64,000 bases of DNA from Myxococcus sp. RHSTA-1-4. Lineage in GTDB: Bacteria; Myxococcota; Myxococcia; Myxococcales; Myxococcaceae. Each line of letters starts with the position of its first letter. Within the stretch, counting starts at the first letter, position 1. The notes below the pieces were generated by a model. The model did no database searches, had not been told where the DNA came from, and was given only the letters and a program-made list of their open reading frames with translations. Position numbers and translations under genes: made by a program. The stretch is from positions 1-64,000 of the forward strand of contig NZ_JAIQDG010000047.1 of the NCBI RefSeq assembly GCF_020037125.1, written 5' to 3'. Below are positions 1 through 64,000 of the stretch, piece after piece.

Positions 1-18
1 CCCCAAATGCATGCCCTT

Positions 19-38
19 TGGAAGGAACGTTCCTTCCA
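19..38. promoter_or_regulatory. Perfect 20-bp palindrome, possible operator
   Basis: Seen directly: TGGAAGGAAC followed by its exact reverse complement GTTCCTTCCA, with no spacer. It lies about 70 bp beyond the stop of the minus-strand gene that ends at 111, in otherwise unassigned sequence. A dyad of this size is typical of a binding site for a dimeric repressor, but no regulator gene is visible beside it and the gene it might control would lie left of the window. No T-run follows, so a terminator is less likely. Confidence 0.35.
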
Positions 39-110
39 CTACGGCCTGTATAAACCGGGGGCCTGACATGGGGTCGGCGGGGCCCTGGGGCGGCTCGCGG
101 CCTCACGCCT

Positions 111-515
111 CTAGAATTGCCACTCCTTTCCCTTCTCGTTCAGCGCCTCCCGGGTCGCTGAGATGTCCCGAAGGGCTTTGAAAGGTGAGGAGTCGGCGAG
201 CTTCACCACGGAGTCGAGTACCACGCCCGCGAGCTGCGCATTGTCGGCGGCAATCGCACTGTCGAGCCGCTCGAAGAGGTCGCGGAAGTTCTTCTCCCGC
301 TCATCGAAGCTGCGGTCCAGGTAGTCCAGCAGCACGTCCCGCATGGCGTGGATGCGCTCCACTTCGACGCGGGCGCTCTCCTTCAGGCGGACCTGCTCCG
401 TCCGCTCCTTCTGGATGTCCCGAACGCAGTCGGCCACCATTTTGATGCCGGCGAGCACGTCGGCGATGCTGGCCGCGGACTGGGCAGCCCCGGCAGGCAG
501 CTTCTTGCTCTTCAT
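111..515 (-). CDS. Small helical protein of unknown function
   Basis: A 134-residue protein that I do not recognise. It is rich in Ala, Glu, Arg and Lys, with no signal peptide or membrane segment, and residues about 35-100 read as long amphipathic helices, possibly a coiled coil. Its ATG overlaps the stop of the upstream gene by four bases (ATGA at 512-515), so the two are almost certainly translated together. The partner is a glycine/alanine-rich membrane-type protein, so this one may be a cytoplasmic helical subunit of the same complex. That is inference from position only. Confidence 0.7.
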   Translation of the reverse strand: MKSKKLPAGAAQSAASIADVLAGIKMVADCVRDIQKERTEQVRLKESARVEVERIHAMRDVLLDYLDRSFDEREKNFRDLFERLDSAIAADNAQLAGVVLDSVVKLADSSPFKALRDISATREALNEKGKEWQF

Positions 516-1504
516 GCCAGGCCCTCCTCGAGCAGCCGGCGCTGCCGCGCCAGCAGCGTCTCTACCTGCGCGTCGATGCCACCGTCCGCCGTGAAGAGCT
601 GAACACGGAGCAACTCGCTCTCCGCCTTCACGAGCTGCATGGCCGTGGCGAACTTCCGCAGGTGCTGCTCGTTGTCCGCGTCGAACACGCCATCCAGGGT
701 CCAGAGCGCATCGAGGGCGCGGTTGGCACGCACATCCAGTTCCTGGGTCACCCAGCGAAGCTCGTCGACGCGCGCTCCCGCCTGGGTGAGCACCGCGAGC
801 GCAGCCTCGATGTGCGCTACCTTCTGCTCGACCTCGGCCGCATACGCCTCGGCCCTCGTCTTCGCCTTCTCACCCTCACGAGCGATGACGAAGCCGGCCA
901 CGGCCACGGCCGGAGCGATGGCGATTCCCCCCAGGATGACCGTTCCCCCCGCCACACCGAATCCTCCCGTCGCGAGGGAGCCCCCTCCCAGCCACGCAAG
1001 GACCGCGCTCTTGGCCGCCGCGCCAGAGAGTCCGGAGATGGCCGCTCCCGTGCCCGCTGTCGCGAAGCTCGTGACGAGGCCGGTGGTGACGGCGCTCGCA
1101 CCGGCGCCCGTGAGGGCGGCCGTGACAGCGCCCGAGAGGGTGCCACCTGCCTCCAGATACTGAGCCGCGAACTGGCGCACCTCCTCGCGGCTCACCCCCA
1201 ATGCACCAAGGCTGTCGAGCGCCGCGAGGCGGGCCTTCTGTTCGAGCCGCTCCAGGAAGTCGAAGAGGCGCCGGAACGTGGTGACTGTAACCGTTCGCCG
1301 CTGGCCCTCCAGCGCATCCAGTCGCGCCTGAAGCTCGGAGCGCCCCTCCTCGAGCCGAGCGACCCACGCTTTGTGGAGTGCCTCGGCGGCCTCGCCGGTC
1401 TCCCTGGCCTCCTTCATCGACTGAATGCCGTCGTACGCCTTCTTTCCTCCGTACCCGGCCAGGCCCGCGAGAAAGAGGGCTGCTGGAATGAGCGGCAGCG
1501 GCAT
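512..1504 (-). CDS. Gly/Ala-rich membrane-type protein of unknown function
   Basis: About 330 residues. I chose the ATG at 1504 because a GGGGGAGGA ribosome site lies just upstream; the frame stays open further upstream, but that part has shadow-like composition. Residues 1-20 form a hydrophobic N-terminal segment. A charged helical part follows to about 110, then a long stretch rich in Gly, Ala, Thr and Val (about 115-215) that could form two or more membrane helices, then a second helical tail. This helix/glycine-hairpin/helix layout recalls membrane-inserting helical proteins, but I can name no family. It is coupled to the downstream 134-residue gene. Confidence 0.65.
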   Translation of the reverse strand: MPLPLIPAALFLAGLAGYGGKKAYDGIQSMKEARETGEAAEALHKAWVARLEEGRSELQARLDALEGQRRTVTVTTFRRLFDFLERLEQKARLAALDSLGALGVSREEVRQFAAQYLEAGGTLSGAVTAALTGAGASAVTTGLVTSFATAGTGAAISGLSGAAAKSAVLAWLGGGSLATGGFGVAGGTVILGGIAIAPAVAVAGFVIAREGEKAKTRAEAYAAEVEQKVAHIEAALAVLTQAGARVDELRWVTQELDVRANRALDALWTLDGVFDADNEQHLRKFATAMQLVKAESELLRVQLFTADGGIDAQVETLLARQRRLLEEGLA

Positions 1505-1679
1505 GACACGTCCTCCCCCGGAAAGCTCGGAGTCTGCCCGCTTCCCCAGCTGCCGGAAACACGGGACTGGGACTCGGCGGTCATCCCCGGGGAGTATTGA
1601 GTTGTGGAGGCAATCGCAATCCAGGAGCACGGAGCGGTGACTGTGACTTTCAGCGCCCGTTCCGCATAATCCGCCGGGA

Positions 1680-2726
1680 ATGTCCCTTCCCGCCCTGGTC
1701 CGGGGGGCCGGCCTCGCCGCCGCGCTCGTCCTGCTCGCCTCGTGCCGCATCGAGTCCGCCGCGCCCTCATCCGGGCCCGCGGCCGCCAGCGAGGGCGCAC
1801 CCTCCGGGGACGTCTGGGTCTACACGTCCATGTACCGGCACGTGCTGGACGCGCTGGACCCGCTGCTGAAGGAGAAGCTCCCCGGCGTGCAGGTCCACTG
1901 GTATCAGGCCGGCAGCGAGAAGGTGGCCAGCCGGCTGGAAGCCGAGCGCGCCGCGGGCGCCGTCCGTGCCGACCTCCTCGCCACGTCGGACCCGTTCCTC
2001 TACGAGCGGCTCGCGCGGGAGGGAGCCTTCGCGCGCTACGCTTCCCCGTATGTGCTCCGGGTCCCCCGCCCGCTGGTGGACCTGGACGCGCGCTACGCGG
2101 CCATCCGCCTGTCCACCATGGTCCTCGTCCACCGCGAGGGCACCACGCCCGCGCCGTCCTCCTTCGCCGAGCTGGTGAATGGCCGCTGGAAGGGGCGCGT
2201 GGCCATCGGCGACCCGCTCACCTCGGGCACCGCCTTCACCTGGGCCGTGTTCTGCCAGGCGAAGTACGGCGATGCGTTCTTCACCGGCCTGCGCGAGCGC
2301 GGCGCCATCGTCGCGGGCGGCAACGCGGCGGTGCTCCAGAAGGTGGAGAGCGGCGAGGCCGACGCGGGCGTGCTGCTGCTGGAGAACGCCCTGGCGGCCC
2401 GGGCGCGCGGCAGTCCCATCTCCGTGGTGTGGCCCACGGACGGCGCCGTCGTCATCCCCGGCCCGGTGGCCCTCTTCGCGACGACGCCCAACCCCGTGGC
2501 CGCGAAGGCCGTGCTGGACGTGCTCCTGTCTCCCGAGGGGCAGCGCCTCATCGTCGAGAAGGGCGACATGCACGCGGTGGACCCACGGCTCGGTGGGCCG
2601 CGTGGCGAGCCCGGCGTGGAGGAATTGCTGGAGCGCTCGCGGCCGTGGACACCCGCGCTCGTCGAGCTGGGGCTCACGCGCGGCGGGGCCATCAAGGAGA
2701 CCTTCACCCGGGCCTTCGCGCGATGA
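1680..2726 (+). CDS. ABC transporter substrate-binding lipoprotein, ferric-iron type
   Basis: 348 residues. A signal peptide ends in a lipobox (LLASC, lipidated Cys22), so the mature protein should be membrane-anchored. The body (from about residue 42, VWVYTSMYRH) has the fold signature of family 1 solute-binding proteins of the AfuA/FbpA type: an extended Ser/Thr-rich first strand, the DPLTSGTAF segment near 180, and a C-terminal region ending in LSPEGQRLI. Known members bind Fe3+ or small anions such as phosphonates; the substrate cannot be told here. No clear ribosome site precedes the ATG, and a TANNNT-like CATAAT lies only 9 bp upstream, so a leaderless transcript is possible. The stop overlaps the permease start (ATGA). 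Confidence 0.85.
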   Translation: MSLPALVRGAGLAAALVLLASCRIESAAPSSGPAAASEGAPSGDVWVYTSMYRHVLDALDPLLKEKLPGVQVHWYQAGSEKVASRLEAERAAGAVRADLLATSDPFLYERLAREGAFARYASPYVLRVPRPLVDLDARYAAIRLSTMVLVHREGTTPAPSSFAELVNGRWKGRVAIGDPLTSGTAFTWAVFCQAKYGDAFFTGLRERGAIVAGGNAAVLQKVESGEADAGVLLLENALAARARGSPISVVWPTDGAVVIPGPVALFATTPNPVAAKAVLDVLLSPEGQRLIVEKGDMHAVDPRLGGPRGEPGVEELLERSRPWTPALVELGLTRGGAIKETFTRAFAR

Positions 2727-4390
2727 AGGCGGCCTCGGCGCGGTGGCTCGGCCTGGGTGCGTGGCTGGTGCCCATCCTCTTCTTCGCCGTGGGCCCCGTC
2801 GGGGCGCTGCTCCTGCGAGGCACGGGGGCTCACGGCGACGCGGGCCTGGCCTGGCTGGCCTCGGAGACCGGAGCGCTGGGGAACACGCTGGGCATCTCCG
2901 CCGGGGCGGCGGCGCTCGCGTTCCTGCTGGGCGCGCCGCTGTCGCTGCTGCTGTTCCGTACGGACCTGCCGCTGCGCGGCGCCTTCACGGTGCTCTTCAC
3001 CCTGCCCTCCGCGATTCCGGCGTTCATCTGGGGCATGGGGTGGCTGTCGCTCGCCAGCCCTCGCGCGGGCTACCTCAACCGCCTGCTGGGCGACGGCGCC
3101 TTCGACATCTATGGCCCGGCGGGCATCGCCTTCGTCGAGGGCTTGTCGGGGCTGCCGCTGGTGCTGCTGGCGGGGGCCGCGGCGCTCCGGCGGGTGGACC
3201 CGGCGCTGGAGGAAGCCGCGCGGGTGTGCGGCGCTTCACCCCTGCGCGCGCTGCTGACGACGACGCTGCCCCTGGCCCTGCCGTCGCTGCTGTCGGGCAC
3301 GGTGATGGTGTTCCTCATGGCCGCGTCGTCCTTCGGCGTTCCGTACCTCCTGGGTGTGTCGGCCTCACCGCCCACGCGGGTGCTCACCACGCGAATCTAC
3401 GAGCTGGTGCTGTTGGGTGGGGATGCGGGCCTGGCACGCGCCTCGGTGCTGGCCACCGCGCTCCTGCTGCTCACGCCCCTGGCGCTCCTGGCGACATGGG
3501 CCCTGGGACGCTCCGGCCGTGTGCGGCTGAGCGCGGGCAAGGGCGTGGCCTCCCGTCTCCTTCCGCTGGGCCGTGCGCGTGGGTCCGCTCTGGTGGCCGT
3601 GGGCCTCACCTGCGTGCTGCTGGTGCTGCTCCCGCTGGGCGCCATCCTCCTCACGTCCATGCAGCGCAGCTTCGGCGCGGAGCTGGCGTGGCGGGAGCTG
3701 ACGCTGGCGCACTGGTCCGGCGTCCTGCTGGAGCCGCGCACACTGCGCGCCACGGGGCGCAGCCTGCTGCTGGCCGCGGGGGCGGGAGGGCTGGTGTGCG
3801 TGCTGGGGCTCGCGGCCGCGGTGTTGCAACGGAGCTTCCGCCGGCTCGGGGCGGGAGTGGAGGCGCTCGCCGTATGGCCCTACGCCGTCCCGGGCACGGT
3901 GGTGGCGCTGGCGTTGCTGCTCGCCTTCTCGCGGGACCTGCGCTTCATCCTGCTCGGCCGGGCCGCCTTCGTGCTCGCGCTGGCGCACACGCCGTGGCTG
4001 CTGCTCATCGCCTACGCGGCGAAGTACCTCGCGCTCGGAGCGCGGAACAGCGCGGAGGCGCTGGCGCAAATCGACCCGTCACTCGCGGAGGCGGCACGGG
4101 TGAGCGGCGCGGGCCCGGTACGCGCGTTCGTGGACGCGCCGCTGCCGTTGCTGCGCCCGGCGCTCACGGTGGCGTTCGTGCTGGCCTTCCTCGCCTGCGC
4201 GACGGAGATAACGATGTCCGTGCTCCTCGTGCCCGCGGGCTCGGAGGTGCTGGGCACGCTCCTGTTCGAGCTGCAGAGCTACGCGGACCCGGCCGCCGCG
4301 GCGGTGCTGGCCTGTGCCTTCGTGGCGCTGGTGGTGGTGGGCCAGTCGGTGCTCGCGCTGGTGGGCCGGCGCACGGTGGAGGTGCGGTGA
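2723..4390 (+). CDS. ABC transporter permease, two fused inner-membrane domains
   Basis: 555 residues from the ATG that overlaps the binding-protein stop. About twelve hydrophobic segments fall into two homologous halves, each with a cytoplasmic EAA-type loop: EEAARVCGASPLRALL in the first half and AEAARVSGAGPVRAFV in the second. This duplicated arrangement is typical of FbpB/SfuB-type permeases of ferric-iron importers. It would form the channel for the lipoprotein upstream, powered by the ATPase at 4461. The frame stays open far upstream of the chosen ATG, but that part overlaps the binding-protein gene and is not credible. Confidence 0.88.
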   Translation: MKAASARWLGLGAWLVPILFFAVGPVGALLLRGTGAHGDAGLAWLASETGALGNTLGISAGAAALAFLLGAPLSLLLFRTDLPLRGAFTVLFTLPSAIPAFIWGMGWLSLASPRAGYLNRLLGDGAFDIYGPAGIAFVEGLSGLPLVLLAGAAALRRVDPALEEAARVCGASPLRALLTTTLPLALPSLLSGTVMVFLMAASSFGVPYLLGVSASPPTRVLTTRIYELVLLGGDAGLARASVLATALLLLTPLALLATWALGRSGRVRLSAGKGVASRLLPLGRARGSALVAVGLTCVLLVLLPLGAILLTSMQRSFGAELAWRELTLAHWSGVLLEPRTLRATGRSLLLAAGAGGLVCVLGLAAAVLQRSFRRLGAGVEALAVWPYAVPGTVVALALLLAFSRDLRFILLGRAAFVLALAHTPWLLLIAYAAKYLALGARNSAEALAQIDPSLAEAARVSGAGPVRAFVDAPLPLLRPALTVAFVLAFLACATEITMSVLLVPAGSEVLGTLLFELQSYADPAAAAVLACAFVALVVVGQSVLALVGRRTVEVR

Positions 4391-4461
4391 TGGGAATGGC
4401 GCCCGGAGTGCTGGAGCAGACGCGCAGGCGAGTGGACCGGCGCACGAGGGAGGCTCGGTGA
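4390..4461 (+). CDS. Intercalated 23-codon micro-ORF, coupled on both sides
   Basis: A tiny open frame (begins MGMAPGVLEQ, ends REAR) fills the whole gap between permease and ATPase. Its ATG overlaps the permease stop (TGATG at 4388-4392) and its stop overlaps the ATPase ATG (TGATG at 4459-4463). The peptide is Arg-rich and matches nothing I know. It could be a relay that carries ribosomes to the ATPase gene, a remnant of a shortened gene, or chance. Both junctions share CGGTGATGG, so a junction duplication is possible. See the clearer cases at 22096-22206 and 26179-26312. Confidence 0.3.
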   Translation: MGMAPGVLEQTRRRVDRRTREAR

Positions 4462-5495
4462 TGGCGTCCATCGCGCTGGGGGGCCTGTTCAAGTCGTACG
4501 GCGCCACGCCGGTGGTGCGGGGCCTCAGCCTGGACGTACGCGAGGGGGAGCTGGTCTCCCTGCTCGGGCCGTCAGGCTGCGGGAAGACGACGACGCTGCG
4601 AATGCTGGCGGGGCTGGAGCATCCGGACTCGGGCGTCATCCGCATTGGCGGGGAGACGGTGACCGGGCCCGGAGTGCGCGTTCCTCCCGAGCGCCGCGGG
4701 CTGGGCATGGTCTTCCAGAGCTACGCCGTCTGGCCCCACCGCTCCGTGGAGGAGAACGTGGCCTACCCGCTGACGCTGCGGCGCCTGGCGAAGGCGGAGG
4801 TGGCGTCGCGCGTGAAGGAGGCACTGAGGTGGGTGCGGCTGGAGGCGCTCGCGACGCGCAGGCCGCACGAGCTGTCGGGTGGCCAGCTCCAGCGCGTGGC
4901 GCTCGCGAGGGCGCTGGTGGCCAGCCCGCGCGTGCTGCTGCTGGACGAGCCGCTGTCCAACCTGGACGCCGCCCTGCGCGAGGAGCTGCGCGCGGAAATC
5001 GCCGCCCTGCGCGCGAGGCTGGGCACCACCATGGTCTTCGTCACGCACGACCAGGGCGAGGCGCTGGCCCTGTCGGACCGCATCGCGGTGATGAACCAGG
5101 GCGTCATCGAGCAGGTGGACGCGCCCGAGCGGCTCTACCGTGAGCCCGCGACGCCCTTCGTCGCGGGCTTCGTCGGAGGAGCGAATGTCCTCGTGGGCCA
5201 GGTCCGCGACGGCGCGTTCCACACCGCCCAGGGAGACACGAGGTTCCCCCTGCCGCCGGGGACAGCCGCTCCGGACGGCCCCTGCACGCTGGTCGTCCGC
5301 CCGGAGGACCTGGAATTGGGCGCGGAGGGCACGCCGCTGCCCCTCTCCGCGCGCCTGTTCCTCGGGCACGCCGCGGAGTACCGCTTCCCGGTGGGGGGCA
5401 CGCTGCTACGCGTGGTGGGCCCGCCCCGCGAGGTGCGCGCGGGCGAGGTGCTGCCCGTGCGCATCGCGAAGGCAAAGCTGTTCGCCACCGGGTGA
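4461..5495 (+). CDS. ABC transporter ATP-binding protein, ferric-iron type
   Basis: 344 residues. The complete ATPase core is present: Walker A GPSGCGKTTT (36-45), Q-loop Gln86, signature LSGGQ (138-142), Walker B LLLDEP (159-164) and switch His196. The C-terminal third (about 235-344) is a TOBE-like regulatory domain, as in FbpC/PotA/UgpC-type ATPases. The ATG at 4461 is preceded by GAGGGAGG; the longer open frame reaches back into the permease and is not used. It ends a three-gene importer operon. Confidence 0.9.
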   Translation: MASIALGGLFKSYGATPVVRGLSLDVREGELVSLLGPSGCGKTTTLRMLAGLEHPDSGVIRIGGETVTGPGVRVPPERRGLGMVFQSYAVWPHRSVEENVAYPLTLRRLAKAEVASRVKEALRWVRLEALATRRPHELSGGQLQRVALARALVASPRVLLLDEPLSNLDAALREELRAEIAALRARLGTTMVFVTHDQGEALALSDRIAVMNQGVIEQVDAPERLYREPATPFVAGFVGGANVLVGQVRDGAFHTAQGDTRFPLPPGTAAPDGPCTLVVRPEDLELGAEGTPLPLSARLFLGHAAEYRFPVGGTLLRVVGPPREVRAGEVLPVRIAKAKLFATG

Positions 5496-5525
5496 GCTGG
5501 CCCGACGCCCCCGGAAACCTCGAGC

Positions 5526-6110
5526 TCAGCCCTTCTTCGCGGGACGCACGGGCACGGAGACCTGCGTGTTCTCCCACGAGATGTTCAGCGCGGTGCCCTT
5601 GTCGTCGAAGGCAATCGTGAAGGCCTCGTAGGTGTCCGCGCTCTTCTTCACCGGCACGTCCACGCGCAGGACGTCATTGTCCTTGTTGTACTTGTAGGCG
5701 CCCCACTGGCCGACGTCCTTGTTGACGATGAGGGTCCACTTGTCCGCCTGGGGAATGGTGAAGAGCGAGTAGGTCCCCGCCGGGAGCCGCTTGCCCGCGA
5801 GCTCGATGTCGGCCGTCGCCGTCAGCTCGGTGGCGGCGTTCGCGCCCAGGCGCCACACCTCGCCATAGGGCACCAGCTTGCCGAAGATGACGCGCTTCTG
5901 GCCCGTCTTCGGGTCCTGGATGCGGGGCGAGTTGTACGTCACCTTCACGTACGTGGTGTCGTCCAGCTTCTCCGCCGTCATCTCCAGCGGGCTGACGGGG
6001 GCCTTCGCGGGCGGGATGCTCTTCTGCGCCAGCGCGGGCGTGGCGGCGAGGAAGACGAGCGCGGCCAGGGTCGGGATGCTCAGGTGCGAGGTGAGTCGAC
6101 GGTGCGTCAT
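5526..6110 (-). CDS. DUF2911 secreted protein
   Basis: 194 residues. The ATG at 6110 has GAGGG upstream and begins a clean signal peptide (hydrophobic core about 12-24, cleavage after ALA near 28). The mature part matches DUF2911: the SPRIQDPKTGQKRVIFG segment, the GEVWRLGANAATEL motif and LPAGTYSLFTIP. Members are predicted periplasmic beta-sandwich proteins of unknown function, widespread in Bacteroidetes and myxobacteria. It converges on the ABC ATPase with about 30 bp between them, where I see no clear terminator. Confidence 0.85.
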   Translation of the reverse strand: MTHRRLTSHLSIPTLAALVFLAATPALAQKSIPPAKAPVSPLEMTAEKLDDTTYVKVTYNSPRIQDPKTGQKRVIFGKLVPYGEVWRLGANAATELTATADIELAGKRLPAGTYSLFTIPQADKWTLIVNKDVGQWGAYKYNKDNDVLRVDVPVKKSADTYEAFTIAFDDKGTALNISWENTQVSVPVRPAKKG

Positions 6111-6236
6111 GGGTTGGGCCCTCTGTCGTGAAGGAAGAACGGAAGCGGCGCCGGACCGTAGCATCGGGTCCGGCAGGGGTACCCCCGCTTCTTCCGGGCC
6201 CCTGGAACGCCGGACGGGGCCGCCCATTCCCCGGAA

Positions 6237-6815
6237 CTACCGCTCGCCGTCGCGCAGGCCCATGGCGATGACGGCCCACTCGTCGGTGGCGTCCCGGTAC
6301 GTCTCGATGACCTCGAAGCCGACGCGTGCGTGGGCCCGCATGGAGCGCGTGTTGCGCGTGGCCACCTCCGTCACCATGCAGTCGAAGCGTCCCCCGTAGC
6401 TGGCGCGGTGCTCACGGTAGAGCGCGTCGAACACCCCCTGGCCCCGGTACGCCTCGGCCACGCACACCTGGCCCATGACGTAGTAGCGGGAGTCGCGGAG
6501 CGGCCGGCCGCGCCAGCTCAGCGTCTCCAGGAGCTGGAACATGGGCTCCAGGATGGGGACGAAGGCGCGGGCCTCCACCGGCATCACCAGCGCATAACCC
6601 GCGAGCTGCTCGCCCTCCCTGGCGATGACGCTCGGCGCGAGCGCGTGCATCCGCTCCAACACGTCCAGCGTGTGGGACACGGTGACGAAGCCCTCACGCG
6701 CGGCCTGCTCGGGTGAGACGTGGCCGCGCAGGTTGGCGGCCTGGAGCCGGAGAATCTGCTCCAGCTCCTCTCTGCGCGTGACGAGGCAGGTCCGAAGCGT
6801 GGGCGACGGGGGCAT
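6237..6815 (-). CDS. GNAT-family acetyltransferase
   Basis: 192 residues. The acetyl-CoA binding signature is seen as VCVAEAYRGQGVFDALYREH (about 118-137, the R/Q-x-x-G-x-A-type loop), followed by the final strand-helix region with TRNTRSMRAHARVGFEVIETY. Known GNAT enzymes transfer an acetyl group from acetyl-CoA to an amine, but the acceptor here is unknown. The gene is divergent from the DUF2277 gene with only 28 bp between the two starts, so their promoters must overlap the coding ends. Confidence 0.85.
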   Translation of the reverse strand: MPPSPTLRTCLVTRREELEQILRLQAANLRGHVSPEQAAREGFVTVSHTLDVLERMHALAPSVIAREGEQLAGYALVMPVEARAFVPILEPMFQLLETLSWRGRPLRDSRYYVMGQVCVAEAYRGQGVFDALYREHRASYGGRFDCMVTEVATRNTRSMRAHARVGFEVIETYRDATDEWAVIAMGLRDGER

Positions 6816-6843
6816 GGTGCGGGCTTTCTAGTACGCTCGGGCC

Positions 6844-7113
6844 ATGTGCCGGAACATCAAGCCGCTGTTCAACTTCTCGCCTCCCGCCACCGACGAGGAC
6901 ATCCGCGCGGCGGCGCTGCAGTTCGTCCGCAAGATTGCCGGTACGCGCAAACCCTCGAAGCAGAACACCGACGCCTTCGAGGTCGCCGTCGAGGAAATCT
7001 TCCAGAGCTCGAAGCGCATGCTGGACGGACTGGTGGCGACCACGCCGCCCCGGGACAGGGCACGCTTCGAGGCCATGAAGCGGCTGCGCTACAAGGAGGC
7101 GAAGCCGCGCTGA
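6844..7113 (+). CDS. DUF2277 family small protein
   Basis: 89 residues, full length for the family. It starts MCRNIKPLFNF and contains IRAAALQFVRKIAGT and a helical C-terminus, which together match DUF2277, a small conserved bacterial family with no known role. It has no signal peptide and is likely cytoplasmic. Divergent from the acetyltransferase at 6237-6815. Confidence 0.85.
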   Translation: MCRNIKPLFNFSPPATDEDIRAAALQFVRKIAGTRKPSKQNTDAFEVAVEEIFQSSKRMLDGLVATTPPRDRARFEAMKRLRYKEAKPR

Positions 7114-7143
7114 GGCGGCGGGCGCATTCCTCCCGCCCGCGGG

Positions 7144-8073
7144 CTACGTCCCCGCCGGGCCGCCGGACGGGGTCGAGTCCCCCACCGCCGCGGTCAGCCG
7201 GGGCCCGCGCCAGAATCGCAGGAAGGCCGTGAGGTAGCCCGGCCGCTCGCGGGTCGGGTCGTCATGGCGCGGCAGGTACAGCCAGGGCACGCGCGGGTGC
7301 TGGTGGTGGGCCAGGTGCCAGTTGAAGTGCAGCAGCAGCGCCTCGTACAGCGGATGCGCCCGCAGGTTGTGCGCTCCGTCCAGCACATGCCTCGGGCTGT
7401 GCGCGTGGGTGACGTACTGCTGCGCCGACCAGTTCAGCCCGAAGAGCGCATACAGCAGCAGGTAGCGCCCGGGTGACAGGCCCAGCGCGAGCACCAGGCC
7501 CACGTGCAGCAACACCACGCCGGCGCACTCCGCGCGGATGCGGCGCATGAAGGACGCGGGGATGCCCTCCACCATGGCCACGGCGGAGGGGTCCTTCACC
7601 AGCCGGCCACGCAGCGCCCCGGGCGCCACCAGCACCACGGCCATCGCCAGCGGCACCAGCAGCCAGAAGCCGCCCAGGTAGAGGGCATAGAAGATGACGT
7701 GTTTCCGCCGCACGTCGTCCCCCGGGTAGTACAGGTCGAACATCTCCGCGTCGCTGCGGTTGCGGCGGTGGTGCCCCAGGTGGCACGCGCGAAGGAACGT
7801 GAAGGGCCCGGGGAAGAACGCCGCCAGCAGCAGGCCGAAGCCCTCGTTGACCGCCGGGTGCGAGTGGAAGACGCGGTGTTCGGCCTCGTGCAGCAGCGAG
7901 TACAGCGGCAGGAAGAGGAAGGAGAAGGCCACGCCCGCGCCCAGCACGCCCGGCCACCCGTCCGCGCGCGAGGCGAGCCACTGCAACGCCACACCTCCGG
8001 TGACGATGACGAGCGCCAGCGCCACGTTGACGCGGCCCGGAGGCGCGGGAATGTCCACGGGTGCGCCGCTCAC
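7144..8073 (-). CDS. Fatty-acid desaturase superfamily membrane protein
   Basis: 309 residues from a GTG that overlaps the stop of the upstream PAP2 gene (GTGA at 8070-8073). Three histidine clusters of the membrane di-iron desaturase/hydroxylase family are seen: HEAEH (62-66), HLGHH (98-102) and HLAHH near 262, with HSPRH in between. Four or more hydrophobic segments surround them. Such enzymes use O2 to introduce double bonds or hydroxyl groups into acyl chains or carotenoid-like lipids; the substrate is unknown. Co-translation with a lipid-phosphatase-type gene suggests lipid remodelling. Confidence 0.82.
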   Translation of the reverse strand: MSGAPVDIPAPPGRVNVALALVIVTGGVALQWLASRADGWPGVLGAGVAFSFLFLPLYSLLHEAEHRVFHSHPAVNEGFGLLLAAFFPGPFTFLRACHLGHHRRNRSDAEMFDLYYPGDDVRRKHVIFYALYLGGFWLLVPLAMAVVLVAPGALRGRLVKDPSAVAMVEGIPASFMRRIRAECAGVVLLHVGLVLALGLSPGRYLLLYALFGLNWSAQQYVTHAHSPRHVLDGAHNLRAHPLYEALLLHFNWHLAHHQHPRVPWLYLPRHDDPTRERPGYLTAFLRFWRGPRLTAAVGDSTPSGGPAGT

Positions 8074-8723
8074 GGAGTCCTCACCGCGGTCACGGGCGTC
8101 ACCGCCTCCGCGAGCCCCCGCGCGGGCCAGCGGCGGAAGAACAGCGCATGCGCCGCGAGCGCCACCACCCCACCGCCGAGCACATCCACCAGGAAATGCT
8201 GCTTCACGGTGAGCGTGGACACGGAGATGAGCGCGGCCCACACCAGCCACAGCACGCCGGCGCGCCGGTGCCGCAACCGCAGCGCCCCGAGCACGGTGAC
8301 GGCGACGTGGAGACTCGGAAAGGTGTTGCCCGGCAGGTCCTGCGACCACATCACCCGGAACTGCTCACGCCAGTACGGCGACGCAATCGCCTCCACCGGC
8401 GGGCGCGGGAAGTGCGACGTGAAGAGGAAGAAGCCCAGGTAGCACAGCGCGTTCACCACCAGCACCGCGCCCAGCATCCGCACGTACTCCTCCGCCTCCA
8501 GCGCCCACGCCGCCACCAGCGGGAAGACGAAGAAGGACGTATAGACGACGTACGTCCAGGGAATGAACGGAATGGCCGCGTCCACCGGCAGCGACAGGTC
8601 GAAGCGCGGCGGCAGGTTCGCGTTGAGCCACCAGTAACACTGGAAGGTCCCCATGAGGACGGCCACCGTGGTGGCCAGGCGGCCGGCGAAGCGGCGGTTG
8701 AGGCGCAGCAACAGCTCCCGCAT
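8070..8723 (-). CDS. PAP2-type phosphatase / inositolphosphotransferase-like membrane protein
   Basis: 217 residues from the ATG at 8723, which has a GGAAGGA site upstream; an earlier in-frame ATG lacks one. Six hydrophobic segments are present. The PAP2 signature is seen as PGNTFPSLHVA followed by KQHFLVDVLGG, giving the two catalytic His and the Asp. The spacing fits the Aur1/Ipt1-like PAP2 branch rather than classic PgpB. Known members hydrolyse or transfer lipid phosphate groups at the membrane. Its stop overlaps the start of the desaturase gene. Confidence 0.8.
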   Translation of the reverse strand: MRELLLRLNRRFAGRLATTVAVLMGTFQCYWWLNANLPPRFDLSLPVDAAIPFIPWTYVVYTSFFVFPLVAAWALEAEEYVRMLGAVLVVNALCYLGFFLFTSHFPRPPVEAIASPYWREQFRVMWSQDLPGNTFPSLHVAVTVLGALRLRHRRAGVLWLVWAALISVSTLTVKQHFLVDVLGGGVVALAAHALFFRRWPARGLAEAVTPVTAVRTP

Positions 8724-8848
8724 GGCCCTTCCTTCCATCCTCCAGAGGCGGACCCGCCCGGATGTGAGCACGGCGCGAGGCTCCCTGCCAACGCACGGCC
8801 CGCGTGGGGTCCACGGCGCCTTTCTCGCGTAGGCTCCCCATCCGCCGC

Positions 8849-9955
8849 ATGAGCCTCCTCCGACGCGCCACCCGTGAAGACAATGCCGCGCTGCTCGACC
8901 TGTTCGGCGCGGTGCCCATGCAGGGCGAGCTGGTCCTCTCCACCCGGCGTTCCCCGGACTACTTCGCCCTCTTCGACATGCAGCGCGGCGACGCGGAGGT
9001 CTGGGTCCACGGCGAGGGAGGCCCGCTCGACGGCATGGGCGCCATCCACGTGCGCGACGGCTGGCTGGAGGGCCGCCCGTGCCGGGTGGGCTACCTGGGC
9101 GACCTGCGCACCCGCTTCTCCGCGCGCCGGACCCGGGGCCTCGCCCGCTACTTCGGCCCCGTGCTGGAGGAGACGGCGCAGCGCCTGGGCGTGGACACCT
9201 TCCTCACCGCCGTCATGGCCTCCAACGCCACCGCCCTCCAGGCCCTGGTGCGCCGCCGCCCCGGACGCGAGGCCCAGCCCCACTACGCCCTGCTCCGCCG
9301 CTTCTCCGCCGTCTCGCTCCAGTTCCTGCTCCGCCGCCGCCCCCGTCCCAGCGCCTTCACCGTGCGCCGTGCCACGCCGGAAGACCTCCCCGCCATGGCC
9401 GCGCTCCTGGACGAGGACCACCGCGCGCGCCCCTTCGGATACCGCTACGACGCCGGCGAGCTGGAGCACCGCTTCGCCCGCTGGCCGGGGCTGCGCGTGG
9501 AGGACACGTACCTCGCCTTCGACGCGGGCGGGCGGCTGGTGGGCTGCACCTCCGCGTGGAACCCCGAGGCCGTGAAGCGCTACCGCGTCCACGCGTACCG
9601 GGGAAGCATGCGCTGGGTGCGGCTGGGTTGGAACGCCATGGCCTCCGTGGCGCGGGCGCCGCGACTGCCCGCTCCCGGCAGTGACTTCCGCTACTTCTAC
9701 CTCTGCAACACCAGCGTGCGCGGAGAGGACCCCGCCATCTTCCGCGCGCTGCTGGAGCAGGTGTACGCGGACTTCCACGGCCGCGGCTTCCACTTCGTCA
9801 CCCTCTACCTCGGAGAGGACGACGCGCTGGCCCCGGCGCTGAAGGGCTTCCTCCAGCGCCGGCTCGACTTCCACCTCTACGCGGTGACACCGGCCTCGCG
9901 CCCGCGTGACACATTCCCACCCGGGCGCACCGGCTTCGAAATCTGCCTGCCGTAG
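8849..9955 (+). CDS. GNAT-like acetyltransferase, probably two tandem domains
   Basis: 368 residues starting at MSLLRRATRE; the open frame begins 15 codons earlier with unlikely sequence. Two parts each begin like a GNAT domain: LLRRATREDNAALLDLF near the N-terminus and FTVRRATPEDLPAMAALLDED near 175. The first has the GYLGDLRTRFSARRTRGLARYFG acetyl-CoA-loop-like stretch near 80-100 and the C-terminal part keeps the strand FHFVTLYLGEDD. A tandem GNAT or a GNAT with a degenerate second copy is the best reading. The acceptor is unknown. Confidence 0.7.
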   Translation: MSLLRRATREDNAALLDLFGAVPMQGELVLSTRRSPDYFALFDMQRGDAEVWVHGEGGPLDGMGAIHVRDGWLEGRPCRVGYLGDLRTRFSARRTRGLARYFGPVLEETAQRLGVDTFLTAVMASNATALQALVRRRPGREAQPHYALLRRFSAVSLQFLLRRRPRPSAFTVRRATPEDLPAMAALLDEDHRARPFGYRYDAGELEHRFARWPGLRVEDTYLAFDAGGRLVGCTSAWNPEAVKRYRVHAYRGSMRWVRLGWNAMASVARAPRLPAPGSDFRYFYLCNTSVRGEDPAIFRALLEQVYADFHGRGFHFVTLYLGEDDALAPALKGFLQRRLDFHLYAVTPASRPRDTFPPGRTGFEICLP

Positions 9956-9961
9956 CCGCGC

Positions 9962-11233
9962 TCAGCGGGCCGCGCCGGCCGTCGTGTCCCCCAGGTCCTC
10001 CACCCAGAGCTCGAAGGGAGTGTCCACGACACCCGCCGAGGGAGGACTCACCTGGAGGAGATAATCGCCAGCCACGGCCTGCTCGAGGACGTGCCAGGAG
10101 GGGCTGGCATGTCCCAGCCACATCCCCCGCCCGTCGAGGAGCTGGATGGACGCGGCGACCAGGGGCTGCTGCCGCAGGACGTAGGTGTGGCCGGCCTCCG
10201 CGGTGAAGGCGAGTGCGTCCACGTCCTTGCGGGTCAGGAGCCGGACGGGGACGGGCACCCCGGGCGTCATCCACGTGGCGGTGCCCATCGAGTCGCCGTG
10301 GTCATCCAGCCCCAGGTCTCGCAGCCAGCAGCGGAACGTCATCGGCATCTGGCCGTACGTGGGGCTCACCTGCATGAACCAGGTTCCGGCGGACCGCGCC
10401 TGCAGCTCCACCTCGGGCAGGCGCCGTGAGCCCAGGCCCTCCCCGGAGTCCACCACCCGGCCCGTGGAATCCAGCAGCCGCAGGGCGACGCCCGCTTCGA
10501 GCGAGGGCAGCTCGCAGCCCAGGCGGTACCCATGTCCCGCCTCGGCCTGGAACCGGATGACGTCGTCGTCTCCCAGGAAGGTGGTCGTCACCGTGAAGAA
10601 CGTGTCCGACGGACTCATCCCTCCGGCCTGCTCCGGGGAGTCCCCGTGGTCGTCGGGGCCCAGGTCCTGGAGCTGGTACACATACGTCCCCGACTCTCCA
10701 GCTCCGGACACCTCGATGTACCAGGGCCCCGCGCCCTTCGGCTTGAAGGACCAGGCGGTCCGCGGGTTGTCGAGGAAGAAGCCCGTCATCTGCCGGCCCG
10801 AGGTGTCCAGCAGGCGCGGCAGGCACCGGGGCAGCGTCAGGGGCTGGCAGAGGAAGACGTAGGTGTGGCCGGGCTCGGCGGTGAAGGTGAAGAGGTCCCG
10901 GTCGAACTGGCCGCGCGTGCTGGCGCTGATGCGGCCCTCCAGCGGCTCCCGCGTCACGCTCAATACCGTGGCCTCCCCGGGCGAGCACGCGTGGTCGTCC
11001 TGCTCGACGAAGGCGGAGACCTGGCAGAGCAGCCCGGCGGAGGACTCCCAGGCGCCGCAGCGGCACATGGGCTGGCCTCCGTTGGAGACACACGTGCCCG
11101 CGGTGCAGCGCACACCCGCGCACGCGACGGCGTCGTCCGGCTCCACGACGAAGGACGGGCCACAGCCCACGAGGAAGAGCAGGACGGCGATGGCCAGGGG
11201 ACCAGCCCCCGCGTGGAGCAATGAACGGAGCAC
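9962..11233 (-). CDS. Lipoprotein with EGF-like module and PPC-like repeats (copy 2)
   Basis: 423 residues from a GTG with GAGG upstream. The signal peptide ends in a lipobox with Cys24. A six-Cys EGF-like module follows (CAGVRCTAGTCVSNGG...), then three repeats of about 105 residues, each built around an FTAEPGHTYVF-like strand and closing with a DLGPDDHGDS-like acidic motif, as in bacterial pre-peptidase C-terminal domains. The protein is likely on the cell surface. It is a tandem paralogue of 11388-12695; the EGF-like modules are nearly identical while the repeats have diverged. Confidence 0.75.
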   Translation of the reverse strand: MLRSLLHAGAGPLAIAVLLFLVGCGPSFVVEPDDAVACAGVRCTAGTCVSNGGQPMCRCGAWESSAGLLCQVSAFVEQDDHACSPGEATVLSVTREPLEGRISASTRGQFDRDLFTFTAEPGHTYVFLCQPLTLPRCLPRLLDTSGRQMTGFFLDNPRTAWSFKPKGAGPWYIEVSGAGESGTYVYQLQDLGPDDHGDSPEQAGGMSPSDTFFTVTTTFLGDDDVIRFQAEAGHGYRLGCELPSLEAGVALRLLDSTGRVVDSGEGLGSRRLPEVELQARSAGTWFMQVSPTYGQMPMTFRCWLRDLGLDDHGDSMGTATWMTPGVPVPVRLLTRKDVDALAFTAEAGHTYVLRQQPLVAASIQLLDGRGMWLGHASPSWHVLEQAVAGDYLLQVSPPSAGVVDTPFELWVEDLGDTTAGAAR

Positions 11234-11387
11234 GCGCGGACCTCGGGTGGATGGCGCGTACAGGACCTATGAACGGCCCCCCGCTCCGCCAACACACCTG
11301 CCCCGCGGGACAGTGCCCACCCTGTTCCCCAGCGCACACGCCTGCCGCCAACGGCCCGCCGGTGGCGTCCGGAGTGACGACCTCCGC

Positions 11388-12695
11388 TCACTTCAAGCGG
11401 AGTCCGTCCACGTCCACGCCCGCCCTCCCGGACAGGCCTCCGTCCACCAGCAACAGCAGGAAGTCGTAGAGCCAGGAGGCGCCCTCCCGGACCTGGATGA
11501 AGTACGTCCCGTCCGACGCCACCTGGAAGGAGAAGGAGGGCGCGATGAGGCTCGCCACCTCGCGCCCGGAGGCGTCCACCACCCGGAGCCCCAGCGCGCC
11601 CCACGGGTCGCTGCTCAGCGTGTAGAAGCGCCCCGCCTTCGCGGTGAAGGAGAGGACGTCCACGTCCTCGTCCGAGTGCAGGGTGACGGGCACGGGGACG
11701 CCGGGAGTCACGGGCGTGGCGCCGTCCAGCGTGTTCGCGTGGTCGTCGGGCCCCAGGTCCTCGAGCCAGCAGGAGGACTCCAGCCGCCACTGGTTGCCGC
11801 GCAACACGCGCACCGTCACGAACCAGTCCGCCTCCCGGTCCGCCAGCACGCCGACCCCGATGGACGGGTCCGAGAATGAGGAGGTGGAGTCCACGAGCGT
11901 GCCGCTGGCCCCTCTTCTCAAGGTCAGCTCCAGCTCCCGCGCGAGCACCGCGGTGGGCGCCGGCAGCTCGCAACCGAAGCGGTAGCCATGCCCCGGCTGG
12001 GAGCGGAAGGTGAACACGTCCTGGTCATGGAGCCCGGAGTGCGTGACGGTGAAGGGAGACCGCCCCCACGAGGGCTGGAGCGCGGTGGCGCCCGCGAAGT
12101 CATCGCCATGGTCATCCAGGCCCAGGTCCTGGAGTTGGTACGTGTACGTCCCGACGCCCTTCTCGCTGGACACCTCCACGTACGCGGTGCCCTCGTCCAG
12201 CGTGAAGAACAGCGCCCGGCCCGGGCCGTCCAGCGAGCGCGCTTGAAGGGTGTCCACCTCGTTACCGGAGCCGGCCAGCAGGCGCAGCCGGCAGTCGGGC
12301 AGCGTCTTCCAATTACAGACGAAGGCGTACACGTGGCGCGCCCCGGAGGTGATGGCGAAGAGGTCCCGGTCCACCATCCCCTCGCGCTCGCTCACGTCGA
12401 TGCGGCCCGTGAGGGCGCTCATCGGGGCGGACAGCACGGTGGCATCCCCAGGCGAGCCGCCATGGTCGTCCGGTACGTCGAAGACGCCCACGGCGCACGA
12501 CAGTCCGGCGGCCCTCTCCCACGGGCCGCAGCGGCACATGGGCTGGCCGCCGTTGGAGACGCAGGTCCCCGCGGTGCAGCGGACTCCGGCGCAGGCCACG
12601 CTGTCGTCCGCCACGTCCGTGGGGCCGCAGGCGGCCACCAGCAGCACGCACGGCAGGAGACGGATGAACGCGGCGGGCAGTCGCTTGGGCATCAT
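11388..12695 (-). CDS. Lipoprotein with EGF-like module and PPC-like repeats (copy 1)
   Basis: 435 residues. Lipobox Cys23, then the same six-Cys EGF-like module as its neighbour and three PPC-like repeats with DLGLDDHGDD/DLGPDDHANT acidic motifs. It begins only seven bases after the stop of the MATE exporter, so these two form an operon; the second lipoprotein follows after a 154-bp gap in which I see no feature. The known PPC fold is a beta-sandwich often found on secreted proteases, but no catalytic domain is present here. A surface or scaffold role is inference. Confidence 0.75.
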   Translation of the reverse strand: MMPKRLPAAFIRLLPCVLLVAACGPTDVADDSVACAGVRCTAGTCVSNGGQPMCRCGPWERAAGLSCAVGVFDVPDDHGGSPGDATVLSAPMSALTGRIDVSEREGMVDRDLFAITSGARHVYAFVCNWKTLPDCRLRLLAGSGNEVDTLQARSLDGPGRALFFTLDEGTAYVEVSSEKGVGTYTYQLQDLGLDDHGDDFAGATALQPSWGRSPFTVTHSGLHDQDVFTFRSQPGHGYRFGCELPAPTAVLARELELTLRRGASGTLVDSTSSFSDPSIGVGVLADREADWFVTVRVLRGNQWRLESSCWLEDLGPDDHANTLDGATPVTPGVPVPVTLHSDEDVDVLSFTAKAGRFYTLSSDPWGALGLRVVDASGREVASLIAPSFSFQVASDGTYFIQVREGASWLYDFLLLLVDGGLSGRAGVDVDGLRLK

Positions 12696-12702
12696 GCGAA
12701 GG

Positions 12703-14157
12703 CTACACCCTGCGTTCCTTCCAGTGGCCCCGCCGGAAGAGGACGATGGCCGCCAGCGCCATCACCGAGAAGGCCACGGAGATGGAGAGGAACGCGCCCG
12801 ACGGCCCCATCCCCAGCGGCCCGGACAGCGCCCACGCCAGGGGCAGCTCCAGCAGCCAGAAGCAGCAGATGTTGAGGACGGTGGGCGTGGCGGTGTCCCC
12901 CGCGCCGTTGAAGGCCTGCGTCAGCACCATGCCGAAGGCATAGAAGACGAAGCTGGCGCTCATGAGGCGCAGCGCGTGGACCGCGTGCGCCACCACCTCC
13001 GGCTCGCGCGTGAAGATGCCCACCACCTGCCCCGCGAAGGCGACGAACAGGAGCCCCAGCGCGCCCAGGAACACGGCGTTGATGCGGCCCGCCGTCCACA
13101 CCGCGTGCTCTCCCCGCTCCGGCTGGCGGGCCCCCAGGCTCTGCCCGACGAGGGTGGCCGCCGCGTTGCTCAGCCCCCACGAGGGCAACAGCGCGAAGAG
13201 GACGACGCGGATGGCGATGGTATAGCCCGCCACCGCAGCGCTGCCGAAGGTGGCGACGATGCGCGCCAGCACCACCCAGCTCGAGGTGCCCACCAGCGCC
13301 TGCGCGGTGCCCGCGCCGGACAGCCGCAGCATGGCCAGCATCGTCCCGGGCTCCAGCCGCAGGTGCTCGCGGCGCACCTGGAGCCGCCCGTCCCCGCGCG
13401 CCAGCCGGTAGAGCTGGTACACCACGCCGCAGCTCCGCCCGAAGGTGGTGGCCACCGCCGCCCCCATCACCCCCAGCTCCGGAAAGGGCCCCACGCCGAA
13501 GATGAGCATGGGCGCCAGGACGATGTTGATGGCGTTGGCCAGCACCAGCACGCGCATGGAGATGGCCGCGTCCCCCGCGCCCCGGAAGATGGCGTTGATG
13601 AGGAACAGGAGCAGCACGCTGCCCATGCCGCCCAGCATCACCTGCGTGTAGCGCACGCCGTGCTCCAGCACCCACGGCGAGCCGCCCATCAGGGCCATCA
13701 GCGGCCGCGCGAAGACGACGCCCGCCACGGCCACCGGCACCGCCAGCACCATGCCCAGGCCTATCGCCTGCACCGCGGTGCGCGCGGCCCGCTCCGGGTC
13801 TCCCTCGCCGATGCGGCGCGACACCAGCGCCGTGGCGCCGATGCTCAGGCCCATGGCCGCCGCGTAGATGATGGTGAGCAGCGACTCGGTGAGGCCCACC
13901 GTCGCCACCGCGTCCGCCCCCAGCCGGCCGACGAAGAAGACGTCGACCACGGCGAAGACGGACTCCATCATCATCTCCAGCACCATGGGCACGGCGAGCA
14001 GGAAGATGGCCCTGCGCACCGGGAGCCGGGTGAGGTCCCTCCGCGTCCCGTGGACGGCCTCCTTCAGCGACTCCCACAGCCCGGGCGTGTCGCCCTCGGG
14101 CGGCCCTCCCGCGTCCACCAGCGGGGGACTCGCCTCGGCGGGGGATGTTTCCGACAT
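12703..14157 (-). CDS. MATE-family efflux transporter
   Basis: 484 residues from the ATG at 14157, which has GGAGG upstream. Twelve hydrophobic segments in two related halves follow a charged N-terminus of about 50 residues. Family-like stretches include AVPMVLEMMMESVFAVVDVFFVG in the first half and LPSWGLSNAAATLVGQSLGA in the second, typical of the NorM/DinF/MatE superfamily. Such proteins export cationic drugs or metabolites in exchange for Na+ or H+. The longer open frame upstream has no family sequence. The 297 bp between this start and the divergent hexapeptide gene hold presumed promoters but no clear element. Confidence 0.88.
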   Translation of the reverse strand: MSETSPAEASPPLVDAGGPPEGDTPGLWESLKEAVHGTRRDLTRLPVRRAIFLLAVPMVLEMMMESVFAVVDVFFVGRLGADAVATVGLTESLLTIIYAAAMGLSIGATALVSRRIGEGDPERAARTAVQAIGLGMVLAVPVAVAGVVFARPLMALMGGSPWVLEHGVRYTQVMLGGMGSVLLLFLINAIFRGAGDAAISMRVLVLANAINIVLAPMLIFGVGPFPELGVMGAAVATTFGRSCGVVYQLYRLARGDGRLQVRREHLRLEPGTMLAMLRLSGAGTAQALVGTSSWVVLARIVATFGSAAVAGYTIAIRVVLFALLPSWGLSNAAATLVGQSLGARQPERGEHAVWTAGRINAVFLGALGLLFVAFAGQVVGIFTREPEVVAHAVHALRLMSASFVFYAFGMVLTQAFNGAGDTATPTVLNICCFWLLELPLAWALSGPLGMGPSGAFLSISVAFSVMALAAIVLFRRGHWKERRV

Positions 14158-14454
14158 GCCTGCCTCCGGGCCCCCTTGTGTCAGGAAGGGTGGGCCGCGT
14201 CCAGCGACGGGACGGTGGCGGATTCCTGACGCGCCATCCGCCACGGAGTTACCGGAAGGGAGGGCAGGCGGGCGAGGCGGCGGATGCTCCACCGCGGGGC
14301 TCCCCGTGCTCGACTCGCGCGCCACGTACACAGCGGGCACAAGGCCCGCACCGGGAGCGGATTCCCTCACCCCGTGCGTTGGCGGGTGGACAGCCTACAC
14401 GCGCCGCGGGGCCGTCCGTACGTCAGAGCACCGGGTGCTAGGTTCGTGCGACTC

Positions 14455-15516
14455 ATGGGAACGAGCCCATCACTCGTGAGCCCGTCCGCCGTGTCCGCCG
14501 GGGGGGCCGCGCACTTCAGCATGGCCAGCAGTGCCCGAGTCCTCGGGAAGCTCCTCCTCGGGCCGGGCGCCATCATCGCGCAGGGCGCGGTCATCCGCTC
14601 CGTCGCGGGCTCCGTGCGGCTGGGGGCGGGGGCGGCGGTGCTGGAAAACGCCTCCGTCATCGGCACCCCCGAGCACCCGGCCCAGGTGGGAGAGCGGGCG
14701 GTGCTCGGCCACAGGAGCATCGTCATCGGCGCGGAGGTGGGCCCGCTGTGTGAGGTGGGCAACGGCGCCATCCTCATGCCCGGCGCCCGCGTGGGCGCGC
14801 GCTGCTTCGTGGGTGAGGGCACGCTCATTCCCGCCGGCATGGTGGTGCCGGACGAGTCGGTGGTGGTGGGCCGCCCCGGCCAGGTCCTCCGCCGCGCCAA
14901 TGCAGAGGACCTGGAGCGGCTGCGGACGCTCCGGGGGGGCAGCCTGGTGCTGCCGGGCCAGCCACTCACCGCCTTCTCCGCGAGAGACCGAGCCGAGGAC
15001 GCTCCCATGGGACAGCTCTACACCTTCCGGGACAAGCACCCGCTGGTCCACCCGATGGCCACCCTCTTCTCCACGGCCGAGGTCATGGGGGACGTGGTCA
15101 TCGGCCCGGGCAGCATCATCGGGCCCGGGGTGAAGATTGTCGGCGACTCGCACGGGCAGGTGCGCATCGGCGCGGGGGTGCAGGTGCTCTCGAACACGGT
15201 GCTGCACCTGCTGCCGGACAACGCGCTGGTGCTGGAGGACGGCGTCATCATCGGCCCGGGCTGCATGGTGCACGGCTGCCATGTGGGCGCGGGCACGGTG
15301 GTGGAGCCGGGCGCCATCCTCTGCGACGGCAGCCGGCTGGGCCGCGGCTGCCTCGTGGGCGCGGGCAGCCTGGTGAAGCAGCGCACCATCTTCCCGGACG
15401 GCGCGCGGGTGGACGGCTTCCCCGCCACGCAGACGGGCACCCTCCCGGCGCCTCCGCCCCCGCCCCGCTGGGCGCTGCGCTCGGAAGACCTGCCGGGCCT
15501 GCGGCGCGTGAGCTGA
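14455..15516 (+). CDS. Double left-handed beta-helix (hexapeptide repeat) protein
   Basis: 353 residues from ATG 14455. Two arrays of hexapeptide repeats are visible: about residues 30-140 (repeats such as LGPGAI, IGAEVG, MPGARV, VGEGTL) and about 200-320 (VIGPGSI, IGPGVKI, IGPGCMV, VGAGTVV). Each resembles a gamma-carbonic-anhydrase or acyltransferase left-handed beta-helix. Between them lies a linker with DLERLRTLRGG. The first array does not show the three zinc His of true gamma-carbonic anhydrases in an obvious pattern; the second has a few His (MVHGCHVG). A scaffold or acyltransferase role are both possible. Confidence 0.7.
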   Translation: MGTSPSLVSPSAVSAGGAAHFSMASSARVLGKLLLGPGAIIAQGAVIRSVAGSVRLGAGAAVLENASVIGTPEHPAQVGERAVLGHRSIVIGAEVGPLCEVGNGAILMPGARVGARCFVGEGTLIPAGMVVPDESVVVGRPGQVLRRANAEDLERLRTLRGGSLVLPGQPLTAFSARDRAEDAPMGQLYTFRDKHPLVHPMATLFSTAEVMGDVVIGPGSIIGPGVKIVGDSHGQVRIGAGVQVLSNTVLHLLPDNALVLEDGVIIGPGCMVHGCHVGAGTVVEPGAILCDGSRLGRGCLVGAGSLVKQRTIFPDGARVDGFPATQTGTLPAPPPPPRWALRSEDLPGLRRVS

Positions 15517-15678
15517 TCCACGCACCTGCTCGAGCCTGCCCAGTTGCTCCTCGTAGATGCGCTTCAACCCCGGGTCCGCGCAGGGCGCATCGACGTATGC
15601 GCGGAGGCTCCGCTGGTATTCCTGCTTGAACTGGGGGCTGGCGGGGTCGAACGAGTGCTTGCCCTGCGCGGCGGCCAC
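15517..15678 (-). pseudogene. Possible gene remnant (N-terminal fragment)
   Basis: Reading leftward from ATG 15678, about 52 codons give a peptide with gene-like composition (MAAAQGKHSFDPASPQF..., KRIYEEQLGRLEQ) that is mixed in charge and rich in Tyr, Lys and Gln, unlike the Arg/Ala/Pro shadows nearby. The frame then runs antisense through the hexapeptide gene with shadow composition, so a real product would have to end close to 15516. It may be the surviving 5' end of a truncated gene. The rest of the gap up to the protease gene (15679-15812) shows nothing I can assign. Confidence 0.25.
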
Positions 15679-15812
15679 GTCCCGGGCGCGCCCACGGCGC
15701 CTCCGGAAACGAACCTGGCTGGGGAGCCGTGCACAGGCCCGGAAACGACAGCACCCGGGCGGCCATGAGGCCTCCCGGGTGCCGGTGCTTCAGGAATGCG
15801 AGGCGCTGAAGG

Positions 15813-18050
15813 CTAGTACTGGCCCTTGAGCGTCACACCCGAGTACGCCGAGTAGCCGCGCAGCATCACGTAGTACGTGCCGGCCGTCGTCTTGGTCAGC
15901 GTGCAGGTCTCGGCGTTGCCGGACTTGTACGGACGGCAGTCGTACGTGGAGGTGGTCGGCGCGGAGCCGAAGCGCACGTACATGTCCGCGTCGCCCGTGC
16001 CACCGCTGATGGTGAAGGTGACGGCGGTGTTCGCCGGCACGGCCATGGTGTAGGTCACCGTGGAGCTGGAGGCGCCGGACAGGCCCGTCACCGGCACGCC
16101 GTTCGTCAGCACGTTGCCGGTGGGCGGAGGCGTGGAGCCGTACGTGCCCGTCAGCGTCACGCCGGAGTAGGCCGAGTACGCGTTCAGCATCACGTAGTAG
16201 GTGCCCGCCTGGATGTTGGTGATGGTGCACGTCTCGCTGTTGCCGCTCTGGTAGGGACGGCAGTCGTACGTGGAGGAGTCCGGCGCGGCGCCGAAGCGCA
16301 CGTACAGGTCCGCGTCGCCCGTGCCACCGGAGATGGTGAACGTCAGGCTGCTGGAGCCCGAGGGCACCGCGAGGGTGAAGAACTTCTGGCCGCCCGCGCT
16401 GTCGGACAGGCTCGTCACCGGCACGCCGTTGCTCAGCGCGGTGGTGGTGGGCGGAGGAGTAGCGACGCCCACGCCCACGGCCTCCCACGCGGCCTTCACG
16501 GCGTCCTGCGTGGCCGTGTCATAGCCCAGGTCCGCGGCCGCCTGGATGGTCCACGTCTTCGCCTGCGCGAAGGTGGTGGAGGCGGTGAAGAGGTCGACGT
16601 TGGCCTTGTACCAGATGCGGGCGGCCTTCTCGACGCCGATGGCCGGCACGTTGATGGTGGAGCGGCCGCGCGGGTGCACGCCACCCTTGGAGAGCAGGGC
16701 GAAGGCCAGGTTGGGCACGCCCGAGCTGTAGTGCACGTCCGTGGACGAGGTCACGTTCGCCGCCCAGTCCTTGGACACGCCGTCCTTGGCCGGGTCATCC
16801 ATGTAGCGGAGCGCGTCGTTCGCGGTGCCGGGGGTCCAGATGTCCTCGCCAATCATCCAGATGGCGGAGGCGGTGCTCCAGGTGCCCGACTGCCAGCTCT
16901 CGCAGATGGCCGCGAAGGTGTCGGACATGGCCTCGTTCAGGCCGCCGGACTGGCCGGAGTACGTGAGGTTGGACTCGCGCTCCGTCACCGCGTGGGTCAG
17001 CTCGTGGACGGTGACGTCCGCGTCCTTGCCCAGCTCGATGGAGTTCACGCCGTCGCCGTCGCCGTACACCATCTGGGTGCCGTCCCAGTAGGCGTTCACG
17101 TAGCTGCTGCTGTAGTGCACGGTGCTGATGAGCGTGGCGCCCGCGTTGTCGAACGAGTCGCGGCCGAACAGCGTGTTGTAGCAGTTGTACGTGAGCCCGA
17201 GCATGTCGTAGTTCGTGTCCACGTGCGAGTCGCCGGTGGCGGCCTGGCCCTCGCTGCGCTTCAGGGTGCCCGGGGTGCTGGTGCCGTTGTTGGCGCTGTA
17301 GACCTTGCGGTTGATGGCCGAGTGGATCTGCGGGTGGCGCGCCACGACGTCACCGCCGCGCGCGTTCACGTACACCAGGTCCACCAGGGGCATGCCGTCG
17401 CGCTCGCCCGTCACGCGGACTTCCCAGGCCAGGTGCAGCTTCTCGGCCTCGTCGCGCACGTACACCAGGCGCGGGCTGCCGGAGGAGTCGATGCCGTTGC
17501 CGGCCGTGGCGCGGACCGCGGCGAACGCGGCGGCGGCGGCGTCAACGGTGGGCTTGGCGGACAGGGCCACGCCGTCACGCGCGGAGCCGTTGGCGGCGTA
17601 CACCGTGCCGTCGGCGCGCACGTGGACGATGAGCTCGCCGTTCACCACCTCCAGGCCCTGCTTGGTCTGCCGGTAGCGCAGGTGCTGGTTGCCCTGCTCG
17701 TCCGTGCGCACGCTGCGCAGGACGAGGTCCGCCGGGTTCAGCCGGAACACCGGCGACACCGCGGACACAGCAGGGGACGCCGCGGCGGCGGCCTGGCCGA
17801 CGGCCATGCCCGACACCGAGCGCTCCACCTTGCCCAGCTCACCGCGAATCGTGGACGGAATCCCGTCCTCGTGGACGCCGAGCACTCCGGCGTTCTTGAG
17901 GGCACCCAGCGAATCCTGGATGTCCTCCCCCCCCTTCTCCTGCCCGGCCGACTGCGACTCGTCACCCGCCGCGGGGTCCACCGTTCCGCAGGCGGTGAGG
18001 GCCAGACCCAGCCATGCCGCGCCAAACTTCTTCAATACGTGAATAGCCAA
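15813..18050 (-). CDS. M4-family (thermolysin-like) metalloprotease with two PPC domains
   Basis: 745 residues. The start is TTG at 18050 with GGAGG seven bases upstream. A lipoprotein-type signal (LALTACG) precedes a long propeptide with FTP/PepSY-like sequence to about 225. The catalytic domain has HELTH (His349, Glu350, His353) and the third zinc ligand Glu373 in GGLNEAMSD, exactly the M4 spacing; the second catalytic His is in the STDVHYSSG segment. Two C-terminal pre-peptidase domains (about 535-640 and 650-745) end in near-identical strands, YYVMLNAYSAYSGVTL and YYVMLRGYSAYSGVTL. It is likely secreted for predation and protein digestion, with the PPC domains removed after export. It is transcribed from an AT-richer region (18051-18150). 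Confidence 0.93.
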   Translation of the reverse strand: MAIHVLKKFGAAWLGLALTACGTVDPAAGDESQSAGQEKGGEDIQDSLGALKNAGVLGVHEDGIPSTIRGELGKVERSVSGMAVGQAAAAASPAVSAVSPVFRLNPADLVLRSVRTDEQGNQHLRYRQTKQGLEVVNGELIVHVRADGTVYAANGSARDGVALSAKPTVDAAAAAFAAVRATAGNGIDSSGSPRLVYVRDEAEKLHLAWEVRVTGERDGMPLVDLVYVNARGGDVVARHPQIHSAINRKVYSANNGTSTPGTLKRSEGQAATGDSHVDTNYDMLGLTYNCYNTLFGRDSFDNAGATLISTVHYSSSYVNAYWDGTQMVYGDGDGVNSIELGKDADVTVHELTHAVTERESNLTYSGQSGGLNEAMSDTFAAICESWQSGTWSTASAIWMIGEDIWTPGTANDALRYMDDPAKDGVSKDWAANVTSSTDVHYSSGVPNLAFALLSKGGVHPRGRSTINVPAIGVEKAARIWYKANVDLFTASTTFAQAKTWTIQAAADLGYDTATQDAVKAAWEAVGVGVATPPPTTTALSNGVPVTSLSDSAGGQKFFTLAVPSGSSSLTFTISGGTGDADLYVRFGAAPDSSTYDCRPYQSGNSETCTITNIQAGTYYVMLNAYSAYSGVTLTGTYGSTPPPTGNVLTNGVPVTGLSGASSSTVTYTMAVPANTAVTFTISGGTGDADMYVRFGSAPTTSTYDCRPYKSGNAETCTLTKTTAGTYYVMLRGYSAYSGVTLKGQY

Positions 18051-18260
18051 CGAACAACCTCCAGGGAGAAAGGCCAGCTATTCGTGACACATCTGGAATG
18101 AGAATTTCAAATCCCTCCGTGCGTTTTTTTGTTTCGAATTATTTCGACGGCTCGGCCAGCCCCTCTTCCGAGGAGCGGAGCCCCCACTTCGTAAGCTTCA
18201 TTTACACTCCAAACCACCACTCCGTGAGAATCGTCCAATCGAGGTGTGGCCTGGAGTCCC

Positions 18261-18284
18261 CAATTCCTTGCGTGAAAGGAATTG
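18261..18284. other. Hairpin: 9-bp perfect stem, 6-base loop
   Basis: CAATTCCTT, loop GCGTGA, AAGGAATTG. It lies about 35 bp past the stop of the Rieske oxygenase gene and about 210 bp upstream of the protease start, in the locally AT-richest stretch of this part. No T-run follows on either strand, so it is not a classic intrinsic terminator. It could instead be an RNA stem that protects the 3' end of the oxygenase transcript, or an operator. Confidence 0.35.
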
Positions 18285-18317
18285 TGACACCGCGAGGCAC
18301 CGCCCGGCGGCTCGCGG

Positions 18318-19505
18318 TCAAATCCAGAAGACCATGTCGCGCTCGGCCTCCTCGGGGCCCGAGCCGTGGCCGCCCTCACGCAGCCAGCGGCGGTACGCCT
18401 CGATGTCCGCGTGGTGCAGGTCCGCCTCGGTGCCGGTGTAGACGCCACCGCCGGGCCCGTCGAGCAGGGCCTCCCGCTGGATGTCCATGATGACGACGTC
18501 CTGCTGGATGACCTGCCGCGTGTACCAGCGCACCAGCGGCCTCAGCGCGCGCCCCACCAGCGCGCCCGGCACGTCCACCGGGAGCCGGTAGCTGATGGCC
18601 GTGTAGACGAGGCTGTCCGTGGGGCCGATGGGCGTGCACTGCGAGTTGATGACGAAGCCGTGGCCGCCCCACAGGTAGTCCACGCGGGTGACGTTGGGCA
18701 CGTAGTACTTGTCCGTGTGGAGCAGGGGCAGGCCGCTTGGGTTGAAGAGACGGCCCAGCCCGGTGACGGTGTCCTGCTCCTGCTTGTACGTCACCAGCAC
18801 GCTGCCCGCCGTGCGCCGCACCGTGGCCGGCACGCGCCGGCTCGCCGGCTTGCGGAACCAGCCCGGGTGCACGAAGAGCGTGTGCGGCACGTCCATGAAG
18901 TTCTCGACGAGGTTCGTCACCCCGTTCGCGAAGCGCGTCACCATGAAATAGACGGTCCACCCGGGCTGTCCCCAGTACGGCACGCGGAAGGGCTCGGCCC
19001 GGGCGCGCGACGCGTCGGGGCCGCCCATGAAGACGTAGACGAGCCCGTCCTGCTCCACCGTGGGGAAGCGCTGGAGGCGGCCCAGCGCGCAGGGCTCGGG
19101 CTGGAGGCCCTCGCGCGCGCACGCTTCCGCGTCCAGCAACTCGCTCCGCTGCGAGGGCCCCAGCGAGGGCACCTCCACCACCGCGCCGGACGCGTCGTAG
19201 ACCCAGCCATGGTACGGACAGCCGAGGCGTCCGTGGAACACGGCCCCGCGCGACAGCTTCGCGTTGCGGTGCAGGCACCTGTCGCGCAGCGCGGTGGGAC
19301 GGCCGTGCTCGTCGCGGAAGAGGACCACGCCCGTGCCGAAGAGGGTGCGCGCCAGGGGCGTGCCGGCCTTCAGCTCGGTGGAGAGACAGGCCACGTACCA
19401 GTAGTCCTTCAGCGCGCCACAGCGGGCGAGGTCGGCCTCCGCCTCCAGGTCCACGTTGGGCGTGCGCGGGGCTTCGACGGGGTGCGGGTGCTGGAGCTGT
19501 CTCAT
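18318..19505 (-). CDS. Rieske non-heme iron oxygenase
   Basis: 395 residues from the ATG overlapping the GH3 stop (ATGA at 19502-19505). The Rieske [2Fe-2S] motif is Cys77-x-His79 and Cys96-x2-His99. The mononuclear iron site is Asp205-x2-His208-x4-His213 within NLVENFMDVPHTLFVHPG. Size and layout fit the oxygenase component of ring-hydroxylating or sterol/pigment-modifying Rieske enzymes (VanA/PaO-like). It would need a reductase from elsewhere. Co-translation with an acyl-adenylating GH3 enzyme suggests a shared small-molecule or lipid pathway; the substrate is unknown. Confidence 0.88.
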   Translation of the reverse strand: MRQLQHPHPVEAPRTPNVDLEAEADLARCGALKDYWYVACLSTELKAGTPLARTLFGTGVVLFRDEHGRPTALRDRCLHRNAKLSRGAVFHGRLGCPYHGWVYDASGAVVEVPSLGPSQRSELLDAEACAREGLQPEPCALGRLQRFPTVEQDGLVYVFMGGPDASRARAEPFRVPYWGQPGWTVYFMVTRFANGVTNLVENFMDVPHTLFVHPGWFRKPASRRVPATVRRTAGSVLVTYKQEQDTVTGLGRLFNPSGLPLLHTDKYYVPNVTRVDYLWGGHGFVINSQCTPIGPTDSLVYTAISYRLPVDVPGALVGRALRPLVRWYTRQVIQQDVVIMDIQREALLDGPGGGVYTGTEADLHHADIEAYRRWLREGGHGSGPEEAERDMVFWI

Positions 19506-21265
19506 GCGGCGACTCCGGAGAAGTGGGCGGACCAGCCGGGCTGGCGGTGCAGGTCCATGGGCTTGATGTCGCCGGCACGCTGGCCGAGCGCGATGCAGCG
19601 GGCCTCGTAGCGGCGGGCCCCTTCCGCGACGCGCACGGCGCGCACCGGGCCGAGCTGTCCCAGCTCGCGCGCATAGCGGTAGTGGTGGCCCTCGCACAGG
19701 GCGCGCTCCACGGCGGCGGCGGCCTCGGCGAGGCGGGTTTCGGGGGCGGTGGTTTCGAGAAAGAGGCGGTAGGCGGGAGGCTCCGGCGCCTGGGCCCACT
19801 CCGGGGCGAGCATGACGAAGGCGGGACGCTCGCCACCGAAGAGGGCCGGCAGCGTGGCGTCCAGCACGGCGCTCACGCGCGTGGCGGAGAGCTTCTCTCC
19901 CACGAGGTCGCAGACGGAGTCCGCGCGGCCGGCGAAGCGCAGGCAGGGCGTGGAGTGCACGAAGCCCTCCACGCGCACCAGGTCTCCCAGGCGGTAGCGC
20001 AGGAGCCCGCCGGAGGTGGAGAGGAGCACCGCGTACGTGCGGCCCCGCTCCAGCTCGTGCGCGAGGCGGGGGCGCGCGCCGGGCTGCTCGGCGTCGAGGA
20101 ACTCGAAGAAGTGGCTGCGGACGGCGAGCACGGGCGCCGGCGCGTCGAAGAGGGGCACTGTGACGACGCCTTCGGTGGCCAGCAGGCCCTTGCCCTGGAC
20201 CTCGACTCCGGTGAAGCGGCGGCACGCGGCGGGCACCGCGTGCGCGGCCTGCGCGTCCGTCCACATGCTGAGCAGTGACAACCGGGGCCACAGCTCGCGG
20301 GCCTGGAGGCCGTGGCGGAGGGCGGAACGGAGCACGGCGGCGCGCTCGGGACGGCGGGTGAAGCGCATCCGGGAGAGGACGGCTCGCACCTCCTCCGCGT
20401 CTCCGGGTGGCCGGCAGGCGCCGCGCTCCAGGTCCTCCGCCAGTCGCTCGCCGTGCCGCTCCAGCGCGTCCATTAGCAGCGTGAGGAAGCTCGGGTTCCA
20501 CACGCTGATGAGCGCGAGGTCCTCACACGCGACGAGGTGCCACAACGTCACGTAGCGGCAGCGCTCCACGTCCGGCAGCGCGCCCACCGCGCCCGGCACC
20601 GCGAACACCCGCGAGAGCAGGGGCCGCAGCGCGCGGGAGAAGTAGGCGCTGTCCTCCACGCTGCCCACCGGGAGCCCTCCGGCCGTCCTGCCCTGCTTGC
20701 GGCCCATGGGAGAGATGGACCAGTAGCTCGGCCCGATGCGCAGCGCGGGCCTGCGATGGAGCAGCTCGAAGAGCATGGGGGACAGGGCGCGCTGGAACTC
20801 GTCGAGCAGGCCCTGCGTCATGGGCACCAGCTTGCTCGCTCCGGAGGAGCCTCCCGAGGGCTCGAAGCGCAGCACCGGTGCCTGCGTGAGCACGCGGGCC
20901 TCTCCGGCCGCGATGCGCTCCACGTCCGGCGCGATGCCGTCCGGTGTCACCATGGGCACCGCGTCCTGGAAGTCACGCGGCGTCTTCACCCGGTCGAAGC
21001 CCGGGACGCGCGCGGCCTGCTGGCTCCCCGAGACGGCCCGCAGCACCCGGGCGAGGCACTCCGCCTGTGCCGCCTCCGGGTCACGCAGGGCGCGATGAAA
21101 GCGCAGCGCGGAGGGCGCCAGTGCGGCGCGCAGCCCACCGAGCGGTACGGAGGAGGGAATCACGGCGCGCCTCCCGGGCTCCCGCATGGATGCGAGTCCG
21201 GCCTCAGAGGCGGCCCGCCGGGCAATACGCACGAGGGAGTCACGGCGCGGCTTCCGCGCCGCCAC
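19502..21265 (-). CDS. GH3-family acyl-adenylating enzyme
   Basis: 587 residues. It matches bacterial homologues of plant GH3 auxin-responsive enzymes. The adenylate-forming motifs are seen as LRFEPSGGSSGASKLVP (P-loop-like, about 132-148) and LLSTSGGLLRYRLGDLVRVEGF (about 428-449), with LRFAGRADSVCDLVGEKLS after it. Plant GH3 enzymes join carboxylic acids to amino acids via an acyl-AMP; bacterial roles are poorly known. The start is uncertain: GTG 21265 has a weak ribosome site and ATG 21187 (MREPGRR) is a good alternative. Its stop overlaps the Rieske gene. Confidence 0.82.
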   Translation of the reverse strand: MAARKPRRDSLVRIARRAASEAGLASMREPGRRAVIPSSVPLGGLRAALAPSALRFHRALRDPEAAQAECLARVLRAVSGSQQAARVPGFDRVKTPRDFQDAVPMVTPDGIAPDVERIAAGEARVLTQAPVLRFEPSGGSSGASKLVPMTQGLLDEFQRALSPMLFELLHRRPALRIGPSYWSISPMGRKQGRTAGGLPVGSVEDSAYFSRALRPLLSRVFAVPGAVGALPDVERCRYVTLWHLVACEDLALISVWNPSFLTLLMDALERHGERLAEDLERGACRPPGDAEEVRAVLSRMRFTRRPERAAVLRSALRHGLQARELWPRLSLLSMWTDAQAAHAVPAACRRFTGVEVQGKGLLATEGVVTVPLFDAPAPVLAVRSHFFEFLDAEQPGARPRLAHELERGRTYAVLLSTSGGLLRYRLGDLVRVEGFVHSTPCLRFAGRADSVCDLVGEKLSATRVSAVLDATLPALFGGERPAFVMLAPEWAQAPEPPAYRLFLETTAPETRLAEAAAAVERALCEGHHYRYARELGQLGPVRAVRVAEGARRYEARCIALGQRAGDIKPMDLHRQPGWSAHFSGVAA

Positions 21266-21325
21266 GTGGAGACGGGTCCGTCACCGCGAATGCACCTGGA
21301 GGACGCGCTCACGCCCCGGCCCTCC

Positions 21326-22099
21326 TCACGTCCCCGCACGGACGCCCACCTGCCGCAGCCCGCGCCGCGCCCAGCCGCGAACCTGCCCCCACACACTGCG
21401 CCCGAGCGCCCGCGCGAGGTCCCGCCAGCGGATCTCCACGAGGCACACCAGCTCCTCACCCTCCACATGTCCGGGGTTGCGCTCGGCGAAGAAGGCGATG
21501 TGTGGATGCGCCGCCGCCGCGCGGTCGATGGGAGCGATGCCGTCCCGCACGCGGTAGTGCATCCCGTGGAAGCGCAGCGTGCCCCGCGCCGCGTCGTACT
21601 GCTCGCCGAACCAGCGGGTGGCCAGCTCCCGCAGGAAGTCCGCGCGTCCAGGCGGAGGCGACCAGTCGCGCCTGGGCATCGTCCGCGCGAAGTAGTTCAC
21701 CGCGAGCAGGTACGTCTTGAACCCGGCGCTCAGCAGCAGCCAGTGCACCGGGCGCAGCGGGTTGTGCAGCTTGCGCCACAGGAGGAAGCGCCCGAAGCAC
21801 ACCTGCAACACCTTGTGCCCCCACCAGTCCGGGTGGATGACCGTGTCGCCCGAGTACACCACCTCCACCACCTGCGTCCCGATGCGCTCCTCCGCCACGC
21901 GCACCGTGCTGAAGCCCACCAGCTCCGCGCTCCGCCGCGCGTGCAGGAGGATGACGTACTGCTTGGCGTCCAGGTCCGCCATGAACCGCTCCGCCGACAC
22001 ACCCGCGTAGCAGAGCTGCATCAGCGCCAGCATCTGCGCCCGCTGTGCCTCCGTGAGCGACTCGCGCCGTACCGTGGAGCCCTTGAGCGCGGACATCAT
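21326..22099 (-). CDS. Probable acyltransferase (GNAT-like fold)
   Basis: 257 residues. It has N-terminal sequence typical of N-acyltransferases (LTEAQRAQMLALMQLCYAGV), then VVEVVYSGDTVIHPDWWGHKVLQVCFGRFLLW in the position of the acyl-CoA binding loop, and a Trp/Arg-rich C-terminal part. I do not recognise a named family with certainty. It begins with two adjacent ATG codons inside a 31-bp direct repeat and is joined by TGATG to the micro-ORF upstream. It lies between the RnfD/FG-GAP gene and the GH3 gene, so it probably belongs to the same pathway. Confidence 0.6.
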   Translation of the reverse strand: MMSALKGSTVRRESLTEAQRAQMLALMQLCYAGVSAERFMADLDAKQYVILLHARRSAELVGFSTVRVAEERIGTQVVEVVYSGDTVIHPDWWGHKVLQVCFGRFLLWRKLHNPLRPVHWLLLSAGFKTYLLAVNYFARTMPRRDWSPPPGRADFLRELATRWFGEQYDAARGTLRFHGMHYRVRDGIAPIDRAAAAHPHIAFFAERNPGHVEGEELVCLVEIRWRDLARALGRSVWGQVRGWARRGLRQVGVRAGT

Positions 22100-22117
22100 G
22101 GCGTGGCGCTCCCGCGC
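22087..22117. repeat. 31-bp direct repeat, copy A (partner 22194-22224)
   Basis: The 31 bases at 22087-22117 are identical to 22194-22224, an offset of 107 bp. The homology continues imperfectly for about 20 bp to the right of each copy. Each copy carries one TGATG stop/start junction, so the repeat defines the micro-ORF between them. Confidence 0.85.
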
Positions 22118-22202
22118 GGCGCCGCGGCATCCGCGGGCATTGGCGCCGGCCGCGCTTTCGCGCGCGGCTCACCTTGCGCCGTGAAGTCCCCTGGCGCGGA
22201 CA

Positions 22203-22206
<4 letters not shown>
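22096..22206 (-). CDS. Intercalated 36-codon micro-ORF with duplicated junctions
   Basis: Begins with two ATGs (MMSAPGDFTA...) and ends ...APRGSATP. Its start overlaps the stop of the RnfD/FG-GAP gene and its stop overlaps the start of the acyltransferase gene. Both junctions read CCATGATGTCCGCGC. The last six residues (RGSATP) equal the C-terminus of the upstream gene and the first four (MMSA) equal the N-terminus of the downstream gene. This is what tandem duplication of a stop/start junction would produce. Whether the peptide matters or only passes ribosomes along is unknown. Confidence 0.4.
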
Positions 22207-25070
<2,864 letters not shown>

Positions 25071-25222
25071 GGAACAGTGCCTCCGGCCCTGCGCGACGCG
25101 CGCTTCGTTTCCAGCCCGGGCAGGTGGCCCGAGCGTGCCCCGCCTCCCGCGTGCTGTCCAATCAGGGCCGGGACTTGCAAAGGCCCTCCCCGCATGTACT
25201 CACCTGAGTGCCGGTTCATGTC

Positions 25223-26179
25223 ATGAGCGAGCCTCTGCAAGCCCCGCCCCAACCCCTCGCGCTGCCCGCTCCGTTGCCTCGACGCGCCGCGGTGCCGCGC
25301 GCACTGCTGGTGCGAGCCACCGTGCCGGGGCTGCTGCGCCTCGCGGCCATCGAGTGGGCCTGGATGGGCGCGTGCTGGCTGGCCATGGCCCTGTGGCCGT
25401 GGGTGGCGCCGCTCGCGGTGCCCGTCATCGCCGGTCGGCTGCATGCGCTCGGCGTCATCCTCCACGACGCCGTGCACCTGAGCGTGCGGCGCAAGGGATG
25501 GGGGCTGCGGCTCCTGGAGGTGCTCGCCGGCTACCCGGTGGCCAGCACCTGGGAGTCCATGCGCTACCACCACCTGCGCCACCACCGTGACGCGGGCCTG
25601 CCGTCGGACCCGTACCGCCGGCGCCCGCTCCACGGCTGGCGCCTGTGGCGCGCGTGGCTGCTGCTGGTGGGCGTGATTCCCTTCTGGGTGCTGCGCGGGC
25701 CGGTGGGCCTGCTCGCATGGGTGGTGCCTCCGCTGCGCGTCCCGTATGCGCGGCTGTTCCTCCAGGCGGCTCCGGCAGAGGGGCTCGCGGACTCCGAGGA
25801 GGTGCGGGACTGCGCGCGAGCGGAGTCGGGACAGGTGCTGTTCCATCTGGGCGTGCTGGCGCTGGCGTGGCGCTGGCCGGAGGCGGTGGCGTGGGGGTAC
25901 GGGTTGCCGCTGCTGGTGGCCTCGGGGCTCAACGCGCACCGGCTGCTGGCGGAGCACACCGGAGCGGAGGCGCGCGGGCGCACGCTGGAGGACGTGCTGG
26001 CGGTGACGGCGGACCACGGGCTCGGGTGGCCGGGCCGGCTGTGGCTGGCGCCGCGCAACGTGGGCTACCACGTGGTGCACCACCTGCATCCACAGGTCTC
26101 GCTGGAGCACCTGCCCCGGCTGCGCGCGTGGTACGTGGCCCGCTTTCCCACCTACTATCCCCCGCCCCGGCGCCCCTGA
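25223..26179 (+). CDS. Fatty-acid desaturase family membrane enzyme
   Basis: 318 residues from ATG 25223; a GTG five codons upstream is also possible. The three His boxes of membrane di-iron desaturases are complete: HDAVH (81-85), HHLRHH (116-121) and HVVHHLHP near 280. Four hydrophobic stretches sit between them. It is divergent from the RnfD/FG-GAP gene across 152 bp that should hold both promoters. Together with the GH3 and Rieske genes it suggests a pathway building or modifying an unusual acyl compound (inference). It is followed by two micro-ORFs and then a membrane-protein gene, all joined by TGATG. Confidence 0.85.
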   Translation: MSEPLQAPPQPLALPAPLPRRAAVPRALLVRATVPGLLRLAAIEWAWMGACWLAMALWPWVAPLAVPVIAGRLHALGVILHDAVHLSVRRKGWGLRLLEVLAGYPVASTWESMRYHHLRHHRDAGLPSDPYRRRPLHGWRLWRAWLLLVGVIPFWVLRGPVGLLAWVVPPLRVPYARLFLQAAPAEGLADSEEVRDCARAESGQVLFHLGVLALAWRWPEAVAWGYGLPLLVASGLNAHRLLAEHTGAEARGRTLEDVLAVTADHGLGWPGRLWLAPRNVGYHVVHHLHPQVSLEHLPRLRAWYVARFPTYYPPPRRP

Positions 26180-26182
26180 TGC
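26164..26182. repeat. 19-bp direct repeat at a stop/start junction (partner 26297-26315)
   Basis: GCCCCGGCGCCCCTGATGC occurs at the end of the desaturase gene and again, unchanged, at 26297-26315 just before the membrane-protein gene. Looser similarity continues about 35 bp downstream of each copy and of the middle junction at 26239. The pattern indicates two rounds of tandem duplication of a gene junction. Confidence 0.8.
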
Positions 26183-26241
26183 GGTCTCCGCACGCCACCC
26201 GCCTCCTGGTCGCCCTCCACCCTCCTCCGCCGCCCACCTGA
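26179..26241 (+). CDS. Micro-ORF A (20 codons) in a TGATG chain
   Basis: MRSPHATRLLVALH followed by a Pro run and stop. The ATG overlaps the desaturase stop (26177-26181) and the stop overlaps the ATG of micro-ORF B (26239-26243). The N-terminal part resembles the start of the real downstream gene (MLSPHTRVLLAVLA) closely, so it looks like a degenerate copy of that gene's 5' end. Translation is plausible by coupling but unproven. Confidence 0.4.
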   Translation: MRSPHATRLLVALHPPPPPT

Positions 26242-26312
26242 TGCGCTGCCCGCGAACCCGCGCCCTGCTCATCGTGCTCGCCCGCCACCATTCCCTGCCC
26301 CGGCGCCCCTGA
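26241..26312 (+). CDS. Micro-ORF B (23 codons) in a TGATG chain
   Basis: MRCPRTRALLIVLARHH then a short tail ending LPRRP. Its ATG overlaps the stop of micro-ORF A and its stop overlaps the ATG at 26312. The start resembles the N-terminus of the downstream gene; the end (PRRP, TGATG) repeats the end of the desaturase gene (19 identical bases). It therefore carries a copy of both sides of the desaturase/membrane-protein junction. Confidence 0.4.
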   Translation: MRCPRTRALLIVLARHHSLPRRP

Positions 26313-26935
26313 TGCTCTCCCCGCACACCCGCGTCCTGCTCGCCGTGCTCGCGTTCGTCTGCGCCGTGGCCGCGCTCCTCTTCCGCCGCGCGCAGAACCA
26401 GAGGGGCGCGCGCGGCGGGCGCATCTCCGGGCCCAAGCTGGCGTGGCTCTTCTACGCGGTGTTCCTCTGGTTCCTCGTCTGCCCGCTGGTGGCGCTGGAC
26501 GCGGCGGTGCCGAAGGAGGCGCGCGCGGTGCTCGGCGCCTTCGCCGCCTTCATGTGGCTGCGCGGCGCGGCGGAGCTGTACCTGCTCTACGTGACGAAGA
26601 GCTGGCGGCCTCCGTACGGCGTGGCGCATGACGTGGCGTGCATCGTGCTGGTGCTCGGCGGGCTGTTCTGGGGCCGCTCGCGGTGGATGGGGACGCCAGG
26701 CACCGCGGACCTGTGGGCGCTGGCCTTCGTGGGACTGGTGCTGGTGAGCCTCTTCGTCGAGGTGGCCTACGCCGCGCTCTTCTTCCACGCCGTGGAAGGA
26801 CGCACCACGGGCGAGGAGGGCATCTGGTTCGCGGACGAGGAGCAGGCGCGCTTCCGCCGCATCAACCGGCTCACCCTGGCCCTCAACGTGCCGCTGTACG
26901 CGGGGCTGGCCGCGCTGCTCGTGATGGCGAGGTGA
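26312..26935 (+). CDS. Polytopic membrane protein of unknown function
   Basis: 207 residues with about five hydrophobic helices (around 6-22, 40-60, 70-90, 100-118, 128-152) and a final one near 190-205. A soluble loop with EGIWFADEEQARFRRINR precedes the last helix. I do not recognise a family. It is the last gene of the chain that begins with the desaturase, so it may assist that enzyme or transport its product. The following 70 bp before the retron operon show no clear element. Confidence 0.65.
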   Translation: MLSPHTRVLLAVLAFVCAVAALLFRRAQNQRGARGGRISGPKLAWLFYAVFLWFLVCPLVALDAAVPKEARAVLGAFAAFMWLRGAAELYLLYVTKSWRPPYGVAHDVACIVLVLGGLFWGRSRWMGTPGTADLWALAFVGLVLVSLFVEVAYAALFFHAVEGRTTGEEGIWFADEEQARFRRINRLTLALNVPLYAGLAALLVMAR

Positions 26936-27005
26936 GCGGGCCGGTCAGGGCCCCAACGTCGTCTTCCACTCCCGTCCCGCTCTCGATTAACGTACGCCGC
27001 TCGCC

Positions 27006-28763
27006 ATGAACTCCGATTCCGCGTCGGCGCTGCTCCTCGATGAGTATTTCGCAACGGGTGATGCGCGCTTTCTCGAGGAGCTCTTCCGGAGCCGCTCGGA
27101 GAAGAAGCTCAAGTCCCTGGCGGAGCGCTGGTACGGCGATGAGCGCCCCTTCGCGCGCCAGGCGCTGCTCGGCTACATCGACGATGGGTGTGACCGGCCC
27201 GGACACCGAGCGTTGGTGAAGGCGCTCTTCAAGCGCGCCGAGGCCCGGGGCGATGACGAGGCCATGGGGCACTTCCTCGTGGCCTTCGACCGGCTCGCGC
27301 GGCGCGACCTCAAGAAGCGCACGGGCTGGGACTGGTCCACACGCCAGCCGACGGAGAGCTGGGCCCTGGAGTGGGACCGCGCGGTGCCGAACCGCGCCCG
27401 GCGGCAGGGCGGGCACCACGCGTCGAAGCGCTCCAAAGAGGGCTACTTCCTCTACCACCCCATGCCCCGCTTCTCCCGCGTCACGCGCCAGTACCTCCAG
27501 CGGCGGGCGTGGCGCTACTTCCGGAAGCAGTCCCACGCGAAGACCCAGGGGAGCGCGGCGAAATACGGGACGGCCATCCGCGCCGTGCTGGCCCTCTACC
27601 AGGACGAACACCTGAGCCGTCCCGAGCGCCTCATCGACGCCTGGGGCCTGATGCACGCGCTCTACCACGGCTCCCCCGTCCTCCTGCGGCGGCCGAAGGG
27701 CATCACCGTGGCCGACGGGCACACGCTGGCCGAGCTGCGGCCCGCGCCCTACTGCCCCGACGCGTGGCGCGGCTGCCGGGACGCGCTGCTCGACCTGCTC
27801 ACCACTGCCCGGAGCCGCACCGTCCGGACGTTCTGCATCGACCGCCTCAAGAGCGAGTACGTCCAGGAGCTCCGCGGCCTGCCCGTGAGCCAGCTCAAGC
27901 CGCTCCTCGACAGCCCCCATGAAGAGGTCCAGTCGTTCGCGGTGGAGCTCCTCCAGGCGGCGACGGGACTGGAGCTGCTGCCGATAAAGGAGTGGCTGGC
28001 GCTCCTGGAAATCAACAACCCGGTGGCGCTGCCCCTCCTCTGCACGCTGGTGGAGAAGACGGTCTCCCCCGAGCGCCTCACCCTCGTGCAGTGCATCCAG
28101 CTCGCGTGCTCCCGCGCCGCGCCGGTGGCGGAGCTGGGGCTGCGGTGGGCGAAGGCGAAGCGCATCGCCAGCGCGGACGACCTCGCCTTCCTGCTGCGCC
28201 TGACGCGCGCCGAGGCCCCGAATGTCCGCGCCGACGGCATCGACTGGGTGTGCCAGCTCCTGCTGCTCGCCGACACCGCGAAGCCCGAGCTCGTCCGCGA
28301 GCTGCTCGATGCCCGCCACGCCGATGTCCGCGCGCGGGCGCTGGAGCTGCTGGCGAAGGACGCCCGCTTCGGAGACAACGCCCTCCTCTGGACGGCCATG
28401 TCGGAGAGCCCCTACGACGACGTGCGGCAGGCCCTCCTGCGCATGCTCCCGGAGAAGGAGAAGGCCTTCGACCCGCGGAGCCTCCAGCACCTGTGGGCCA
28501 CGGCGGTGCTCGCGGTGCACCGGGGTGGCCGGGCCCGCCAGCTCGCGACGAACCAGCTCGCCGAGCGCGTCGTCCGCAAGCCCGAGGAGGCGGACGCGCT
28601 GCTGCCCATCCTGGGCTTCGCGCTGCGCAGCCTCCGCGCTCCGGAGCGGCGCACGGCGCTGGCCTCCCTGTCCCGGGTCGCCTTCCAGCGGCCCGCGCTG
28701 AAGGACGCCCTCTCGCGTTTGCTGCCGGAGCTGAAGCTCGTCGGTGACGAGGTGACCTCGTGA
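27006..28763 (+). CDS. Retron-associated HEAT/ARM-like repeat protein
   Basis: 585 residues with no signal peptide or membrane segment. An N-terminal basic region (about 100-200) precedes a long series of paired helices from about 250 to the end, with repeating Leu-rich units such as HEEVQSFAVELLQAA, RADGIDWVCQLLLLADTA and HADVRARALELLAKDARF, which is typical of HEAT/ARM solenoids. It overlaps the next gene by four bases (GTGA) and is the first gene of the retron operon. HEAT-like plus SWIM proteins are, to my recollection, the accessory pair of the Mx162/Sa163-type retrons. The role could be to sense phage or hold the toxic partner inactive; which protein is the toxin is not clear. Confidence 0.75.
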   Translation: MNSDSASALLLDEYFATGDARFLEELFRSRSEKKLKSLAERWYGDERPFARQALLGYIDDGCDRPGHRALVKALFKRAEARGDDEAMGHFLVAFDRLARRDLKKRTGWDWSTRQPTESWALEWDRAVPNRARRQGGHHASKRSKEGYFLYHPMPRFSRVTRQYLQRRAWRYFRKQSHAKTQGSAAKYGTAIRAVLALYQDEHLSRPERLIDAWGLMHALYHGSPVLLRRPKGITVADGHTLAELRPAPYCPDAWRGCRDALLDLLTTARSRTVRTFCIDRLKSEYVQELRGLPVSQLKPLLDSPHEEVQSFAVELLQAATGLELLPIKEWLALLEINNPVALPLLCTLVEKTVSPERLTLVQCIQLACSRAAPVAELGLRWAKAKRIASADDLAFLLRLTRAEAPNVRADGIDWVCQLLLLADTAKPELVRELLDARHADVRARALELLAKDARFGDNALLWTAMSESPYDDVRQALLRMLPEKEKAFDPRSLQHLWATAVLAVHRGGRARQLATNQLAERVVRKPEEADALLPILGFALRSLRAPERRTALASLSRVAFQRPALKDALSRLLPELKLVGDEVTS

Positions 28764-30454
28764 ACCTGGACCTCAAGTACCTCGGCCACAGCGGCGTGGT
28801 GGACGTGCCGGGCGGCTCGGCGCTGGCGTTCCAGCCGAACCTCGCCCGCCCCCGCGTCTTCTTCGACCAGGAGCTGAAGAACCCCATCCGCTTCCGCGAG
28901 GCCATCAGCGCGCTGCACGAAGTGGTGGTGGGCGACCTCCGCATCAAGAAGAAGGACAGGAGCGCCTACGAGGCCTGGAAGGCGGAGGAGGCCCGGCAGG
29001 AGGAGGAGCTCCGCCGCGCCGTCCACGACCAGGCGAAGCAGGCCGAGCTGGCGAAGCTGAAGAACGAGCCGATACCGCGCAACCTGGAGGCGGACTTCCG
29101 GAAGATGCACCGCCTCTACTGGGATGCCCGGAGGCGGTGGGCGAGCGAGCTGTCCCGCAACGACCCGGCCCTCTTCCGGGCGCTCGTCCCGTGCGACCCG
29201 GTGGTGACGGTGGCCCCGGACGTCGTGTTCTTCGAGTGCTTCGCCAAGGACGAGTCCAGCTACGGCTGCCTCTTCGTGGAGCGCGACGCGTTCAACGGCA
29301 AGGGCGAGGCGGCGACGGGCACCACCAACGTGGACTACTCGCTGGCGCTGTACGAGCACTTCCAGACGCTGCGCACGTACCGGCCCACGCGCCTGCAGGT
29401 GGACCCGTCCGGGTTCGAGGTGAAGGTGCGGGGCCACGCCAGCTACCGCGAGGAGAAGATTGACCTGCCGCCCACGTGGCTGCGCGGCTTCGGTCAGCTC
29501 CAGGCGGCCATGGGGCTGCCGTCGCGGCGGGTGGAGCTGTCGGTGGACGCCGTCTACTCGCTGCTGGCCTTCCTCAAGCGGCACCGGGAGAAGACGGGCC
29601 CGCGCTCGCTGCGCTTCCAGCTCCGGCCGGGCTCGCCGCCGTCGGTGGTGCTGGAGCCCTGGGGCGTCACCGTCCAGAGCCGGGGCAGGGCCTACGACGG
29701 CGACAAGCCGGAGGAAATCAAGGTCTGGGGCCGCCGCCGGCTGATGGTCCTGGCGCGGCTGCTCCCGCTCGCGGAGCGCGTGGAGGTGCAGCTCTTGGGC
29801 TCCGGCATGCCCAGCATCTGGACCGTCCACATGGGCGAGATGCGGATGGTGCTGGCGCTCTCCGGGTGGACGGCCAACGACTGGACCGGCGGCGCCAGCC
29901 TGGAGCTGCTCGCGGGCGACGCGCGGCCGGAGGCGCGGGCGGTGGACCTGCTGACGAAGCGGCTTCGGGACGTGCAGCGGGCCACGCTGGCGGAGCTGGC
30001 CTCGCATGTCTCCGCCCCGCGCGAGGCGCTGCTGGGCTCGCTGCACCTGCTGGCGAAGCAGGGACAGGTCGTCTACGACTTCGCCGCGCAGAGCTACCGG
30101 TGGCGGCAGGTGATGCCGGTGGCCCTGTCCGAGTCCGTCCTCGGCCCCGAGCCCGAGGAGGTCGTCCTGGGCCGGCGGCTCCAGCAGGAGGGAAAGGTGA
30201 AGCTCCTGCGGGAGGAGCTGCTGTCCGAGGCGCGGCGCCTCCTGGTGGCGCGGGCCGGTGAGGTGGAGTGCGAGGCCCTCTTCGACATGGATGGCGGCTT
30301 CTCGCGGGCGCGGTGTGGCTGCTCGCACTTCCGCAGGTTCGCCCTGCGTGCGGGGCCGTGCCGCCACCTGCTGGCGCTGCGGCTCACGGTGCTGCGGAGT
30401 GCCTCGGGATTTGATATGGGTTTGCCCGGCCCCGCCGGGCGCGTGGTTCAGTGA
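28760..30454 (+). CDS. Retron-associated SWIM zinc-finger protein
   Basis: 564 residues from a GTG overlapping the HEAT gene stop. The C-terminus holds a clear SWIM zinc finger: Cys519-x-Cys521-x12-Cys534-x-His536. The region before it (about 390-470: VDLLTKRLRDVQRATLAELASHV) looks like a winged-helix segment, so the end matches a 'WH-SWIM' arrangement. The N-terminal half has a charged helical stretch (about 70-115) and no domain I can name. SWIM fingers bind nucleic acid or protein. The stop comes three bases before the retron inverted repeat, so protein and ncRNA share a transcript. Confidence 0.78.
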   Translation: MNLDLKYLGHSGVVDVPGGSALAFQPNLARPRVFFDQELKNPIRFREAISALHEVVVGDLRIKKKDRSAYEAWKAEEARQEEELRRAVHDQAKQAELAKLKNEPIPRNLEADFRKMHRLYWDARRRWASELSRNDPALFRALVPCDPVVTVAPDVVFFECFAKDESSYGCLFVERDAFNGKGEAATGTTNVDYSLALYEHFQTLRTYRPTRLQVDPSGFEVKVRGHASYREEKIDLPPTWLRGFGQLQAAMGLPSRRVELSVDAVYSLLAFLKRHREKTGPRSLRFQLRPGSPPSVVLEPWGVTVQSRGRAYDGDKPEEIKVWGRRRLMVLARLLPLAERVEVQLLGSGMPSIWTVHMGEMRMVLALSGWTANDWTGGASLELLAGDARPEARAVDLLTKRLRDVQRATLAELASHVSAPREALLGSLHLLAKQGQVVYDFAAQSYRWRQVMPVALSESVLGPEPEEVVLGRRLQQEGKVKLLREELLSEARRLLVARAGEVECEALFDMDGGFSRARCGCSHFRRFALRAGPCRHLLALRLTVLRSASGFDMGLPGPAGRVVQ

Positions 30455-30457
30455 TGC

Positions 30458-30485
30458 CGTCCCACCCTTCAAGGAGTTCCCTTCC
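30458..30485. repeat. Retron inverted repeat a1
   Basis: 28 bases whose exact reverse complement is at 30676-30703. In retrons this pair folds to bring the branching G next to the msd priming site. It starts three bases after the stop of the SWIM gene. Confidence 0.93.
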
Positions 30486-30675
30486 GCTCGAGCCCTTCAT
30501 GCCGCGGTGTTCCGCCGCGGTGGCGGTCTCTCTCTCATTCGTCCCCACGCCCGATGTTCTTTTGGGAATCAGGGGCACCGTGATGGCCTTCACCAGCCCG
30601 ACCCTTCGGGTCCTGGCCACACGGTGCCCCCGATTCCCTCGTGATCGGCCGTGGTCCTGCGTTTGAAGTCGGGCT

Positions 30676-30703
30676 GGAAGGGAACTCCTTGAAGGGTGGG
30701 ACG
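30676..30703. repeat. Retron inverted repeat a2
   Basis: Exact reverse complement of a1. It ends 17 bases before the ATG of the reverse transcriptase, so the folded RNA lies directly upstream of that gene's ribosome site and could affect its translation. Confidence 0.93.
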
Positions 30704-30720
30704 CCGAGCGCGGAGCGGCG

Positions 30721-32337
30721 ATGGGCAGCTTCTGGAATCGGTTGAAGGGCTTCTTCACGGGAGGGGACTCCTCCGGGGAAGACACGCCTGGGCAGGACGC
30801 GGCGGCGGTGCCACCGGCCGGCACGGCGGCGGCGCCGGGTGCTTCCGCGCCCGCGGCCCCCGTGGCCCGGAATCCGTACGCCGCCAACGAGGCCATCCTG
30901 GGCCTGTCCGCGGAGGAGTTCCGCAAGCGGGCGCTGAAAATCGTCCCGTGGCGGACGGCGTGGATTGGCCGGGTCGACACCATTCCTCCGCAGAGTGACG
31001 AGCGCACCGCGCTCATCGACCGGGGCCTCATCCTCCGGGGCTTCCTGACGCGGGAGCAGCTCGCGGAAATCCACCGCGTGGGCGACCTGTGGCTCAAGCA
31101 CCACGAGGCGCACACGCTGGCCTCGGCCGCCGCGGCGAAGACGGCGGAAGCGGCCGTCGAGCAGCGGCGCGAGGAGCGGCGCAAGCGCAAGGAGGAGAAA
31201 CAGCGCCTCGCGGCGGAGCGGAGGCAGCAGCGCGTGGAGGACGTCGCGCGGCGCCGGCGCGAGGACATCATCTTCCTGGGGCGTGGCGTCTCGGGCGGGC
31301 TGGCCGACCGCCGCTCCAACATCGAGGCGCTCCAGGCGGCGAAGCTGCCGGTGCTGTCCTCTCCGGCGGACGTGGCGAAGGCGCTCGGGCTCACCATCCC
31401 CCGGCTGCGCTGGCTGTGCTTCCACCAGGAGGCGGCGGAGAAGACGCACTACCACTACTTCGAGGTGCCCAAGCGCTCCGGCGGCAAGCGGCTGCTCAGC
31501 GCGCCGCAGCCCACGCTGAAACAGGCGCAGGCGTGGATTCTGGAGAACATCCTGGAGCCGCTCCCCACCGAGCTGCCGGCGCACGGCTTCATCAAGGGCC
31601 GCTCCACGGTGAGCAACGCCGCCGCGCACCAGGACCGCGACGTGGTGGTGAACCTGGACCTGAAGGACTTCTTCCCCACCATCACCTTCCGGCGGGTGAA
31701 GGGCGTCTTCCAGCGGCTGGGCTATTCGCCCAGCGTCGCCACGGTGCTCGCGCTGCTGTGCACCGAGTCGCCCCGGCGGCAGGTGGACTACGACGGGAAG
31801 AAGTACTGGGTGGCGGTGGCGGAGCGGGGCCTGCCGCAGGGCGCGTGCACGAGCCCGGCGCTGTCGAACCAGGTGGCGCGCAAGCTGGACCGGCGCCTGC
31901 GCGGGCGCATGGCGAAGCTGGGCTGGGAGTACACCCGCTACGCGGATGACCTGACGTTCTCCGCGCCCGCCGGCAAGCGGGACCAGGTTCCCTTCCTCAT
32001 GGCGGCCGTGCGCCACGTCGCGGAGGAGGAGGGCTTCGCGCTCAACCCGAACAAGGGCCGCGTCCAGCGCGTCGGCGGGCGGCAGAGCGTCACCGGCATC
32101 GTGGTGAACGAGAAGCTCTCCGTTCCCCGCGAGGAGGTACGCCGGCTGCGCGCCATCCTCCACCAGGCGAGGACGACGGGACTCGAGGCGCAGAACCGGG
32201 AGAACCGGCCGAACTTCGAGGCCTGGCTCCACGGGAAGATTGCCTACGTCTGCATGGTGGACCGGGCGAAGGGCCTCAAGCTGCTGGAGGCGTTCGAGGC
32301 GCTGAGGAGCGGGAAGCGGGCCTCCGCGGGTTCGTAG
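30721..32337 (+). CDS. Retron reverse transcriptase (Mx162/Sa163-like)
   Basis: 538 residues. The N-terminal 200 residues are an extension with a very charged coil (about 137-185, Arg/Glu/Lys rich). The reverse transcriptase core follows: KRLLSAPQPTLKQAQ near 255; the retron-specific NAAAH motif (Asn299); motif A NLDLKDFFPT (Asp313); motif B GLPQGACTSPALSN; catalytic YADD (407-410); and the VTGIVVN segment, a retron hallmark, near 458. It makes msDNA from the RNA upstream. Mx162 RT is, as I recall, about 485 residues, so this one is longer, mostly at the N-terminus. Confidence 0.95.
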   Translation: MGSFWNRLKGFFTGGDSSGEDTPGQDAAAVPPAGTAAAPGASAPAAPVARNPYAANEAILGLSAEEFRKRALKIVPWRTAWIGRVDTIPPQSDERTALIDRGLILRGFLTREQLAEIHRVGDLWLKHHEAHTLASAAAAKTAEAAVEQRREERRKRKEEKQRLAAERRQQRVEDVARRRREDIIFLGRGVSGGLADRRSNIEALQAAKLPVLSSPADVAKALGLTIPRLRWLCFHQEAAEKTHYHYFEVPKRSGGKRLLSAPQPTLKQAQAWILENILEPLPTELPAHGFIKGRSTVSNAAAHQDRDVVVNLDLKDFFPTITFRRVKGVFQRLGYSPSVATVLALLCTESPRRQVDYDGKKYWVAVAERGLPQGACTSPALSNQVARKLDRRLRGRMAKLGWEYTRYADDLTFSAPAGKRDQVPFLMAAVRHVAEEEGFALNPNKGRVQRVGGRQSVTGIVVNEKLSVPREEVRRLRAILHQARTTGLEAQNRENRPNFEAWLHGKIAYVCMVDRAKGLKLLEAFEALRSGKRASAGS

Positions 32338-32363
32338 CGCGGCCCCCTACCCGCCCAGGGCAG

Positions 32364-33128
32364 TCAGAGCGCCTTCCAGGAGTCCTCGTGGAAGACACGT
32401 GAGACGTTCTCACGAGCAACGGACGGTATGTAGAGGTAATCCTCTTCCGTTTCCATCCCCAACCCCTCCGCGAGGCGCACGAGCGCCACGCCCTCCACGC
32501 AGAGCTTCCCCTCGGTGGCCAGCAACTCGGGCGCGGTGCCCCCCTTCCGGGCGAGTTCCTCATAGTGGTCGCGGCGCTCCGAGAGGAAGCGCCGCAGGGC
32601 CTCGTCGAACCCCCCCGCATCGGCGGCCTGGAGCGCACCGCACACCTCCAGGCGGACATCCTCCGCTCCGCTCAACGCCTTCTCATGGCGCCGAAGCAGC
32701 AGCTCACATGTCTCGGCCGAGGCGCCCAGGAAGAAGCGCTGCATGAGGAACTCGACGAAGAGGAAGTCCTCCTCGTACTCCGCGCCCTGCGTCCAGGTCC
32801 GCTTGGAGAGGTGGGCAATCCGCGCGGCTCCTTCGAGGTCCCCCACCGCGATGGCGTCGAAGAACGGCGGCGACTGCCCGGTCCTCCGCTCACCCTCCGC
32901 GGCGTTTCGCAGCCAGGCCGCATAGGCCCGGCCGCTCTGGTGCAGCCGCAGGTGGAACTCCCCCGGCAGGCCGGTCATCAACAGCTCTCCGATGCCGGCG
33001 ATGCGCAGGTTCTGACAAAAGGCGAGGATGCGCTTCCGCCCTGCCTTCCCGGCCGTCAGCTCGGGGAGCCACTCCAGGTTCTCATTGAGGGCGTTACCGA
33101 CGTAGACAGGCAGGTATTGAGAGCTCAC
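32364..33128 (-). CDS. Imm49-family immunity protein (cassette A)
   Basis: 254 residues from a GTG that overlaps the stop of the ketosynthase-like gene upstream. All-helical. The Imm49-type signature is seen as EYEEDFLFVEFLMQRFF (about 117-133) and, near the C-terminus, KLCVEGVALVRLAEGLGM, both shared in form with the proteins at 41045, 43607 and 51364. Imm49 proteins are predicted to bind and block nuclease or other polymorphic toxins in the producing cell. It is the last gene of minus-strand cassette A and converges on the retron reverse transcriptase across 26 bp. Confidence 0.72.
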   Translation of the reverse strand: MSSQYLPVYVGNALNENLEWLPELTAGKAGRKRILAFCQNLRIAGIGELLMTGLPGEFHLRLHQSGRAYAAWLRNAAEGERRTGQSPPFFDAIAVGDLEGAARIAHLSKRTWTQGAEYEEDFLFVEFLMQRFFLGASAETCELLLRRHEKALSGAEDVRLEVCGALQAADAGGFDEALRRFLSERRDHYEELARKGGTAPELLATEGKLCVEGVALVRLAEGLGMETEEDYLYIPSVARENVSRVFHEDSWKAL

Positions 33129-34240
33129 CCGACGTCACCTCCACCCTTGGGGTGCACGGGCTGGAGCACCATGCACCCCACTTCTCCCAGGTCTGAGCTG
33201 GACAGCACGAGCGAGGGGGCCTCCGGGTCCCGGAAGGGGTCTCGCGCGTGCAGGGCCAGGCACACGCCCAGCGCCCCGCTCGCAGCCCCCACGTCGCCCA
33301 CTGAGTTGCACGGCAGGTGCAGCTGCGGCTCTTCCAGCCGCTGCCCCAGACGGACCCGAGCCCGTCCCCACTCCTGCGCCCGCCACGTCTCCCCGTTGAG
33401 GTCACTGTAGACGCCACCTCGGAAGGGCGACGAAGGAGACATCCCGTCGAGCGCACGCTGCACGCAATCCGCCAGCGCGCTGCCTCGCTGAATGCGCGGG
33501 CGCTCCTTCGGCTCGCGGCCCGTCGACACGGCGACGACACGCCCCGAAATGGGAGCATTCCTCCGCCGCGCACTGGGCTCCGCTTCCAGCAGGAGGGCCA
33601 CCCCCGCCTCTCCCGGGATGAGCCCCACGGGTTGCTCCTCCGTCTTCAGCCGCCCCTCCTCCATCAACTCCGCGAGCCGCAACGGGTCGATGTAGGAATC
33701 CACGGCGACGATGAGCAGGCGCTCCAGCTCCCGCATGGAGAAACGCCGCAGCCCCTGTTCAACGGCCAGCGCCGTGCCCGCGTGCCCGACGGGGAGCAGT
33801 TCCACGTTGCGCGACGAGATGGGTAGCTCCAGCGCCGAGCACAGCGGCAGGAGGAACTCGTCCTGGAGATAGGCCCGTCCCTGCCCCTCGTCCGTGAGGA
33901 GCACCACGTCGTCCGGGGGCATGACGGCGACCGTCAGCCCCGTCGCCTCCCAGAAGCGCCGGTCTCCAGCCTCGGCCCCCAGCGACGAGGACACCAGGTC
34001 ACGCACACACCCGCGCGCCAGCCGCATCCACCGCCCCAGCAGACTGAACCCCTCCGTGTAGCCCTGAATGGGGTGCCCCTGGAGGGCGATGTCTTCCTGG
34101 GACTCGGGGTCCACCACGCGCAGCTCGCTCACCGGCCGGGGGCGGGAGACCCCGGCATGGATGGCGGCGCAGGCGGCGGCCACGCTCCGGCCCACGGACG
34201 TCACGGCTCCAGCTCCCGTCAACACGCTCTGCATCGTCAC
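33125..34240 (-). CDS. Ketosynthase/thiolase-fold protein without catalytic residues (cassette A)
   Basis: 371 residues. The fold is that of beta-ketoacyl synthases: N-terminal LTGAGAVTSVGRSV, a central VDSYIDPLRLAELMEEGRLKT segment, GLIPGEAGVALLLE, and CNSVGDVGAASGALGVCLAL near the C-terminus. The nucleophile elbow reads LLPVGHAGTALA, so the active-site Cys is gone, and the usual KSxxGH motif reads NSVGD, so that His is an Asp. It is unlikely to be an enzyme. Thiolase-like genes are known beside DUF2169/DUF4150 in T6SS effector operons, where an adaptor role is suspected. It lies between the TIGR02270 gene and the Imm49 gene. Confidence 0.72.
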   Translation of the reverse strand: MTMQSVLTGAGAVTSVGRSVAAACAAIHAGVSRPRPVSELRVVDPESQEDIALQGHPIQGYTEGFSLLGRWMRLARGCVRDLVSSSLGAEAGDRRFWEATGLTVAVMPPDDVVLLTDEGQGRAYLQDEFLLPLCSALELPISSRNVELLPVGHAGTALAVEQGLRRFSMRELERLLIVAVDSYIDPLRLAELMEEGRLKTEEQPVGLIPGEAGVALLLEAEPSARRRNAPISGRVVAVSTGREPKERPRIQRGSALADCVQRALDGMSPSSPFRGGVYSDLNGETWRAQEWGRARVRLGQRLEEPQLHLPCNSVGDVGAASGALGVCLALHARDPFRDPEAPSLVLSSSDLGEVGCMVLQPVHPKGGGDVG

Positions 34241-34255
34241 TCGCTCACCGCCGGC

Positions 34256-35572
34256 TCACGCCGACGCCAGCACCGTTTCGAAGGCCCGGAGGCCCAGGTC
34301 CATCCGAAGCCCCATGGCCGCCTGGACCTGACGGACCTGAACCCAGGCCCACGCGCCCGTCTCCACGCGACACGCCCCGCCACTGCGCACGGCCAGTTCC
34401 CACGCCAGGGCGGGCCTGCGTGTCACTGGCACTTCCAGCAAGGCCTGGAGCGCGACCTCGGGCGTCCAGGGCCTGCCCCAGAGGTAGCGCCCGCCCGCGG
34501 GGAAGCGGGACTGCGCGTCACCCCACCAGCGCTGGATGGCCTCGACACGCACCCGGCCCGGTGGCGCGATGGGAGCCGGAAGGAAGGAGACCTCTTCACC
34601 GGGGCCGGCGGGCTCCTCCGCGTCCTCGTCGGTCGGCTCCAGGTACACCTCCAGGGGAATGCCGGTGATGAGCCGGAATGACTCGGTCGCCAGGGGGTCC
34701 CCCTCGGCGACGACGAGCCGTAGGACAGCCTCCAGGGCCTCACTCCGCCCGCTGCCCCCCAGCGCCCACAGGACCTCGGCCCGCCGCCCGGGCTCCTCCA
34801 ACTCCGCCAGCAGCCGCGCTACGCCGCGCCGGTCTCCACTCATCACCAGGGCCGTCAGCGCGGTGCGCCCGGCCTGGCCTCCGGCGATGGACCGGCGGCA
34901 CGCGTCCAAGGCGGCGAAGTGTCCGCGGGGCAGCCCCACCTCGAGGGCCGCGTCCCGGCACCGGGCATCCGGACTCCCGAGCCCCTGGTCCACCAGCGTG
35001 GCCACCACGCTCGCCGGAGCATGCCGCGCCGCACGGATGGCCGCCGCGAGCACCTCGGGTGAGTCCGTCAGGGGAAGCCGCTCCACCAGGGGCGTGATGT
35101 CCACCTGGCGCACGCGCAGGATGTCGAGCACGGTGGCTTGCAGCCCGGACTCTGCTTCCAGGAGGGCGTCGCGCAGGAGCCGGTCGACCTGGGCGGCCGT
35201 GCTGAGGGCCAGGGCCCGTCCCAGCCAGGAGCGCTCTTCCGGAGGTGCTTCGAGGAGGGAACTCAGGACGGACGGCCCCCAGCGGGTCGCATCCATTGCA
35301 AGCAGGGCGCAGGCCGCCGCGGCACGCACGGGCCCCTCCTCCTCCGCCAGGGCCGGAACCAGCAGCCGCTCGGCCACCCTGGGGCCTCCCACGCGAAGTC
35401 CCTCGACATGGGCCAGCAGTCGCCGCTCATCCCCGTCCGCCAGGTCGACCAGCCCATGGTCCGGCGCACCGAGGTCGCGCTCCCGCTGTCTCCAGAAGAA
35501 CGCGGCTTCGTCCAGGTGCTCCTGGACGACGTGCCAGAGAATGGGAGGCCGGCGGTGCGGTGGCGTGTCCAT
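34256..35572 (-). CDS. TIGR02270 family protein (cassette A)
   Basis: About 438 residues from ATG 35572; a GTG at 35602 overlapping the Imm11 gene and preceded by GGAG is possible. It matches TIGR02270: it starts with EEHLDEAAF-like sequence (VVQEHLDEAAFFWRQRERDL), continues as HEAT-like helical pairs, has an acidic linker (PTDEDAEEPAGPGEE, about 320-335) and ends with a region beginning RYLWGRPWTPEVALQALLE. The family is found almost only in T6SS-linked loci of proteobacteria and has no proven function; an adaptor or chaperone role is inferred. A paralogue lies at 47884-49209. Confidence 0.78.
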   Translation of the reverse strand: MDTPPHRRPPILWHVVQEHLDEAAFFWRQRERDLGAPDHGLVDLADGDERRLLAHVEGLRVGGPRVAERLLVPALAEEEGPVRAAAACALLAMDATRWGPSVLSSLLEAPPEERSWLGRALALSTAAQVDRLLRDALLEAESGLQATVLDILRVRQVDITPLVERLPLTDSPEVLAAAIRAARHAPASVVATLVDQGLGSPDARCRDAALEVGLPRGHFAALDACRRSIAGGQAGRTALTALVMSGDRRGVARLLAELEEPGRRAEVLWALGGSGRSEALEAVLRLVVAEGDPLATESFRLITGIPLEVYLEPTDEDAEEPAGPGEEVSFLPAPIAPPGRVRVEAIQRWWGDAQSRFPAGGRYLWGRPWTPEVALQALLEVPVTRRPALAWELAVRSGGACRVETGAWAWVQVRQVQAAMGLRMDLGLRAFETVLASA

Positions 35573-35588
35573 GGGCGGGGCCGGGGAC

Positions 35589-36221
35589 TCACTTGCTATC
35601 ACTGAACTCCAGTTCCTCTACCACGATGTCGCTGAGGTCGCGCTTCTTGAGCTCGCGAATCAACTCCAACCCCATGACATAGGTATGCGGGTCTCTTGCC
35701 ACCCGGAAGAGCTGGGGTGCGTCCTTCATCTTCTTCCGGTCCAGGACGTGCTCCTCGATGTCGAGGATTTCGTCCGGCTTCTCGTCGTCCCAGGCAATGT
35801 CACTCGCCTTGAAGTCCAGGCAGTCGAAGGTGCCGATGGGATTGATGATGAAGTAGTCCTGGCTGTAGGGACGCTTGCGGTGGTCGTAGAGCGTGAAGGG
35901 GAGATATTCGATATCCTGCTTGCCGCAGTGCTTTTCAACAGCCGCCTTGAACTCAGTGGAGCCAAAGAGCGTACTGAGCGAGTTGGCCAGCAGGGGCGTC
36001 AACTGGATGCCGGGATACTTCTTGCTCATCGGAACGCGGGCGCCCTTCGGGTAGACCGGGGTCAGCCGCTCACCCATGCCGGTACGCCAGGACTCATACT
36101 CGATGCCTTCAACGAAGCTGTCGAGGAAACACAGGTCCTCGTCTGCTTCTCCGAGCAGATCCAGCTTGAAGAAGCGCAAAGCGTCCGGGGCAGCCTTGGA
36201 GCCACGGGTGTTTCTAGACAT
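35589..36221 (-). CDS. Imm11 (DUF1629) immunity protein (cassette A)
   Basis: 210 residues; ATG 36221 with GAGG eight bases upstream. It matches Imm11/DUF1629 by the pattern DIEYLPFTLYDHRKRPYSQDYFIINPIG(T)FDCLD and a C-terminal LFRVARDPHTYVMGLELIREL. The same core is seen at 40419, 45531 and 50747. Imm11 proteins are predicted immunity factors next to AHH nuclease toxins, and this gene overlaps the stop of its toxin by eight bases. GC content is visibly lower than in flanking genes, as is common for exchanged toxin/immunity pairs. Confidence 0.82.
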   Translation of the reverse strand: MSRNTRGSKAAPDALRFFKLDLLGEADEDLCFLDSFVEGIEYESWRTGMGERLTPVYPKGARVPMSKKYPGIQLTPLLANSLSTLFGSTEFKAAVEKHCGKQDIEYLPFTLYDHRKRPYSQDYFIINPIGTFDCLDFKASDIAWDDEKPDEILDIEEHVLDRKKMKDAPQLFRVARDPHTYVMGLELIRELKKRDLSDIVVEELEFSDSK

Positions 36222-37047
36222 CGAGAGACCTCAGGGAGCCCTTCTTGGGTTTCTTGGGGTTGATATCGTTCAGCGAGACATCGTCCTGTTTTGCCCAGAG
36301 TTTCTTGCCCAGTGCCTTGATTTTACGGCGCAGAAGCGCGGACAGAGCCTCCAGCTTCTTGCGGACCGGGCGGTACTCGATCTTCTTCTTGTGACGGCTT
36401 ATGGACTCCTTGACCGGGTCGAAATACTTATTGAGCTTGTCTTCCACGTACTTGCTGTAACGAGGATGGTCCCGGTGGTCGGGCGTCGCCAGGTGCTTGG
36501 GGAGCTCTAGCGCCTCCGCGACCAGCCCATCCATGGGCAGGATGAGCATGTTCTTCTTGTGGTTGAGGTTGTAGCTCTCTTCCAGCAATCCTCGGCGCAC
36601 CACGAGGCTGAGCCTGTCCGCGTTGGGCCTCCCCTTGCCAACGTCCGTGATGGCCCCCCGCAACTGACTGTGGGGAATGATGTGGTGGGCCTCGAACCAA
36701 TAGGGCTTGTTGCAGCTGCGCTTGAAGTTGGAGGAGTCCTCCGAGACGTCCCACTCTCGAGCCTTGGGGCTCTTCACCTCCGCCTCTTCCCAGCGCTTCT
36801 CGCCCTTTTCGGCCTTTCGCTGGCGGATCAACACCAGCTTCCTGCGACGACCGAGTGACTTGTACTTGTCCCAGTTGTAGTCCTTGCTGTCCGTCAGGGC
36901 CTGCATGTAGGCCTGCCAGCGATAGCTGCAGGACTGCTGGGCGAAGGAGCCGTAGGGGACGAGGCACCGGCCGCCTTCAGTGGTCTTCCGGGCCCGGTGG
37001 TGTTTGTCTTCCAGGTTCAGGTCGTCCGACTCATGCTTCGAAGTCAT
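36214..37047 (-). CDS. AHH-domain nuclease toxin (cassette A)
   Basis: 277 residues. I chose ATG 37047, preceded by GGAGAAAGG; a GTG five codons upstream is less likely. The toxin domain is seen as FEAHHIIPHSQLRGAI (the Ala-His-His motif) followed by YNLNHKKNMLILPM and HPRYSKYVEDKLN, the usual AHH layout of the HNH/endonuclease VII fold. The N-terminal part is basic and Cys-containing. The C-terminus is strongly basic. Predicted to cut nucleic acid after delivery into another cell. It follows DUF4150 and DUF6484 genes that would mount it on a T6SS spike. Confidence 0.8.
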   Translation of the reverse strand: MTSKHESDDLNLEDKHHRARKTTEGGRCLVPYGSFAQQSCSYRWQAYMQALTDSKDYNWDKYKSLGRRRKLVLIRQRKAEKGEKRWEEAEVKSPKAREWDVSEDSSNFKRSCNKPYWFEAHHIIPHSQLRGAITDVGKGRPNADRLSLVVRRGLLEESYNLNHKKNMLILPMDGLVAEALELPKHLATPDHRDHPRYSKYVEDKLNKYFDPVKESISRHKKKIEYRPVRKKLEALSALLRRKIKALGKKLWAKQDDVSLNDINPKKPKKGSLRSLDV

Positions 37048-37116
37048 GATGCCTTTCTCCACGGCCCAACGGTGGACCCTGGAGCCCCACGGATGCGTCA
37101 GGAAGGCGCCGGGGGC

Positions 37117-37635
37117 TCAGTTGATCTGGACCTTGCCGCCCCGAATGCGATGAACCTCCTCCGCATCGGCTCGGATGTTCACGCCGTGCAGGAGGACCTG
37201 TCCGTCGCGCCGGAGCGTCAGGGAGGCCTTGCCACAGCGGAGCACCACCTCGTCCCGCCCCTCGAGTACGACACGCTTTCCGTCGATGTGTGCCTCGGCG
37301 GGAACACCTGGAAGCGGCTCGGCCAGCAGTGCATCCGTCAGCGGCGTCTCGCTGAGCGGCTGGAGCAGCCCGATGAGCAGCGGTCGCGCCGGGCTCCCCC
37401 GCTCGAAGAGCAGCACGGCCTCCTGCCGCCGGGCCACGGCCTGCCGCCGGGCCTCGGCATCAAGCAACAGCGAGGTGCGCGCGGGCAAGGCGCCGCGCCG
37501 GTTGCCGGGGAAGTCCACGAGCAGCAACCCTCCAACTGTCATGCCCGCCACCCAGCCGACGAGGCTCTCTCGGATGAGTTCCTCCGGCTCGAGCACCTCC
37601 GTGGCCTGCACCAGCTCCTTTTCCCTGCCGCTCAC
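37117..37635 (-). CDS. DUF6484 protein, T6SS spike-associated (cassette A)
   Basis: 172 residues. The N-terminal half has a beta-barrel pattern (LVGWVAGMTVGGLLLVDFPGN...) and VLLFERGSPARPLLIGLLQP, which resemble the gp5/VgrG OB-fold; the C-terminal half has IDGKRVVLEGRDEVVLRCGKASLTLRRDGQVLLHG, a beta-helix-like stretch as in VgrG tails. This fits DUF6484. It may act as a spike extension or an adaptor joining effectors to VgrG. Paralogue at 47355-47879. It lies between the DUF4150 and toxin genes. Confidence 0.75.
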   Translation of the reverse strand: MSGREKELVQATEVLEPEELIRESLVGWVAGMTVGGLLLVDFPGNRRGALPARTSLLLDAEARRQAVARRQEAVLLFERGSPARPLLIGLLQPLSETPLTDALLAEPLPGVPAEAHIDGKRVVLEGRDEVVLRCGKASLTLRRDGQVLLHGVNIRADAEEVHRIRGGKVQIN

Positions 37636-37651
37636 GACGGCCCCCTTCCTC

Positions 37652-38116
37652 CTACAGCTTTTCCTCGCAGATGACGCACTCGGGCTCCTTCTTGCTGCCC
37701 CCCATGGCGATGACGGGCCCCTGCATGACGGGGAAGGGCGGCGTGTTCTTGTCGTTGTGGAGCATCAGGTCGAAGGCGCGCGCCACGTTCTTCCCCTCGA
37801 ACTGGACGTCGAAGGAGAAGTTGACGAACTCGGCCTTGCCCTTCGTCTTGCTGGAGGCCACACCGCCGCCCGCGGTGCCCGCCTCGTCGCCGGTGCTCAT
37901 CTTGAAGTTGGAGTCCTTCACGCACACCGGGTTGCCACCCACCGATACCTTCTTGGTGCCCTTATCGGTGTCCGAGGACTGGGCGACGTTGGGGTACGGA
38001 ATGGGAACGGGCCCGCCCGGGCTGGGCGTCTTGCATACGTCCGGGAAGGCCGAGGTGACACCGCCGCTGTCCTTGGTCACCACGGACATCTTGTTCACTC
38101 CGGTATTGACGGGCAT
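37652..38116 (-). CDS. DUF4150 PAAR-like protein (cassette A)
   Basis: 154 residues from ATG 38116, preceded by GGAGGTGG. It matches the DUF4150/Tox-PAAR-like family: KMSVVTKDSGGVTSAFPDVCKTP, PVPIPYPNVAQSSD and TSTGDEAGTAGGGV-type motifs. PAAR-like proteins cap the T6SS spike and carry effectors. The last 13 residues contain CVIC and differ from the otherwise near-identical copy at 43083-43547, which lies in the opposite orientation and has CLVC there. It is the first gene of minus-strand cassette A. Confidence 0.85.
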   Translation of the reverse strand: MPVNTGVNKMSVVTKDSGGVTSAFPDVCKTPSPGGPVPIPYPNVAQSSDTDKGTKKVSVGGNPVCVKDSNFKMSTGDEAGTAGGGVASSKTKGKAEFVNFSFDVQFEGKNVARAFDLMLHNDKNTPPFPVMQGPVIAMGGSKKEPECVICEEKL

Positions 38117-38417
38117 GACGTCCACCTCCAAGGGAGGAAGAGATTACCCCGCCGGGGCCACGCGACGCGAGCCCCCATCGACTCCGTCACCGGTGTGGGA
38201 GATACAGGCTCTCATTCCGGAAGCCAGGGAGACCCGGCTCTCTTCAGCCTGGAGATGCCTTCGGTCACCCTTGGCCCACGCACTTCATGGGCGTCTTCGC
38301 CGGGCATGGGCTCCTTCGAAGCCCGCAGTCCTGGGTCCAGGTCTCCGCCCTGCAGACAGGTGGGTGCTATACTGCGAAGCCCCGCCCGATGGCCCCCGTG
38401 GCGGCCCCGGACCACAC
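38117..38417. promoter_or_regulatory. Divergent promoter region between cassettes A and B
   Basis: 301 bp with no gene. A TATACT box at 38368-38373 lies 45 bp before the DUF2169 start and is the best -10 candidate; no good -35 hexamer precedes it. The ribosome site of the minus-strand DUF4150 gene (GGAGGTGG) is at the left end. Nothing else is recognisable. Confidence 0.4.
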
Positions 38418-39452
38418 ATGGGACACCCGACCGTCGAGAACGAGACCCCCTTCGCCTTCGACATGATGGGCCTCACCGACGAGGAGGGGCGGCCGCTGCT
38501 GCTGCTCCTGGTGAAGGCCACCTACGCCATCGGCGACTCCGGGTTGAAGCTGGCGGACGAACAGGCGCCGGTGAAGTGGAGCGGCGAGTCCTGGGGCAAG
38601 CCCGGCGAGTCCAGCGACAAGTACGAGCCGGGCACCGCGTTCATCAAGCTCGCCACGGACGTGGTGCTCATCGGCCACGCGTACCCGCCGCAAAAGGGCG
38701 CGACCGAGTCACTGGTGGCGCTCCAGGTGGGCCCGCTGAAGAAGGGCGTGCGTGTGGTGGGCGAGCGGACGTGGTTCCGGAGCATGGGCCACATCACCGC
38801 CACGAAGCCGCTGCCCTTCGACAAGCTGCCCCTCACCTGGGAGCGCGCCTTCGGCGGCTGGGACCGGACGGACGCGGCGAAGCCCGCCTTCGAGCCGCGC
38901 AACCCCGTGGGCACGGGCTTCCGGGCCAGTCCGCGTCACTTCGAGGAGGGGCTGAAGCTGCCCAACCTGGAGGACCCGGCGGAGCCGCTGCGCGAGTTCG
39001 GCCAGAAGGTGACACCGGTGGGCTTCGGCTTCACCTCGCCGCACTGGCAGCCTCGCGCGAAGTACGCGGGCACCCATGACGAGGCGTGGAACAAGACACG
39101 CAAGCCGCTGCTCCCCAAGGACTTCGACCGTCGCTTCTTCAACGCCGCCGCGCCAGGCCTCGTCGCCCCCGGCTACCTGAAGGGAGATGAGCCGGTCGTC
39201 ATCGCGGGCGCCTCACCGAAGGGCCGGCTCTCCTTCGCACTGCCCGGGCAGGCGGCCCCGGCCGTCACCGCGGAGCTGGCGAGCGGCGAGGACGCGAAGC
39301 CGGAGATGCACCTGGACACCGTCATCCTCGACACGGACGCGGAGCAGGTCGTGCTGATGTGGCGCGGGCACGTGGTGCTCGACGAGGGAATGCACGACGT
39401 GCGCGGGCTGCGCGTCACGGCGGAGGGCGTGGCCCTGCGACCGAAGGGCTGA
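38418..39452 (+). CDS. DUF2169 T6SS adaptor-like protein (cassette B)
   Basis: 344 residues. It starts with NETPFAFDMMGLTDEEGRPLLLLLVKATYAI, the typical opening of DUF2169, and has the WERAFGGWDRTDA and EPRNPVGTGFRASPRHFEEGLKLPNLEDPAEPL segments of the family. Proteins with this domain are adaptors or chaperones that load DUF4150-linked effectors onto the T6SS spike. It has no signal peptide. It is the first gene of plus-strand cassette B, which ends with a DUF4150 gene. This is the only DUF2169 gene of the island. Confidence 0.87.
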   Translation: MGHPTVENETPFAFDMMGLTDEEGRPLLLLLVKATYAIGDSGLKLADEQAPVKWSGESWGKPGESSDKYEPGTAFIKLATDVVLIGHAYPPQKGATESLVALQVGPLKKGVRVVGERTWFRSMGHITATKPLPFDKLPLTWERAFGGWDRTDAAKPAFEPRNPVGTGFRASPRHFEEGLKLPNLEDPAEPLREFGQKVTPVGFGFTSPHWQPRAKYAGTHDEAWNKTRKPLLPKDFDRRFFNAAAPGLVAPGYLKGDEPVVIAGASPKGRLSFALPGQAAPAVTAELASGEDAKPEMHLDTVILDTDAEQVVLMWRGHVVLDEGMHDVRGLRVTAEGVALRPKG

Positions 39453-39482
39453 CCCGGGCCGCGCTGTGTCCGGGCGCCGGAA

Positions 39483-39494
39483 TGCGGTACGCTG
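39483..39494 (+). promoter_or_regulatory. Promoter-like element TGCGGTACGCTG
   Basis: The same 12 bases occur at 43049-43060, each 24-30 bp before a T6SS cassette gene start (39523 and 43083), and both are preceded by CCGG. TACGCT fits a TANNNT -10 box. No clear -35 is seen. A shared promoter for cassette genes is inferred. Confidence 0.35.
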
Positions 39495-39522
39495 CCCCCC
39501 AAACCTCCCAAAAGGAGTGTTT

Positions 39523-40410
39523 GTGGCCTCTCGCAAGAAGAAGGCAACACTCGAAGAGCGGTTCATCCAGCGCGTCTACCAGGCGCGTCTCAAGGACCCG
39601 GCCCGCCACACACCAGGCAACGCCGCGTCCAACGCGGAGCAGAACCCGGACCACCTCAGTGGTCAGACGCGGGTTCGCGGGAACCTTGCTCCGGGCAGTC
39701 ACAACTATGTCTTCGCGGAGGGCAAGCTCAAGCAGTCCTACGTGCAGTCGTATTACGCCTGGAACGCCTGGAACTAACTCGGCTCGGGTGCGGACGCGGC
39801 CCGCGACATCTACAAGTCAGCCCCGCATCCGGAGTACCACTTCTTCCACACGGACCACCGGGCCAACTTCTTCCAGCTCTACCCCATCGCGGCGCTCGGC
39901 AGGTACGCGGATGTGGAGGCTCGCTACAAGCAGGAGAAGGACCCCGACCTGCGCCGCCACTACCGCTACAAGAAGGAGGCCCTCTACCCCGTCGCGATTC
40001 TGGGCACGGCGAAGGCCTGTATCGGGAGCAACCTGCCCTATCCCTGGCAGGCCCACCACCTGCTTCCCACCAACTTCTTCTACAAGAACCTCACCATGAA
40101 GGAGATCAAGATCATCCTGCGCTCCGACTACGACATCAATGATGGGCGCAACCTCATCTTCCTTCCCGAACGGCCCGTCGACACCCTGGCCCACAAGCTC
40201 CCCTTCCATGCGTCCCAGCACCCCTCGTACGACAAGAAGGTGGTGCGCCAGATGGGCAATCTCAAGCGGGTCCTGGATGAGGTGGCCAAGAAGGAAATCG
40301 AGCACAAGGATGCCGCCGCCAAGGTGGAGGAGCAGATTCACAAGCTCGAGACCAAGATGTTCAAATACACCCGCGACCTTGGCGGCAAGCCTCGCCAGAA
40401 GCTCAACTGA
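39523..40410 (+). pseudogene. AHH-domain nuclease toxin broken by an in-frame stop (cassette B)
   Basis: The start is GTG 39523 with AAAGGAG upstream. The frame is open for 84 codons (ASRKKKATLEERFIQRVYQARL... to SYYAWNAWN), meets TAA at 39775-39777, and then continues without frameshift for another 210 codons of normal coding sequence (LGSGADAARDIYKSAPHPEYHF...) to 40410. The second part holds the whole nuclease core: WQAHHLLPTNFFY (AHH motif), YDINDGRNLIFLP and LPFHASQHPSYDKKV. Either the toxin is inactivated by one base change, or the nuclease part restarts internally (GTG 39913 is in frame), or the base is a sequence error. The immunity genes follow intact. Confidence 0.8.
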
Positions 40411-40418
40411 CCTCGACC

Positions 40419-41015
40419 ATGCGCTATTTCGTGTTCGTGCAGGATGATGATCTAGACGATGCCGCAGTGCTCACGAAGCCCCCCGCTCAAATCGAGGATG
40501 AGCTCTACCGATTCGACGAGGGCGTGCCCCTGCGGGACTGGTTTCCCTCCCCCGCCGCCTTCCCCATGAACCCGGACTTCCCCAAGGGTCGCAAGCTCTA
40601 CCCACTGCAGGCCACGACGATAACGGGAATCCTCGTGGTGTCGAAGGAGCTCAGGGCCCTCTTCGAGGAAGTGGGGTGCGACAACATCGAGTACCTCCCC
40701 ATCTCCATCATCGACCACCGCAAGAAGCTGGCCAGCGCCGACTACTGCATTGCCAACGTCCTCCATCCCATTGACGCGATGGACCGGGAGCGCTCCATCT
40801 TCGACAACAACGCGATACTCCCCACGAGGGTGAGCGGGGTAGAGAAGCTCGTCCTCCTCGAGGACCGGATTCCTCCCAGCCGGCACATCTTCCGGCTGAC
40901 CAACGCGCCCCAGTTCTTCATCGTCTCCGAGACGCTGAAGAAGGCCATCACCAGCAAGAAGCTGGGCGGAATGCTCTTCGTGCCTCCAGAGGAGTTTGAC
41001 GACGCGCTGTACTGA
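40419..41015 (+). CDS. Imm11 (DUF1629) immunity protein (cassette B)
   Basis: 198 residues, starting nine bases after the toxin frame. Core pattern NIEYLPISIIDHRKKLASADYCIANVLHPIDAMD and the C-terminal HIFRLTNAPQFFIVSETLKKAI match the Imm11 proteins of the other cassettes. It should neutralise the AHH toxin just upstream, which here carries a stop codon. It has diverged strongly from its paralogues outside the core, as expected for toxin-specific immunity. Confidence 0.82.
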   Translation: MRYFVFVQDDDLDDAAVLTKPPAQIEDELYRFDEGVPLRDWFPSPAAFPMNPDFPKGRKLYPLQATTITGILVVSKELRALFEEVGCDNIEYLPISIIDHRKKLASADYCIANVLHPIDAMDRERSIFDNNAILPTRVSGVEKLVLLEDRIPPSRHIFRLTNAPQFFIVSETLKKAITSKKLGGMLFVPPEEFDDALY

Positions 41016-41044
41016 CCACCATCCCCCCAGAAAGAGAGCCATTC

Positions 41045-41848
41045 ATGCGCAGCCTCGCGTCCTACATGGAGGTGGCACGTCAGTACCTTGTCCAGACCTC
41101 GGCGGACTTCAGCCCGGCGGCGTCCTGGGACGACAGGTTCGAGGCCTATCGCACCTGGTGCCTCGCCCTGAAGATGCTGGCATACGGGAAGCTGCTGGTG
41201 GACTGCGACGAGCCTGCGTTCCACGCGCACCTGCTATGCGCGGCGGTGAACTGGCGCGAGCTGCTCACCCGCGCGCGGGCCGAGGGCCATCAGGTCCCCG
41301 CGTCGATGAACGACCCGCTGCTGGGGGCCATTGCCTCCGGGAGAAGGGACCTGGCGCTGGAGCTGGCCGAGCTGTCGGCCCGGGAGCTGACGGAGCCGGA
41401 GTACGAGGACGAGTTCCTCGGGGCCTTCTTCCTCCAGGAGTACCTCCGCGCCCGCGCGGGACGGACGGACACCGCGGACCTGGAGCGGCTCTGCCAGGAC
41501 ATCGACGAATACCTGGACGAGCCGAGCCCGCGCACGGACACGTTCCGCGCGCTCGCCCGGGGAGACGGGCCCGCCTTCAATGACGCGTTCCGGACCTGGA
41601 ACGAGACGGTGGCCACCACCCTGTCCGACCCGGACGCGCCGGGCGCCACGTTCTCTTTCGGAATCACCCGCCACGTCTGGCTGGAAGGCCTCGCCGTACT
41701 CCGGCTCGCGAGCGGGGCAGGTCTCCCGCTGGAGCCCGTGCCACGGCCCCACCTGCCCGAGCTCATCCTCCAGCCGCCCCTGGCGACGCCCGCCGCGACG
41801 CCGTGGCTGCTTGGACAGACCCGGCTGACGGAGGAGGACGAAATGTGA
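41045..41848 (+). CDS. Imm49-family immunity protein (cassette B)
   Basis: 267 residues, all helical. The signature is YEDEFLGAFFLQEYLRAR (about 119-136) and, later, VWLEGLAVLRLASGAGLPLE with a closing HLPEL. It resembles the proteins at 32364, 43607 and 51364. It follows the Imm11 gene by 29 bp, and its stop overlaps the GTG of the ketosynthase-like gene. Each toxin in this island thus has two kinds of presumed immunity gene behind it. Confidence 0.72.
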   Translation: MRSLASYMEVARQYLVQTSADFSPAASWDDRFEAYRTWCLALKMLAYGKLLVDCDEPAFHAHLLCAAVNWRELLTRARAEGHQVPASMNDPLLGAIASGRRDLALELAELSARELTEPEYEDEFLGAFFLQEYLRARAGRTDTADLERLCQDIDEYLDEPSPRTDTFRALARGDGPAFNDAFRTWNETVATTLSDPDAPGATFSFGITRHVWLEGLAVLRLASGAGLPLEPVPRPHLPELILQPPLATPAATPWLLGQTRLTEEDEM

Positions 41849-42984
41849 GCGGTCCAGCGCGGATGGACGGAGGCCGTCTCGCCATCACCGGCATCGGGAT
41901 GGCGACCTCCCTGGGTGACGCGGTGACGGCCTGCGCGGCCGCGCGGGCGGGGCTGGTCCGGCCACGGCCCCTGCCACTCTTCGCGGGCATGGACGGGGAG
42001 GAGCCCGCGGCTGTAGCGGGCCATCCCTGCGCCGACGTCATGGGGTTCGAGGGGTTCGCCCGCCTCTGCTACCTCACCCGGCTGGCGCTGGAGGACCTGC
42101 TCACGCGGTGGACCCCAGGGGATGTCCCCCCCTCGCGCATCGCCCTGCTCATCAACCTGCCCACCAGCGACGAGCGCCCGCTGCTGCTCGAGCACCTGGT
42201 CCGCGTGGGCAACAGGACCCCCGGAGCACGGGAAGCGGACGTCTTCCTGGGCATGCTCCGGCCGCTGATGCCCCGGGCCCTGCAAGGGGCCTCGCTGCAT
42301 GTCCTGCACGACGGCCCCGCGGGAGGAGCCTCCGCGCTCCGCCAGGCCGATGCGCTCCTGGGTTCCCGGCAGGCGGAGCGCTGTGTCGTTGGAGGCGTGG
42401 ACAGCTACCTGGATATCCCCACGCTGGAGTGGCTGGAAGCCACCCGGCGGCTCAAGACTCCCGAGCGCCCCACGGGACTGATGCCGGGTGAGGGTGCCGC
42501 GTTCCTGGCCATCGAGCGCGCCTCCGCCCCGCGTGAGCGGCGGGAGATACCCCTGGCGCTTCTCGGCCCCCTCACGCTGCTGGAGGAGGACGCCAGCGCG
42601 GATGAAAGCCAGGCCCCCGGGGAAGTGCTGGCGCGCACCCTGTGCGACGTCCTGGAGCGCAACCCCGAGAGGGACGAGGAGGTCCGTGTCCTCATCCACG
42701 ACCTCAACGGGCAGGACCGCCGCTCCCTGGAATGGGGCCACGCGCTGCTTCGGGGCAGCCAGTCCTTTCCGCGCGTCCGGCAGCTGACACGCTGGCTGCC
42801 CGCCGTGAGCTTCGGGGATGTCGGCTGCGCCACCGTCCCCTTCCAGGCCTGCATCGCCGTGCGAGCCCTCGCACGCGGGTACGCCCTGGGGCGGCAGCTC
42901 CTGCTCTGTTGCAGCGAGGACGCGGGGACCCGGGCCGCGCTCATCATCACGGCTCCGGACACGGTGCCTTCCGGACGGAGCTGA
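41845..42984 (+). CDS. Ketosynthase/thiolase-fold protein without catalytic residues (cassette B)
   Basis: 379 residues from GTG 41845 (GTGA overlap; GGAGGAGG upstream). Fold motifs: LAITGIGMATSLGDAV, GGVDSYLDIPTLEWLEATRRLKT, GLMPGEGAAFLAIE and VSFGDVGCATVPFQACIAV. The nucleophile elbow reads LHDGPAGGASAL with no Cys, and the C-terminal motif reads FGDVG rather than a GH motif. Same degenerate type as at 33125 and 44415. Lies between Imm49 and DUF4150, so it is part of the delivery/immunity operon and not of fatty-acid synthesis. Confidence 0.72.
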   Translation: MSGPARMDGGRLAITGIGMATSLGDAVTACAAARAGLVRPRPLPLFAGMDGEEPAAVAGHPCADVMGFEGFARLCYLTRLALEDLLTRWTPGDVPPSRIALLINLPTSDERPLLLEHLVRVGNRTPGAREADVFLGMLRPLMPRALQGASLHVLHDGPAGGASALRQADALLGSRQAERCVVGGVDSYLDIPTLEWLEATRRLKTPERPTGLMPGEGAAFLAIERASAPRERREIPLALLGPLTLLEEDASADESQAPGEVLARTLCDVLERNPERDEEVRVLIHDLNGQDRRSLEWGHALLRGSQSFPRVRQLTRWLPAVSFGDVGCATVPFQACIAVRALARGYALGRQLLLCCSEDAGTRAALIITAPDTVPSGRS

Positions 42985-43048
42985 CCCGCCATCCGCCCAC
43001 ACCGTCCCGGCAGGCACCGCGGGGCCGGCTCGCACCGGGGGGCTCCGG

Positions 43049-43060
43049 TGCGGTACGCTG
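43049..43060 (+). promoter_or_regulatory. Promoter-like element TGCGGTACGCTG (second copy)
   Basis: Identical to 39483-39494. It lies 24 bp before the DUF4150 ATG at 43083, with GGAGGAGG between. It suggests that the DUF4150 gene has its own promoter inside cassette B. Confidence 0.35.
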
Positions 43061-43082
43061 TCCGTCCACGGAGGAGGACGCC

Positions 43083-43547
43083 ATGCCCGTCAATACCGGT
43101 GTGAACAAGATGTCCGTGGTGACCAAGGACAGCGGCGGTGTCACCTCGGCCTTCCCGGACGTGTGCAAGACGCCCAGCCCGGGCGGGCCCGTGCCCATTC
43201 CGTACCCCAACATCGCCCAGTCCTCGGACACGGACAAAGGCACCAAGAAGGTGTCCGTGGGCGGCAACCCGGTGTGCGTGAAGGACTCCAACTTCAAGAC
43301 GAGCACCGGCGACGAGGCGGGCACCGCGGGCGGCGGCGTGGCCTCCAGCAAGACGAAGGGCAAGGCCGAGTTCGTCAACTTCTCCTTCGACGTGAAGTTC
43401 GAGGGGAAGAACGTGGCGCGCGCCTTCGACCTGATGCTCCACAACGACAAGAACACCCCTCCCTTCCCCGTCATGCAGGGGCCCGTCGTGGCCATGAGCG
43501 GCAGCGAGGACAAGCCCAAGTGCCTCGTGTGCGACCACGAAGTCTAG
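43083..43547 (+). CDS. DUF4150 PAAR-like protein (cassette B)
   Basis: 154 residues; ATG with GGAGGAGGACGCC upstream. The first 140 residues differ from the copy at 37652-38116 at only a handful of positions, and the DNA is nearly identical too. The last 13 residues differ (ends PKCLVCDHEV). Predicted T6SS spike-tip protein that carries an effector. The two copies are in inverted orientation about 5 kb apart. It ends plus-strand cassette B. Confidence 0.85.
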   Translation: MPVNTGVNKMSVVTKDSGGVTSAFPDVCKTPSPGGPVPIPYPNIAQSSDTDKGTKKVSVGGNPVCVKDSNFKTSTGDEAGTAGGGVASSKTKGKAEFVNFSFDVKFEGKNVARAFDLMLHNDKNTPPFPVMQGPVVAMSGSEDKPKCLVCDHEV

Positions 43548-43606
43548 CCCCCCGGCCGCACGGGGACGGCGGCTGAACGGGCACGCGGCCCGCGAGGACT
43601 CACGCG

Positions 43607-44392
43607 CTAAGCGAGCGGAACCCGCCATGCAGGCTGAAGCTCCACGGCGGCCTTCCCGAGCGCGAGCCGGGGACAGTAACGCAGGTAGCTGCCCGGAGGA
43701 GGAAGCCCTGCTCGCTCCGCGAGGCGCAGCAGCGCCAGCCCTTCCATCCACAGGTAGCGGTGGGGAAGGAAGCCTCTTCGCGGCAGGGTGCCCATTCGTG
43801 CGTGGCGCTCGGTGACCTCCTCATATGCGGAGTGGGCGGCCTCGAAGGCACTGTGGAAGCCGCGCCCATCTCCTGCCAGGAGGGCCTTCGCCATCGCGAG
43901 CTTGGGGCCCTGAGTCTCCGCGCCCACCGCTTCCAATCGGTCCAGCCGCTCCGTCAACGACGCGCGCCCGGAGGAGTCCGGAAGCACCAGCTCCCGCAGT
44001 ACCGCGGCCCAGGCGAAGTCGTCCTCGTACTCCTCACCCCGCTGCCACTGCCGAGCCGAATGCCGGGCAACGTCTACCGCCAGCGTCCACTGCTCCGCGA
44101 CGACCGCATCCAGGAGCGGCACGTTCCAGGTCGCCGGTGGGGGTGTCCAGCCCTGCCGCGCCAGCCAGACCAACAGCCGGCGCCAGTTCTCCGCGGACTG
44201 AGCGAGGTTCTGGAAGAAGAAGCGCGCACTGCCTTCGAGGAGCAACGCGCCGGCCGCCAGGACCTGGAAGTGCTGGCAGACGGTGTCCACCTTCCGGACG
44301 AGGGTGTCGCGGTCAGCGGCCGGATTGAACCGGTCCAGCAACCCGGGAAGCGTTTCCAGGGAGTCTTCAACGAGGTCGGCGAGCTCGCTCAT
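43607..44392 (-). CDS. Imm49-family immunity protein (cassette C)
   Basis: 261 residues from ATG 44392 (MSELADLVED); the longer open frame upstream is Pro/Ser-rich shadow. All-helical, with GEEYEDDFAWAAVLRELVL (about 130-148) and YLWMEGLALLRLAERAGLPPPGSYLRYCPRL near the end, matching the other Imm49-type proteins. It is the last gene of minus-strand cassette C and converges on the DUF4150 gene across 60 bp. Its neighbour upstream is the third ketosynthase-like gene. Confidence 0.72.
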   Translation of the reverse strand: MSELADLVEDSLETLPGLLDRFNPAADRDTLVRKVDTVCQHFQVLAAGALLLEGSARFFFQNLAQSAENWRRLLVWLARQGWTPPPATWNVPLLDAVVAEQWTLAVDVARHSARQWQRGEEYEDDFAWAAVLRELVLPDSSGRASLTERLDRLEAVGAETQGPKLAMAKALLAGDGRGFHSAFEAAHSAYEEVTERHARMGTLPRRGFLPHRYLWMEGLALLRLAERAGLPPPGSYLRYCPRLALGKAAVELQPAWRVPLA

Positions 44393-44414
44393 GGGGGAGT
44401 TCCCGGGCAGTCCG

Positions 44415-45515
44415 TCAGGTGCGAGGAGCGGAGGGGGCGGAGACGATGAGCGCGGCGCGTTCAGGCCCATCCGACGCGGAGAGCACGGCCATGACGGGCG
44501 CGGGTGCATGGTTCCGTTGGATGCCTCGGACAGCCACGCACAGTCCGACCGCGCCGGACGCAGCGCCCGTGTTTCCGAAGCCCGTCGCGGGGAGCCAGAC
44601 GCTCAGTCCACCCTGGCCAACGCCCTGGCCACGCAGCGACAGCTGCAGCCCCCCCAGCTCCATGGCGCGGCGCTGCTCGCCGTCATGGTCGCTGACGAGG
44701 ACCCACTTGTCCCTTGGGGCCTCGGCCCCCTCGAGCGCGGCGAGCAGGCACTGCGTCAGGGCGTGGCCCAGCGGGGGGGCGTCGGACGCCTCGGCCCGGG
44801 GCTCATGGCCCAGCATCACGCCGCGCAGCAAGGCCAGCGGCGCGGAGCCTTCGCCACTCCGGGGCGCCGTGAGGAGGGTGACCACGGCCGCCTCGCCCGG
44901 GATGAAGCCCACGGGATTGTCGGGAGTCTTGAGCCAGCCCTCCCCCATCATGGCCTCCAGGACCTCCGGTATCACCAGGCTGTCGACCGCGGCCACGAGG
45001 CAGGCGGGAAAGTCCCGCTGCCGCAATCCCCGGTGGGCCGCCGCCACGGCGCTGGCGAAGGCGGCATGTCCCCCGCCGAAGAAGTGCCAGGGCTGGCGCC
45101 CGCGCCACAGCCCGAGGTTCTCGAAGACCTGCTCCAGCACCCGCGTCCCGAGCGCCGAGGCCTTGCCCGGGACATCCCGCCAGAGTTCCTGCTCGACGGG
45201 GATGCCTCGCGACATCGGGTCTGGCACCGCGAGGAAGACGGGCAGTTCGGCGAGCCGCGGCAGGTCGCCGGCGGGAGCCAGGTCCTGGAAGGCCTCCCCC
45301 AGCAGGGCCACCAGCCGCCCCACGCCCCTGAGCCCGAAAGTCACGCCGGACGCTTCGAGCACCGGCAGGGGCTGGGGGTCACTCTCTCCCTCCGCCCGGC
45401 AGACGAGGTCCCGCGAGGGAGCCACTCGGGAGATGCCAGCCCGGAAGGCCGCGCATGCCTGGACGACGCCCCCGAGCGGCGAGCTCATCCCCAGGGCGGT
45501 GATGCGGGGGTTCAC
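44415..45515 (-). CDS. Ketosynthase/thiolase-fold protein without catalytic residues (cassette C)
   Basis: 366 residues from a GTG with AGGAG upstream. Fold motifs: ITALGMSSPLGGVVQACAAF, VAAVDSLVIPEVLEAMMGEGWLKT, GFIPGEAAVVTLL and ATGFGNTGAASGAVGLCVAV. The nucleophile elbow reads FFGGGHAAFASAV, again with no Cys, and the C-terminal motif is FGNTG rather than a GH motif. Third degenerate copy in the island, between Imm11 and Imm49 here. Confidence 0.72.
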   Translation of the reverse strand: MNPRITALGMSSPLGGVVQACAAFRAGISRVAPSRDLVCRAEGESDPQPLPVLEASGVTFGLRGVGRLVALLGEAFQDLAPAGDLPRLAELPVFLAVPDPMSRGIPVEQELWRDVPGKASALGTRVLEQVFENLGLWRGRQPWHFFGGGHAAFASAVAAAHRGLRQRDFPACLVAAVDSLVIPEVLEAMMGEGWLKTPDNPVGFIPGEAAVVTLLTAPRSGEGSAPLALLRGVMLGHEPRAEASDAPPLGHALTQCLLAALEGAEAPRDKWVLVSDHDGEQRRAMELGGLQLSLRGQGVGQGGLSVWLPATGFGNTGAASGAVGLCVAVRGIQRNHAPAPVMAVLSASDGPERAALIVSAPSAPRT

Positions 45516-45530
45516 GGAGGCTCCTGTCGC

Positions 45531-46118
45531 TCAGACGAGGTCCGAGCCATCCCAACCGTCAGCCGGGTAGACGTGTAGGCCGGTGACTCCCTCGGACTTG
45601 AGCGCATCCAGGAGCCGCTGGTGCATCATGAACCGGTACATCATCCGTGAGGGCCGGAAGAGCAGTGCCTTCGGGTCGATGTTCTGAGGGGAGAGCACCA
45701 GCTTCTTCATCGTCTTGATCTGGTCCTCGTCCAGAGCCCCCATCTTGTACACGGAGTGCTCCATGTCGATGGCGTCCTGACCGCCCAGCGCATGGAGCAC
45801 GAAGTACTCGGTAGCGGCCACGTTGCCCTTGTGGTCCTTCAGCACGACGGGCAGGAACTCGCAGTTACCCACCTCCAGGGCATCCATCACCCGCTTCACA
45901 CGGGAGGAGACCACGAGCACCGGCAGCACCGCCGTGACGAAGTCGTACACCTTGATGAACTGCGGGAAGAGCGACGAGAACTTCATGACGCCGCCCTGGG
46001 GGAACTCCGCCGCCAGACTTCCGCCCATTCCGAAGAGGAACTCTTCCGGGCTTCCATCCGGAAGCATGTCCAGGACGGCTCCGCCATTCGGCTTCTCCGA
46101 GACAATCCAGTAGCTCAT
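45531..46118 (-). CDS. Imm11 (DUF1629) immunity protein (cassette C)
   Basis: 195 residues. Core: NCEFLPVVLKDHKGNVAATEYFVLHALGGQDAIDME, then ALLFRPSRMMYRFMMHQRLLDAL, the Imm11 pattern. Its ATG overlaps the stop of the AHH toxin gene (ATGA at 46115-46118), the tightest toxin/immunity coupling of the four cassettes. It should bind and block that toxin in the producing cell. Confidence 0.82.
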   Translation of the reverse strand: MSYWIVSEKPNGGAVLDMLPDGSPEEFLFGMGGSLAAEFPQGGVMKFSSLFPQFIKVYDFVTAVLPVLVVSSRVKRVMDALEVGNCEFLPVVLKDHKGNVAATEYFVLHALGGQDAIDMEHSVYKMGALDEDQIKTMKKLVLSPQNIDPKALLFRPSRMMYRFMMHQRLLDALKSEGVTGLHVYPADGWDGSDLV

Positions 46119-47098
46119 GGAGCAACCTTGCGCGCGGAGAGAGCCTTGAAGGGATATATCTTCCCGGAGTCAGACTTTCCCATGAGCAACTCCGTGGAGC
46201 GATTGCCCAGACTGGGGTCGGCCATTTCCTGAAGGCCCATGGTTACCGCCTGAATGCCTAACTCACAGAGATTGTCCCACATCTTCTCCTCGGTTTCATG
46301 AAGGTCGTCGACGATGGCGTCCAGGATTTGATGAGGCTTCTTCTTCTGAGCGATGCGCTTCTTGATGTCCGCTGCAATCCTCTTGATTTCCCGCAGCACC
46401 AGGACCGTCCAGGGCGGGTGGTCCGATGGGTGCTGGACCATGGCGTGAACCGGAACGTGCTGGTTCTTCGCCGGTAGCATCGCGATGTTGTGTCCGTTGT
46501 TGATGTCGTAGGGTGTCAGGCTCAAGTAGACACGAGCCCTGGCATCGAGAACGGGCTTCCCATCCGTCTCGTAGTGGAAGGCCTCGTACGGAAGAACGTG
46601 GTGCGCCGCGAACTTGTAGGGGCGCCCATTCTTGTCAGCCAGGGGGAAGACCTTCTGGATCCATACCAGGCTCGCGCTGACCTGTTTGACGATCTCCATC
46701 CGCTGCACGTAGCAGTAATGGTTTCGAGGACCCGGCAGGGCACCTCCCTTTTCCGGAAAGCTTGCGTACGTCACCCACTCGTCCTTGCTGTGGGCAGCCT
46801 TCTCCCAGTTGGAGTTACGGATCCGGGGTGCCACTCCCTTGGGCACCTGGCTCAGTCTGGAGCGCCCGTGGTCGTTGTAGACGCCCCGTCCCTTCTTCGC
46901 GTGGAGATAGCGGGTCCCCCGGAACCGGTACTCGGAATCCTTGATGAGGATCGCACGAGCAGGCTGGCTGCCGTCGATGTGCTGCTCCTCTCCTTCCTTG
47001 GGAGGAGGGTCCTTCATGCATTGGGGATAGTCTCCCCTCAGCTCCGGATAGGGCTTGTTGAGCCATTCCGACGTGAGCGGCTTGAAGATTTTCGGCAT
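46115..47098 (-). CDS. AHH-domain nuclease toxin (cassette C)
   Basis: 327 residues from ATG 47098 (GGAGGGG upstream). The nuclease domain is FAAHHVLPYEAFHYE (AHH motif), then LTPYDINNGHNIAMLP and VPVHAMVQHPSDHPPW, with a helical C-terminal tail. The N-terminal 170 residues are basic with several Arg/Lys/Tyr-rich stretches and show no domain I know. The gene has no DUF4150 or DUF6484 partner on its own strand, so it may use those of neighbouring cassettes. A TATATT -10-like box lies at 47136-47141 on this strand. It looks intact. Confidence 0.8.
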   Translation of the reverse strand: MPKIFKPLTSEWLNKPYPELRGDYPQCMKDPPPKEGEEQHIDGSQPARAILIKDSEYRFRGTRYLHAKKGRGVYNDHGRSRLSQVPKGVAPRIRNSNWEKAAHSKDEWVTYASFPEKGGALPGPRNHYCYVQRMEIVKQVSASLVWIQKVFPLADKNGRPYKFAAHHVLPYEAFHYETDGKPVLDARARVYLSLTPYDINNGHNIAMLPAKNQHVPVHAMVQHPSDHPPWTVLVLREIKRIAADIKKRIAQKKKPHQILDAIVDDLHETEEKMWDNLCELGIQAVTMGLQEMADPSLGNRSTELLMGKSDSGKIYPFKALSARKVAP

Positions 47099-47354
47099 GA
47101 GTCGCCCCTCCTGAGAACCGCGTCCCGGCCCTGGCAATATATCAGAGCCCCCTCGTGAGCCCCTACACCGGGGACCATGAACCCCGGACAGCCGAGCCCC
47201 GGAAGTCCGCGCCGTGCCCGGGCCCGCCACCTGAACGTGCCCCGAAGCCGAGGAACCGCCTGCTCGCAGGATTCGCACCGCATGGGTACCTCACGGTAAT
47301 CTCGCGCCGGCAGAGGTCTTCGACATCCCCGACCTCCAACGCAAAGAGGCCCCC

Positions 47355-47879
47355 ATGAGCGTGCTTCCCGATGACAAGGCCGCCCTCCCGGCGCCCCAGA
47401 CGCAGGAGCCCATTCTCGGCAGCCGGGCCGGACACCTCGTCGGACTCGATGCGTCCGGCAACCCTCGTATCGACTTCCCGGGGAACACCGCCGGCCCCGT
47501 GCCAGCGCGGCTGGCCACCGTCCTCGACGGCAAGGCGCTCCAGGAAGCCGTCGCCCGCGGGCAGAAGGTGGTCCTCCTCTTCGAGAACGGAGACCCGGGC
47601 CTGCCCTTCATCATGGGTCTCATCCAGGAGCCGAGCGCCACACCCCTGCTGGATGCCCTGCTGGAGAGCCCGCCCGAAGCGACGGCCCGGCGGCCCCTGG
47701 AAGCCCATGTGGATGGCAAGCGCGTGGTCATCGAGGGCCAGGACGAAATCGTCCTCAAGTGCGGTGAGGCCAGCATCACCCTGCGGCGCAACGGCAGGGT
47801 CATCGTGAAGGGGACGCGCCTGGACTCCCGGGCCACGGGCACCCACCGCATCAAGGGTGGCGCGGTGGAGATCAACTGA
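47355..47879 (+). CDS. DUF6484 protein, T6SS spike-associated (cassette D)
   Basis: 174 residues. GSRAGHLVGLDASGNPRIDFPGN, VVLLFENGDPGLPFIMGLIQEP and VDGKRVVIEGQDEIVLKCGEASITLRRNGRVIVKG correspond piece by piece to the protein at 37117-37635. Predicted gp5/VgrG-like beta-structured spike component or adaptor. First gene of plus-strand cassette D. The 256 bp between it and the divergent toxin gene contain a TAATCT box near 47297 that could serve as its -10. Confidence 0.75.
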   Translation: MSVLPDDKAALPAPQTQEPILGSRAGHLVGLDASGNPRIDFPGNTAGPVPARLATVLDGKALQEAVARGQKVVLLFENGDPGLPFIMGLIQEPSATPLLDALLESPPEATARRPLEAHVDGKRVVIEGQDEIVLKCGEASITLRRNGRVIVKGTRLDSRATGTHRIKGGAVEIN

Positions 47880-47883
47880 AGCC

Positions 47884-49209
47884 ATGGCCGAGCTCAGCGG
47901 ACGACCATTGCACTGGGACCTCTACGAGGAGCACCTCGACGAGGCGGCCTTCCGGTGGAGCCAGTGGGAGCAGGCGCTCGACGCCCCCGACTACACGCTG
48001 GAGGAGGTGGCGGAGCTGGAGGAGCACGTCGCGGCGCACGTGGACGGGCTGGTGCTGGGGGGTGAGCCCGTGGTGGAGCGCCTGCTGGTGCCCGCGCTGG
48101 CGGATGAGCCCGAGCGCGTCGTCGCGGCGGCGCTCGCGCTGCTCCAGGCGGAGGCGCCTTTCGGGCCCGCCGCCGTGCTCGCCGCGCTGCCCGGGGCCGA
48201 GCCTCCCGCGCTCACCGCGCTCCGTCGTGCGTTCGAGCTGGCCCCGACGCCCGCCATCCCCACGGACTTCCCGGCGCTCCTGAAGAAGGAGGACGCCGTC
48301 CCTGAGTTGCTCGCCCTGGTGCTCGACACGCTGGGCGCGCACGGGCTGGCCACGGCTCCGCTGTGCTCGCCGTTCCTCACCCACCCGGAGCCCCTCGTGG
48401 CCGCCGCCGCCCTGCGCGCCGCCAACCGCGCCCGGCTGCCACTGGAGCCGGCCCAGCTCTCTGGCGCGCTGGAATCGGATGAGCCCGCGCTCCGCGATGC
48501 CGCCATCCTCGCGGGCCTCATGGGCGGACACCGTGCGGCCTGGGCGGCCTGCCAGTCCGCCGTCGAGTCTCGCGCGCCCGGCGGCCGGCTGCCCCTGCTG
48601 CTGCTGGGAATGAGCGGGGATGAGCGGGACGTGAAGCGGCTGCTGGACCTGCTTCCCGATGAGAAGCTCCGGCCGCGGGTGCTGTTCGCGCTCGGTTTCT
48701 CCGGCCGCGTGGCCGCCGCCGATGCCTGCGTGGAGCTGATGCGGCACAAGCCCGTCGCCGCGCTCGCGGGCGAGGCCTTCAGCGCCATCACCGGGCTGCG
48801 CATCGCGGAGGAGTACGCGGCCCCTCGTGAGGAGGAGGACGAGGCGCTCCCACCGCTGGAGGAAGAGGACCTCGACGCGGACCTCTCGTCCAAGCCCGAG
48901 GACTCACTGCCCAAGCCCCGGCCCGAGCGTGTGGCGGCGTGGTGGCAGCAGGAGCGCCAGCGGCTGGACACGAAGCAGCGCTACCTCGCGGGTCAGCCCT
49001 TCACTCCGCGGGCCCTGCTCGACGCGCTCGCCAGCGCGCCCATGCGGCGCCGTCATGCGCTGGCGCTGGAGCTGGCGCTGCGCGGCCGGGGCTCGATTCA
49101 GGTGCCCACGCGGGCATTCATGACTCAGCAGCTTGCCGCGTTGAAGGCGGCACGCTCGGTGCCAGCTTCCTCGTTCAGCCGGCCGTTCGCCGAGGGGCTC
49201 CGGGGCTGA
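47884..49209 (+). CDS. TIGR02270 family protein (cassette D)
   Basis: 441 residues from ATG 47884, four bases after the DUF6484 stop. LHWDLYEEHLDEAAFRWSQWEQ opens the family domain; HEAT-like helical pairs follow, then an acidic linker (EEEDEALPPLEEEDLDADL, about 315-335) and the C-terminal RYLAGQPFTPRALLDALASAPMRRR segment. Same architecture as 34256-35572. Likely a T6SS adaptor or chaperone; function unproven. Confidence 0.8.
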   Translation: MAELSGRPLHWDLYEEHLDEAAFRWSQWEQALDAPDYTLEEVAELEEHVAAHVDGLVLGGEPVVERLLVPALADEPERVVAAALALLQAEAPFGPAAVLAALPGAEPPALTALRRAFELAPTPAIPTDFPALLKKEDAVPELLALVLDTLGAHGLATAPLCSPFLTHPEPLVAAAALRAANRARLPLEPAQLSGALESDEPALRDAAILAGLMGGHRAAWAACQSAVESRAPGGRLPLLLLGMSGDERDVKRLLDLLPDEKLRPRVLFALGFSGRVAAADACVELMRHKPVAALAGEAFSAITGLRIAEEYAAPREEEDEALPPLEEEDLDADLSSKPEDSLPKPRPERVAAWWQQERQRLDTKQRYLAGQPFTPRALLDALASAPMRRRHALALELALRGRGSIQVPTRAFMTQQLAALKAARSVPASSFSRPFAEGLRG

Positions 49210-49277
49210 ATGCGTGCCGTGGTGCCCCCTGGCAACCTCTTCTGACTCCACGAGTCTTCCTCGCGCGTGAGAACACC

Positions 49278-50330
49278 ATGGCAATGAGTCTGGACACCCT
49301 CACAGTGGAGACATTGGCCGAAACGCCCCTGGTCGATGTCGCGGAGCTGCTCGTGGCGCGAAAGCCCGCGGCCTTCCGCGAACGCCTCTTGGCGGTCGAC
49401 ATGGCCGAACTCACCGAGATGCCCGACGACATCGCGCAGGCGTACGGCTGGCGCGCACCCGAGGAGCTCGCGACGTGGAGGGCCATCGAACTCGCCCTGG
49501 ACCTCGACGAAGACACCGAGGGTTTCTGGAAGTCCGGCGGCCTGTCGCTTGGGCTGGACCTCTATCCCGACGCGCTGAGCCCGTCGGACGAGGAGCTGGA
49601 TGAGGGGAGTTTCCTGCCCCCAGGCGCAGAGGTACTCTTCGCGGGCCTCTTCCGCCTCTGCGAGCATGCATCGGGAGATCGCACGCTCGTCAGCCTGCTG
49701 CCGGATCCACTCGGCCTGCTGCGCGTCCATTCATACTCGCACGACACCGGCCGGCTCGGCAGGCCGCGCAGCCTCAAGAGCTTCGTTCTCAATACGTGGC
49801 TGTCGGAGATGGACCCCGGTGAAGGCCCCCGCCGCCCCGGGCAGGTCGGCATCGCCCGCTTCAAACAGCTGGTGCGCATGGCGGAAGCCTTCGATGAGCG
49901 CCTGGAGTCCGTCAGGCGCGACCAGCAACCTCCGGCGTTTCGCGACAGCGCAAAGCTCCACGCACGCTCCCGATGGCTCATCGACCTGCTCTGGGGGACT
50001 CCGAGCGTGTCCCTCGCCGAGGAGCTCACGCAGGCACCCGGCCTGGAAGACTGGGAGGCCGAGAAGCCTCTCCTCCTGGAACAACCGCAGTTTGCCAACT
50101 ACTGGATGGTTGCGCACTACTTCCTGGGCAACGACGCCGCCTGCGACGAAGCCGTGGAGCAGGGTGCGCAGGCCCGTCCGGACCCCACCCGGTGGCTGGC
50201 CCAGCTCGTCAGGAGACAGCGCGATAATCCTGGCACGGCGCGCATCGGGCGCACGGGTCCCCGGGAGCTGGCGGAACTCCGGCGGCAGGTGCGCGCCGCG
50301 GCCCGCCCCTCCCAACTCGCAGGACGCTGA
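49278..50330 (+). CDS. Unrecognised protein of the T6SS island (cassette D)
   Basis: 350 residues from ATG 49278; a second in-frame ATG follows at 49284. No signal peptide, membrane segment or nuclease motif is visible. The composition is acidic in the first 140 residues (AELTEMPDD, LALDLDEDTEG, SPSDEELDEGS), then mixed helical with PLLLEQPQFANYWMVAHYFLGND near 275. The first half has the look of a SMI1/KNR4-like immunity fold, but I cannot confirm it. Its place is where other cassettes have a toxin. The frame reads on, after its stop, into the toxin-like remnant downstream. Confidence 0.6.
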   Translation: MAMSLDTLTVETLAETPLVDVAELLVARKPAAFRERLLAVDMAELTEMPDDIAQAYGWRAPEELATWRAIELALDLDEDTEGFWKSGGLSLGLDLYPDALSPSDEELDEGSFLPPGAEVLFAGLFRLCEHASGDRTLVSLLPDPLGLLRVHSYSHDTGRLGRPRSLKSFVLNTWLSEMDPGEGPRRPGQVGIARFKQLVRMAEAFDERLESVRRDQQPPAFRDSAKLHARSRWLIDLLWGTPSVSLAEELTQAPGLEDWEAEKPLLLEQPQFANYWMVAHYFLGNDAACDEAVEQGAQARPDPTRWLAQLVRRQRDNPGTARIGRTGPRELAELRRQVRAAARPSQLAGR

Positions 50331-50746
50331 CCTCACCTCCCAGCAATTCCAACAACCGAGACAACCAGGAGCGGCGACAGCGAACACCTGGTCGACCGGG
50401 TCGAAAACGAGCACGAATCCAGCCCCAGCCAGACGGGCTGCCTGTGGCGCCATGAGGAGTACGACGGTACGAAGTTCCCACGGTGCAACTACCGCAAGAA
50501 CGCCCACGACTGCTCCAGCAGCTTCTCCACCCCGACCCGCGCCACCGTCCGCCTCTCCCGCCGAGCTGTCCGTGCCACCCAGGCCCGCGCTGGGGTGGCG
50601 TGGTGTGCAAGGCGGTTGCCAGCGAAGGCACAGAGCAGAGAGAGTCTCGGAGCCTCACGCCGGGTGTCTCCCCTCGCGGACCACCATCCGCCGAGGGAAA
50701 CCCACGAGACCTACAGAAGAGCCAGAACAACTTCCCTTCCAGTCCC
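50331..50746 (+). pseudogene. Probable toxin remnant ahead of orphan immunity genes
   Basis: 416 bp without a normal gene. In the frame of the preceding gene, after its stop, the sequence stays open and gives a stretch of credible protein at about 50370-50520: HLVDRVENEHESSPSQT, then GCLWRHEEYDGTKFPRCNYRK and NAHDC. The Cys/Tyr pattern resembles the N-terminal part of the cassette A toxin (CLVPYGSF...CSYRW). No start codon is seen and the sequence then turns into Arg/Pro-rich noise with no AHH motif. Since every other Imm11 gene here directly follows an AHH toxin, this is best read as a decayed toxin. A Thr/Pro-rich linker region is the alternative. Confidence 0.4.
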
Positions 50747-51343
50747 ATGACCACGGCCACACATCAATACTTCATCATCACCGAAGATGAGAGCGAGGAG
50801 AGCTGCCTCATCGACGAACTACCCCGGCCTCTGAACAAGCAGTCCTGGATGGCTTCGAAGGGCGTACGAATGGGAAACGAGTACCCTTCCGGCGTCCGAC
50901 TCAACATGTCCGTGGACGGCGGACTGGTCGTTCCAGACTACATCCCCAACACCGTCCTGTTGCCGATGGTCTCCGGCAGGCTCAAGTCCCTGCTCGAAAA
51001 GGAAGTCGGGGTGGAAATCGAATTCCTCCCCTTCGCCCTCTACAACCACAAGAAGCGTCTCGCTGCCGAAGACTGCTTCATCGCCAACGTCATCGGCACC
51101 CACGACTGCGCCGACATGACAAAGACCCGCGGGGAGAAGTCCATCATCTCGCCCGGCCAGTTCGAAGCCCTCTCCCGGCTCGACTTGGACCCGGCCAAGG
51201 TGCCTCCCGATTCCAGGCTGTTCCGCATCAGCGTGTTCCCCCGCGTCCTCCTCATCCGCGATGACCTGCGCGCGATTTTCGAGCAGGGGGGCATTTCCGG
51301 CATCCGCTACATCGCCATGGGAGAGCGCTGCCAGGTCCTCTAG
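50747..51343 (+). CDS. Imm11 (DUF1629) immunity protein (cassette D)
   Basis: 198 residues from ATG 50747; the longer open frame upstream lies in the remnant. Core: EIEFLPFALYNHKKRLAAEDCFIANVIGTHDCADM and SRLFRISVFPRVLLIRDDLRAIFE, the Imm11 pattern. It has no intact toxin upstream, so it may be an orphan immunity gene that protects against neighbours' toxins. It is followed by an Imm49 gene after 20 bp. Confidence 0.8.
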   Translation: MTTATHQYFIITEDESEESCLIDELPRPLNKQSWMASKGVRMGNEYPSGVRLNMSVDGGLVVPDYIPNTVLLPMVSGRLKSLLEKEVGVEIEFLPFALYNHKKRLAAEDCFIANVIGTHDCADMTKTRGEKSIISPGQFEALSRLDLDPAKVPPDSRLFRISVFPRVLLIRDDLRAIFEQGGISGIRYIAMGERCQVL

Positions 51344-51363
51344 ACACGGCGGGCGACCACTTC

Positions 51364-52164
51364 ATGGTTCTGGAACTCCTCCGGGACAATACCCGGTCCA
51401 TCCTGAAAGACGCGCTGGAAAGCATCGCCGTGCAAGGCATGGCCGAGCGCTCCGGCAAGGCCTATGGTGCGGTCGCGCTCATGTACCACCGGCTCGCGCT
51501 ATGCGAGATGCTCTCCGAGGCAAGAGCCGACCGCTTCCAGTTCCTCCTCGGCAAATCCGCGCTCGTCCGCCGCCACCTGTCACACCTCGTGAAGGGTGGT
51601 CGAGCGTTCCCTCCGCTCCTGACGTGCGCGAGCAGGAACTTCTCCTTCGTCGATGCCGTCACCGCCGGCCAGCTCGACCTGGGGGCGGAGCTGGCGCGAC
51701 TGACGCAAGACAGGCACGAGCCCCGCTGCGAATACGAGGACGACTTCCTCCTTCACCGCTTCATGCACAAGCGCCTGCTGCACCTGCACTCGGGGGAAGA
51801 CCACGACTTCCAGGCACTCCTGGACCGGTGGGAGCGCATCGTCGAGGGTGAGCACGCTCCCTATTTCGACGTCTGCCGCGCGCTCCTGCTGCGGGACGCG
51901 GACGGCTTCCATGACGCCCTGCTCGCGGTCATCGAGGAGCGGGGCCGGCTGTTCCTCCAGAAGGACGCCTTTCCGGAAGACGCGCGCCGCACCGATGGCG
52001 CCCTGTTCATGAACGGGCTGGCGCTACTGCGGCTGGCCGAACTGAGCGGGATGCCCACCCAGCGCGAGTACCCCAACATTCCCCACCTGGCGCGGCTGCC
52101 CGTCGGCAGGCTGCCGCTGCCGCTCGACTCCTGGACGCGCCCGGACGAGGGACTTCCCGCGTAG
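51364..52164 (+). CDS. Imm49-family immunity protein (cassette D)
   Basis: 266 residues, helical. CEYEDDFLLHRFMHKRLLHLH (about 121-141) and ALFMNGLALLRLAELSGMPTQREYPNIPHLARL near the C-terminus match the Imm49-type proteins of the other three cassettes. It ends the island. The 94 bp between it and the convergent STAS-like gene show nothing clear. Confidence 0.72.
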   Translation: MVLELLRDNTRSILKDALESIAVQGMAERSGKAYGAVALMYHRLALCEMLSEARADRFQFLLGKSALVRRHLSHLVKGGRAFPPLLTCASRNFSFVDAVTAGQLDLGAELARLTQDRHEPRCEYEDDFLLHRFMHKRLLHLHSGEDHDFQALLDRWERIVEGEHAPYFDVCRALLLRDADGFHDALLAVIEERGRLFLQKDAFPEDARRTDGALFMNGLALLRLAELSGMPTQREYPNIPHLARLPVGRLPLPLDSWTRPDEGLPA

Positions 52165-52258
52165 CGCCCGGGGAAGCAGCCAGCGTCACCTCGCTTCCTC
52201 CCTGACGCATGACCTCGCGCTCGAGACCTGTCCATCGGCCGCCGAGCCCCGCCCTCCC

Positions 52259-52657
52259 TCACATCCCCGGGTGCATCCCCATGTCCTCGTCGCCGTGGAT
52301 GAGCCACTGGCGCGCGGAGGACTCCTGCCAGAAGCGCCGGAGAATCCGGTCCGTGTGGCTCTCCCGGGCGATGCGGTTGAGCTGCAGCGCCACAATCTGG
52401 CTCTCCACCATCTCCGCCACCCGCACCACGCCCCGGCGCAGCCCGTACTCCTGCACCCGGCGAATCATGTCCGCCGCCTCGGGCGACGCCGGCTTGAAGG
52501 TCCGCACGTCCGCCTTGATTTTGATGTCCCGCCCCTGCAACGAGTCCGTGGCCCCCTTCAGCTCCGCCACGAAACGCTGCATCTCCTCCACGCGGATGTA
52601 GCCGTCGAGGATGAAGTCCACGATGGAATGCTGCCGGTCGACCTCTATCTGGAACAC
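52259..52657 (-). CDS. SpoIIAA-like / STAS-type protein
   Basis: 132 residues. It begins with a short strand pair (MFQIEVDRQHSIVDFILDGYI) followed by VEEMQRFVAELKGATDSLQGRDIKIKADVRTF and a long C-terminal helix region. This matches the SpoIIAA-like (STAS/CRAL-TRIO-type) small proteins common in myxobacteria. No Ser of the anti-sigma-antagonist type is in the expected DSxG motif. Role unknown; perhaps a regulatory binding partner. No operon partner. Confidence 0.65.
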   Translation of the reverse strand: MFQIEVDRQHSIVDFILDGYIRVEEMQRFVAELKGATDSLQGRDIKIKADVRTFKPASPEAADMIRRVQEYGLRRGVVRVAEMVESQIVALQLNRIARESHTDRILRRFWQESSARQWLIHGDEDMGMHPGM

Positions 52658-52771
52658 CGGGCCCCTCCCTTGCGCATGGATTGCGGGGTGAACCGCTCTG
52701 GCGTGATTGCGAGAGTAGAGAAGCGGCGCCCGTGCCGATAGGCGTCCAGCAGGGCGGTGCGAGCGTTCAAT

Positions 52772-53290
52772 TCACGATTCCGCGCCCAGCCGCTCCAGCA
52801 GCAGCGTGAGCGCGCGGTCCGCGATGGCGCGGCGCACGCCGCTCCGGTCTCCCGCGAAGACGTGGCGCTCCACCGTCACCCGCCCGCCCCGGCGCAGCAC
52901 CGCGATGAAGGCCAGCCCCACCGGCTTTTGCGGCGTGCCCCCCGCCGGCCCGGCGATGCCCGTCTCCGCCACCGCCCAGTCCGCGCGAGAGCGCTCCAGC
53001 GCGGCCCGCGCCAGCGCCTCCACCGCCTCCGCGCTCACCGAGCCGTGTGCCTGGAGCAGCTCCAGCGGCACCCCGAGCTGCTCCACCTTGGACTCGTTCG
53101 AGTACGGAATGAACCCTCGTTCCACCACCGCGGACGCCCCCGGCACGTCCGTCAGCCGCGCGCACACGAGCCCGCCGGTGCACGCCTCCACCAGCGCCAG
53201 CCGCGCGCCTGTCTCCCGGCAGCGCCGCAGGACCTCCGCCGCCAGCACGTCCGTTGTCTCGCTCGTCATGGGGGTTCCATCCACCATCAT
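52772..53290 (-). CDS. pncC: CinA C-terminal-domain amidohydrolase (NMN deamidase type)
   Basis: 172 residues. The CinA_C/PncC family motifs are present: LALVEACTGGLVCARLTDVPGAS (Thr/Gly-rich loop with the catalytic Ser/Thr region), GFIPYSNESKVEQLGV and ETGIAGPAGGTPQKPVGLAFIAV. PncC removes the amide from nicotinamide mononucleotide in pyridine-nucleotide salvage. The protein has only this domain, as stand-alone PncC/YgaD proteins do. ATG 53290 overlaps the upstream methyltransferase stop (ATGA) and has GGAGGG upstream. Confidence 0.88.
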   Translation of the reverse strand: MMVDGTPMTSETTDVLAAEVLRRCRETGARLALVEACTGGLVCARLTDVPGASAVVERGFIPYSNESKVEQLGVPLELLQAHGSVSAEAVEALARAALERSRADWAVAETGIAGPAGGTPQKPVGLAFIAVLRRGGRVTVERHVFAGDRSGVRRAIADRALTLLLERLGAES

Positions 53291-54402
53291 CCGCGTCCCT
53301 CCGCCGGCCTCGCGCCCAGCACCGCCACCAGCATGTCATCCCGGTAGCAGATGCCCACGCAGCCGCGCTCGCGGCGCAGCGACACCGCCGGGTGGACCTC
53401 CGCGGGCCGCACCTTCTCCAGCGCCTCCATCGGCACGAAGCCCGCGCGGCGCAGCCTGTCCATCCAGGACGGCGCCGTCTCGTGGCGCTCGCAGCGCGCC
53501 GACTCGTCCACCGTGCCCACGACGTCGTCCACCTCCCGGCCGAAGAACCGCTTTATCGCCGCCCGGTCCTCGCGTGGCACGTCCAGCGTGTCCAGCAGCT
53601 CGAACACACGTGTGAAGTGGTTCCACGCATTGCGGAAGCGCTCGCGCACCGGCGCGCGGTGGTGGTCCACGTGGGGCTCGCACAGCACCAGCCCCACCGG
53701 CGCCAGCCCGCGCAGGCGCCGCAGCACCGCGTCACGCGCCTCGCCCTGCCCTCCGGGCTCCTCGGCCACGTGGTGCAGCGCGAACGCGCCGTTGACCACC
53801 AGCGGGCGGGGCACGCCGCGCAGCGCCGCCCACGTCGCCTCGGTCAGCCCCTCCACCGGGGACTCGATGTCCACGAAGCGCACGGTGGCGCCCACCTCCC
53901 GCGCCGCCTCCGCCACCGTGGCCTCCGCCTGGCGCAGGCTCGAGCCGCTCGGGTCCACCCCCACCAGCGTCAGCCGGCGCGGCAGCGCGCCCGCCTTCGC
54001 CAGCTCCCGCAGCAGGCCCCGCGCCTGCCGCCCCTGGCCGATGCCCACGTCCAGCAGCGTGGCCTCGGGGTGCCCGCGCAGCAGGTCCGCCAGCACCGCG
54101 TTGGCCACCGCGTCCGCCGTGGAGGCCAGGGGCATGTGCGTCACCAGCAGGCGGAACAAATCAATCTGGCTCGCCCCCCGCTCCGGCTCCTCGTTCAGGT
54201 ACGGGTTGCCCGGTACCGCCCCCGCGCCCTCCAGCCGGCGCGAGATGGCCCTGGCGAAGAGGAGGTAGTGCAGGTCCTCCGGCACGGCCCCCACGTCCAG
54301 CAGCGCATGCAGCGAGCAGAGCACCTCCGCCGCCTCCGCCTGACGTCCTGCCAGCGCATACTCCAGTCCCTGGAGCAGCAGCGAGTCCTTCGGCGTGCGC
54401 AT
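53287..54402 (-). CDS. GRAS-like SAM-dependent methyltransferase
   Basis: 371 residues from ATG 54402 (GGGAGGG upstream). Residues about 78-130 read IDLFRLLVTHMPLASTADAVANAVLADLL and TLLDVGIGQGRQARGLLREL, then LTLVGVDPSGSSLRQAEATV, a Rossmann methyltransferase motif I in the style of bacterial GRAS-domain proteins. Later parts (LVVNGAFALHHVAEE and VLCEPHVDHH) fit the same family, and CERHETAPSWMDRLRRAGF closes it. Bacterial GRAS proteins are thought to methylate or bind small molecules. It is coupled to the PncC gene. Confidence 0.72.
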   Translation of the reverse strand: MRTPKDSLLLQGLEYALAGRQAEAAEVLCSLHALLDVGAVPEDLHYLLFARAISRRLEGAGAVPGNPYLNEEPERGASQIDLFRLLVTHMPLASTADAVANAVLADLLRGHPEATLLDVGIGQGRQARGLLRELAKAGALPRRLTLVGVDPSGSSLRQAEATVAEAAREVGATVRFVDIESPVEGLTEATWAALRGVPRPLVVNGAFALHHVAEEPGGQGEARDAVLRRLRGLAPVGLVLCEPHVDHHRAPVRERFRNAWNHFTRVFELLDTLDVPREDRAAIKRFFGREVDDVVGTVDESARCERHETAPSWMDRLRRAGFVPMEALEKVRPAEVHPAVSLRRERGCVGICYRDDMLVAVLGARPAEGRG

Positions 54403-54818
54403 GGGTCCCTCCCGTCCCAGCACCGCGTGCGGCACGGAGGCCGAGCCTCCGCGCATTCACCTGGTGCGAAAAAGAGTAGTGATGCTCTCGCCCGCACTTC
54501 TCGCGAACGAGGCGGCCTGCCCCTCCCTCCGTGTGATGACGCACAGGCCACATGCCTGCCCGGGCCGGAGAGGGTCCGTCGGCCTACATTTCACCGGGAC
54601 GCAGGTGCAACATGACTTCAGATACGGGAGCGGCCTCCACCCGCGAGCACTGAAGGTCCAGCACACCCGGCTCACCCCGCGAGCCAGGAGAGCTGTCCGC
54701 GGCCATGCGCGAGTGTCCCACCCGCGGACCATCGTGGCGCCAGGAAGCCAGCACCACCTTCCGCCCCCATTCGCGGCACCGGGCAGACGGCCGGCGACGC
54801 CATGTCGAGGGAGGACCC
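54403..54818. other. 416-bp intergenic region, no gene seen
   Basis: It lies between divergent genes (methyltransferase and LVIVD protein). The part near 54450-54490 is the least GC-rich and is the likeliest promoter site. A GGGAGGACCC ribosome site precedes the ATG at 54819. No repeats or stable hairpins stand out. The open frame through it has shadow composition. Confidence 0.5.
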
Positions 54819-56513
54819 ATGGCAGGAGCAGTGAGGACGTGCCTGACGTTCGCGGCGCTGCTGGCGCTCACGTGGCCGGCGCGGGGCGCGGCGCAGGAGC
54901 CGCAGGACTTCAACTCGAGGCACCCGCGCTTCCCGCCCGTCGTGGACACGCCCTTCAAGAAGGTGCCGCGCCCCATCATCGGCGCGCTCCGCCAGCCGCT
55001 TCATGAGTTGCCGCAGAACGACAACTTCGAGCTGATGGGCTACAACCCGCTGCCCAACCCGGGAGACACCATCGCCCGCGGCCGCAACGGCCCCACGGGC
55101 ATCTCCGGTGACTGTCTCTACGTGGGCAGCCGCATCGGCCGGAGACCCGGCACGGGCCCCGCGTTCGGCACCCCGCCCATGCCGCCCGAGGTGCTCATCG
55201 TCGACATCTCCAACCCGCGCAGGCCGAAGGTCGTGGGCGCGCTCCCGACGATTCTCAACGCCACGTCGCGCGAGCTGCGCACCATCCCCGACGCGAACAC
55301 GCTCATCATCATGAACTTCCGGGAGACCGGCCCGGACAGCGGCGAGGTGAACAACTACCAGATTTATGACATCACCGACTGCCGCCGCCCGGTGCTGCGG
55401 CAGACGATTTCGCTCGGCATCGACCGGCCGCACGAGTTCTTCCTGTGGAGGGACCCGCGCGAGCCCGCGCGCTTCCTCCTCTACTCCTCCATCCACCTGG
55501 GCGACGTGCGCGAGCCGTCCCTGCGCGTCTTCGAGCTGATGGCGCCCCCGGCCGGCCCCATCAGCCCGGAACCGGTGGCCACCTTCACCCTCACGCCCGC
55601 CGTCCCACGTGTGCAGCCGGTGGAGCCCTTCGAGTGGCGCGACGACCACTTCGTCTTCGACACGGAGAAGCCTCCCGTCCAGCGCAACAACGTCCACTCC
55701 ATGTCCGTCTCACAGGACGGCACGCGCGTGTACGTGGCCAACATCCACGGCGGCTACTACGTGCTGGACAGCTCCAGGCTGGCCAACCGGGAGCCGTGCA
55801 CCCGCGACACCATCACCGAGGACGAGACGAGCAACACCGACCCCAACCTGTGCCTGCGCAAACTCAACCCGGACCCGGACGCGCGCGTGGACTTCACGCC
55901 GCCGTACGCATGGACGGAGCACTCGGTGTACCCGGTGCCGGGCCGGCCCTACCTCATCATCTCCGGCGAGCGGAACGGCACCGACACCTGCCCGTGGAGC
56001 TGGGGCCACATCCTGGACATCTCCAACGAGCGGCGTCCACAGGTCGTCTCGCGCTACATGGTGCCGGAGAACCTGGAGCCCAACTGCGTGCCCGGCGGCC
56101 CGGGAGACCCGTCGCTCCTGCGCGAGTTCTCCCCGCACCAGCAGCTCGTCTTCCCCAACCTCTTCTTCGTCTCCTGGTACTCGGCGGGGCTGCGGGTCTG
56201 GGACATCGCCAACCCCGTGCTCCCCATGGAGGTGGGCGTCTACGTGCCCAGGCCAGCCTCGCGCGTGGTGGAACGCTTCCGCGAAAGCCCGGACGTGTGG
56301 ATGTGGCCGCACCCCATCCTCTACAACGGGCTCATCTACATCACCGACGAGAACAGCGGCCTCTACGTGCTGCGCTACAAGGGGCCCCGTGCCAACGAGC
56401 TGCCCCGCGAGGGGCTCTTCGTCAGCAACACCAACTTCCTGGCGCCTCCGCCGCTGCCCCCGCGCCCCGGCGCCCAAGGCCCTGGAATCACGGCCCGCCG
56501 GAAGAATAATTGA
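54819..56513 (+). CDS. Secreted LVIVD-repeat beta-propeller protein
   Basis: 564 residues from ATG 54819; signal peptide with cleavage near AARGAAQ (about 25). LVIVD-type repeats are visible: PEVLIVDISNPRRPKVVGAL, NYQIYDITDCRRPVLRQTI, VYVANIHGGYYVLDSSR, GHILDISNERRPQVVSRY and LRVWDIANPVLPMEVGVYV. Such repeats form beta-propellers on the cell surface or in the periplasm. No catalytic motif is seen. It precedes a TonB-dependent receptor on the same strand by 126 bp and might provide its ligand or partner. Confidence 0.78.
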   Translation: MAGAVRTCLTFAALLALTWPARGAAQEPQDFNSRHPRFPPVVDTPFKKVPRPIIGALRQPLHELPQNDNFELMGYNPLPNPGDTIARGRNGPTGISGDCLYVGSRIGRRPGTGPAFGTPPMPPEVLIVDISNPRRPKVVGALPTILNATSRELRTIPDANTLIIMNFRETGPDSGEVNNYQIYDITDCRRPVLRQTISLGIDRPHEFFLWRDPREPARFLLYSSIHLGDVREPSLRVFELMAPPAGPISPEPVATFTLTPAVPRVQPVEPFEWRDDHFVFDTEKPPVQRNNVHSMSVSQDGTRVYVANIHGGYYVLDSSRLANREPCTRDTITEDETSNTDPNLCLRKLNPDPDARVDFTPPYAWTEHSVYPVPGRPYLIISGERNGTDTCPWSWGHILDISNERRPQVVSRYMVPENLEPNCVPGGPGDPSLLREFSPHQQLVFPNLFFVSWYSAGLRVWDIANPVLPMEVGVYVPRPASRVVERFRESPDVWMWPHPILYNGLIYITDENSGLYVLRYKGPRANELPREGLFVSNTNFLAPPPLPPRPGAQGPGITARRKNN

Positions 56514-56639
56514 AGGGGGTGTGCGCCAATCGGCCGGCTGGGGTGTCTAGGAATGGCCTTTCCCGGCTGATATATGCGCCGCCCGCGAATACCACTGGCC
56601 GGAGTGACTGTTTCGCGAGCCTCGGCCCTGGTATGCGCG

Positions 56640-59405
56640 ATGCAACTGCGACATAAGCGCCTTTTTCTTCCGCTCCTGCTCCTCCTGGTGGTGTGGCCCG
56701 GCTTCGCGGGCGCCCAGGGCGTGCCGTCCCCCGCCAGTGAGCACCGCGCCGTGGAGGTGGACGTCCAGGCCTCCGACGGGGGCACCTCCATCTCCGCCGA
56801 GGACGCCGCGCGCCTGGGCCTCTCGCCGCGGAGCGGCGAGGCGAAGCTGGAGCCTCCCTCGCTGGTGACGGAGTCCCCCGCCGCGTGGCCGGAAGGGCTG
56901 GAGGGCACGCCCGGCGAAGTGACGCTGGAACTGCTCGTGGACGAGCAGGGCGCGGTGGCCGAGGTGAAGGTGGTGCAGGCCCCCGCCGAGCCGCGCCTCA
57001 CCGAGGCCGCGCTGAAGGCCGCGCCGGGCCTGCGCTTCACCCCGGCCACGCTGGGCGGACAGCCGGTGGCGGTGCGCCTGCCCTTCGTCTACCGCTTCGA
57101 GCCGCCCGTGCAGGTGCCGGCCGCCACCGCGCGCATCCAGGGGCAGGTGCGCGCCCGCGGCACGCGCCGTCCCCTGGCGGACGCCTCGCTCTTCCTCGAC
57201 GGCGGCGCCGAGCCCGCGGGCACCGTGGACACGGAAGGCCGCTTCACACTGGAGGTCCCTCCCGGAGCACACAAGGTGGAGGTACGCGCGCCCGGCCACC
57301 AGCCCGCGACGTTCGAGGAGATGGTGACGGAGGGCCAGTCCGTCCAGGTCGTCTACCGGCTGCAGCCCGGCGTGGTGAATCCCTACGAGACGGTGGTGCG
57401 CGACGAGCGGCCGCGCACGGAAGTCACGCGCGTCAGCCTGCATGAGCAGGAGATTCGCGAGGTGCCCGGCACACTGGGCGACCCGTTCCGCGTCGTCATG
57501 CTGATGCCGGGCGTGGGCAGCATCGCCTCCGGCGTCAGCTACCCGGTGGTGCGCGGCAGCCAGCCCGCGGCGACGGGCTTCTTCCTCGACGGCGTGCGCA
57601 TCCCCATGCTGTACCACCTGCTGCTGGGGCCCGCGGTGGTGCACCCGGACTTCATCGACACCGTGGACTTCTACCCGGGCACGCCGCCGGTGCAGTTCGG
57701 GCGCGTGCTGGGCGGCGCGGTGGAGGGGCGGCTGTCCCGGCCCCGCGAGGACCGGCTGCACTTCACCGCGTACGCGGACCTGCTCAACACCGGCGGCTTC
57801 ATCGAGTACCCCTTCGAGGAGACGGGCACCTCCGTCAGCGTCGCCGGCCGCGTCAGCTACTCCGCGCTGCTGATTTCGCTGGGGGCCAACCTCGTCAACT
57901 CGGCGGAAGCGGAGAAGGTGCGCGCCAACTTCTGGGACTACCAGGCACGCGTGGAGCAGAAGGTGGGCCAGGGCCGGCTGCGGCTGTTCGCGCTGGGAAG
58001 CTCGGACGACGTGGGGGCGAGCGCGGGAGAGGAGTACGCGGGAGACACGGGTGGCGGCGTGGTGTCCCGCTTCCACCGCGTGGACCTGCGCGGCACGCAC
58101 CCGCTGGCGGGCGGCGAGGCGGAGGTGGGCTTCACCGTGGGCTGGGACGCGGTGGGCCTCACCGGCGAGGAGACACGGCTCCAGCAGAGCGGCGCGCTCC
58201 GCGCGGAGCAGGTGGGCGAGTACGGGCTGGAGCAGACGAGCCTCGCGCTGCGCGCGGGCTGGAAGAAGCGCCTGTCCGGCACGGTGGAGGTGGCCGTGGG
58301 CGGAGACGTGGAGCACCGGCGCGCCGCCACCGTCATCACCGGCACGGCCATTGCCCCGGGCTACCGGCCCGGCAGCGAGCCGGACCCGCTGAAGAGTCCC
58401 TCCTCGCTGGCCACCTTCTCGGGCGCGTACGCCACGGCGACGTGGAGCCCCACGGAGCGCTGGCTCCTCCAGCCCGGCCTGCGCGTGGACGCCTACCACC
58501 TGGTGCCCGGCATCACCCACACCGTGGCGGAGCCGCGCCTCACCGTGCGCCACCGGCTGACGGACACCCTCACCCTCAAGGGCGGCGCGGGCCTCTTCCA
58601 CCAGCCGCCCACCGTGCTGCTGCACCTGCCCGCGGTGGACACCGCCGGCCTGCGCTACGGCCTGCAGGAGGGCGCCCAGTTCGACGTGGGCGCCGAGTGG
58701 AAGGCCCTCGAAGGACTGGAGCTGAGCGCGGACGCCTTCTACAACCCGCTGTCGCGCACGGTGGAGTTCGACGTGGCGGACGTGGCGGAGAACCGGCGCC
58801 GCAACGGGCTGGAGGGAGAGGACCCGGCCGCCAGCGGCTACGCGTATGGCTTCGAGCTGATGGCCCGCCACCCGCTGGGCCGCGACTGGTTCGGCTGGGC
58901 CTCCTACAGCTTCCTCCAGAGCCGGCGCCGCGTGCGCTACGAGCGGTACGGCGACGACAACCGGGTGGTGGAGTCGGTGGATGGCACCCTGCCCTTCGCC
59001 TTCGAGCAGGCCCACGTCTTCAACGCGGCGCTCAGCTACAAGTTCGGCAACAACTGGACGGTGGGCACGGTGGTGCACTTCAACACCGGCCGCCCCGAGT
59101 CCGGACAGGTGACGACGCAGACGCACCGCCTCGCGCCGGGCCGGGACGGGCGTCAGGAGTGGGTGCGCCAGGACGAGGACCGCGTGGAGCGGCTGGGCAA
59201 CTTCTTCCGCGTGGACTTCCGCGTCGCGAAGTCCTGGGCCATGGAGGACTTCACGCTCGACGCGTACCTGGACGTCCTCAACATCTCCGCCCAGCAGGAG
59301 GTGTTCGGCTACGAGTACCTCCACGACGAAGCGGGCAGCCCGGTGCGCAACCCGCTGCGCCTGCCCATCATCCTCCCCCTCTTCGGACTCAAGGGGACGT
59401 ACTGA
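56640..59405 (+). CDS. TonB-dependent receptor with fused N-terminal TonB-C domain
   Basis: 921 residues from ATG 56640, which begins a signal peptide (LFLPLLLLLVVWPGFAGAQ); an ATG 22 codons upstream is possible. Domain order: a TonB C-terminal-like domain (about 70-145: GEVTLELLVDEQGAVAEVKVVQAPAEP, then LRFTPATLGGQPVAVRLPFVYRF); a carboxypeptidase-regulatory-like beta-sandwich (about 155-235); a plug (about 240-380, with VVRGSQPAATGFFLDGVRIPML); and an outer-membrane beta-barrel to a terminal aromatic residue (ending LFGLKGTY). A TonB-C domain is normally on a separate inner-membrane-anchored protein; its fusion to a receptor is unusual but known in myxobacterial-type genomes. Confidence 0.85.
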   Translation: MQLRHKRLFLPLLLLLVVWPGFAGAQGVPSPASEHRAVEVDVQASDGGTSISAEDAARLGLSPRSGEAKLEPPSLVTESPAAWPEGLEGTPGEVTLELLVDEQGAVAEVKVVQAPAEPRLTEAALKAAPGLRFTPATLGGQPVAVRLPFVYRFEPPVQVPAATARIQGQVRARGTRRPLADASLFLDGGAEPAGTVDTEGRFTLEVPPGAHKVEVRAPGHQPATFEEMVTEGQSVQVVYRLQPGVVNPYETVVRDERPRTEVTRVSLHEQEIREVPGTLGDPFRVVMLMPGVGSIASGVSYPVVRGSQPAATGFFLDGVRIPMLYHLLLGPAVVHPDFIDTVDFYPGTPPVQFGRVLGGAVEGRLSRPREDRLHFTAYADLLNTGGFIEYPFEETGTSVSVAGRVSYSALLISLGANLVNSAEAEKVRANFWDYQARVEQKVGQGRLRLFALGSSDDVGASAGEEYAGDTGGGVVSRFHRVDLRGTHPLAGGEAEVGFTVGWDAVGLTGEETRLQQSGALRAEQVGEYGLEQTSLALRAGWKKRLSGTVEVAVGGDVEHRRAATVITGTAIAPGYRPGSEPDPLKSPSSLATFSGAYATATWSPTERWLLQPGLRVDAYHLVPGITHTVAEPRLTVRHRLTDTLTLKGGAGLFHQPPTVLLHLPAVDTAGLRYGLQEGAQFDVGAEWKALEGLELSADAFYNPLSRTVEFDVADVAENRRRNGLEGEDPAASGYAYGFELMARHPLGRDWFGWASYSFLQSRRRVRYERYGDDNRVVESVDGTLPFAFEQAHVFNAALSYKFGNNWTVGTVVHFNTGRPESGQVTTQTHRLAPGRDGRQEWVRQDEDRVERLGNFFRVDFRVAKSWAMEDFTLDAYLDVLNISAQQEVFGYEYLHDEAGSPVRNPLRLPIILPLFGLKGTY

Positions 59406-59406
59406 C

Positions 59407-60729
59407 ATGCGCCATCGCCTGCTCCCGCTGTCACTCCTCGCGCTCCTCGCCTCCGGCTGTGAGCGGATGCCGGAGGACCCCATCTTCGTCCACGGCCGGC
59501 TGCTGCACGCGGACGGCTCCCCCCGCGCGGACACACCCCTGCGGCTGGAGCGCGCGCGTGTGTACTCCTACGGCTCCAGCGTTCCCGAGGAGGAGCGGGA
59601 CACGCGCTTCAAGCCGTACTCGGAAGGGGCCAGCAGGGCCTCCGGGGACTTCACGCTGGAGGCGCTCGCCGGCGACACCGCCGTGGAGGAGCTCAACGGT
59701 TACGAGCAGTACCACTTCCGCGTGGTCCCTCCTCTGGACGAGGACGGCCACGGCGTCTTCGTCGCCTTCGTCTTCTGGGACGACGTGGAGCTGCCGGAGA
59801 TGCGGCCGTGGGATTCGGGCCTCACCGTGAGCGACGGGCTCCAGGGCCCCACGCTGTCCTTCGGCGCCGCGCCGCCCGTGCCACAGACGCCCCCCTCCGC
59901 GAAGCTGACGGAGTACTGGGACCAGAACACCAACACAACGATGCCCCTCTCTCCCAGCACGCCCGAGCCGGTGATGCACCTGCACGGCGAGGGCGGACTG
60001 GTGTGGCAGTGGTTCCGCGCCACCTCGCCCTGGACGCCGAGCCCGTACGTGCTGGAGGACTTCGCGGGCGTGGAGGCGCAGCTGCGCGCGCTGAGCGCGG
60101 GCCTCTGGTTCTTCAACCCGCTGGGCGGCGAGAGCAGCACCCTCGACTTCCGCATGGAGTGGCGCACCCCGCGCAAGGCCCTGCCCGTGGGGACGCTCCG
60201 CCCCGTCAGCCGCGGCGCCGCGTGCAGCCCGGCGCCGGTGGAGGGCCCGTGCCCGTACACGGACGGGAAGCTCACCGTCCAGGAGACACATCCGGGAAGC
60301 CAGCAGCCCGGCCCGGGGAACGAGGGGGGCTTTGGCGTGGAGGCGCTGACCTTCACGCTGAACGCGCCCGCCCGCCCGCGCCGGCTGGTGATTCGCGGCC
60401 TGGAGACGACGCTCAACTACCTGGACCGCATCCGGGTGGTGCTGGAGGGAAGCGGGGACGGCGACACCTGGGGGCGCCTGGCGGACATCCCCGTCATCCA
60501 CTTCGACAAGAACGACTCCCGCCGGAACTACTACCAGTACCCGCTCTTCGGCACCGACGCGGCCAGCCCCTTCGACCCGCCGATGGACGCCTACACGCCC
60601 TCTCTCTACCTCGACGAGCCCCTCACCGGTGACGCCCCGGTGCGCTACCTGCGGCTGCGCGTGACGGCCGAGGACGGAGAGAGCGCGGGCCGGCTGTACT
60701 CGCTGGCCGAGCTCTCCGTGTTCGAATAG
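59407..60729 (+). CDS. Lipoprotein partner of the TonB-dependent receptor
   Basis: 440 residues. Signal peptide with lipobox LLASGC (Cys18). It begins with a small beta-sandwich (VHGRLLHADGSPRADTPLRLERARVY), and the C-terminal part (about 295-440: VEALTFTLNAPARPRRLVIRGLETTLNYLDRIRVVLEGSGDG...) resembles a discoidin/F5-F8-type carbohydrate-binding fold. It starts one base after the receptor stop, so the two are one operon. This receptor-plus-surface-lipoprotein pairing resembles SusC/SusD systems in layout only; no SusD sequence is seen. The ligand is unknown. Confidence 0.72.
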   Translation: MRHRLLPLSLLALLASGCERMPEDPIFVHGRLLHADGSPRADTPLRLERARVYSYGSSVPEEERDTRFKPYSEGASRASGDFTLEALAGDTAVEELNGYEQYHFRVVPPLDEDGHGVFVAFVFWDDVELPEMRPWDSGLTVSDGLQGPTLSFGAAPPVPQTPPSAKLTEYWDQNTNTTMPLSPSTPEPVMHLHGEGGLVWQWFRATSPWTPSPYVLEDFAGVEAQLRALSAGLWFFNPLGGESSTLDFRMEWRTPRKALPVGTLRPVSRGAACSPAPVEGPCPYTDGKLTVQETHPGSQQPGPGNEGGFGVEALTFTLNAPARPRRLVIRGLETTLNYLDRIRVVLEGSGDGDTWGRLADIPVIHFDKNDSRRNYYQYPLFGTDAASPFDPPMDAYTPSLYLDEPLTGDAPVRYLRLRVTAEDGESAGRLYSLAELSVFE

Positions 60730-60744
60730 GCGCCCGGACGCGCG

Positions 60745-61317
60745 TCAGAAGTGGCCCCCCAGCCCGAAGACGGCGCGGTCGTTGACGAACCCCACCGTGG
60801 GGGCAAGCCCGAAGGGTAGGGCCGGCCTGTCCCGCGCCGCGCGCGAGCGGGAGCGCTTCGCGGCCTCCTCGACCTCGACGCAGTCCTCGTCCTCCTCGGT
60901 GCACTCCTCGGAGCAGGCACCACCGGCACAGGCCAGGATGAGGAGGTAGGTCAGGCCGGCCGCGGCCCCCAGGGCCAGCCCCCCGAGCAGGATGCTGTCG
61001 CATTCCCTGTCGCCCGCTCCCGCGGCGACACAGAGGGTGATGCCGGTGATGAACCCGGCCCCGGTGAGTATCAGGGGCACCAGCCAGACGTGCGTCGGGA
61101 TGAGGGGCTCCTCCTCGGTGCCGGTGACGCTGGCGGACGAGAACGCTCGCGCGCGGTTGCCTCCCGCCCATCCGCGCATCAGCGGAGTGCCCCTGTCCAG
61201 CAGGCGCGCGGACCGCGTGCCCGAGGAGAAATCGAACGCGCGGCTCTCCGCTCTCACCACCGCGGGGGACAGGAACCACAACCAGAGCAAGGTGAACGCG
61301 ACGGCACGCCTCTTCAT
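60745..61317 (-). CDS. Small membrane protein of unknown function
   Basis: 190 residues from ATG 61317 (MKRRAVAFTL), with a signal peptide and two hydrophobic segments (about 76-98 and 105-125). A Cys-rich, acidic stretch (CAGGACSEECTEEDEDCVEVEEA) follows them. The C-terminus FVNDRAVFGLGGHF could be an outer-membrane-type end. I do not recognise a family. It converges on the lipoprotein gene across 15 bp. Confidence 0.6.
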   Translation of the reverse strand: MKRRAVAFTLLWLWFLSPAVVRAESRAFDFSSGTRSARLLDRGTPLMRGWAGGNRARAFSSASVTGTEEEPLIPTHVWLVPLILTGAGFITGITLCVAAGAGDRECDSILLGGLALGAAAGLTYLLILACAGGACSEECTEEDEDCVEVEEAAKRSRSRAARDRPALPFGLAPTVGFVNDRAVFGLGGHF

Positions 61318-61707
61318 ACGACGGCTCCCACGAGGTGGACCCGGCCGGCCACACGCGGTGGCAACAGCAAGCCCCATGCCCCGCGAGGTGAGAGGAACAT
61401 CGCGGCCCCCCGCGGCCGGGCCGTGCAGCGCGTTGCACACGTGAGCGTCGCCCCCGAGGCATGGATGTCGCGCCCGTGACGGGGACCTGGCATCACGCGG
61501 TTACGACATCCATGTCAGTGCGGCGCACTACCGGTGCGTACGCTCCCGCCGCGTGTGGCCGGACCCGCGGCGACAGCGCTCCCACCTGTGGTTCGGCGCC
61601 TACGACACCAGCCTCTCGACGGGCAGGGGCCACCAGGCTGTGCATGGAGACGCTGAAGGTGACGGCCCCCGGCGGGCCGGAGCGGATTCCTTGACCCCCG
61701 CGCTCCC
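61318..61707. other. 390-bp divergent intergenic region
   Basis: It lies between the small membrane protein and the transpeptidase. No gene is credible: the open frames here are short and Arg-rich. It should hold two promoters, but I cannot point to convincing boxes. No long palindrome was found. Confidence 0.5.
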
Positions 61708-63585
61708 GTGCGCGACAGAGGCCGCGTGTCTCGGCGAGCGTGGAGGGTTGGAGTCAGTGCCTGGGTTGCCCTGCTGCTGTCGGCCTGTGCCTCCGTGCGG
61801 GGCCGGCCGGCGGACGGGCCGGTCGACGAGGCCGAGGCGTACCTGCGGGCCTGGGCGGCGAATGACCTGGCCGCCCTGCGCCGCGCGGTGGCCGCGCCCC
61901 CCGCGGGCTTCGAGGAGGAGCACCAGCGCTTCCGCGACGGACTGCGCATCGTCTCCTCCCGCTTCGAGCTCGGCCGCATCGAGCGCGACGGTGAGCACGC
62001 GACGGCCACCTTCCGCGCCGTCCACCTGCTGCGAGGGCTCGGCGAGTGGGAGCTGGAGGGCACGCTGCCCTTCGTGCGCCGCGAGGGGCGCTGGCTCGTG
62101 CGCTGGACTCCCTCCGTGCTGCACCCGGAAGCGCGAGCGGGGGACCGCTTCTCCCGCACCCGGACGCGCCCGCCGCGCGCCGACCTGCTCGACGGCAGCG
62201 GCGAGCCCCTCACCCATGAGGGCGAGGTCATCAGCATCGGCGTCGACCCCTCGCGCATCCGGAGCCAGGCCGATGTCGCCTCCGCGCTCCAGGCGCAGCT
62301 GGGCGTGGACCCGGCGCGGCTGGACAAGGTGCTGAGCGCGGCCGGCGCGGCCTCCGAGCGCTTCGTGCCCGTCATCGACATACGGCCCGAGCGCTACCAG
62401 CAGGTGCGCCCCGCGCTGGCCCCCGTGCCCGGCATCTTCTTCCGGCGCAAGACGGCCCGGCTGTCTCCCGCGGAGGGCTTCGCCGCCCATACCCTGGGCC
62501 GCGTGGGCGAGGTGACGGCCGAGCTGCTCGCACAGCTGGGCCCGCTGTACCAGCCGGGAGACCTGGTGGGCCTGTCCGGACTGGAGCGGGCCCTCGAGCC
62601 ACGGCTCGCGGGACGTCCCTCGGGCGAGGTGCTCCTCACCTCCGCGGCGGGTGAGCCGCGCGTCCTGTTCCGCTTCGAGGGTGAGCCGGGAATGCCCGTG
62701 TCCACCACGCTGCTCCCGCGCGTGCAGGCGGCGGCGGAGGCGGCGCTGGAGGGCGTGGAGCTGCCGGCGGCGCTCGTGGCGGTGGACAGCAACACGGGCG
62801 CCATCCTCGCCGTCGCGAGCCGGCCGCTCGGGCAGGCCTTGAACCGCGCCCTCACCGGCCGCTATCCGCCGGGCTCCACGTTCAAGGTCGTCACCACGGA
62901 GGCCCTGCTCGCGCGGGGGATGGACGTGAACGCCCGCGTGTCCTGCCCGCCCGTGGCGGCGGTGAGCGGGAAGTCGTTCCGCAACTTCGAGGACGAGGCG
63001 ATGGGCGACACCACGCTGAAGCAGGTCTTCGCCCACTCGTGCAACACCGCCTTCGTGATGCTCGCGGCGAGCCTGGGCGGCGAGGCGCTCGCGGAGGCGT
63101 CCCGGCGCTTCGGCTTCAACGTGGAGTACAACGCGGGGCTGCCCTCTCCCGGCGGCTCGTTTCCCATGCCCCGGGACGCGGCGGAGCTGGCCGCTGCCGC
63201 CATCGGGCAGGGCCGCGTGCTGGCCACGCCGCTGCACATGGCCTCCGTCGCCGCCGCGGCCGAGTCGGGCCTGTGGCGGGCGCCCTACCTCGTGACGGAC
63301 CTGGAGGACGGGCCGAGCGCCGCGCTGGAGAACGATGCCCGTGCGCCCCTGTCCACGCTGATGCGCGCCGCCGTCGCGGAGGGGACAGGCAAGGCGGCCT
63401 CGGGTGTGCCGGGGCTCGCCGGCAAGACGGGCACCGCCGAGTTCGGCACCGTCCCCCCGCTGCCCACACACGCGTGGTTCATCGGCTACCGCAACGGCGT
63501 CGGCTTCGCCGTCCTGGTGGAGGGCGGTGGCGTGGGCGGCCGTGTCGCCGCGCCCATCGCCGCGAGGTTCGCCTCGGCCCTGTGA
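61708..63585 (+). CDS. Penicillin-binding transpeptidase (class B type, lipoprotein)
   Basis: 625 residues from GTG 61708. A lipobox (LLLSACA, Cys27) replaces the usual single anchor helix. Residues about 38-145 form an NTF2-like MecA_N domain (EAEAYLRAWAANDLAALRRAV), then a dimerisation-like linker (about 160-330), then the transpeptidase: Ser390-x-x-Lys393 in GSTFK, Ser444-Cys-Asn446, and Lys573-Thr-Gly in AGKTGTAEFG. All three active-site motifs are intact. It should cross-link peptidoglycan and be sensitive to beta-lactams; a MecA-like N-terminus can also mark resistant forms. The gene stands alone. Confidence 0.9.
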   Translation: MRDRGRVSRRAWRVGVSAWVALLLSACASVRGRPADGPVDEAEAYLRAWAANDLAALRRAVAAPPAGFEEEHQRFRDGLRIVSSRFELGRIERDGEHATATFRAVHLLRGLGEWELEGTLPFVRREGRWLVRWTPSVLHPEARAGDRFSRTRTRPPRADLLDGSGEPLTHEGEVISIGVDPSRIRSQADVASALQAQLGVDPARLDKVLSAAGAASERFVPVIDIRPERYQQVRPALAPVPGIFFRRKTARLSPAEGFAAHTLGRVGEVTAELLAQLGPLYQPGDLVGLSGLERALEPRLAGRPSGEVLLTSAAGEPRVLFRFEGEPGMPVSTTLLPRVQAAAEAALEGVELPAALVAVDSNTGAILAVASRPLGQALNRALTGRYPPGSTFKVVTTEALLARGMDVNARVSCPPVAAVSGKSFRNFEDEAMGDTTLKQVFAHSCNTAFVMLAASLGGEALAEASRRFGFNVEYNAGLPSPGGSFPMPRDAAELAAAAIGQGRVLATPLHMASVAAAAESGLWRAPYLVTDLEDGPSAALENDARAPLSTLMRAAVAEGTGKAASGVPGLAGKTGTAEFGTVPPLPTHAWFIGYRNGVGFAVLVEGGGVGGRVAAPIAARFASAL

Positions 63586-63691
63586 CTGTTGGCGGTCAAC
63601 CACACGCGCCTCGAAGGGCCTCCTCGGGTTGCCCCTCCTGATTCACGGGGAGTAGATTTCGCTCTGTCGCACGGTTCGGAGTGGGGGACTG

Positions 63692-64000
63692 ATGAGGCAG
63701 CCCGAGACGGCGTTCGACGCGGTCCCCCTCAGCCCGGCCCATCACTTCCGCCTGTATTACTTCGCGGCGGTGTCGAGGGTGCTCTCGCGCGTGGCGGCGG
63801 GCTTCCCGTCGGAGGCCACCGCCTTCGAGGAGTTCCCGTTCCTCGCCGGCTACCGCGACGAGCTGGCCGCGCTGGGCGCCGCCGGGCGTGACGAGGCCTG
63901 GTGGCAGGCGGCCCTCGCGGCCTGGGAGCGGCGAGTCCCGGGCCACCTGCCGGTGCGGGCCCTGCGCGAGGCGGCGCGACTGGACCACCGGGCGCTCACC
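63692..64000 (+). CDS. N-terminal part of a larger protein, cut by the window end
   Basis: ATG 63692 opens a frame that runs to the window edge without a stop (103 codons seen). It begins MRQPETAFDAVPLSPAHHF and continues with an all-helical, Trp/Arg/Ala-rich segment (EAWWQAALAAWERRVPGHLPVRALREAARL). No motif identifies a family. The clear helical pattern and the 106-bp gap after the transpeptidase stop support a real gene. Confidence 0.6.
   Translation, partial: MRQPETAFDAVPLSPAHHFRLYYFAAVSRVLSRVAAGFPSEATAFEEFPFLAGYRDELAALGAAGRDEAWWQAALAAWERRVPGHLPVRALREAARLDHRALT

Follow-up and report, generated by a model that had tools for sequence, protein, structure and literature searches.

The stop codon of a fatty-acid desaturase gene and the start codon of the following gene, which encodes a 207-aa protein, are separated in Myxococcus sp. 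RHSTA-1-4 by two micro-ORFs that connect to each other and to both genes by TGATG overlaps. Three copies of the junction, frames that lead from one overlap to the next and an origin private to this genome were read directly from the DNA, and open-frame and frame-specific excesses were counted at other junctions. The reading we prefer, with a probability of roughly two in three, is that local duplication turned a direct coupled junction into three, and that inserted DNA at strictly overlapping junctions persists mostly as a translated relay. The window, i.e., the whole stretch of DNA analysed, comprises 64,000 nucleotides (contig NZ_JAIQDG010000047.1, positions 1 to 64,000); its features are compiled in Table 1.

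Table 1. Genes, relay micro-ORFs and repeat copies at the coupled junctions of the window
Feature	Position	Strand	Remarks
Relay micro-ORF (GTG 24 or ATG 23 codons)	4387..4461	+	71-nt junction duplication
344-aa gene after the 4387 relay	4461..5495	+	probably ABC-transporter ATPase, judged by the N-terminus
Gene after the 257-aa relay, 553 codons from GTG 21163	19502..21163	-
Relay micro-ORF (GTG, 50 codons), 257-aa/next-gene junction	21160..21312	-	contains 80-nt-spaced repeat
257-aa gene, flanked by two relays	21326..22099	-
Relay micro-ORF, 35-36 codons, 955-aa/257-aa junction	22096..22206	-	107-nt junction duplication
955-aa gene, divergent operon	22203..25070	-	NQR2/RnfD, FG-GAP and UnbV_ASPIC matches
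Fatty-acid desaturase gene (PF00487), upstream partner	25208..26179	+	putative start; stop TGA 26177-26179
Junction copy A: genuine desaturase end, TGATG, drifted downstream-gene start	26152..26219	+	repeat analysis
19-base identical repeat, copy 1	26164..26182	+
Relay micro-ORF 1, 20 codons	26179..26241	+	ATG 26179, stop 26239-26241; both ends TGATG
Junction copy B	26214..26281	+	repeat analysis
Relay micro-ORF 2, 23 codons	26241..26312	+	ATG 26241, stop 26310-26312; both ends TGATG
Junction copy C: drifted desaturase end, TGATG, genuine downstream-gene start	26285..26352	+	repeat analysis
19-base identical repeat, copy 2	26297..26315	+
207-aa protein gene, downstream partner	26312..26935	+	ATG 26312; putative membrane protein by hydrophobic sequence
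Further relay micro-ORF (GTG, 25 codons) between 207-aa and 585-aa genes	26932..27009	+	GTGA at 207-aa stop, ATGA at 585-aa start
585-aa gene	27006..28763	+	weak HEAT_2 match, below Pfam cut-off; GTGA overlap with next gene at 28760

A first-pass annotation of this DNA had described the two micro-ORFs with their three TGATG junctions, and coordinates and frames were confirmed. At 26177, 26239 and 26310 the stop codon shares 1 nt with the following start codon, one of the two overlaps (1 or 4 nt) expected of translationally coupled pairs. The 19-base identity between 26164 and 26297, claimed in the same annotation, is exact, and the pattern has no further match in the window even when up to 3 mismatches are allowed. 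The 207-aa protein had no Pfam or NCBIfam match. Neither the three junctions of the window nor the corresponding junctions in 22 relatives showed a Shine-Dalgarno-like motif (GGAG, GAGG, AGGA) at -20 to -5. No RNA family reached the gathering score between positions 20000 and 31000, and the window contained no tRNAs.

A family-level search covered 96 genomes and located the 207-aa gene in 53, the window's genome included. The junction was read in 49 of the 52 others (G009, G023 and G026 were left out) and in named database records. The desaturase gene adjoins the 207-aa gene in 22 of the other genomes read, each time in a direct junction (20 TGATG, 2 TGAATG); a TGATG-type junction is thereby conserved among these relatives, as expected of a coupled pair. 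None of the 22 carries the micro-ORFs or the insert, and since every pair is direct, the window's genome is the only one of those read that has the insert. A close desaturase occurs in five other genomes of the window's genus, always in direct junction. At nine loci of the genus (L007-L015) the 207-aa gene stands without an adjacent desaturase and without TGATG, and loci beyond these also hold it without an adjacent desaturase. The annotation had held that relatives retaining and expressing the downstream gene with broken micro-ORFs would speak against selection on the chain. Relatives that retain the gene without the micro-ORFs exist, yet those that bear the gene pair keep the direct overlap, and the micro-ORFs are therefore shown to be dispensable only when the overlap is direct. 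Three minor observations were made at these loci. A TCCTCCTGATG or TTCCTGATG scar lies at the start of the 207-aa orthologue in L022 and L023, both from genus g6 (which may be Corallococcus) and without an adjacent desaturase. In genome G064 (C1:11327600-11328595) the desaturase matches in two overlapping pieces, which hints at an internal duplication or indel. Record BNCN01000005.1 (L035), titled Comamonas sp. KCTC 72670, carries the myxobacterial locus, so its label looks wrong.

The proposal that the TGATG junction had been duplicated was borne out. The array consists of three diverged junction copies with spacings of 62 and 71 nt, the outer two being 60% and 75% identical to the middle one. 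Aligned to the joined junction of desaturase end and gene start, a reference that carried one extra G, the 133-nt insert scored 69. This value was reached by none of 2000 dinucleotide shuffles (maximum 65) and none of 3963 other pieces of the window (maximum 51), hence the duplication is real. Compared with the genuine gene start, copy B is changed at 8 of 39 sites and copy A at 10 of 39, with dN/dS of 0.30/0.13 for B-C, 0.27/0.42 for A-C and 0.56/0.49 for A-B, while the genuine 207-aa gene among five relatives gave a dN of 0.06-0.07 and a dS of 0.18-0.23. By this comparison the peptides are not conserved, and to judge from their sequences they look unconstrained. Conserved, functional small proteins are accordingly a very improbable explanation of the micro-ORFs. 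Their open frames and high third-position G+C (0.85 and 0.91) speak for it, but they are missing in 22 of 22 relatives with the gene pair, had no Pfam match up to E=1, and the relay peptides at a second junction (see below) vary between genomes.

A neutral by-product is the more serious, though still unlikely, alternative: copying TGATG supplies overlaps automatically, stop codons are rare at 70% G+C, and the chain may simply not have decayed yet. The private occurrence of the insert agrees with it, as does the comparison of the micro-ORF starts with the gene start, in which amino-acid-changing and silent changes per site were about equal. In a neutral simulation, restricted to substitutions and started from the present chain, the chain stayed intact in 22%, 9%, 6% and 2% of the runs at 13%, 20%, 24% and 29% divergence. 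A neutral origin thus fits the desaturase/207-aa locus, and the case for selection from this locus alone is only suggestive; it does not fit the 257-aa/next-gene junction, where it leaves 13 of 13 open, frame-matched relays unexplained, nor does it account for a frame-specific enrichment over 2.43 Mb (both below).

The architecture of the insert is the same as that of the mycobacterial MIRUs, as depicted in the available part of a review (PMC12548453): a short insert at a gene start with an internal ORF coupled at a spacing of -4 nt. There it has been proposed that the coupling softens the impact of the insertion on the expression of the target gene. In both systems the internal ORF overlaps the following gene, here by the 1 nt of TGATG. 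That a dispersed mobile repeat of this kind had been inserted at the TGATG site is nevertheless the least probable of the explanations considered, bordering on the negligible. MIRUs are portrayed as one mobile repetitive family, whereas the present insert matches its own local junction. A 231-base region compared with 27 genomes of the genus gave, beyond orthologous gene starts, matches of 30-60 nt with E of about 1e-5 or weaker, and no convincing other copy was among the matches listed. Local duplication, rather than mobility, probably explains the insert.

According to the preferred reading, desaturase and membrane-protein genes would ancestrally have shared a direct TGATG, with coupled translation. 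Local copying of the junction in the window's lineage would then have raised its number to three, and each additional copy would have brought its own stop overlapping a start. A ribosome would pass from the end of the desaturase gene into micro-ORF 1, by TGATG into micro-ORF 2 and from there to the start of the membrane-protein gene; the hand-over could work since the spacings of 62 and 71 nt are each 2 modulo 3 and come with stop-start overlaps. The unbroken hand-over would matter, the peptides would not. An untranslated gap of about 20 nt nearly abolished coupling in six tested pairs from Haloferax volcanii and E. coli, as far as the accessible text of that study reports (PMC10666635). On this basis a 133-nt insert should break coupling unless it is translated, and selection should therefore keep inserts that read through to the next start. 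We infer that ribosomes translate the relays and that selection removes loss of coupling.

The evidence for a more general process comes from other junctions, above all the one that follows the 257-aa gene in the adjacent, divergently transcribed operon. It was read in 42 genomes (30 + 12 loci); 23 had a direct junction and 19 had insertions. In the window's genus (three) and in g6 (ten, L257 included) all 13 insertions are relays with a single frame that stays open from the ancestral start site on. The cases in this count are not independent, since some inserts share sequence and about 8 groups result by our own grouping, and several candidate starts near the upstream stop leave some freedom in the relay calls. 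In all ten g6 insertions the relay terminates at start+4, in the three of the window's genus at start+1. In g6 the start of the next gene lies at 51, 72, 90, 105, 108, 156, 165, 183, 300 or 423. The net lengths of the 13 inserts range from 47 to 419 nt; no two are alike, and all are 2 modulo 3. Not a single stop was found in the 694 codons of the relay frame. Shuffled inserts had a mean of 14.9 stops, and none of 5000 shuffled sets was fully open. The other two forward frames had 30 and 6 stops in 12 inserts, plus 6 and 6 in L257. The relay peptides at this junction are mostly unrelated between genomes. In L257 a 60-nt unit that seems to stem from the end of the 257-aa gene is repeated in tandem 6.8 times (about 2225-2629); the array forms a relay of 141 codons without a stop.

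A third genus, g3, behaved differently: only one of its six insertions (L265) is a relay. In the five others a gap of 18-30 nt lies between the end of the first ORF and the nearest ATG or GTG start in frame. This result is the clearest evidence against a relay rule. The non-relay inserts of g3 carry GAGG near the start, and several relays do as well; the presence of a Shine-Dalgarno motif was considered as a discriminator and rejected, because it does not separate the two classes. The inserts of L258, L259, L262 and L264 contain repeated CCCTCTCCC...GGTGAGGG units in place of a relay. Clustered repeats of 89-98 nt with GGAATGGA/TTCCATTCC-like parts were noticed in the window's genome (G000, contig C57) at about 247476-248126 and 52320-52530 (L131, L121). 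They perhaps represent a dispersed intergenic repeat family, and the insert of L094 has letters similar to them.

Frame usage between neighbouring genes was counted for 1137 same-strand pairs in 2.43 Mb of sequence, taken from the genomes G000 (1.229 of 11.24 Mb), G064 (0.8 of 13.2 Mb) and G018 (0.4 of 10.1 Mb). The genes were called by a simple finder of our own, and some relays may be real small genes. The set consisted of pairs without a direct junction whose first gene stops with TGA, and it was divided according to whether or not an ATG or GTG overlaps this stop. A +2-frame ORF that ends at an overlap with the start of the second gene was present in 34 of 131 pairs with the overlapping start versus 36 of 369 without (p=1.1e-5). 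The other frames were not enriched (+0, 7/131 versus 41/369; +1, 19/131 versus 58/369). With all stop codons included the counts were 35/136 versus 78/625 (p=1.5e-4), after removal of six duplication cases 28/125 versus 36/369 (p=4e-4), and for ORFs shorter than 92 nt 24/131 versus 25/369 (p=3e-4). A repeat scan gave 33 hits, ten of them of the coupled type. The spacing was 2 modulo 3 in six of these and 0 in three (102, 138 and 60); the desaturase/207-aa locus appears with 133 (1 modulo 3), because its row spans both steps, 62 and 71. The repeat with spacing 138 (G000 C45 122374) has no relay, and at the repeat with spacing 102 the next start is reached by a single 68-codon ORF. The 23 non-coupled hits were distributed over spacings of 2, 0 and 1 modulo 3 with 9, 6 and 8 cases.

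Conserved adjacent pairs were compared across the fetched stretches, which provided only 55. A junction was counted if identity exceeded 60%, if one genome had its start at -1 or +2 and if the other differed by at least 15 nt. Among 13 rows, two were set aside as poor orthologues (42% and 32% identity) and two repeated a junction. Six junctions passed, and five of them are relays: desaturase/207-aa (in two steps), 22205, 4388, 21328 and G064 134072. The sole non-relay is G018 121/120 with a difference of 20 nt. Two rows had the direct start at +15, of which G064 158/159 is a relay and G018 185/184 is not.

The first-pass annotation had inferred that termination-reinitiation through the chain is selected. 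The locus taken alone does not establish this, given the absence of the chain from all 22 relatives and the 6-9% of neutral runs that stay intact at 20-24% divergence. The general idea gained ground from the other junctions, i.e., the 13 of 13 inserts, the five of six orthologue junctions and the 2.43-Mb frame test; the five non-relays among six g3 insertions and the one non-relay orthologue junction count against it. That the duplicated DNA was left readable as tiny frames suggests that inserts are kept mainly when the ribosome hand-over persists. In its widest form, that coupling at strictly overlapping junctions of these myxobacteria matters so much that inserts of any origin are kept mainly if they read as a relay, beginning at the old start site and stopping in overlap with the next start, the idea is tentative, and we rate it slightly below an even chance. 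C-rich, G-poor RNA is the kind bound by Rho, and with 72 C and 29 G among its 133 bases the insert is of this composition. Translation could thus shield the insert and block Rho termination inside the operon, the exact hand-over being secondary. We consider such a shield improbable, since it needs an open frame but not a stop overlapping the next start, which is where 13 of 13 relays outside g3 end.

Termination-reinitiation coupling as such is well known, and the closest precedent is the MIRUs, whose insertion at a gene start brings in a coupled ORF. The overlaps described here are the same ATGA and TGATG as in coupled pairs studied earlier (PMC6728339, PMC10666635), but the available sections of these papers deal with direct gene pairs, whereas here inserts are kept as relay ORFs; PMC6728339 makes no mention of 'myxococc'. 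Unlike in the MIRU family as presented in the excerpted review (PMC12548453), the inserts at the other junctions vary in sequence and length, and the frame is what is common to all. In leader-peptide reinitiation a short ORF also stands ahead of a gene and is proposed to raise its translation, according to the accessible text of PMC4833913. Leader genes are treated there as a means of expression control, whereas the relays separate two genes of an operon, and ribosomes would enter them by reinitiation. Neither a frame rule on junction duplications or inserts across relatives nor relay insertions at myxobacterial junctions were found in the open-access literature searched. If inserts of any origin are indeed filtered by frame, junction duplication and repeat expansion would keep yielding new translated small ORFs, a possible gene nursery, and insertion lengths would record which operon junctions are coupled in nature. 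Comparing such lengths would then reveal, without expression data, junctions that depend on the hand-over, and would allow a genome-wide test of the strength of selection on coupling. Unannotated micro-ORFs between operon genes may in that case be spacers whose peptides have no role.

Further junctions of the relay kind, which the first-pass annotation had overlooked, are present in the window, one of them in the adjacent divergent operon. The 107-nt relay (22205, minus strand) had no counterpart in 29 relatives (L090-L118), and in the 14 that belong to the genus the two genes meet in a direct ATGATG. At the 4388 junction 16 of 17 genus relatives are direct; the remaining one (L160) has a 50-nt relay, which looks independent because some of its letters recur in the gene start of L160 itself. 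All junctions traced in the two divergent operons (about 19.5-30.5 kb) are direct overlaps or relays. G064 contains relays of 95, 86 and 113+86 nt. The 95-nt relay is direct in the orthologues of G000 and G018, and the second one (86 nt, G064 100087) is a plain ATGA in two orthologues. The relay steps of 107, 71, 50, 95, 86, 113 and 86 nt are all 2 modulo 3. In the window, the repeat spacings 62, 71, 71, 80 and 107 (4388, 21130, 22205, 26177) are in addition all 8 modulo 9, which beyond the modulo-3 rule is probably chance. Coupled-junction duplications with a score of at least 20 in the 1.229 Mb of the window's genome (4388, 22205, 26177) were located only within 22 kb of one contig. A second two-step chain of 38 and 29 codons, with spacings of 113 and 86, was observed in G064 (L215, about 8724-8924, minus strand), where it leads to a putative response regulator gene.
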